Assembly: GCA_945897085.1 (NCBI GenBank)
Contig: CAMDEU010000014.1
Coordinates: 1-32,597 of the forward strand
Origin: Spirosoma fluviale
GTDB lineage: Bacteria; Bacteroidota; Bacteroidia; Cytophagales; Cyclobacteriaceae
Reading direction: 5' to 3'
DNA: 32,597 bases
The stretch's first letter is position 1. Each line of letters starts with the position of its first letter. A program made the translations under genes and the position numbers. The notes beneath the pieces are model-generated. The model did no database searches and was not told where the DNA came from. It saw nothing but the letters and a program-made list of their open reading frames with translations. Shown here in pieces: positions 1-32,597 of this stretch.

Positions 1-441
1 TTTACCAAAACAGGAAGGTCCATTGATACCGTGATTACCGAGGAAGAAGCTGTGCAAAGTCTTCAAGCTGCCAAGACACACTTTCAAACTCATTTTGGAA
101 AGGAGCTGGTTCAGCTGGGTGAGTACCAAAAGCTCGTTCGCGGGGATAAAGTACTGCCTCTTTGGGGCATCGACGATGTACTCACCACGATCCGTTCTAC
201 GGCTTGGGAAAAAGGGATGCGGAAAGCGGCACAAGGAGAATCCTACATCTTGATGGCACGCTTTGGAAAGGGCTTGCCCGTATTGGAAAGCATCAATGTC
301 TATGGGGCGAGCAACCGTTCTGATTCTCCTCACTATGCCGACCAGATGGAGCGATTTGTAGCGCGGAAACTGAAGCCCATGACTTTGGATAAGAAAACCG
401 TGCTACAGAATGCCAAGCGGGTTTATCAGCCTGGCAACTAG
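1..441 (+). CDS. C-terminal fragment of a penicillin acylase / acyl-homoserine-lactone acylase family protein (5' end outside window)
   Basis: Frame is open from base 1 (FTKTGRSIDTVITEEEAV...). C-terminal pattern NVYGASNRSDSPHYADQMERFVARKLKPMTLDKKTV resembles the conserved C-terminal segment of penicillin-amidase family proteins (SxDPxSPHYxDQ..L...K.KP). Confidence 0.65.
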   Translation, partial: FTKTGRSIDTVITEEEAVQSLQAAKTHFQTHFGKELVQLGEYQKLVRGDKVLPLWGIDDVLTTIRSTAWEKGMRKAAQGESYILMARFGKGLPVLESINVYGASNRSDSPHYADQMERFVARKLKPMTLDKKTVLQNAKRVYQPGN

Positions 442-543
442 CCTATTTGTTTGCTGGGAGTAGCTTTACCATTCTTCCAAAACCAATTTGCATAAATAGC
501 TGGTTTTTGTATATTCAAACTCCACTATCAAAATTGGCACATT

Positions 544-1911
544 ATGAACGAATTAAATCGGAGAGACTTTTTGAAGGGCTCCAGCGCGCTCATGACCCTA
601 GCAAGCTTTGGCTTATTGGGCATGGATTTCAGAACCAAATCAGGACCCCTAAAAATCGCCTTGATTGGCGCAGGTTGGTATGGGAAATCTGATCTATTTC
701 GATTGATTCAAGTTGCCGATGTGGAGGTGGTAGCCCTTTGCGATGTAGATAAAAAAATGTTGACTGAAGCGGGTAAACTCGTATCCGAGCGTCAAAAATC
801 CAAAAAAGTACCCCAACTATTCGAAGATTATCGGGAGTTGATTAAGACCCATGCCTGTGACCTCATATTGATTGGTTCCCCCGACCACTGGCATGCTCTT
901 CAGGCGATCGACTCCATGAAGTCAGGTGCGCATGTGTACCTTCAAAAGCCCATATCCGTAGATGTTATCGAAGGAGAAGCAATCTTGGCGGCAGCTCGAA
1001 AGTACAAGCGCGTTTGCCAGATTGGTACCCAACGAAAAAGTACTCCCCATTTAATTGAAGCCAAAAAACAAATCATTGATGGTGGACTGCTGGGGAAAAT
1101 CAGTCATGCTGAAGTGTGCTGCTACTTCCACATGCGAGCCAATGGTAACCCGGCTGTAGAGCCAGTTCCTGATTTTTTGAATTACGAACTATGGACTGGC
1201 CCAGCTCCCTTGCGACCATACGATGGCTTGCCGCACACGCGCTGGTGGAGAACTTTTATGGAATATGGCAATGGTATCCCCGGTGACATGTGCGTACACA
1301 TGTTGGACACAGTGCGCTGGATGCTCAAGCTCGGCTGGCCTACTCAAATCACAGCTACAGGTGGTATTTATGTGCAGAAAGAAGGCAAGTCAAACATTGC
1401 AGATACTCAAACCGCCACCTTTGAATTTCCCGAGCTGAATGTGGTGTGGCAGCATCGTACCTGGGGAAATGCGCCCGACCCAGCATATCCTTGGGCTTTC
1501 AAAATCTATGGAGAAAAGGGGATGCTTGCAGGAAGTACCATGCAGGCAGATTATCTCCCTTACGATGCAAAAGCTGAGAAAATACACTTCGACTGCGTCT
1601 TTGAAAAGGAGCAGTATCCAGAAGACATCACCGAAGATCGCATTGAGCTGAATGCAGCACCTGCCACTCGTCTCCACATGAAAGACTGGCTGGACTCCAT
1701 TGACAAGGACACCTTACCTATCGCCGATGTAGAAGAAGGACATATTTCCACCGCTGCCTGTATTTTGGCAAACATTTCCATGGAACTGGGTGGCCGACCC
1801 TTGCGCTATGATCCCCGTACTCGTACCGTGCTGAATGACCCGGAAGCAACGAAAAAATTACGAAGACCTTACCGCGGCCCTTGGATACATCCAGAGCCTG
1901 AAAACGTATAA
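544..1911 (+). CDS. Gfo/Idh/MocA family oxidoreductase with Tat-type signal
   Basis: N-terminal RRDFLKGSSALMTLASFG Tat-like signal, Rossmann KIALIGAGWYGKSDL, DLILIGSPDHWHALQAIDSMKSGAHVYLQKPIS typical of the family. Confidence 0.9.
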   Translation: MNELNRRDFLKGSSALMTLASFGLLGMDFRTKSGPLKIALIGAGWYGKSDLFRLIQVADVEVVALCDVDKKMLTEAGKLVSERQKSKKVPQLFEDYRELIKTHACDLILIGSPDHWHALQAIDSMKSGAHVYLQKPISVDVIEGEAILAAARKYKRVCQIGTQRKSTPHLIEAKKQIIDGGLLGKISHAEVCCYFHMRANGNPAVEPVPDFLNYELWTGPAPLRPYDGLPHTRWWRTFMEYGNGIPGDMCVHMLDTVRWMLKLGWPTQITATGGIYVQKEGKSNIADTQTATFEFPELNVVWQHRTWGNAPDPAYPWAFKIYGEKGMLAGSTMQADYLPYDAKAEKIHFDCVFEKEQYPEDITEDRIELNAAPATRLHMKDWLDSIDKDTLPIADVEEGHISTAACILANISMELGGRPLRYDPRTRTVLNDPEATKKLRRPYRGPWIHPEPENV

Positions 1912-1933
1912 TGAATCGCGGATCGTATTTTAA

Positions 1934-2416
1934 TTAAAAAAACTTACGAGTAAAGGATAGAGGAATTTCAATTGCCCTGAAATAGGGCCTGAGCCTCAAA
2001 TTGGGATGTGGCCTTTCTTCAAAATACTGGATCAATTTATCCAGCTGATCTAGGTCTATTACTTCAATTCGCACATTGCCAATTCCATCTCGGAGCATTC
2101 CCAATTCATTTGCAGCACCTTGAGAAAGGTCAATTTGCCTTTTTGAATTTTTTGGCAATCGATCATTTATTCGGACAATGACCGAAGTGTTTCTTTTGAG
2201 ATTTGTTACCTTCAACACGGTGCCAAATGGCAAAATTTTATGTGCAGCAGTTAAACTATTCTTATCAAAAATCTCACCATTTGCAGTTCTACGGCCATGG
2301 AATTGACCTCCATAATAACTAGCGACCCCTTTTTCAATTAATAAGGAGTCTATTTGAGCTTCAACTTGGAAACTGATAAAAAAGAAAGAAACAATAATTA
2401 AGTGTCTGAAAATCAT
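1934..2416 (-). CDS. RlpA-like double-psi beta-barrel protein (septal ring lytic transglycosylase RlpA family), secreted
   Basis: Signal peptide, then GVASYYGGQFHGRRTANGEIFDKNSLTAAHKILPFGTVLKVTNLKRNTSVIVRINDR...IDLSQGAANELGM. Confidence 0.85.
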   Translation of the reverse strand: MIFRHLIIVSFFFISFQVEAQIDSLLIEKGVASYYGGQFHGRRTANGEIFDKNSLTAAHKILPFGTVLKVTNLKRNTSVIVRINDRLPKNSKRQIDLSQGAANELGMLRDGIGNVRIEVIDLDQLDKLIQYFEERPHPNLRLRPYFRAIEIPLSFTRKFF

Positions 2417-2612
2417 GGTGAAAACTTACAATTCATCTTAATTTATCAAGAAAGATGCCAATTTCTGTCAAAGCAGTTTTTTGTAGTTGGGGCAAATCCT
2501 CTCCTTCACCTATCTTCGAAAGAAATAAGTAGCAAGACAACCATTGACTTAAACTTTTTTAGTAATTCCATTTGATCAACCTAAGCCCTTATCAAAGCAT
2601 CCCCTGTAATTC

Positions 2613-3848
2613 ATGCTAAAAATTTTACATACTGCGGACTGGCACCTAGGCAAACGACTCCAAGAGTACTCCCGCATTGCCGAACAGAAATTGGTTTTGG
2701 AGGAAATCTGCCAAATTGCAGATCAGGAGGAGGTAGACCTAGTGCTTTTAGCTGGTGATATTTTTGATACCTTCAATCCCAGCCATGAGGCGGTAGAACT
2801 CCTGTATAAAACGCTTCGCAGACTTTCAAAAAATGGAACGCGGCCAGTAGTGGCTATTTCAGGCAATCACGATAGCAGCCAGTTTGTAGAAGCACCAGAT
2901 CCATTGGCAAGAGAATTAGGCATTCTTTTTTACAGCCGTTACGACAGCATCATCCCCTGCGGCACCTTGGATAGCGGCTTGGAAATCACTCGATCGGATT
3001 CAGGATTTGTGGAACTCAAGCTTCCCAATTTTGATTTTCCAGTTCGTATCCTGCTCGCTCCTTATGCGAATGAGGTAAGCCTCCGCACCTACCTGGGTGA
3101 AGAGAATCGGGAAGATGCTTTTCGGGAGTTACTTGCTCAGAATTGGCAGAAACTTGCGGATCGCTACTGCGATGAAAAAGGTGTCAACCTGTTTATGGGA
3201 CACTTCTTTTTTGTGGATGAAGGAAGTACGAGCCCCCCAGATACAGAGCCTGAATCAGAGCGACCCATTCTGCATGTTGGAGGTACGCAATCTTTATTTA
3301 CCCAACAGCTGCCCAGTACAATTCAGTATGCTGCATTGGGGCACCTGCATCGCTACCAAACGGTAAGCAAGTCCCCTGGCCCAGTAGTCTACTCCAGCTC
3401 CCCTCTGGCCTACTCCTTCTCAGAAGCAGATCAAGAAAAAAATGTGGTGCTGATACAGGCCAAACCAAACGAACCCGTGCAGTACCGGCCTATCCCTTTA
3501 AAGCAAGGCCGACCCTTGTACAAAGTAAGTTTTGACAACCTTCCAGATACCTTGGTTTGGCTCGAATCTCATCCCTCCTGCTTCGTTGAAATCACCTTTC
3601 TGACAGATGAGTCCATCGATGCCAACACGCGAAAAGCCATCTTGAAAGCACACGATGGAATCGTCAACCTGATTCCGCAACTACGGCATACACCTGGACA
3701 GGCCCAGGATGAACTACGGGCTGAAGACCTGAGTAGGGATATGGAAAGCTTATTTCGACTTTTTTACACCAGTGAAAAAGGGCAAGAACCCAATGCCCAA
3801 CTGGTGGATTTGTTTAAAGAAGTACTTAGCAAAACCACCGCCTCATGA
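2613..3848 (+). CDS. sbcD: Exonuclease subunit SbcD
   Basis: MLKILHTADWHLGKRLQEYSR...LLAGDIFDTFNPSHEAVELLYKTL...ISGNHDS...GHLHRYQ metallophosphoesterase motifs; overlaps sbcC by ATGA. Confidence 0.93.
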   Translation: MLKILHTADWHLGKRLQEYSRIAEQKLVLEEICQIADQEEVDLVLLAGDIFDTFNPSHEAVELLYKTLRRLSKNGTRPVVAISGNHDSSQFVEAPDPLARELGILFYSRYDSIIPCGTLDSGLEITRSDSGFVELKLPNFDFPVRILLAPYANEVSLRTYLGEENREDAFRELLAQNWQKLADRYCDEKGVNLFMGHFFFVDEGSTSPPDTEPESERPILHVGGTQSLFTQQLPSTIQYAALGHLHRYQTVSKSPGPVVYSSSPLAYSFSEADQEKNVVLIQAKPNEPVQYRPIPLKQGRPLYKVSFDNLPDTLVWLESHPSCFVEITFLTDESIDANTRKAILKAHDGIVNLIPQLRHTPGQAQDELRAEDLSRDMESLFRLFYTSEKGQEPNAQLVDLFKEVLSKTTAS

Positions 3849-6800
3849 TTCCTATTCGACTGGAAATAGAAGGATTGTATTCCTACAGAGAACGGCAGGT
3901 CATCGAATTTGAGACCTTGACTGCGGCAGGTCTATTTGGGATTTTTGGTTCCGTTGGAAGCGGCAAGTCTGCCATTTTGGAGGGAATTCTGATTGCCCTT
4001 TACGGAACCCCAGAGCGAGTGTCCAACTCAGGCGAGCGCTCTAGCATGATTAATTTGCAGCACCACCAGGTAGACCTAAAATTTGTTTTTAAGTCTGGAC
4101 AAAATAATGGGAGCACCTACCTTGCTCGGTACAGCGTCAAACGAAACAAGAAAGACCCTGAAAAAATAGAAACTGCAAGCCATGGTTTTTATGAACTAGT
4201 GGGCCAAGAATGGCAGGCCACAGCAAGTAAAGCAGAAGAGCTCATTGGTATGAGCCGAGAAAACTTCAAACAAACCATCATCATCCCACAAGGAAAGTTT
4301 CGGGATTTTATTGACCAAAAGCCCACAGAGCGTGCACAGATGATGCAAGATTTATTTGGCTTAGATCGATTCGATCTTTCCCCCCAAACAGGAAGCCTGT
4401 TGAAACAAGCTCGTGAGGAAAAAATACGGATAGAGGCCCTAATCAACAGTATGGATGGAATTTCTTCTGAAATTTTGCTTGCCAAACAAGAGGAGTATGC
4501 TGGATTAAGCCAAGAAATGCTGCAAGCAGCTCAGGCCTTACAGGCAATGACTGAGGCAGTTCGCAAGATGGAAGGGACTCGTAAATCCTTTCTAGAACTT
4601 CAAAACCTAGTTCAGGAAAAAGCAATGCTTACCGCAAAGCAGCCCGAAATAGAGGAGAAGCGGCAACTTTATCGGAATTTTCAAAGTGCCAAAACCTACC
4701 TCAGACCCATTTGGGATCGGATCCTAGACCTGGAAAAGGACCAGGAAAAATACCAGGTTAGCCTCAGTGAATGCAATCGCTTCAAAGAATCCTTTGCCGA
4801 GGAAATCAAAACTCTTTTAGCTGACGAAGTCAAATTTAGAGAAATCAATGCGCTGAGACCGCAACGCGAGGGAAAGATTCGAGACCTTAAAAAGGTACTT
4901 GAAATCCAAGAATTGACCAGCAAGCAAAAGCAGGTTCAAGACAAGTTGAATGACTTGCTTCCAGCGATTGAACTTCAAAATAAAGAAATACAATCCCTAG
5001 AAAAAGAGATTGATTTGCTTGAAGGAAAACGAATTGGACTCCCAAATTTGGACCCTTCTGTACTAGCCGAATTAAAAACTGGGAGCAATCAAATTCTAGA
5101 ATTGATGCATCGAAAATTGGAGTTGAAGCTTGCCCTTCAAGAAGGAGCGGCTCTACTTGCATCTAGCAAAAATCGGTTGACAGAATTCACAAGTCTAGTG
5201 CCCGAAAAAGCAAATCAAAGCTTGGAAGAATGGTTGGCGCTGCAAAAATCAGGGGTAAGTCAGCTAGAGATAGCCCGTGAAAAACTACTTAGAACTCAAG
5301 GATTGGCCTCGCATACCCATCTATTGGAAAATGGGATGCCCTGTCCGCTGTGTGGTGCTAGTGAACACCCAAATCCCTTACAGGCAAGTGCCTCCGCAGC
5401 GGCACTCCTACAAACAGAGGTGGATTTAAAGCAAGGCAATCTTGAATTGGAAAATATTCGAGACCTAATTCAAAAGAAAAGTATTGAAGAAATACAGTAC
5501 AGCAACCTTCAAAAAAACCAGAATCTAAAAGAGCAGGAAAAACTGGGGGTTGAAAAGCAAGAATTAGCCCTTTGGGAAAAATTGAAAGCCAGTGGCATAG
5601 CAACTAAGGAGGAGCTAGAACACAAAATTTCTGAGTTGACTGAAGTTTTTCAAACTACGCAACAACTTCAAAATCAACTCAATGAATTACGTAAAAAGAG
5701 TGCTGGCCTACGAAACGCAAAGGAAGAAGCTGCACAAACCTTGCAACAGGCTCAGCTCCGAAACCAAGACTTGCTTTCCAGAATAGCTGGTAAACAGCAG
5801 GAGATCAAGGATCCAGAATTTTGTGAACCGTATGAGAAGAAGGAAGCAGAAGCTATCGGAAGTGCGATTGCTCTAGTTGAAAAAAGCATTGAAAATGCAG
5901 CGGAATCCCTAGTAGGTGTTCAAAAACATCTCCAGGAGCGACAAATTGCTCAATCTAGAAATCTAGCCGATCTCCAGAATTTTGAAGTCCTGCTGACTAC
6001 TACTAAAGATCGACTAGCGGGCAGCCATGTGGAATTAACCCAAATGATGGCGAAGCATGGATTTGTAGAAAAAGACGCGCTTATCCAGCTCATCCAGCTG
6101 GACTTGGATACAGAAAAAATGGATGCGGAAATTCGTGCGTATGAACAGCAGGTTGCCACAACCGATGCACGAATTAAAGTACTGGATGCCATGGAGGGGA
6201 TCAAAGAATATTCAGAAGAAAGGTTCCAAACCCTATTGGAAGAGGCTGCCGCTGCCAAGGATACCGAAAAAATGCTCCAATCTAAGGTCACTTTACTGAA
6301 TCAAGAGATCCTAGAGATTTCTCAAAAACTGAAAGACAAGCAAAGCCTTTTGGGAGAGTTTGAACTAATTGAAAATCGAGAAACCAATTTACGGGAGTTG
6401 GATAGACTTTTTGCAGGTAAGGGTTTTGTCCGATATGTGAGCTCCATTTACTTGCGGGAACTATGCAATACCGCCAACAAGCGATTTAGGATACTCACCA
6501 AAAATAGCTTGAGCTTGGAGATTGATGACAGCAATACCTTTTGGGTGATGGACTACCTGAATGGCGGCAAAAAACGACTGCTTAAAACACTTTCAGGTGG
6601 TCAAACTTTCCAAGCTTCTCTTTGCCTGGCCTTGGCTTTGGCAGAAAAAGTAAAAGCCTTGAATCAGGCTGATCAAAGTTTCTTCTTTTTGGACGAGGGA
6701 TTCGGAGCACTGGACAAAAATTCGCTCAGGGTGGTCTTTGAAACACTCAAAGCGCTGCGCCATGAAAACAGGGTGGTAGGAATCATTAGCCATGTGGAGG

Positions 6801-6880
6801 AACTGCAGCAGGAAGTCGGAGTCTATGCACAAATCGAGCTCGATCCTGAACTGGGGTCCCTGATAAAATATTCCTTTTAA
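3845..6880 (+). CDS. sbcC: Exonuclease subunit SbcC (SMC-like ATPase)
   Basis: Walker A FGSVGSGKSAILEGI, long coiled coil, zinc-hook CPLC (GMPCPLCGASEHP), C-terminal LSGGQTFQASLCLALALAE and FFLDEGFGALD. Confidence 0.93.
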   Translation: MIPIRLEIEGLYSYRERQVIEFETLTAAGLFGIFGSVGSGKSAILEGILIALYGTPERVSNSGERSSMINLQHHQVDLKFVFKSGQNNGSTYLARYSVKRNKKDPEKIETASHGFYELVGQEWQATASKAEELIGMSRENFKQTIIIPQGKFRDFIDQKPTERAQMMQDLFGLDRFDLSPQTGSLLKQAREEKIRIEALINSMDGISSEILLAKQEEYAGLSQEMLQAAQALQAMTEAVRKMEGTRKSFLELQNLVQEKAMLTAKQPEIEEKRQLYRNFQSAKTYLRPIWDRILDLEKDQEKYQVSLSECNRFKESFAEEIKTLLADEVKFREINALRPQREGKIRDLKKVLEIQELTSKQKQVQDKLNDLLPAIELQNKEIQSLEKEIDLLEGKRIGLPNLDPSVLAELKTGSNQILELMHRKLELKLALQEGAALLASSKNRLTEFTSLVPEKANQSLEEWLALQKSGVSQLEIAREKLLRTQGLASHTHLLENGMPCPLCGASEHPNPLQASASAAALLQTEVDLKQGNLELENIRDLIQKKSIEEIQYSNLQKNQNLKEQEKLGVEKQELALWEKLKASGIATKEELEHKISELTEVFQTTQQLQNQLNELRKKSAGLRNAKEEAAQTLQQAQLRNQDLLSRIAGKQQEIKDPEFCEPYEKKEAEAIGSAIALVEKSIENAAESLVGVQKHLQERQIAQSRNLADLQNFEVLLTTTKDRLAGSHVELTQMMAKHGFVEKDALIQLIQLDLDTEKMDAEIRAYEQQVATTDARIKVLDAMEGIKEYSEERFQTLLEEAAAAKDTEKMLQSKVTLLNQEILEISQKLKDKQSLLGEFELIENRETNLRELDRLFAGKGFVRYVSSIYLRELCNTANKRFRILTKNSLSLEIDDSNTFWVMDYLNGGKKRLLKTLSGGQTFQASLCLALALAEKVKALNQADQSFFFLDEGFGALDKNSLRVVFETLKALRHENRVVGIISHVEELQQEVGVYAQIELDPELGSLIKYSF

Positions 6881-6945
6881 CCACTAATTTAGTCAATTTA
6901 GAAATAGTAGGTAAAAAGTACCACAATCTGCTTTAGGATAGGAGC

Positions 6946-6971
6946 AAAAAAAACCCCAGCTAGTGCCAGGG
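6946..6971 (-). terminator. Candidate intrinsic terminator downstream of the esterase gene
   Basis: On the minus strand CCCTGGC-ACTA-GCTGGGG (7-bp stem, two G-T wobbles) is followed by 8 T; lies between convergent sbcC and the esterase. Confidence 0.65.
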
Positions 6972-6990
6972 ATTTTTGAACCAAGAAACC

Positions 6991-7602
6991 TTACAAAAAA
7001 AGCGTTTGATTGACCCAAGTCAATTCTTCAGGACGGATAGTGTGGAACTCGTCTTCAAAAAATTTAAGACTTACCTCTGCACCCATTTTCCGAAGAAGCT
7101 GGGCAGAATCATGAATTCGTTGGGCAGGCACATGCATGTCATGTGCACAACTACTTAGGAGGATAGGCGTCCCTTGAAAATCCCCTCTATATTTTTTTTC
7201 TTCTAATTGTTCTCCAATCAAGCCACCCGTAAAGGCGACAACGCCTCCTAATTTCTGTGCATTTCGTGCTGCGAATTCCAAAGAAAGGCAGGCTCCCTGC
7301 GAAAAACCCATCACATAAATCTGCTCTGGAGCTTTTCCATTTTCAATCAAAAATTGAAATAGAAGGGAAACTTTTTGTAAAGACGAATTCAAAGCGGAAA
7401 AGTTGCCTTGATCACTCGCCATAAATCCATAAGGATACCAGGTTCGCTGGGCGGCCTGAGGTGCAAAAATAGAAAAGTCAGCTAGAGCCAAGTAGTCGGC
7501 TAGTGATACGATACTTTCTGCCGTTGCTCCTCTCCCATGCAAAATGATGATTGCTTTTTTTGATTGAGAAAGTGGAATTCCTGCTTGAATCCAATTAGAC
7601 AT
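6991..7602 (-). CDS. Alpha/beta hydrolase, phospholipase/carboxylesterase family (MhqD-like)
   Basis: LHGRGATAESIVSLAD, nucleophile GFSQGACLSLE, late Asp/His regions (CAHDMHVP, DEFHTI). Overlaps upstream dioxygenase by 8 nt. Confidence 0.82.
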   Translation of the reverse strand: MSNWIQAGIPLSQSKKAIIILHGRGATAESIVSLADYLALADFSIFAPQAAQRTWYPYGFMASDQGNFSALNSSLQKVSLLFQFLIENGKAPEQIYVMGFSQGACLSLEFAARNAQKLGGVVAFTGGLIGEQLEEKKYRGDFQGTPILLSSCAHDMHVPAQRIHDSAQLLRKMGAEVSLKFFEDEFHTIRPEELTWVNQTLFL

Positions 7603-8545
7603 AGTTTTCAGGTTGAAAGGTGACTGGCTTTAAATCAGATTCGATCTGCGCACGGCTCGACTCTGCCCAGTCAGGCAATTTTAAAAGTTCTCCCAAATGT
7701 GCTTCATCTTCATCAATTGCAAATCCTGGCACATCAGTAGCAATTTCAAATAACACCCCACCTGGCTCCCTAAAATAAATAGACGTAAAATAATTTCGGT
7801 CCCGAACTTCCGTCACTCCATAGCCTTGCTTGATTAGGAGTTGCTGCATTTCTAGTTGTGAGGTTGTCGTTGCGGTTCGAAATGCCAAATGATGTACCGT
7901 GCCTGCACTTTGCACCCCCATCTGGCCTTGAGAATCTACTAGGACATCCACCCATTCTCCAGGAGTTCCTTCTATACCATATCGGTAGCGATTCCCTTCC
8001 TGACCATGAAACCGGTAATTCATGCTGTCCACAAGCAATCTCTCTGTTAGCTCCTTACTTCGTAGTGCAAGGGTGACTCCATAAAATCCCTTGATGGCAT
8101 GTTCAATCGGAACCCCTCCATAGGTCCACCCTTCTCTTTGATCGGCTGCATTGGCGACAAGCTCTATGCCCATGCCATCTTGGTCTTCAAATCGGATGAT
8201 GGATTGCCCAAAGCGAGTCAAGCGATCCGATACGGGGATTCCAAATCTTTTGAGTCGATCTTCCCAAAAGGTCAGGCTAGTGATCCCGATGGAGAAAGCC
8301 GTGTAGGTCAACTCACCCACTCCCTTTTTTCCCCTACGTGCACCTATAAATGGGAAAGTGGTGAAAACAGTGCCGGGACTTCCTAGCGCATCGCCGAAAT
8401 AGAAATGGTAGACATCTGGAGCATCAAAATTAATGGTCTTTTTTACCAACCGCAGGCCCAAAATGCCTGCATAAAAATTTATGTTTTGCTGTGGCTCCCC
8501 AGAGATTGCCGTGATGTGGTGAATTCCTAAGACTAATGGTTGCAT
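7595..8545 (-). CDS. Ring-cleaving dioxygenase, VOC/glyoxalase family (MhqO-like)
   Basis: GIHHITAISGEPQQNINFYAGILGLRLVKKTINFDAPDVYHFYFGDALGSPGTVFTTFPF...; tandem VOC domains; AGTVHHLAFRT; REPGGVLFEIATDVPGFAIDE. Confidence 0.9.
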   Translation of the reverse strand: MQPLVLGIHHITAISGEPQQNINFYAGILGLRLVKKTINFDAPDVYHFYFGDALGSPGTVFTTFPFIGARRGKKGVGELTYTAFSIGITSLTFWEDRLKRFGIPVSDRLTRFGQSIIRFEDQDGMGIELVANAADQREGWTYGGVPIEHAIKGFYGVTLALRSKELTERLLVDSMNYRFHGQEGNRYRYGIEGTPGEWVDVLVDSQGQMGVQSAGTVHHLAFRTATTTSQLEMQQLLIKQGYGVTEVRDRNYFTSIYFREPGGVLFEIATDVPGFAIDEDEAHLGELLKLPDWAESSRAQIESDLKPVTFQPENYV

Positions 8546-8561
8546 GGAAAAAGGGATAAAG

Positions 8562-8588
8562 AAGGGAGCCTCAAAAAGAGGCTCCCTT
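8562..8588 (-). terminator. Strong hairpin / candidate intrinsic terminator between yceI-like and dioxygenase genes
   Basis: Perfect 11-bp inverted repeat AAGGGAGCCTC-AAAAA-GAGGCTCCCTT; minus-strand continuation is T-rich (CTTTATCCC) but the T tract is short. Confidence 0.5.
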
Positions 8589-8614
8589 TGGAGTTGGTTT
8601 AGTTTGTATTTGTC

Positions 8615-9139
8615 TTATTGCTTTACAAGCTGAACGCTTAGCTGCAAGCGAACTTGATCACTGACTACCACAGAACCGGCCTCAGTAATTGCAGACCAGG
8701 TCAGTCCAAAATCTTTACGATTTAGTTTTCCTTCAATCTCAAATCCCGCCTTGGTTTGTCCGTAAGGATCGGCTACTGTTCCTCCGTAAGTTACATCTAA
8801 GGTCACCTGCTGGGTAATTCCCTTAAGGGTTAAGTCCCCTTGGAGTTGGTATTCCCCTCCTTGATTGACCAGCTTTCCTGCAAAAGCGATCGATGGGAAG
8901 CTAGCCGTATCAAAAAAGTCAGCTGATTTCAAGTGCTGGTCTCGATCGGATTGATTCGTATCGATGCTGTTTACATCTAGGGTGAAGGCAACTGCTGCGC
9001 CTAAAAAATCTTCAGCGGTGGATTCAGCATGTCCTTCAAACTTTCGGAAATAGCCGGTTACGGTAGAGATTACCAAGTGTTTTACTTTAAATGCTACCTC
9101 AGAGTGGGTAGGGTCTATGATCCATTTTGTGGTGCTCAT
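8615..9139 (-). CDS. YceI family (lipocalin-like, polyisoprenoid-binding) protein
   Basis: KWIIDPTHSEVAFKVKHLVISTVTGYFRKFEGHAES...FPSIAFAGKL...LQGDLTLKGITQQVTLDVTYGG...FEIEGKLNRKDFGLTW. Confidence 0.92.
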   Translation of the reverse strand: MSTTKWIIDPTHSEVAFKVKHLVISTVTGYFRKFEGHAESTAEDFLGAAVAFTLDVNSIDTNQSDRDQHLKSADFFDTASFPSIAFAGKLVNQGGEYQLQGDLTLKGITQQVTLDVTYGGTVADPYGQTKAGFEIEGKLNRKDFGLTWSAITEAGSVVVSDQVRLQLSVQLVKQ

Positions 9140-9202
9140 AATTGTTTTGGTTTAAGTTTAGAAATTAGATAAGATAAGTTTTAATTAGAAAGTCCAGTTG
9201 GA

Positions 9203-9685
9203 CTACCCTCGAAGTTTGTCCAGTAACCCATTGAGGAGAATGAGTTCAGCTTCTTCGAGGTGAATTACTTTTTTATTGATCGCTACAATTTCAGGCTCCA
9301 ATAATTCCAAAAGGCGCAGCCCTTTTTCGGTAATGAGTACATCCACTTTTCGGCGGTTTTCAGGGCATTCTTCACGCTTCACCAAGTCCTTGGCCTTCAA
9401 CTTGTCTACCAGCCTTGAGGCATTCGACATCGTATTCAACATCCGCTCTTGGATGGCAGCGATAGTGGCGGGCTTGCCTTGCTGACCTCTTAAGATCCGC
9501 ATGACGTTGTATTGCTCCGGAGAAAGGTCCATGGGCTTTAGCACGGCCGTTTGGAAGCCTACCAGGTAGCTATGGGTGTACAATAAGTTGACCACCACCT
9601 TGTTGTAGCTATCCTTAAATTCCGACTGTTTGATTGCTTCTTCAATCTTTCCCATGGGTTCAACTTTCAATTGATGTATATACAT
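9203..9685 (-). CDS. MarR family transcriptional regulator (real start may be the internal ATG at 9655, MGKIEEAIKQSEF)
   Basis: LSPEQYNVMRILRGQQGKPATIAAIQERMLNTMSNASRLVDKLKAKDLVKREECPENRRKVDVLITEKGLRLL: MarR winged-helix pattern. Confidence 0.88.
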   Translation of the reverse strand: MYIHQLKVEPMGKIEEAIKQSEFKDSYNKVVVNLLYTHSYLVGFQTAVLKPMDLSPEQYNVMRILRGQQGKPATIAAIQERMLNTMSNASRLVDKLKAKDLVKREECPENRRKVDVLITEKGLRLLELLEPEIVAINKKVIHLEEAELILLNGLLDKLRG

Positions 9686-9691
9686 TTATTG
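9668..9691. promoter_or_regulatory. 24-bp imperfect palindrome, candidate MarR operator
   Basis: CAATtgATGTATATACATttATTG: perfect 12-bp core ATGTATATACAT (9674-9685), outer CAAT/ATTG also match (10 of 12 pairs). Confidence 0.5.
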
Positions 9692-9773
9692 TAGGTAAAA
9701 GGTTCAGATTTTGCTGAAAAAAATTACCAAGGGGTACCTAAACACTTGATAAATAGCTTATTTAAATTCAAAC

Positions 9774-10009
9774 GGTCCACGATTGACGGTCGACGGACCA
9801 CAGTCAATTGTTCAGCATATGAAAAACGTATTTAAATTTAGATTCTATACTTGTTACCAAACGAATCGGCTGTCGACCGTGGACTGTTAGCTGTTGACAG
9901 AATGATCCACAGTCACTAGCGCCTACCCCTAAAAAACGTAAAAAATTTAGATTCTAAACCCGGTCACACAACGACTCGGCTGTCGTCAGTGGACTGTTGA
10001 CAGTTAACT
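9774..10009. repeat. Degenerate intergenic repeat array: 7-bp-period (GTNNACN) tracts embedded in a ~110-bp tandem unit
   Basis: Heptads at 9774-9808 (GGTCCAC GATTGAC GGTCGAC GGACCAC AGTCAAT), 9872-9899 (GTCGACC GTGGACT GTTAGCT GTTGACA), 9982-10009 (GTCGTCA GTGGACT GTTGACA GTTAACT). Flanks AAAAACGTA...AATTTAGATTCT (9822 and 9932) and CTGTCG (9870 and 9980) repeat at 110-bp offset; CCACAGTCA (9798 and 9907) at 109. Confidence 0.85.
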
Positions 10010-10798
10010 TTTTAGCCAATCCTTCAATAATCGATTGACTTCCTCTGGCTTTTCGATACAGCTGCTGTGACCAGCGCCTACTATGGTTTCTAGCTTGGCT
10101 CCAGCAATTCCCTGATGAATAAAAGCTGCTTTTTGTGGGGTAGTCGCTACATCCTCATCTCCTACGATCACCAAGGTAGGACAGGTAATTTTGGCAAGTT
10201 CCTCTTCTACCCCCTTGCGATAGATCACCCCTTCCACAGGACCGATAATACTTTTTTTATTAGACGCCAGTTCCTTTTTCCAATGGCGAATGGAGTCAAC
10301 TTGAGTAGGATCAGCCAACCAACTTTTTGCAAACATAATTTTCATGACCTTACTGGCTATAGGAGGGATTATTCCTAGCCAACGCACCATCCCATTGAGG
10401 AGCTTGTACTGTGGTAGATTTTCTTGGGGCTCCGCATTGGCAGAAGTCTCCAGCAAGGCTAGACTTTTAATCAATTCTGGGTGGCGCGCAGCCAAACGCA
10501 TGCCTACAAAGCCTCCCATAGACAATCCAATAAAATGAACTGGGCCACCAACCAAGGATCGGATTAATTCTACAGCATCTGATGCTACTGTATCCATGTC
10601 ATAAGGTCCCTTTACCTCACTATTTCCTTGACCCCGGTGATCGTAGGCAATGACGCGGTACTGCTTGGAAAATTCCGCCACCTGAGCCGCAAACATCTTG
10701 TGGCTCCAAAGTAAGCCATGTGAAAAAACCAAAGTCTCGGATCCGGATCCAGATTCTTGGTAGAATAGTTTCGTATTGGGAAGAGAGATATACGGCAT
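10004..10798 (-). CDS. Alpha/beta fold hydrolase
   Basis: VFSHGLLWSHKMFAAQVAEFSKQYRVIAYDHRGQGNSEV, nucleophile IGLSMGGFVGM, late VIVGDEDVATTP and GAGHSSCIEKPEEVN. Confidence 0.92.
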   Translation of the reverse strand: MPYISLPNTKLFYQESGSGSETLVFSHGLLWSHKMFAAQVAEFSKQYRVIAYDHRGQGNSEVKGPYDMDTVASDAVELIRSLVGGPVHFIGLSMGGFVGMRLAARHPELIKSLALLETSANAEPQENLPQYKLLNGMVRWLGIIPPIASKVMKIMFAKSWLADPTQVDSIRHWKKELASNKKSIIGPVEGVIYRKGVEEELAKITCPTLVIVGDEDVATTPQKAAFIHQGIAGAKLETIVGAGHSSCIEKPEEVNRLLKDWLKS

Positions 10799-10843
10799 AG
10801 TTTATAGAGAAATATATGGAGGAATTGTATGCATCTTTTTGCT

Positions 10844-10879
10844 AAAAAAAGAAGGAGAGGCCACTAAGCGAGCTCTCCT
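10844..10879 (-). terminator. Candidate intrinsic terminator downstream of amidohydrolase
   Basis: Minus strand AGGAGAG-CTCGCTTAGTGGC-CTCTCCT followed by TCTTTTTTT. Confidence 0.6.
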
Positions 10880-10907
10880 CCCTTATTTACAAGTACTAGT
10901 CAACAGC

Positions 10908-12497
10908 TTACCAATCCAAGCCTGGCTGGGTAATGCGTACATTTTCCCGAGCTTTATGCTGATCTACAATAGTGCGAACATCTTTAAGAAGCTGCTTGGC
11001 ATCGTACACGATACCGTCCTTCACAGTATACTTCACACCACCTACACGAATTGGCTCATTCGCCTCACTGGTGCGAATCGCACCTGTACCATACAATACC
11101 TTTAGGTTTTGAAGTGGATTTTCTTCCAAGATGACAAAATCAGCCAACTTGCCTACTTCAACCGTACCCAAGTCCTTATCCAAGCCTAAGGCTTCGGCAC
11201 CATGCATGGTCGCAGCACGAATGACTTCCAAAGGATGGAATCCTGCCTCGCGCAACATTTCTAGTTCCCGGATATAGGCAAATCCATACAGCTGGTAAAT
11301 AAATCCAGAATCAGATCCGGCGGTCACTCTTCCACCACGGTTTTTGTACTCGTTGACAAAAGTCATCCAAAGACGGTAATTCTCTTTCCAAAGTACCTCT
11401 TCTTCGGTAGTCCAATCAAACCAGTAGGAACCATGAGATTGACGATTGGGAGCATAAAAACGCCAAAGAGAAGGCAGCGTATACACACCATGCCACTCCT
11501 GCGTACGCGCACGCATCAAGTCTCTGTTGGCCTCGTAGATATTAAGGGTAGGATCCAAAGTAAAGTCCAACTCTAGCAACTCATTCATCACCTTATTCCA
11601 ATGGTCTGAGAAAGGTGGTGCCGCCTGCTGCCAAAGCTTTCCTGCCTCGGCAAAGCGATGTTGCTCATTCTGGTAATTGTAATCCAACCGGAAATTTTGA
11701 ATGGTTCGATCGGTAAACAGCGCCTCAGGAAGTCCATACCAGTGTTCCATGGAAGTAAGACCAGCACGTGCAGAATGAAGTACATTCCATCTGGCCACAT
11801 CCAATTGCTGATGGTGCATGGCAGACTTTAATCCAATCCGCTTATTTTCTGAGATTGCTGCCTCCATCACTTCTGGCTTTGCTCCAAAAAACTTGATTCC
11901 ATCTGCCCCTTTGGCCTTATTTTCGTTGACCCAAGCTTTCGCTTGTTCGGCATTGGTAATAGGCCCTTTTGCTCCCTGGCCAAAAGAAGTATAAGCCAAT
12001 AATCTTGGAGCAGTGATTTCATTGGCCGCAGATTTCTTCTTGTGGTCCAAGACCCAAGTAAGTCCATTTCCAGCCGAAGGGTCACGCACAGTGGTAATTC
12101 CATGCGCCATCCAAAGTTTAAACACGTATTCTGCTGGGGTACCTTGTCCAGAGCCTCCAATATGACCGTGCATATCGATCAAACCAGGCAAAAGATAGTG
12201 CCCGGTCAGGTCCATTACCTTCGTCTTGTCGTCCGCTTTGGGACGGCGATTTTCGTTGATAGGAACGCCAGGATAACCAACTGCCTGAATCTGCGTAATG
12301 CGATTTTTCACTACCACAATATCCACAGGACCTACTGGGGGTGCCCCGGTACCGTCAATAAGCGTCACTCCACGAATAATCAGTTTCTCATAAGGGCCCT
12401 CTCCCTCTGCTCTTGCAGGGGAAGGCATGATCTGTGCAAAGGACCAGCTGACGCTAGCAACCAATGCGAGACCGAGGACAAGTATTTTTTTCAACAT
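10908..12497 (-). CDS. Amidohydrolase family protein, secreted
   Basis: Signal peptide; LTGHYLLPGLIDMHGHIGGSG metal-binding HxH; AGSDSGFIYQLYGFAYIRELEMLREAGFHPLEVIRAATMHGAEALGLDKDLGTVEVGKLADFVILEENPL. Confidence 0.9.
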   Translation of the reverse strand: MLKKILVLGLALVASVSWSFAQIMPSPARAEGEGPYEKLIIRGVTLIDGTGAPPVGPVDIVVVKNRITQIQAVGYPGVPINENRRPKADDKTKVMDLTGHYLLPGLIDMHGHIGGSGQGTPAEYVFKLWMAHGITTVRDPSAGNGLTWVLDHKKKSAANEITAPRLLAYTSFGQGAKGPITNAEQAKAWVNENKAKGADGIKFFGAKPEVMEAAISENKRIGLKSAMHHQQLDVARWNVLHSARAGLTSMEHWYGLPEALFTDRTIQNFRLDYNYQNEQHRFAEAGKLWQQAAPPFSDHWNKVMNELLELDFTLDPTLNIYEANRDLMRARTQEWHGVYTLPSLWRFYAPNRQSHGSYWFDWTTEEEVLWKENYRLWMTFVNEYKNRGGRVTAGSDSGFIYQLYGFAYIRELEMLREAGFHPLEVIRAATMHGAEALGLDKDLGTVEVGKLADFVILEENPLQNLKVLYGTGAIRTSEANEPIRVGGVKYTVKDGIVYDAKQLLKDVRTIVDQHKARENVRITQPGLDW

Positions 12498-12576
12498 AGC
12501 TAGTTGGGGTTCTTAAAGTGTTTAAGTTAGGGGAAATCCAGAAATGAAAAAATGTTTTTTAAAGGAGTGGAAACGA

Positions 12577-12602
12577 AAAAGCCCCGTACGTACGGGGCTT
12601 TT
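12577..12602 (-). terminator. Perfect 26-bp palindrome, candidate terminator of fabI transcript
   Basis: AAAAGCCCCGTACGTACGGGGCTTTT, self-complementary, with an extra T on the minus strand (CTTTTTCG). Confidence 0.7.
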
Positions 12603-12683
12603 GATATTTTCAACGGATTTGAATCGCTTGACTTAGCAAAAACTTATTCAATCGATAAGCTTGCGATTTACAAAGTACCTACT

Positions 12684-12711
12684 GTCGTCAGTGGACTGTC
12701 AACCGTTGACC
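12684..12711 (+). repeat. Heptad-repeat tract (fourth copy of the intergenic GTNNACN family)
   Basis: GTCGTCA GTGGACT GTCAACC GTTGACC. CTGTCGTCAGTGGACTGT (12682-12699) is identical to 9980-9997. Confidence 0.8.
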
Positions 12712-12722
12712 ATCTGAGCATT

Positions 12723-13538
12723 TTACAAGTCTTTGAACTTTTCCATGATCTCTTCAGAAATCCCCGTAAAGGAATACCCTCCATCATGGAAAAGATTTTG
12801 CATGGTCACCATGCGAGTTAAGTCAGAAAACATGGTCACAATGTAATCAGCACATGCATCTGCCGAGGCATTTCCCAAAGGAGAAAGAGCTTCTGCAAAG
12901 TTGTAAAAAGAATCAAATCCACCAATTCCACTTCCTGCAGTGGTTTTAGTAGGAGATTGAGAGATGGTGTTGACGCGAACTTTCTTCAATTTACCAAAAC
13001 GATACCCATAGCCTCTGGCGATACTTTCTAACAAGGCCTTGGCGTCTGCCATATCCGTGTAGAACGGGAATATCCGTTGTGCTGCGATATAGGAAAGCCC
13101 TACTATCGATCCCCACTCCTTCATCACATCCATCTTCTCGGCTACCTGCATCATCTTGTGAAACGAGATCGCAGATACATCGTAGGACTTCATGGCCCAA
13201 TCGTAATTGAGGTCACCGTAGGCTTTGCCTTTACGGATGTTGGGAGACATGCCGATGGAATGAAGCAAAAAGTCAAAATCTGCTCCCAAAAACTCTTTTG
13301 CCTCCGCGTATAACTTTTCAATATCTTCCACTACTGTAGCATCTGCACCAATTACGATGGTATTGCACTCCTCAGCAAGTTCTTTAATCGCTCCCATACG
13401 CATGGCAATGGGCGCATTGGTCAAGACAAATTTTCCGCCTTGATCCTTTACCTTGAGCGCAGTTTTCCAAGCAATCGAATTTTCATCAAGTGCACCAGTA
13501 ATGATTCCTACTTTTCCTTTAAGTAAATTTTCTGACAT
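12723..13538 (-). CDS. fabI: Enoyl-[acyl-carrier-protein] reductase
   Basis: LLKGKVGIITGALDENSIAWKTA...DFLLHSIGMSPN...GLSYIAAQRIFPFYTDMADAKALLESIARGYGYRFGKLKKVRVNTISQSPTKTTAGSGIGGF. Confidence 0.93.
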   Translation of the reverse strand: MSENLLKGKVGIITGALDENSIAWKTALKVKDQGGKFVLTNAPIAMRMGAIKELAEECNTIVIGADATVVEDIEKLYAEAKEFLGADFDFLLHSIGMSPNIRKGKAYGDLNYDWAMKSYDVSAISFHKMMQVAEKMDVMKEWGSIVGLSYIAAQRIFPFYTDMADAKALLESIARGYGYRFGKLKKVRVNTISQSPTKTTAGSGIGGFDSFYNFAEALSPLGNASADACADYIVTMFSDLTRMVTMQNLFHDGGYSFTGISEEIMEKFKDL

Positions 13539-13600
13539 ATAGCAATGGGGTTGAATTCAAAATCTGCGGTGAAAATACATAAAATTTAGGAGTTAGCCCC

Positions 13601-15253
13601 TCAATTCATCAAGAGCTCTTTGGCACTAGCCTGAGCAGCGGCAGAAGGATTGGCTCCAGCAATCATTTTGGCAAGCTCATGCACACGCTCCTCCTCGCTC
13701 AATTGCTTGACCTTAGAGATTGTTTTTGCTGCACTATGGTCCTTGTACACAAAGAAGTGCACATCTCCCTTGGCAGCCACTTGTGGAAGGTGTGTGATGC
13801 AAATAACTTGGTGATTTTGTGCAATGACCTGCATCATTCGGACCATCTGCAAGGCCACTTCTCCTGAAATACCAGAATCAATCTCGTCAAAAATAAGGGT
13901 AGGCAAAGCCATTTTATCGGCCATCATGTACTTAATTGCGAAAAGTAAGCGCGAAAATTCACCTCCAGAGGCTACTTTTTTCAAGGGCTGTAACGGTATC
14001 CCTTTGTTGGCAGAAAAAAGAAGCTCCACCCGATCTATCCCTGTGGCATGTGGCTCGAGCGATTGCCTTTCCATTTGAATTCGGGCATTTTCCATCCCCA
14101 ACTCATGTACTAATTCCTCCAATGCTCGTTCAAAAGCAGGGAAACAAGCCCGTCGTTTTTGGCTGAGAATCTCGCCCGCTTCGAGCATGGCCCTTTCTTT
14201 TACGAGCTGAACTCTCTTGGCTTCTTCCAACTGTTCTGCCACCTGCTGAACTTGAAAAACCTGATCGGCCAAGTGGCTTTCTAATACCAAAAGTTCTTCC
14301 ACCGTCTGCAGTCCATGCTTCTTTTGCAACTGATAGATTTTGCTGAGACGCTCGCGGGTTTTTTCTAACTTTTCAGCATCCACTTCTACACTACTATCTT
14401 CGTCTGTTAGGCTTTCTGCCAAATCCTTCAACTCAATCCAAGCCTCCTGAAACCGCAATCGGTAACTGCCAAAGGCCTGGGCCAATCGCTCCAACCCCTG
14501 TAAACTCGATTGAATATGTCCCATTCCCTGAAGTACTCCAAACTGCTCGTCTTGGAAAAGAGAAAGGATCTCTTGGATCTTTATTTTAATATCTTCAGCA
14601 TTTTCAAGGATCTCCTGACTAGACTCCAATTCCAACTGCTCCCCGGCAACAAGAGAAAGACTACTCAACTCATCCAATTGAAATTGATTGAAATCGAATT
14701 CTTTTTTGAGCGTTGCCAACTGCCTAGTAAGCTCTTCTAAGCGTTTATTGGCATTCTTAAATTCGGTAAACACTTTTTGGAAAGCGGTTCGCTCGGGTCC
14801 TGTTCCAGCAAAAGCATCCACCAAGCCCAATTGAAAATCCCCTTCTCCCAAGAGTAAGGTGTCATGCTGGGAATGCACATCCATCAGCCTCTCCCCTAAA
14901 GTCTTCAAATGATCCAAAAGGATCGGAGTATCGTTTACAAAAGATCGGGATTTGCCATTTGGACTGATTTCCCTTCGGATAATGCAACTGTCCTCATAGT
15001 CCAGATCTAGCTCCTCAAAATATTTCTGCAATCCATAGGAACGAATGTCAAAAACCCCCTCCACTACGCATTTCTTCTCTTCATGCAGCAGCACCTTGGT
15101 ATCCGCCCGATTGCCCAACAGAAGACCTACTGCTCCAAGCATAATCGACTTACCTGCTCCAGTTTCACCTGTAATCATACTCAATCCAGCACTGGGCTGC
15201 ATGGCCAAGTGATCGATTAAAGCATAATTGGATATTTTAAGTGAGGTAAGCAT
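13601..15253 (-). CDS. recN: DNA repair protein RecN
   Basis: MLTSLKISNYALIDHLAMQPSAGLSMITGETGAGKSIMLGAVGLLLGNRAD...VASGGEFSRLLFAIKYMMADKMALPTLIFDEIDSGISGEVA. Confidence 0.95.
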   Translation of the reverse strand: MLTSLKISNYALIDHLAMQPSAGLSMITGETGAGKSIMLGAVGLLLGNRADTKVLLHEEKKCVVEGVFDIRSYGLQKYFEELDLDYEDSCIIRREISPNGKSRSFVNDTPILLDHLKTLGERLMDVHSQHDTLLLGEGDFQLGLVDAFAGTGPERTAFQKVFTEFKNANKRLEELTRQLATLKKEFDFNQFQLDELSSLSLVAGEQLELESSQEILENAEDIKIKIQEILSLFQDEQFGVLQGMGHIQSSLQGLERLAQAFGSYRLRFQEAWIELKDLAESLTDEDSSVEVDAEKLEKTRERLSKIYQLQKKHGLQTVEELLVLESHLADQVFQVQQVAEQLEEAKRVQLVKERAMLEAGEILSQKRRACFPAFERALEELVHELGMENARIQMERQSLEPHATGIDRVELLFSANKGIPLQPLKKVASGGEFSRLLFAIKYMMADKMALPTLIFDEIDSGISGEVALQMVRMMQVIAQNHQVICITHLPQVAAKGDVHFFVYKDHSAAKTISKVKQLSEEERVHELAKMIAGANPSAAAQASAKELLMN

Positions 15254-15293
15254 GAATTAAGGAAGGCTTTACAACAAAACTAAATGATACTAC

Positions 15294-16199
15294 TTAACTT
15301 TTGAGTAGCTCGTTGTATTTTCTAGCGTTATTCGGATCAATTTCAAGTAAAAGAGGAACAGCTTTTTCACGAATAGCAAATGGGGCATTCTTGAGCAGCT
15401 CTACCAGTTCATCCCCTTTAGCGTCTATAAAGCTGATCGTGAAAATTCCGTTAGGCTGCAATTTATTAGCTTGCGCCACAAGTTGAATCGCTTCCAAAAT
15501 AGAAGTATAGGCTTCCTCCGGTGCAATTGCAAGCTGGTCTATCCCTTTTCTGTGATACAAATAAATCGCTTCTCGAATAGGATCATAAACCGTTGAAATG
15601 TAAATATCATTGATTAGCCAATAGCGGCTTCTACGATCGTTGGGATTTTGTACCCAGCCGGCACGACCCGACTGCTGGGCATTATTTACAATATCATTTG
15701 CCACTTCAAAATAAGGATTGCCACCTTTGAGCGCAAAGGTGTCGTAATCCATCCCAAGCGCGATGTACGCATAGAATGAAAGTAAGGAACTAATATTATT
15801 CAAAAAGGAAACCCGATTGAATTCTAGTGGTTGAGAATCTTGGTATTCAAAAGACCAATTCCGATCAATAAAGTTAAGCACCACCGTTTCATAGTTAGTG
15901 CCAAATACAGGGCGTACCACCTGCACTTGAACTGTCGCACTGTAAACCCCAACTTGTGGGACTTGACTGATGGTAATCAATAAATTTCCTTTGATTCGCT
16001 CTTCAGGCCTAAACTCATCCGAAGTCCAGGTTCGCCCATTCAAAAACTGCTCAAAGCTAGTTTTCATTTGATTAAAGACGTCTGTATTTTGAAATCTAGA
16101 ACGGTCACTATTGATAATGACCCTAAAATCTAGCTCTTGGGCTTTGCTCTCTAAAAAAATACCAATAAATCCAACTAGGATAAGTATCCCCTTTTTCAT
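15294..16199 (-). CDS. porD: DUF4835 family protein, type IX secretion-associated PorD
   Basis: ELDFRVIINSDRSRFQNTDVFNQMKTSFEQFLNGRTWTSDEFRPEERIKGNLLITISQVP...YAYIALGMDYDTFALKGGNPYFEVANDIVNNAQQSGRAGW; located between recN and coaBC. Confidence 0.88.
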   Translation of the reverse strand: MKKGILILVGFIGIFLESKAQELDFRVIINSDRSRFQNTDVFNQMKTSFEQFLNGRTWTSDEFRPEERIKGNLLITISQVPQVGVYSATVQVQVVRPVFGTNYETVVLNFIDRNWSFEYQDSQPLEFNRVSFLNNISSLLSFYAYIALGMDYDTFALKGGNPYFEVANDIVNNAQQSGRAGWVQNPNDRRSRYWLINDIYISTVYDPIREAIYLYHRKGIDQLAIAPEEAYTSILEAIQLVAQANKLQPNGIFTISFIDAKGDELVELLKNAPFAIREKAVPLLLEIDPNNARKYNELLKS

Positions 16200-16232
16200 G
16201 AACTAAATTTACAAAAAATCTTTAGCTACTTG

Positions 16233-17435
16233 TCATGAAGCTGCATTTTTGACCTCCTCCAAAATAAGCGCAGCAATGGATTCCTTGGGTAAAAGGGCAG
16301 AGGATACTTCTCTCCCGCTTTTATGAAAAATACGAACCTGGTTGGTATCGTGTTTAAAACCTACGCCGGCTTCAACAGCTGAGTTTAGGACCACTAAATC
16401 AAAATTTTTGCGGACCAATTTCGCTTTGGCATTCACCTCTTCCTGCTCCGTTTCCAAGGCAAACCCAACATGAAATTGATTTGCTCTCTTAATTTTTCCA
16501 AGCTCAAATGCTAGATCTACATTGGGTACCAAACGAAGGGTCAGTTCTTCTCCAGCCTTCTTTATTTTTTGTGCCACAGGATTTTCAGGCCTAAAATCAG
16601 CTACTGCTGCTGCAAATACCACCAAATCCATCTGTGCATGCAGGGCCTTAGCTGCTTCAAACATTTCTGATGCAGTGGTGACACGACGGATCTGAAATCG
16701 ATTTTCATCTAGCTTCAACGAAACGGGACCTACGACTAGGTAAACTTCTGCCCCTTGTGCTTCAAATGCTTTGGCCAAGGCATAGCCCATTTTTCCGCTG
16801 GAATGATTGCTCAAAAATCGAACAGGGTCAAGTGCTTCCTGGGTAGGCCCCAAGGTAATCATCACTTTCTTGCCCAGAAAATCCTTCTTGGGATTAAAAA
16901 ACTGAATTACCTGCTCCAGGATATGCTCTGGCTCCATCATTCTTCCCTGACCAGATAGCCCGCTGGCCAACTCACCTGTTTCGGCATCCAACACAATATT
17001 TCCAAAGGAAGCTACTTTTTCCAAGTTGGCACGAACGGATGGGTGCTGGTACATGTCCAAGTCCATGGCTGGGGCAAGCATCACAGGACAACGGCAAGAG
17101 AGATAGGTCGCGGTAAGTAAATTATCAGATCCCCCTTGGGCAAATTTGGCTAGCGTATTGGCGCTCAGGGGAGCTACTAAAAATAGGTCTGCCCATAGGC
17201 CAAGCTCGACATGATTGTGCCATTGGCCAGAGTTTTTTTCAAAAAAAGTAGAGAACACCGGTCGCTTTGACAGGGTCGCTAAGGTAAGGGGGGTAATAAA
17301 ATCAAGAGCAGAGGCTGTCGCTACAAGCTGTACCTCTGCTCCAGATTTGATGAGCAAGCGCGTTAAAATCGCTGTTTTATAGGCGGCAATGCTACCTGTA
17401 ACACCGACTAAAATCCGTTTGCCTTCCAGATTCAT
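16233..17435 (-). CDS. coaBC: Bifunctional phosphopantothenoylcysteine decarboxylase/phosphopantothenate-cysteine ligase
   Basis: LEGKRILVGVTGSIAAYKTAILTRLLIKSGAEVQLVATASA...LAPAMDLDMYQHPSV...VMITLGPTQEALDPVRFLSNHSSGKMGYALAKAFEAQGAEV. Confidence 0.95.
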   Translation of the reverse strand: MNLEGKRILVGVTGSIAAYKTAILTRLLIKSGAEVQLVATASALDFITPLTLATLSKRPVFSTFFEKNSGQWHNHVELGLWADLFLVAPLSANTLAKFAQGGSDNLLTATYLSCRCPVMLAPAMDLDMYQHPSVRANLEKVASFGNIVLDAETGELASGLSGQGRMMEPEHILEQVIQFFNPKKDFLGKKVMITLGPTQEALDPVRFLSNHSSGKMGYALAKAFEAQGAEVYLVVGPVSLKLDENRFQIRRVTTASEMFEAAKALHAQMDLVVFAAAVADFRPENPVAQKIKKAGEELTLRLVPNVDLAFELGKIKRANQFHVGFALETEQEEVNAKAKLVRKNFDLVVLNSAVEAGVGFKHDTNQVRIFHKSGREVSSALLPKESIAALILEEVKNAAS

Positions 17436-17441
17436 TGAAAA

Positions 17442-17756
17442 TTACTCCGCTCCTTCTTGCGATGGATATCTGTGGTGGATTTTTCCCTCTGTAAACTCTT
17501 CCATCGCCAAAGAAGTTGGCTTAGGCATTCTTTCGTAAAACTTGGAGATTTCGATTTGCTCCTTGTTTTCGAATACTTCTTCCAAATTGTCCACGGTAGA
17601 AGCGAACTCTGAAAGCTTGTTATTCAACTCTTCCTTCAAGGTAGAAGAAATTTGCTTTGCACGCTGACCCACGATGTGGATCGACTCATAAATATTGCCA
17701 GTTTTATCGGCAACTTTATCTAGGTCTCTGGTGATGATTGATGGATTAATAGCCAT
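17442..17756 (-). CDS. rpoZ: DNA-directed RNA polymerase subunit omega (Bacteroidetes type)
   Basis: MAINPSIITRDLDKVADKTGNIYESIHIVGQRAKQISSTLKEELNNKLSEFAS; between coaBC and bamD. ORF track starts at 17786, but the MAINPS start at 17756 fits the family better. Confidence 0.78.
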   Translation of the reverse strand: MAINPSIITRDLDKVADKTGNIYESIHIVGQRAKQISSTLKEELNNKLSEFASTVDNLEEVFENKEQIEISKFYERMPKPTSLAMEEFTEGKIHHRYPSQEGAE

Positions 17757-17786
17757 ATAGTTTGTGTTTAAATGCTTGTAATTCAA

Positions 17787-18668
17787 TTAATTTGAGGTGG
17801 TAGTAACTACAGCCTCATCAGCAGCTTTCTTATCTGCAATCTCTTTTTTCTGTTTGGAATGAGCCTGAATCTCTTCCTTGGTTTGCGTTTCTAATTTTTT
17901 CACTTCTCCCAGATAACCGCTTGCTGCATGTTTCCGATAAAAATTAGTTGCAAATTTCAAGGCATCGTTCAAACGCTCCTCCTTTTTGTCAAAGGCACTA
18001 TTTTTAGCGTAAGCATATCCCACTTCAACCAAGCGATAGGCGAGTTCTTCATTGCGCTTGCTTTCTGGATAGTCTTTGGCAAAATTTTGAAAATTTATAA
18101 TGCAAGCCCTAAAAAAGTCACCAGGAAATAACCCTTCCTTCAACCTATAGTACATTTCTGCCTCGCTGTAAGCTTTTTCTTCAAATCTAGCCTCCAAATC
18201 CTGTAACATGTCCATCGCGCGCTCATAGCTGGCAGAGGCCGGGAATTTGCTCACAAATTGCTGGATAGCGGTCACCGCTTCACGGCTGCTTTGTTGATCC
18301 AAATTGAAATCTGGAGCATCTAAGTAAAGTGAATAGGCATGCATAAATAAGGCTTCTTCCGCCAAGGCACTACGGTTGTAAGTCTTGAAAAAGGTATTGA
18401 AATAACCTGCAGACTCGATGTAACGATCGGTCTTAAAGTGGCAGTTGGCATAGTTGTACTCCGCCATTTCAGCCTTTTCAGATCCCTTGATGACAGGAAG
18501 TACCTTCTCATACAAGATAATCGCTTTGTTGTACTCCCCTTCTTGGTAGTATTTGTTGGCACCATTGTACAACTCCTCCCAGTTGGTACTCTTTTCCAAC
18601 TTGGCAAAAGGGCCACAGGCTCCAAAGAGGACCAAGGCGAGCACAAAGAAGATTGAATAGTTACGCAT
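17787..18668 (-). CDS. bamD: Outer membrane protein assembly factor BamD (lipoprotein)
   Basis: Lipobox-like ALVLFGACGPF; TPR-like WEELYNGANKYYQEGEYNKAIILYEKVLPVIKGSEKAEMAEYNYANCHFKTDRYIESAGYFNTF. Confidence 0.9.
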   Translation of the reverse strand: MRNYSIFFVLALVLFGACGPFAKLEKSTNWEELYNGANKYYQEGEYNKAIILYEKVLPVIKGSEKAEMAEYNYANCHFKTDRYIESAGYFNTFFKTYNRSALAEEALFMHAYSLYLDAPDFNLDQQSSREAVTAIQQFVSKFPASASYERAMDMLQDLEARFEEKAYSEAEMYYRLKEGLFPGDFFRACIINFQNFAKDYPESKRNEELAYRLVEVGYAYAKNSAFDKKEERLNDALKFATNFYRKHAASGYLGEVKKLETQTKEEIQAHSKQKKEIADKKAADEAVVTTTSN

Positions 18669-18738
18669 GATTAGTTAAAGGACCGCAAATATAAGGGATA
18701 ATTGTAAGATTTCAAATGAAATAGCCTTAACGGAACGC

Positions 18739-19452
18739 TTACTTTTTAACCTGTAATTTCTTGGTGACTACGTTTTTATTTTCGACAAATAAGGTGTAGA
18801 AATACACTCCTGGCTGAAAGTCAGCCACATGAATAACCAGACTATTTCGTGTGGGGTCCAAGTCATACTCCGCGATAGGATTGCCTATAAAACTGGTTAC
18901 AGTGATTTTAGCTTTGGCTTTCGGGTTTACTACCGTATAATCCAATTGCGCAACCCGGTTGCTAGGATTGGGATAAATATCCCCCAACTTGACATCTTTA
19001 TTTGAAAAATCAGTTTTTGACTCACTTAAAACGGAATATTTTGCCTCAACTACAAAAAAATCACGCAAGGCTTCACTATTTACAAACACCAACTCAAAAC
19101 TGCCTAAAGTCTCCGCAATTCCTAATTCAAATTCCAAGTAAAGATCCGTATAAATCTCACCTGGTGCTAGTTTAAGCATCACCTTTGCCAAATCTTTCTT
19201 GGGATCAAAACATTGGTCACCAAGACAAATCCGCATTTTTTGAGACGAACCAATACTCCCTTTAATGTTCCGAAGTAGGTAAGTTTTAGGTTGCGCCGAT
19301 TCATTGTGGAGAATTACTGTTTTCCGCTGGGAGGAACCAATTTTACCTGAAAAATCCACCCCTTCACTCAAGACATGCACCTGCTGAGCTCCCGCAAAAA
19401 TCGGGAATACTAAGAGCAGGAGAAGGATCAATTTGAGCAATCGGGCGTGCAT
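18739..19452 (-). CDS. Small secreted protein with C-terminal T9SS type A sorting-like domain
   Basis: Signal peptide; C-terminus GDIYPNPSNRVAQLDYTV...ITVTSFIGNPIAEYDLD...LVIHVADFQPGVYFYTLFVENKNVVTKKLQVKK matches the T9SS type A CTD pattern. Confidence 0.8.
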   Translation of the reverse strand: MHARLLKLILLLLLVFPIFAGAQQVHVLSEGVDFSGKIGSSQRKTVILHNESAQPKTYLLRNIKGSIGSSQKMRICLGDQCFDPKKDLAKVMLKLAPGEIYTDLYLEFELGIAETLGSFELVFVNSEALRDFFVVEAKYSVLSESKTDFSNKDVKLGDIYPNPSNRVAQLDYTVVNPKAKAKITVTSFIGNPIAEYDLDPTRNSLVIHVADFQPGVYFYTLFVENKNVVTKKLQVKK

Positions 19453-19595
19453 GGAAAATAGGTACTAAATAAAGCGTGATATGGATACAATAAAATCTAT
19501 AAACTATACGTTAAATGTATTTAAAAAGATACAAGTTTCCCCCAAAAAAGCGGTTAATTGTTGTTAAGTTTTAAAAATGCCGCATTTCTAGAGGG

Positions 19596-21227
19596 TTAAC
19601 CCCCTCCTGCCTGTTTGACAGGCTTCTCTTGAAGAGCCTTTTGAAGCTGCCCCTGGGTGGGCATCGTTAGCTTTACCTCCGGTTTATTGAAGAAATTTGG
19701 AAGCGTTGGATCAATTTCAATCACCTTTCGCCAGGTATCTATTGTAGCGCGCAAAGGCTTTTCCTCCACCCTCCACTTAAAGCCCTCTAGACGACTCATC
19801 TTTTCATTGATGTCCTGAACAGGGATGAATTTTCCGTCCGGTCGAATTCCAAAATTCGATTTTTTGATCAGACCATCCACAAAACTAAGTCCAATAGTAG
19901 CGCTTAGAATTCGGTTGATCCCCTGAGTCAAGGTATCTCCCTCAAGGGCATAGTAGAGCGACTCCCCATTTCCCTCAATAAATAAATTACTCAGCTGCCC
20001 CTCCTTGAAATTCCCCGTCATCTTTCTCCCCTTCATTTGGTTGAAATTCAATAAGGTATCCGTCAAAATCGCAAACGCCTTATTCTTCATAAACACCCGG
20101 TCTAAGGTTTCATTGACCAAGTAAAAAACCATGCTATCTGCTGCTATTTGGCTTGATCGATTCCATAAAATTGGATCCTTGTACAGGTGAATAGCAGAAT
20201 CTCCAAAAGCATACAACAAGGAATCTGCCTTCCCAGAAAGATCAGATTTCACCAAATTCACTTGGTGGAAGGCGAGCAAAAATTTAGCTGAATCAGCCTC
20301 TCCATCCTGTGAAATTAAAGTGTCAGCAGTAAGAAAAAGGGTGTCTGACTCAAAATACTTTCGCACCAACGCCTTCCCGTATACTTGACTGAATTTTTTA
20401 GTTTCCCAATAGTTTCCTACGTCCCCAAAAACTTCAAGCTTCCTTTCTTTATTCAGCACGCGCACGTCTTTTTTGCCCTCGTAGTAGGCTTTGGTCTCAT
20501 CGTAAAATAATTCATCCGCTTTTACACGGCTTTCTTCTGTCTCGACCAAGCCCTCAAAAAATTTAAATTGCTTGAGCTGTGTGTCGTAAAAACTTCCCTT
20601 TTGAGCATCTAAATGGTATCCTTCCTTGGAAACAATGTTGGTCAATCCAGGTGTCTGGGCAGTTTTTGGGACGGTCATGTAGATAAGGTCCTGCGTTTTA
20701 AGCGTGTAATCTGGATTCACCAAAATCACATCATATTGAAAACTGATCCGCTCGTAATTGATCTCATAAGTTCCTATCTCACTGGTCAGTACATTCACTG
20801 AATCCACCACCTTGCCCCCCTCAAAATAGGTGGCCACATTGGACTCCCGGTTGTAGTCGAGGTATTCGGTATACAGTTTAGTTTTCTGATTGGTGAATAC
20901 CACATTTTTGCGAAGCTTGGCCACTTTGGTAGCACCATCGTATTCAGCGTAGGAGCTGGTCGTAGTGATGGGATCCACCTCGTCCTTGATCTGCACCCTT
21001 CCAAAAAGCTCCGCACGATTTTCATCCCGAAAAAAGTAGGCCGAATCACACGCAATTAGCGAGTTTTGATGCTTCATTTTTACATTTCCCAGCAGGCGCT
21101 CAAAGCCTTTGGCACCCTGAAGCAGATCAGCACTCCGGATCTCCAAGAGAGAAGAAGACTGCCCATGGCCAAGGAATGGCATCCAGAGCATCAAGAGAAG
21201 GGATAGAATGAAAAAAGGAAATTTCAT
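19596..21227 (-). CDS. OstA-like (LptA/LptD N-terminal-like) secreted protein
   Basis: ADLLQGAKGFERLLGNVKMKHQNSLIACDSAYFFRDENRAELFGRVQIKDEVDPITTTSSYAEYDGATKVAKLRKNVVFTNQKTKLYTEYLDYNRESNVATYFEGGKVVD: repeated OstA-like strands. Confidence 0.82.
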   Translation of the reverse strand: MKFPFFILSLLLMLWMPFLGHGQSSSLLEIRSADLLQGAKGFERLLGNVKMKHQNSLIACDSAYFFRDENRAELFGRVQIKDEVDPITTTSSYAEYDGATKVAKLRKNVVFTNQKTKLYTEYLDYNRESNVATYFEGGKVVDSVNVLTSEIGTYEINYERISFQYDVILVNPDYTLKTQDLIYMTVPKTAQTPGLTNIVSKEGYHLDAQKGSFYDTQLKQFKFFEGLVETEESRVKADELFYDETKAYYEGKKDVRVLNKERKLEVFGDVGNYWETKKFSQVYGKALVRKYFESDTLFLTADTLISQDGEADSAKFLLAFHQVNLVKSDLSGKADSLLYAFGDSAIHLYKDPILWNRSSQIAADSMVFYLVNETLDRVFMKNKAFAILTDTLLNFNQMKGRKMTGNFKEGQLSNLFIEGNGESLYYALEGDTLTQGINRILSATIGLSFVDGLIKKSNFGIRPDGKFIPVQDINEKMSRLEGFKWRVEEKPLRATIDTWRKVIEIDPTLPNFFNKPEVKLTMPTQGQLQKALQEKPVKQAGGG

Positions 21228-21244
21228 ACGGTAAGGAATGGAGG

Positions 21245-21276
21245 CAAATTTAGCAGAAAAAGCTATTTTTGATCAA
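21245..21276 (-). promoter_or_regulatory. Candidate Bacteroidetes-type promoter for the OstA-like gene
   Basis: On minus strand TTG-N21-TAAATTTG, compatible with the Bacteroidetes -33 TTG / -7 TAnnTTTG pattern; the -33 TTG overlaps the tilS ATG. Confidence 0.4.
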
Positions 21277-22595
21277 TGTACGACTCCTTTATCTCGCATA
21301 TCAACCAACGCAAACTTTTCGACTCCAACAAAAGCTATCTTTTGGCCTGCAGTGGAGGACTAGATAGTATGGCCTTGGCCCATCTACTTCATGCTGCTGG
21401 GATCCAAGTTGAGCTGGCTCATGTCAACTTTGGTTTGCGGGACATGGAGAGTGATGGGGATGAGGAATTTGTAAAAAACTGGGCCAAAGACCGCGCACTT
21501 CCCATCTATATCCATCGTGCAAATACGGAGGAATGGGCTGAAAAAAAAGGCATTTCCATCCAGATGGCAGCCCGAGAAATCCGCTACCAATATTTCGAGG
21601 AAATTCGAAATCAGAATAACCTGGAAGGAATTGTACTCGCACATCAGGAAGATGATCAGCTAGAAACTATATTTCTAAACCTGGTCAGGGGCACCGGAAT
21701 TGAAGGATTGTATGGGATGAGCGAGCGAAGGGGAAAGCTTATTCGTCCACTTCTTCCTTTTTCTAGAGCACAACTTCAATCCTACATGGAGGAGGTGAAG
21801 CAACCTTGGAGAGAAGATCGATCCAATGCTTCTAGCGACTACAAAAGGAATAAGTTACGCCATAGCGGACTGCCTGCCCTTTATAACCTGGAAACCGATA
21901 CACGACAAAATCTCCTGCAGAGCTTTGCGAGATTAAAAGATACGGGCAAGGCATTTTCAGGACTATTTGAGCTCTGGAAGGCAGAACATGTTCGTGAGCA
22001 GCATGGAATCAGCTATCTAGCATACAAATCCTTGAGTAGCATGCCAGGAGTTGCCTCCTTGCTCTATTTTTGGTTGAGACCTTATGGATTCAATTCAGAC
22101 CAAGCTTTAACCCTTTCAAAAAGCTTAGAAGCTATAAAGCCAGGCTGGTTGTTACGTAGCGCACAGTATGAACTTAGTCTAGACCGTGAAGAGCTCCTGC
22201 TATACCCTATCCCTGTGGCATTCCCTGAGCTTGAACTTCCTGTTGGAACTCCTTCTTTTGAACTTCCCGACGGAGGGTACCACCTGACTTGGGGTCCCCC
22301 TCAAAAAGAAATCGATTGGAATCCAGCAAATGCAGTATTCGATTTGGACTGTTTGGAATTCCCGCTTCAAATCCGGAGTTGGTACGAAGGAGACCGGTTT
22401 AATCCATTAGGAATGCAATCCGAAAAGAAAATTTCCGACTTCCTGATTGATAATAAAGTGCCATTTGCCTTAAAGAAACAGGTAAAAGTCCTAGTTTCAG
22501 GAAATAAAATAGCCTGGGTAGTTGGCATGCGGATTGCGGATTGGGCAAAAGTGGGCCCAGCCACCCAAAAATGCCTGCACATACAAAAACGCTAA
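21276..22595 (+). CDS. tilS: tRNA(Ile)-lysidine synthetase
   Basis: PP-loop LLACSGGLDSMALAHLLHAAGIQVELAHVNFGLRDMESDGDEEFV...LAHQEDDQLETIFLNLVRGTGIEGLYGM; C-terminal GDRFNPLGMQSEKKISDFLIDNKVP. Confidence 0.94.
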   Translation: MYDSFISHINQRKLFDSNKSYLLACSGGLDSMALAHLLHAAGIQVELAHVNFGLRDMESDGDEEFVKNWAKDRALPIYIHRANTEEWAEKKGISIQMAAREIRYQYFEEIRNQNNLEGIVLAHQEDDQLETIFLNLVRGTGIEGLYGMSERRGKLIRPLLPFSRAQLQSYMEEVKQPWREDRSNASSDYKRNKLRHSGLPALYNLETDTRQNLLQSFARLKDTGKAFSGLFELWKAEHVREQHGISYLAYKSLSSMPGVASLLYFWLRPYGFNSDQALTLSKSLEAIKPGWLLRSAQYELSLDREELLLYPIPVAFPELELPVGTPSFELPDGGYHLTWGPPQKEIDWNPANAVFDLDCLEFPLQIRSWYEGDRFNPLGMQSEKKISDFLIDNKVPFALKKQVKVLVSGNKIAWVVGMRIADWAKVGPATQKCLHIQKR

Positions 22596-22598
22596 GCC

Positions 22599-23114
22599 AT
22601 GAGAAATCCTTTTTCCAAAACCTATGAGCCCCAAGAACTGCGGATGTTTGATTTCCTGCAAAGCATCAAATTTTTTGAGCTTCTTAAGCAGCAGGAACTC
22701 GCTCGTTTTTTGCCCACCATGCACGCGCGAAAATACGTTCGTGATGAAGTGGTTTTTTTTAGCAAGGATCCAAGCCAAGCCCTCTACCTCATTCGGAAAG
22801 GCCAGGTAGATCTGACCATCGATCTACGTGAAAATTTTGAGACCATCATGCAACTCAAGCGTGGAGATGCCTTCGGTGAAAATTCTCTTTTGGAAAACTC
22901 GAAAAGAACTTACACCGCCCTGGTGAGCTCGGATGAAGCAGAATTACTGGTGATCCCACAGTTTGCCCTACTAGAGATCTTTGACAACAATCCAAAAATC
23001 AAGGCAAAAATGATGTCCTCTCTGGCTGAATTTTACAATAACAACAACCAACGGCTTTTCCGGTCCTACCGCGAGTCTTTTGGGTTCTTTAGCCTGAGAC
23101 AAATGTTTGAATAG
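22599..23114 (+). CDS. Cyclic nucleotide-binding (Crp-like sensor) domain protein without HTH
   Basis: DEVVFFSKDPSQALYLIRKGQVDLTIDLRENFETIMQLKRGDAFGENSLLENSKRTYTALVSSDEAELLVIP; ends at 171 aa without a winged helix. Confidence 0.8.
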   Translation: MRNPFSKTYEPQELRMFDFLQSIKFFELLKQQELARFLPTMHARKYVRDEVVFFSKDPSQALYLIRKGQVDLTIDLRENFETIMQLKRGDAFGENSLLENSKRTYTALVSSDEAELLVIPQFALLEIFDNNPKIKAKMMSSLAEFYNNNNQRLFRSYRESFGFFSLRQMFE

Positions 23115-23257
23115 TGCACAATAATAAAAATGCGAGATGCATATTAAAAAAACAGTGCCTTCGCGACGAACTTAATCCAGAAGCGGTTTCAATTCCTAAA
23201 TATCCCTTATTAACTTAGGGTCAAATTTTAGGCAATCAAACCAAAAAATATAAAACC

Positions 23258-24193
23258 ATGAGCAAAGTAACCGTTGTTGGGGCAGGAAACGTAGGTGCCA
23301 CCTGTGCCGATGTATTGGCATACCGCGAGGTAGCTGAAGAAATCGTATTAGTGGATATCAAAGAGGGTATTGCAGAAGGTAAGGCACTTGACATTTGGCA
23401 AAAAGCGCCCATCAACCAATATGATAGCCGTACCGTTGGCAGCACGAATGATTACAGCAAAACCGCAAATTCAGATGTGGTAGTCATCACCTCAGGACTT
23501 CCAAGAAAACCAGGGATGACCCGCGATGATTTGATCGAAACCAATGCCGGAATCGTTAAGTCTGTGACTGAAAATGTAGCGAAACATTCTCCTAATGCAA
23601 TCATCATCGTAGTCTCCAATCCTTTGGATGTGATGACTTACCAAGCACATTTAACTTCTGGGTTTTCAAGAAATAAAGTGATGGGTATGGCTGGAATTTT
23701 AGATACGGCCCGCTACCGTGCCTTCCTTGCCGAAGAATTGAATGTTTCTGGAAAAGAAATTCAGGCAATCTTAATGGGAGGCCATGGGGACACCATGGTT
23801 CCACTTCCACGCTATACCACTGTGGCAGGCATCCCTGTTACTGAACTCGTAGGAAAAGACAAACTAGATGCCATCATCGAGCGAACCAAATTTGGGGGTG
23901 GCGAGCTGGTAAAGCTAATGGGTACCTCTGCCTGGTATGCGCCTGGAGCTGCTGCCGCACAAATGGTAGAAGCCATCTTGAAAAACCAAAGAAGGGTATT
24001 CCCAGTATGTATCAAGCTTGACGGTGAATATGGCATTGATGACTGCTATCTTGGCGTACCTGTCATCCTTGGCAAAAACGGCATCGAAAAAGTAATCGAA
24101 CTGGATCTGAATGCAGAAGAAAAACAATTGCTAGAAACCTCCAGAGGTCATGTAAAAGAAGTGATGCAAGTTTTGGATCGCTTGAGCAACTAA
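23258..24193 (+). CDS. mdh: Malate dehydrogenase
   Basis: KVTVVGAGNVGATCADVLAYREVAEEIVLVDIKEGIAEGKALDIWQ...SGLPRKPGMTRDDLIETNAGIV...VSNPLDVMTYQA...GGHGDTMVPLPRYTTVAGIPV. Confidence 0.95.
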   Translation: MSKVTVVGAGNVGATCADVLAYREVAEEIVLVDIKEGIAEGKALDIWQKAPINQYDSRTVGSTNDYSKTANSDVVVITSGLPRKPGMTRDDLIETNAGIVKSVTENVAKHSPNAIIIVVSNPLDVMTYQAHLTSGFSRNKVMGMAGILDTARYRAFLAEELNVSGKEIQAILMGGHGDTMVPLPRYTTVAGIPVTELVGKDKLDAIIERTKFGGGELVKLMGTSAWYAPGAAAAQMVEAILKNQRRVFPVCIKLDGEYGIDDCYLGVPVILGKNGIEKVIELDLNAEEKQLLETSRGHVKEVMQVLDRLSN

Positions 24194-24194
24194 T

Positions 24195-24259
24195 CTGGTC
24201 CTTGCCGGACCAGTGGCCTAAGACACTTTCCACTGCGTAAAGTTTCTTAGGTCTTTTTT
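24195..24259 (+). terminator. Tandem hairpins downstream of mdh, second is a candidate intrinsic terminator
   Basis: CTGGTCC-TTGCC-GGACCAG (24195-24213), then GGCCTAAGA-C-ACTTT...AAAGT-T-TCTTAGGTC (24215-24253) running into a T tract. Confidence 0.75.
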
Positions 24260-24290
24260 TACTCCATTTACTTATACTCGATACTGCAAC

Positions 24291-26981
24291 TTGAAAATCT
24301 GGAAAAGTTTGTTGGTTATTCTAGTGCTATCCCTCGTTAGCTGGGGAGGCTATGAAGTATACCAACGATTTATTCAGTCCAGAACCATCAACAGCCTTGA
24401 ACTGATTTCTAGTGATGCCGTTTTCTTATTCGAAACTCAACAGGCGGATTATGCCTGGCAGGAGCTTCGGAACCAACCCATCTGGACTGCACTCTCGCGA
24501 TTTCCAGCTTTTCAATCCTTATCCAGCCAATTAAACTCCTTAGATAGCCTAGTAGGCGAAGCGGGTTTTGTTACCAAAACCCTCCGAAACAAACAAGTGA
24601 CTGTAAGCTATCACGCGGTAGGAACAGACAAATTTAGTCTGTTGTATACCCTAAATTTCAATTCCAATTCCCCTTCAGAACTCCTGGATAAACTGAAATC
24701 CAAGGCGCCAAGGGCAACTCGATTTCAAACACGGAAATACAGTGAACAAGAGATATATGATGTGTTGGATGCAAACAATAGCATCCAATGGAGTATTACT
24801 GTCCTCAATAATGTGCTGCTTATTTCCTCCTCCTCATTTGTCATTGAAGAGGCAATTCGGTTTTACCTCAGTGAGGACGCAAACCCAATTTCCACGAAGC
24901 TAGGAGATAATTTGCCCAATGCAGAGGGCTTGGGCAGGCTAATTCTTTCTTCAAAAGGACTGGCCAAACTAGTAAGTGGAGTCAGTGGAGACAAAACCTC
25001 GGCAGCACTTCAAGAGTTGCAGACCACCGATTTCTTACTTGCGTTGACTTTAAAGTTTGAAGACAAGCAACTCGTTTTTAAGGGCCCAATCCAAGGACTG
25101 CCTAAAGTAGATTTTTTGCCTTCCGTCCAAGCTGAACTTGCCGGGTTTGAAAACTTAATTTCCACACGTACTCTGTCCATCACTCAAGTCAACTTGAAGG
25201 ATAGTTATGAAACACAAAAACTTCAAAATAGCTCCTTTGTTCCCAAATCTACTGTCAGCGGGGAGATTCAAACTCGATTAATCGATCGCGGATTTTTAGA
25301 TTACCTGAGTGGAGAACAGTATTTTTTAGAAATGGAGCCCCTCACTTTGGCTCAAAAAGATATTGCCCTTTTGGTGAAGTCGAAGAATCCAGACCAAGCC
25401 TGGGAAATCCTCAAGGAATACCGAGATACCACAGATTTTTATCCTTCGGAGCTGTATTTAGAAAAGGAGATCTTGTTTTTTCCTGAAGAAAATTTTCCTG
25501 CACACCTTTTCAATGGGCGGTTTGTAGGATTTGAACAAACCTTCATCAGTCAAGTGGATCAAGTATTGCTGATGAGCAACTCTGCCAATGGCATGAGAAG
25601 CCTATTGGATGATTATGCACAAGGAAATACTTGGGCAAAAAGCCCTAACGAAACTAAAAACCGAGTGTCCCCCGCTGCCGGCTACAGCAAAACATTTCTC
25701 CTTCAAAAAATCTGGCCAAATTGGGTTCAATCCACCAACCCTAGCTGGAGCACTTTTATCCAGAAATATGAAACTGAGTTAAAGTCCTTCACCAACTTAG
25801 GATTACGTGTCCACCAAAGTTCAAAAGGCCCAGAAGCAACACTCATCTTAGGATATACCGCTGAAGGGTCCGCAATGGGAGAAGAAAATAAATCTTTTGA
25901 GTTGGCCTCAGGAAAAGAAGTCGCTCTTCCTGAAAATCTAATTTATGGCCCAAAAGCAATCAAAAATTTCAACGACAATACCGAGGATCTGGTGGTTCAA
26001 GACCAAAACCACATTTTATATGTCATCAACTCTGCAGGGGAACAAGTATACAGCCAAGCGGTAGCTGGCCCCATCCTGTCCGAGGCCTTCCAGGTCGATT
26101 ATTTTAAGAATGGAAAATTACAATTACTTGTAGCTACAGCAGATCGAATTTATGGTATTGACCGCCTAGGAGATCCTTTACCAGGATTTCCACTGTCCCT
26201 ATCAGGAGAAAAAATAAGTCAGTTTAGCCTACTAGATTACGACAATTCCAAAGAGTACCGGTACTTCATTTCTACCGAAAATGGTAACTTATGGCTTTTG
26301 GATAAATTAGGAAGATCGCTAGAGGGGTGGAGTCCATTGAAACTTGGGGAAAAAACCATCGGTGTACCATTCCATGCCCGAGTGCCTGGCAAAGGAGATT
26401 TTATGGTGGCGCTAGGAAAGTCAGGGAAGTTATTCTTATTCAGTCGAAGAGGAGAACTACAGGCAGGTTTTCCAATTAGTCTCCCAGAGAATATTGCGAG
26501 TCCGCTCCTCCTGAACAAAACCCCTAGTCCATCCTTGCAATCCGTCACCTTGGGTGGGGAAATTCTTGACATTTCCTTTTCTGGTGAAATCATCAAGAAA
26601 ACCCAAGCACAAAAATCAAATCGAGACGATAAATTCCGCAGCCTAAGTGACCAAAAAGGCAATTCTTCCCTTCTTGTCTTGGAACAATTCAACAAAATTC
26701 AGCTTTTCGATAGTCAACAGCGCCTGCTGATGACTCTCCCCTTGGCGGGAAGTAAGGCCTGGCTAGGATATTTTGATTTTGGATTGTCACAGAAAATTAT
26801 TGCTATGACCGATCTGGAGCAGGGCTTGGGGTATCTATATGACTTAGAAGGCAATCTACTGATCAGCTCCCCGCTTCAAAGCAATGGTGAAATCCAATTG
26901 AGCCACCTGCCTAGTCAAGGGCAATACCTAATTCGTACACGCTACGGAAAAACGCTCTTGGAATACCTAATCCCAGACTAG
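24291..26981 (+). CDS. Large membrane-anchored/exported protein with likely C-terminal beta-propeller; TTG start
   Basis: 896-aa ORF, N-terminal TM segment (WKSLLVILVLSLVSWGGYEVY), C-terminal repeats such as RIYGIDRLGDPLPGFPLSL, NLWLLDKLGRSLEGWSPLKL, KLFLFSRRGELQAGFPISL. First start codon is TTG. Confidence 0.75.
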   Translation: MKIWKSLLVILVLSLVSWGGYEVYQRFIQSRTINSLELISSDAVFLFETQQADYAWQELRNQPIWTALSRFPAFQSLSSQLNSLDSLVGEAGFVTKTLRNKQVTVSYHAVGTDKFSLLYTLNFNSNSPSELLDKLKSKAPRATRFQTRKYSEQEIYDVLDANNSIQWSITVLNNVLLISSSSFVIEEAIRFYLSEDANPISTKLGDNLPNAEGLGRLILSSKGLAKLVSGVSGDKTSAALQELQTTDFLLALTLKFEDKQLVFKGPIQGLPKVDFLPSVQAELAGFENLISTRTLSITQVNLKDSYETQKLQNSSFVPKSTVSGEIQTRLIDRGFLDYLSGEQYFLEMEPLTLAQKDIALLVKSKNPDQAWEILKEYRDTTDFYPSELYLEKEILFFPEENFPAHLFNGRFVGFEQTFISQVDQVLLMSNSANGMRSLLDDYAQGNTWAKSPNETKNRVSPAAGYSKTFLLQKIWPNWVQSTNPSWSTFIQKYETELKSFTNLGLRVHQSSKGPEATLILGYTAEGSAMGEENKSFELASGKEVALPENLIYGPKAIKNFNDNTEDLVVQDQNHILYVINSAGEQVYSQAVAGPILSEAFQVDYFKNGKLQLLVATADRIYGIDRLGDPLPGFPLSLSGEKISQFSLLDYDNSKEYRYFISTENGNLWLLDKLGRSLEGWSPLKLGEKTIGVPFHARVPGKGDFMVALGKSGKLFLFSRRGELQAGFPISLPENIASPLLLNKTPSPSLQSVTLGGEILDISFSGEIIKKTQAQKSNRDDKFRSLSDQKGNSSLLVLEQFNKIQLFDSQQRLLMTLPLAGSKAWLGYFDFGLSQKIIAMTDLEQGLGYLYDLEGNLLISSPLQSNGEIQLSHLPSQGQYLIRTRYGKTLLEYLIPD

Positions 26982-27027
26982 CGAGCCTCTTTTTTAAGAA
27001 GGCATGTTCATTTTGGATAAGAATGGA

Positions 27028-28641
27028 TTAATCCTTTACCTCAAAAAATGTGCGACGGATACTTAGCTTCCCACCTACATTCACCTGCTCCCAATACACG
27101 AAAGTTCCTGCCAGATTGGGAAGATTGGTCCTCACTTCCTTTCCGCTTGTTTGCCAATACAGCACCGTTCGCCAATCTGGAATTCGTGAGGTAGTAGAAG
27201 ATTGGACAAATTGGTCTTTTTCGAAGATAATCGAGGGCTGAATCCCTGGATAGTCAAAAAATCGAGCCGCAGGAGCAAGTGGAAACAAACCGAAATTATT
27301 GGAGTAACTCGAAAAACTAAGTACACCTGGATAGGCGCGGTCATTCAGGTAAAATTCACGGTTGAGCACCTCTAGTTGCTGAAGAAATTTTGGATTAAAG
27401 GACGCCAGAAGATCCGAATCAAATACGGGCATTGCATCTACTAAAATCAATGGATTGGAGTCAAACACACTTTTACCCGCTTCATCCAGCAGTCGGAATG
27501 ATTTTTTCTTGTCTTTTAGACGAACCGCTACGCTAGGGACATATTCCTTTAAAACCGTTTCAACCGTTTCAAACCGGGTATAGTCGTCTAAGTTGAAGCT
27601 ATAATCTGCAACAAAGCCAGTGACCACTTCCAAAGAGTCTTGGTTGGACACTTCCAAATACTCCTGCTGTACCACAGCTGCTTTAAGGAGAGGCTGGAGA
27701 TAGGCAAGATCCTCCTGTGCTAAGGATAGTTCAGGAAAATTAAAATTCGACCGGAAGGTCGTTTTGATCAAGGGGGAAACCATTTCCAAGCCCGGCATCT
27801 CCTCCCCATTTTCAAGCTGCAAGATCAAACGATCCCAATGACGCAGTCCTCCCGCATCAAAGACAATCATACCCCGCTCGTCCACATGATCTGTGAATAG
27901 GGCACTTTTTGTTCCATGAAGCGAAAGAAAATAGGCTAAAGCGGTATCCAGGGAAGTAACTTTCGCCTGAACCAGATGTCCAAAAAGTTCAGGTAGTAAA
28001 GGCTGGGGGGCTAAACTTTCATACACCTCCTCAGCAGGCCATTGTTTTTGCTCTTCTAGTAAAAATGGGTTAGCAATGGAAATTCCAGATGCCAAGACCA
28101 GTCCTTCGGCAGTACTCGAAGACCCAAAATTTACAGCGGCACCTTTCGCGTAGGTTTTAGAGGCTGGCAGATTTTGGCGATTGGAGGAATTGGCCTCCTT
28201 TGGCGGAATTTTTGGATTGATGATCGTCACCAGCTGCTGAGCAATCCCTTGATTTAAATCCAAATACGGGCTGATGCGGGTATAAACGCGCAGCAGGTAC
28301 TGATCCGAAGGAATTTTATCTGAAACTGGAATAAAATTCAACCCATTCCCATTCTGAAGGGGGACCTTCACATGTGTGATTGAGTTGGAATTGCGGTCCA
28401 CCAATTCTGCGTAGAGCACCTGCGAAGAAGTGGCTTGATCACCCAAACTCACCTGGGCCTCAAACCAGATTTTCTCGCCTGAAAAATACAGCGTCTTCGG
28501 CGTATGGAAAAAAACTTGCTCCTTTGGGTTAGTTGCCGATTGTCCCATGCTTGTACCTACAGGCCCAAGGAAGCACAGCAACCCACAAATGAGGGCTTTA
28601 AGTCTGCTTATTTTTTTTATGGATATAATCAGAGTTTGCAT
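27028..28641 (-). CDS. Secreted protein with MG2-like (macroglobulin-type) N-terminal domain and plug-like C-terminal segment
   Basis: EQVFFHTPKTLYFSGEKIWFEAQVSLGDQATSSQVLYAELVDRNSNSITHVKVPLQNGNG...PSDQYLLRVYT is MG2-like. ORF track start (28728) overlaps the upstream gene by 83 bp; the ATG at 28641 precedes the signal peptide and follows the upstream stop by a few nt. Confidence 0.78.
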   Translation of the reverse strand: MQTLIISIKKISRLKALICGLLCFLGPVGTSMGQSATNPKEQVFFHTPKTLYFSGEKIWFEAQVSLGDQATSSQVLYAELVDRNSNSITHVKVPLQNGNGLNFIPVSDKIPSDQYLLRVYTRISPYLDLNQGIAQQLVTIINPKIPPKEANSSNRQNLPASKTYAKGAAVNFGSSSTAEGLVLASGISIANPFLLEEQKQWPAEEVYESLAPQPLLPELFGHLVQAKVTSLDTALAYFLSLHGTKSALFTDHVDERGMIVFDAGGLRHWDRLILQLENGEEMPGLEMVSPLIKTTFRSNFNFPELSLAQEDLAYLQPLLKAAVVQQEYLEVSNQDSLEVVTGFVADYSFNLDDYTRFETVETVLKEYVPSVAVRLKDKKKSFRLLDEAGKSVFDSNPLILVDAMPVFDSDLLASFNPKFLQQLEVLNREFYLNDRAYPGVLSFSSYSNNFGLFPLAPAARFFDYPGIQPSIIFEKDQFVQSSTTSRIPDWRTVLYWQTSGKEVRTNLPNLAGTFVYWEQVNVGGKLSIRRTFFEVKD

Positions 28642-28645
28642 GGCA

Positions 28646-29794
28646 TTAATCTTTCCAAAACGAGGGCTTAAGTTTGGATGCATATAGGCTACAATCGGTA
28701 CATTTTCTCGAGGATGGATAATAGCCAACTATAGTAGTTCCCACCATCAACGGTCTTGTGGGTACTACTGCTCCATTGCCAAAGATCTTTTGGTAATCCG
28801 TGGCCAAAATAGCTTCTTCTCCGATTACACAATCATTAAACTTTGGATCTAGGTAATTCCAGGGACTCACCTCCACTTGATTTATATAGATCCGCTTTTG
28901 GCGAATCACCCCTAAGCTGACCTGCCCAATAACCGGATTCTTTGCGGCATCCAAACTTTTTATATTTCCCCCTATTAAAGAGGGCAGTGGGCTAAAGATC
29001 GAACCGATGTCTTCTGTGTTTTTCTTTAAAATTTCCCAGAAAGGGACATCCTTGGTAGCAAGTCCTTTTTGCGAAACAAGAATGCTGTAGCGTTCCATAA
29101 TCCGCTCATCACCTTTAGGAATTTCGGTGATGGTTTTTTGGAAAACTACCTGATCCTTAAATCGAGAGCTTGTTTCCAAAAGTATCCCAGGACTAGGCTC
29201 CGTCTTGAAGCAAAGTGAGGTTTGTTCTGAATCCTTGCGATCCCGTACATTTTTAAGTTCGGGAACATAAATGTAGGCCGTGCGTATTCTAGGTCGGTAA
29301 ATCCAGGTTTCTTCAAATGTCCAAAGAAAATCATCTGCATTGGCATTGCCTTGGGTAGATACAAATACCTCTACCCCTTCCTCATCCTTCTTAAATCCTG
29401 CATCAATAATTTCAGGAGTCACAATTGGCTGAAGACCTTCAGAAACATACCTTTCTCCAGAGCTCAGCTCTATTTCGAGCACATAACTTTGCTTTTCATC
29501 GATATTTTTTTCGAAAACATAGGTCCCTAAACCCATCTCTTGTAGTGGAAAAAATTGTCCTCCAGCACTTTTAAGTACTACTTTGGCGCGGACCTCTGGA
29601 ATAAATGCAGATGAAGCACCCAGTGGAGCAGTTCTACTTAGTTTTAGCTCGCTTTTTAAACCCTCTGTGTCCAAATAGCCTTCCACCACCAATACCCTCA
29701 ATTCTGTAGCTGGCACTTCTGGTTCGTAAGGGGTCCTACACCCAAGAAGAGTTACGAAAAGGATAAAAACTAAACCTATGGCTTTACGCATCAA
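28646..29794 (-). CDS. DUF4249 domain-containing lipoprotein
   Basis: Lipobox-like LFVTLLGCRTPYEPEVPATELRVLVVEGYLDTEG.KSELKLSRTAPLG...; C-terminal PRPLMVGTTIVGYYPSSRKCTDCSLY; adjacent to TonB-dependent receptor as often seen for DUF4249. Confidence 0.85.
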   Translation of the reverse strand: MMRKAIGLVFILFVTLLGCRTPYEPEVPATELRVLVVEGYLDTEGLKSELKLSRTAPLGASSAFIPEVRAKVVLKSAGGQFFPLQEMGLGTYVFEKNIDEKQSYVLEIELSSGERYVSEGLQPIVTPEIIDAGFKKDEEGVEVFVSTQGNANADDFLWTFEETWIYRPRIRTAYIYVPELKNVRDRKDSEQTSLCFKTEPSPGILLETSSRFKDQVVFQKTITEIPKGDERIMERYSILVSQKGLATKDVPFWEILKKNTEDIGSIFSPLPSLIGGNIKSLDAAKNPVIGQVSLGVIRQKRIYINQVEVSPWNYLDPKFNDCVIGEEAILATDYQKIFGNGAVVPTRPLMVGTTIVGYYPSSRKCTDCSLYASKLKPSFWKD

Positions 29795-32523
29795 AATCTA
29801 AAGTTATAGGTGATAAATGGAATTGGATCCGCGAAAATGGCAAGCTGGTAGCCTTTCAATTTGCCCCCCTCTGGAACAAAATAAATCGAGTAGGCATTGT
29901 CCCTACCAAATAGGTTATAGACCCCAAAGGACCAAGAGGCATGTGCCAGTTTAGCAACTTTGTGATTCCCCTCTAGGTTAACAGAAAGGTCCATACGGAA
30001 ATAATCAGGGACTCTAAAGGAGTTACGGTCAGAGAAATAAACTCGCTCCGAACCCCCATAATTAAACTTAGCAATCGGTAGGGTGACAGGCCTACCTGTA
30101 CTGTATTTCCCTGCCAAGGTTACATTGACCCGTTTACTTAGCTCTAAATTCCCTACAAAATTGGCATTATGAGGCTGATCAAAATTGCTAGGATACGATT
30201 CAGATCGGTTGATCTGCTCTTTTTGCTCCGAAGGATCTGTCTGCATCAGCGAACGGCTATAGGTATAGGCAAGGGATCCATTAAGCTTTCCCGTTGATTT
30301 TTTGAGGTATAGCTCCATGCCGTACGCCTTCCCCTGAGTGACCAGTACCTCTTGCTCAATCCGATCATTCAATACAATGCTTGCTCCAGATCGGTAGTCC
30401 AGCAAGTTCTGCATGGATCGATAGTACAATTCAGCCGAAAACTCAAAAGCACCTTGATTCATATTTTTAAAGTAACCTAAGGCATATTGAATACCCTGCT
30501 GCGGCTTCAAAAATGAATCACTTAGCTTCCAAGTATCTGTTGGGGTAATCACGGATGAACTACTAAGCAAGTGAATATTTTGTCGCATCGAGTTGACCCC
30601 TGCCTTTAAGGAAGATTGGTTGGATAGGGCATAGCGTGCTGAAAAGCGAAATTCAGGACCATGATAGGTTTGAACAGGGTCTCCGGACTGAAAGCGAGTT
30701 TCGCCAATTATGTTTTCGTTCAAATATGGTTCACCTTCCGCATAGGTAGGAATGGTTTGTGGTCCCAGAAAGGTGTAGAAATTGTATCGTAATCCACCAC
30801 TCAGCGCCCATTGTTCGTTGATCTCAAACTCATCCCCAAAGTAAAGCGACCAATCCATAGCCGTTTCGGGAGCCACTTGATCCGAGATCACACCGCTCTC
30901 CTGTCCAAAAGGCAAAATTTCACCAGGGTTGAGCTGGTAACGGATGCCGTGTACCCCATAGCTGAGCAGGTGTCGATCCCCTTTTTCCTGACGGAACTGC
31001 GCTTTTACAAATTGCTGCCGGATATCGAAGCGGTATTGGTAGGCGTTCAGTGGGTTGTCTTCGCCTTCTACCTCAAAATCATAAGCATCCTGACCTACTG
31101 AGAAAGTGGCCTCAAGCGCATCATTGAAGTAATGTGTCCAGGAAAGGGCATAATTCTGATTGGAATAGCTGTAGGCCGTATCTGGATCAAATTGGAAGGA
31201 ATCCTTACTAAAATAACCAGATAGCCGAAGTTTGTCCTTTGCACCCAACTCATGCTCCACCGTGCCATTGAAGTCCGAAAAAGCAGCTCTGCTTGCTCCT
31301 AAATCAATTTTCTCTGATAAAAAATCAAGAAGCCAATCCGAATAGGTGAGCCGAGAGCCCAAGATAAAGGTTGTTTTTTCACCGATAGGCCCTTCTAAAC
31401 TTAGCCTACTGGTCATTGGGCCAATTCCTCCTGAGCCTCCAATTTTATCCGATCTCCCTTTTTTGGGTGTGACTTGCAATACAGAAGACAGCCTACCCCC
31501 ATAGCTGGCGGGAATTCCAGACTTGTATAGCTCCACACCTTGGACCATATCCGAATTGATGGCAGAGAAAAACCCAAATAAGTGAGATGGATTGAAGAGT
31601 GTATTTTGATCCATCAAAATCAAATTCTGATCGGCCGCTCCACCTCTAACATTAAAACCTACGCTCGCTTCACCTGCGGTATTTACACCCGGCATGGTCA
31701 TAAGTCCTTTAATGATGTCCACTTCTCCCATGACGGCAGGAAGTCTTCTCATTTCTTGTACCGTGAGGGACTGCACGCCCATTTCAGGCCTTGCTACCTG
31801 AGACAAGGCCCCTGAGCGAACAACAACCTCATTCAGTGAAAAAATCCCCTCCCCGATACTTAGTTCAAGCGTTGCGTCTCCTTGGATATCCAATAGCCGC
31901 TGCTCTGTATAGCCACCAATATTTTGAATAAATAGAGTCTTATTCCCTTTAGGAACTAGCAATTCAAAATCACCGGACTTGTTGGTGACTGCTTGCCGCA
32001 TGGCCTCTTTTTCAAATACAATCGCTCCCTCAATCGGGAGATTGTTCTCCAAACTAATCACCTTCCCCTGAAGCTTTGCCTCCGTTCCGGGACCTGGAAC
32101 TCCAATGATGTAGCGCCGATTACGAACAAATTCATCCTGCATGGCGGCACTGGAAAGAGAAGCCTTAGAAGGTGCTAGAAAATAGTTAGGCAGGAAGTCT
32201 ACTGCTTTCTTTTCCCCTATAAAGATGAAAACTTCGAGGTCTTTGGAAATGGAAAAGGTAAACTCAGTTTTTAAAAAAAGCACCCCCAATACATCTTCCA
32301 ACTTGTCCCCATTGGCTTGGAGGCTGACTGTCAGGTTGGCCAACTCCTCTTTTTTAAATATAAAGCGGTAAGGAGTGTCCTTTTCAACTAGTTCGGCAAA
32401 ACGTTCAAAGGAAACCCCAGCAAATAACCCGGTTACCTTTGGCTCCTCCTGCTGCGCAAAAGCTGACCCAGAACCCAAAGCGAGTAAAAAAATAATGCTG
32501 ACGAAATAAAAAAACGTACGCAT
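29791..32523 (-). CDS. TonB-dependent receptor with STN-like and carboxypeptidase-regulatory-like N-terminal domains
   Basis: STN-like SFERFAELVEKDTPYRFIFKKEELANLTVSLQANGDKLEDVLGVLF; CarDL-like LQGKVISLENNLPIEGAIVF; plug MRRLPAVMGEVDIIKGLMTMPGVNTAGEASVGFNVRGGAADQNLILMDQNTLFNPSHLFGFFSAINSDMVQGVELYKSGIPASYGGRLSSVLQVTPK; barrel to aromatic C-terminus. Confidence 0.93.
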   Translation of the reverse strand: MRTFFYFVSIIFLLALGSGSAFAQQEEPKVTGLFAGVSFERFAELVEKDTPYRFIFKKEELANLTVSLQANGDKLEDVLGVLFLKTEFTFSISKDLEVFIFIGEKKAVDFLPNYFLAPSKASLSSAAMQDEFVRNRRYIIGVPGPGTEAKLQGKVISLENNLPIEGAIVFEKEAMRQAVTNKSGDFELLVPKGNKTLFIQNIGGYTEQRLLDIQGDATLELSIGEGIFSLNEVVVRSGALSQVARPEMGVQSLTVQEMRRLPAVMGEVDIIKGLMTMPGVNTAGEASVGFNVRGGAADQNLILMDQNTLFNPSHLFGFFSAINSDMVQGVELYKSGIPASYGGRLSSVLQVTPKKGRSDKIGGSGGIGPMTSRLSLEGPIGEKTTFILGSRLTYSDWLLDFLSEKIDLGASRAAFSDFNGTVEHELGAKDKLRLSGYFSKDSFQFDPDTAYSYSNQNYALSWTHYFNDALEATFSVGQDAYDFEVEGEDNPLNAYQYRFDIRQQFVKAQFRQEKGDRHLLSYGVHGIRYQLNPGEILPFGQESGVISDQVAPETAMDWSLYFGDEFEINEQWALSGGLRYNFYTFLGPQTIPTYAEGEPYLNENIIGETRFQSGDPVQTYHGPEFRFSARYALSNQSSLKAGVNSMRQNIHLLSSSSVITPTDTWKLSDSFLKPQQGIQYALGYFKNMNQGAFEFSAELYYRSMQNLLDYRSGASIVLNDRIEQEVLVTQGKAYGMELYLKKSTGKLNGSLAYTYSRSLMQTDPSEQKEQINRSESYPSNFDQPHNANFVGNLELSKRVNVTLAGKYSTGRPVTLPIAKFNYGGSERVYFSDRNSFRVPDYFRMDLSVNLEGNHKVAKLAHASWSFGVYNLFGRDNAYSIYFVPEGGKLKGYQLAIFADPIPFITYNFRF

Positions 32524-32597
32524 CAGTTCGATTGAGGATAGGTCACTAGGAATTGCAAATAGGCCTCAGGAGCTTTATTGAATTGCAAACCTTTACC
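32523..32597 (-). CDS. C-terminal end of an upstream gene, product unknown (truncated by window edge)
   Basis: Open minus-strand frame to the window end, ...GKGLQFNKAPEAYLQFLVTYPQSN*, whose TGA overlaps the receptor ATG (ATGA). Confidence 0.55.
   Translation of the reverse strand, partial: GKGLQFNKAPEAYLQFLVTYPQSN

Follow-up and report, generated by a model that had tools for sequence, protein, structure and literature searches.

The degenerate heptanucleotide tracts that lie between genes in a 32,597-nucleotide stretch of Spirosoma fluviale DNA (the window, meaning the whole stretch analysed) are probably the terminal inverted arrays of gene-less copies, or the single surviving ends, of elements whose full form carries a PF05635 (S23) gene. 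The product of this gene is the 23S rRNA intervening-sequence protein (IVP), also named S23, S23p or 'four helix bundle protein'. The original prediction presented the heptamers as an intergenic repeat family and missed that they are the ends of a dispersed element, the full form of which appears to include a PF05635 gene.

Heptamer tracts and the element that they bound

All four tracts of the window were confirmed, at 9775-9809 (five units), 9872-9898, 9982-10008 and 12684-12710. A scan of the window that required 13 or more of the 16 GT..AC positions to match across four in-phase units returned 12 four-unit segments, compared with a mean and a maximum of 0 in 30 dinucleotide shuffles. The features of the region are as follows.

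9203-9685, minus strand: MarR-family regulator, a flanking gene
9775-9809, plus strand: end array of the first element copy, GTCCACG/ATTGACG/GTCGACG/GACCACA/GTCAATT read on the plus strand; mirror of the array at 9872-9898
9810-9864, minus strand: AT-rich core of the gene-less element, TTTAGATTCTA...AACGAATCG; a seven-copy profile matches 9775-9898 on the minus strand, E 6.4e-33
9865-9898, minus strand: opposite end array of the first copy, with a weak fifth unit ATCGGCT, then GTCGACC/GTGGACT/GTTAGCT/GTTGACA, on the plus strand
9906-10008, minus strand: second, truncated copy, made up of the core and one end array; profile positions 1-105, E 5.8e-23
9975-10008, minus strand: end array of the truncated copy, CTCGGCT/GTCGTCA/GTGGACT/GTTGACA/GTTAACT on the plus strand; carries the end motif CTCGGCTGTCGTC
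10004-10798, minus strand: alpha/beta hydrolase, a flanking gene whose last codons extend into the element
10908-12497, minus strand: amidohydrolase, a flanking gene
12674-12710, minus strand: single end array, lying past the stop codon of fabI and ahead of its terminator, GTCGTCA/GTGGACT/GTCAACC/GTTGACC on the plus strand
12723-13538, minus strand: enoyl-ACP reductase (FabI-like), a flanking gene

Terminal inverted repeats are present in the window, where the array at 9775-9809 mirrors that at 9872-9898; read on the minus strand, the array at 9865-9898 is GTCAAC.GCTAAC.GTCCAC.GTCGAC.AGCCGAT, and the pattern is readable on both strands, as had been claimed. The tracts are the ends of a larger dispersed element. 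The seven-copy profile finds full copies at 9775-9898 of the window and at C37, C5 and C42, together with the truncated copy at 9906-10008 and the single end at 12674-12710; the short non-coding element with inverted termini is multi-locus, with copies at C5, C14, C37 and C42 of the host genome, and its core (9810-9864) recurs in other copies of the host genome and of relatives. The window copies hold no PF05635 ORF between their ends, no recognisable gene remnant was found in the core, and no Rfam match was found in the window. The view of the family as neither coding nor CRISPR holds: the 7-bp period runs without spacers, and no cas genes occur among the flanking genes examined. The TAA stop codon of the hydrolase gene (10004-10006) lies within the terminal GTTAAC unit of the truncated element, which at 10003-10009 supplies this gene with its last residue and stop codon, and at pdxJ in genomes G016, G071 and G078 a TAG stop codon is completed by the element's first G.

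The core originally proposed, GTNNACN, was right as to the GT..AC frame and too broad as to the unit, which is narrower, GTCVACR, and has polarity. In the oriented unit, GTC-V-AC-R, the fixed positions are G at 0.98-1.0, T at 0.74-0.95, C at 0.62-0.96, A at 0.98-0.99 and C at 0.94-0.98. Among 123 unique tracts, 92 contain exactly four units, of which unit 1 is usually GTCAAC next to a T-rich outer flank, and a weaker, decayed fifth unit, AGC(A/C)G, occurs on the inner side of the tract. Tracts are single, in direct tandem or in inverted pairs that bound a 100-150 bp dispersed intergenic element; neighbouring tracts are inverted with GTCAAC outward in 16 cases and direct tandem in 22, the reverse arrangement being absent (0). 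A comparison of orthologous tracts, which covered three element ends in small, hand-listed ortholog sets, found 10 changes among 304 cells of the GT..AC frame vs 36 among 209 at other positions (Fisher p=7e-8). The frame is constrained, while the remaining positions are nearly free. Near-identical copies in free number, the mark of SSRs and STRRs, were not found, the units being degenerate, mostly four in number and fixed in polarity. The suggestion of a slippage-made, free-running repeat fails on this fixed unit number and polarity and on the specific end sequences.

A genome-wide scan for in-phase GTNNACN runs bore out the reality of the family, revealing many copies and an excess over controls. 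In the host genome, a 77%-complete MAG, exact (GTNNACN)x3 occurs at 25 places vs 0 for a reversed-pattern control, and four units with at most 3 mismatches occur at 116 places vs 11. The excess extends to 36 sampled relatives of the same genus, with counts that vary widely between species, and for exact four-unit runs control hits were 0 in most of the same-genus genomes that have them. The predicted intergenic location was also borne out: a sample of 728 kb from the host genome contains 41 tracts, of which 36 fall in the 9.5% of the sequence that is intergenic (p=7e-32). Most tract clusters in the same 728 kb touch the 3' end of a gene, often ~15 nt or less from the stop codon, and 4 of 25 sit between divergent genes.

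An unbiased search of intergenic DNA for periodic tracts, independent of word, found them almost exclusively at period 7, with 9 in the host genome vs 0-2 at other periods, and 8, 3 and 19 at period 7 in G021, G033 and G016, respectively. Several further heptamer words were recovered (GTACNAN, AAGTAGC, GGTTAAA and TTACGAG), so that GTCVACR is one of a set. Lag-7 autocorrelation in the intergenic DNA of the host genome is negligible outside the tracts. In two genomes of the same genus, G016 and G023, tandem units of ~110 bp form long mosaics in which GTGGACC, AAGTAGC and CTGCCNA heptamers occur together.

Nine close species have a filled FabI site. The site is empty, with the stop codon leading straight into the terminator, in G095, G089, G013, G092, G002 and G006 and in more distant species. 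No target-site duplication was seen at the FabI and hydrolase sites, and the search for a clean insertion or excision junction or a target-site duplication returned none. An outer inverted pair, GATTATCCGC ... GCGGATAATC, surrounds several GTCVACR elements in the host clade.

PF05635 genes between mirrored heptamer arrays

At two tract-bearing loci, a PF05635 ORF was found between the tracts. At the pdxJ-hydrolase locus, inverted GTCVACR arrays bound a ~500 bp PF05635-encoding element in G016, G083, G014, G078, G024 and G084. At the same locus, G071 has the same ends, a remnant of the 5' leader and the right-end motif, with the PF05635 gene missing; G075 has a decayed PF05635 gene; and the host genome has a gene-less element of 127 bp. 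The right end of the gene-bearing element reads ACTCGGCTGTCGTC.GTGGAC, and positions 9974-9994 of the window read ACTCGGCTGTCGTCAGTGGAC. Because the right-end motif CTCGGCTGTCGTC is common to the right-hand tract of the window and the gene-bearing pdxJ elements, the window tracts are tied to PF05635 elements by sequence, beyond the period alone.

The single PF05635 gene found in the host genome is located in the sucB-lpd interval and has five GTAC units to either side of it. A gene with GTAC ends occupies this site in 19 of 30 species, and the gene-less species mostly have short segments with other heptamer words, which indicates that the words turn over quickly. A clean empty site for the PF05635 element was not found at pdxJ or sucB-lpd, the gene-less species mostly carrying other-word arrays. 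At both loci the heptamer word differs from one species to another, whether or not the gene is present, as if element types had replaced each other, and the pdxJ-type proteins (MAFKFEELRVW...) look like a branch distinct from the sucB-lpd type (MHRYKELSVW...).

Period-7 tracts accompany 29 of the 30 PF05635 loci in the genus, with 51 tracts at this period and none at periods 5, 6, 8, 9 or 10, and they are concentrated within ~200 nt around the gene. Control loci had a period-7 tract in 1 of 30 cases for Y1 transposase, 0 of 15 for FabI and 0 of 17 for the hydrolase. Conversely, only 2 of 80 GTNGACY-array loci elsewhere are near a PF05635 gene, so most arrays are gene-less. Three PF05635-less genomes all have no exact tract, an association too weak (p=0.047) to carry weight.

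The 30 genus loci represent three neighbourhoods, and same-genus loci are related; the sample was therefore widened to the phylum and to other phyla. Period detection used a threshold of 18-20/28. Of 28 flanks in the Bacteroidota draw, 12 and 11 had period 7, and 5 and 5 had period 8; among control flanks, period 7 was found in 1 of 56. For other phyla (Cyanobacteria, Chloroflexi, Acidobacteria, Myxococcota, Verrucomicrobia and others), a sample reached via GTNGACY arrays and thus a selected one, period 7 was found in 20 and 23 of 30 and in 6 of 60 control flanks. Across the 107 pooled PF05635 loci from several phyla, a degenerate 7-mer (sometimes 8-mer) array is present on at least one side in 95 and on both sides in 64; counted as 44 neighbourhoods, one side or more carries 7/8-mers in 39, and both sides do in 28. 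Twelve plasmid loci were chosen solely for the gene, and about ten of them have 7/8-mer arrays on at least one side; Azospirillum AZO_p2 is one of these. Some PF05635 genes have mirrored octamer (period 8) arrays, and spacing seems to go with the lineage of the element. Also among the plasmid loci are PF05635 genes with heptamer or octamer arrays inside CRISPR operons on cyanobacterial plasmids, in the orders cas6-gene-cas4 and cas10-gene-cmr3.

In the full element, an ORF of ~350 nt is bracketed at ~50-100 nt by two mirrored arrays, each built from about five degenerate heptamers that share one word. At 73 of 85 PF05635 loci (27/29, 24/27 and 22/29) the arrays of the two sides are inverted, and their word similarity is 0.70 within a locus vs 0.45 when different neighbourhoods are compared (p=4e-33). 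Of 44 GTAC-type arrays next to the gene, 31 contain five units, and in most GTAC-type loci the 3' array begins 70 nt after the domain. Heptamer word and PF05635 protein sequence showed no correlation across 27 neighbourhoods (Mantel rho 0.01, p=0.45).

RNA structure, landing sites, REP repeats and slippage

The hairpins that had been predicted found partial support. Inverted tracts can pair at their framework, and their folds are somewhat stabler than shuffles (z -2.3 to -3.4); variable positions within tracts showed no covariation of the kind that a hairpin would need, and complementarity between the two ends of the element showed no excess (0.308 within loci vs 0.351 between, n.s.). A reading of the tracts as a hairpin or RNA structure was rejected, since the free positions neither covary within tracts nor complement each other end-to-end beyond the frame. 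A related explanation would make the elements a 3' RNA or operon-processing structure used by the host, in which an imperfect stem is cut by RNase III to split co-transcribed genes and mobility is secondary. Its attraction lies in where the elements sit, directly past stop codons and in the gaps that separate co-oriented genes (sucB-lpd, pdxJ-hydrolase, cas6-cas4, cas10-cmr3), their long retention at sucB-lpd, the fold z-scores just given and the cleavage of rRNA intervening sequences by RNase III (PMC4990558). We consider it unlikely, given that the two ends show no more complementarity at their variable positions than chance would give, the FabI site is empty in several close relatives and some tract clusters lie between divergent genes.

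The tracts might instead be landing sites, with heptamers arising by slippage in intergenic DNA and PF05635 genes inserting into them. Arrays do greatly outnumber PF05635 genes, heptamers dominate the periodic tracts of intergenic DNA in the genomes searched (9 at period 7 vs 0-2 at others in the host genome), and heptamer SSRs are described as widespread (Mrazek 2007, cited in PMC4679880). Insertion into one array, however, predicts the same orientation on both sides, in conflict with the inversion seen at 73 of 85 loci; together with the regular distances (the 70-nt 3' gap), the leader remnants of the gene-bearing element kept in G071 and a unit number fixed at 4-5, this makes the landing-site account decidedly improbable. 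Plain slippage-generated heptanucleotide repeats without function are very unlikely: long SSRs of bacteria often have a period of 7 (PMC4679880, PMC4692102), but the constant number of units, their polarity, the end motifs, the cores common to several copies, the mirrored pairing and the conserved frame all speak against such an origin. It is barely credible that the tracts are REP/BIME-like repeats mobilised by a Y1 (RAYT) transposase, despite their intergenic, dispersed occurrence, their inverted and tandem arrangement and the presence of Y1_Tnp genes in 69 of 76 genomes. The GTAG/CGTC tag of known REP families is absent, and the REP/RAYT reading is largely refuted by the finding of a tract near 1 of 30 Y1 loci and by the mismatch between G014, which has tracts and no Y1 match, and G017, which has nine Y1 matches and no exact tract.

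Known relatives and possible joining of the ends

Intervening sequences (IVS) of 23S rRNA that carry an S23p/PF05635 ORF are known from Coxiella, Leptospira and Azospirillum. They resemble the elements described here in having terminal inverted repeats around a PF05635 ORF, and in Azospirillum AZO_p2 the same anatomy is found inside 23S rRNA, each side having four clear RGANGAC heptamers and one weaker. In the Coxiella intervening sequence, GACAGAT heptamers lie upstream of the S23p ORF (PMC4990558). The window copies differ in being intergenic, gene-less and multi-copy and in using a different word; location inside 23S rRNA, true of the Azospirillum relative, is not a property of theirs.

Close parallels exist among repeats that have been described without reference to PF05635. 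According to PMC4692102, the Xanthomonas GGGAATC and Nostoc GGGGA(C/T)T repeats are degenerate heptamers (GGGANTN), mostly of four units and intergenic, which form 70-75 convergent inverted pairs per genome near the end of the upstream ORF and are explained as G-quadruplex SSRs; the passages on these repeats make no link to S23 elements. The anatomy of GGGAATC matches that of GTCVACR (degenerate, four units, inverted pairs, intergenic), with a different word. X. campestris encodes an S23 protein, Xcc0516, which is reported to be a homopentameric toroid (PMC4990558; PDB 2gsc), and the PDB homologues 2gsc and 2rld have five chains each. Cyanobacterial STRRs, the long SSRs of Mrazek and the TAACTGA repeats (the last reviewed in PMC4679880) are likewise intergenic heptamer arrays (PMC4679880). 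The original comparison with STRRs was apt in that cyanobacterial heptamer arrays also flank PF05635 genes, while STRR and TAACTGA arrays consist of near-identical copies in variable number and GTCVACR arrays are degenerate and fixed in number.

Like MITEs and REPINs, the elements are short, non-coding and dispersed, with inverted ends, and are derivable by internal deletion (G071). Unlike them, they lack a transposase partner from any known family and a link to RAYT, and a target-site duplication was not found. PF05635 is not a known transposase, and the gene-bearing relative encodes PF05635 instead. The Avd protein of diversity-generating retroelements has a PF05635-like fold, and BPP-1 Avd (4DWL) and 2GSC have been judged homologous (PMC10053308).

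Gene-less copies would arise through internal deletion of a gene-bearing element and may persist or spread in the manner of MITEs, at the expense of gene-bearing copies or of another host function; their movement or upkeep would then act in trans. The two ends would be brought together through recognition of frame and spacing, with GT..AC recognised and the variable letters left free. One way of joining them might be imperfect pairing of the RNA into a stem, like that of rRNA intervening sequences; this would explain the common word on both sides whatever the protein, and would explain neither the 7-nt period nor the non-complementary free positions. Another might be a pentameric S23 ring, with about one heptamer per subunit. 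Arrays of about five units and homologues of five chains make such a reading of the arrays by an S23 ring possible, and the lack of correlation between word and protein weighs against it, weakening the case for sequence-specific reading by the S23 protein. That the S23 pentamer is the agent that brings the two ends together is conceivable, although we lean somewhat against it. Rather doubtful, and offered tentatively, is the wider proposal that most degenerate heptamer and octamer intergenic repeats (GTCVACR, GTACNAN, GGGAATC, STRRs) are ends of one widespread element class, in which a pentameric S23/Avd-like ring would hold two mirrored five-unit arrays, one unit per subunit and largely independent of the word, and which would also be the source of 23S rRNA intervening sequences.

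A general tie between heptamer arrays and PF05635 genes was not found in the open-access papers searched. Intergenic heptamers have been on record for decades with no explanation, and the PF05635 proteins, though abundant and with solved structures, have an obscure role. Their co-occurrence makes both puzzles testable, through the questions of whether an S23 ring binds the arrays and whether it acts on gene-less copies. The link between PF05635 and the arrays would provide a simple annotation rule for many unexplained repeats, and it joins the long-unexplained seven-base repeats of bacteria to a known, poorly understood selfish element.
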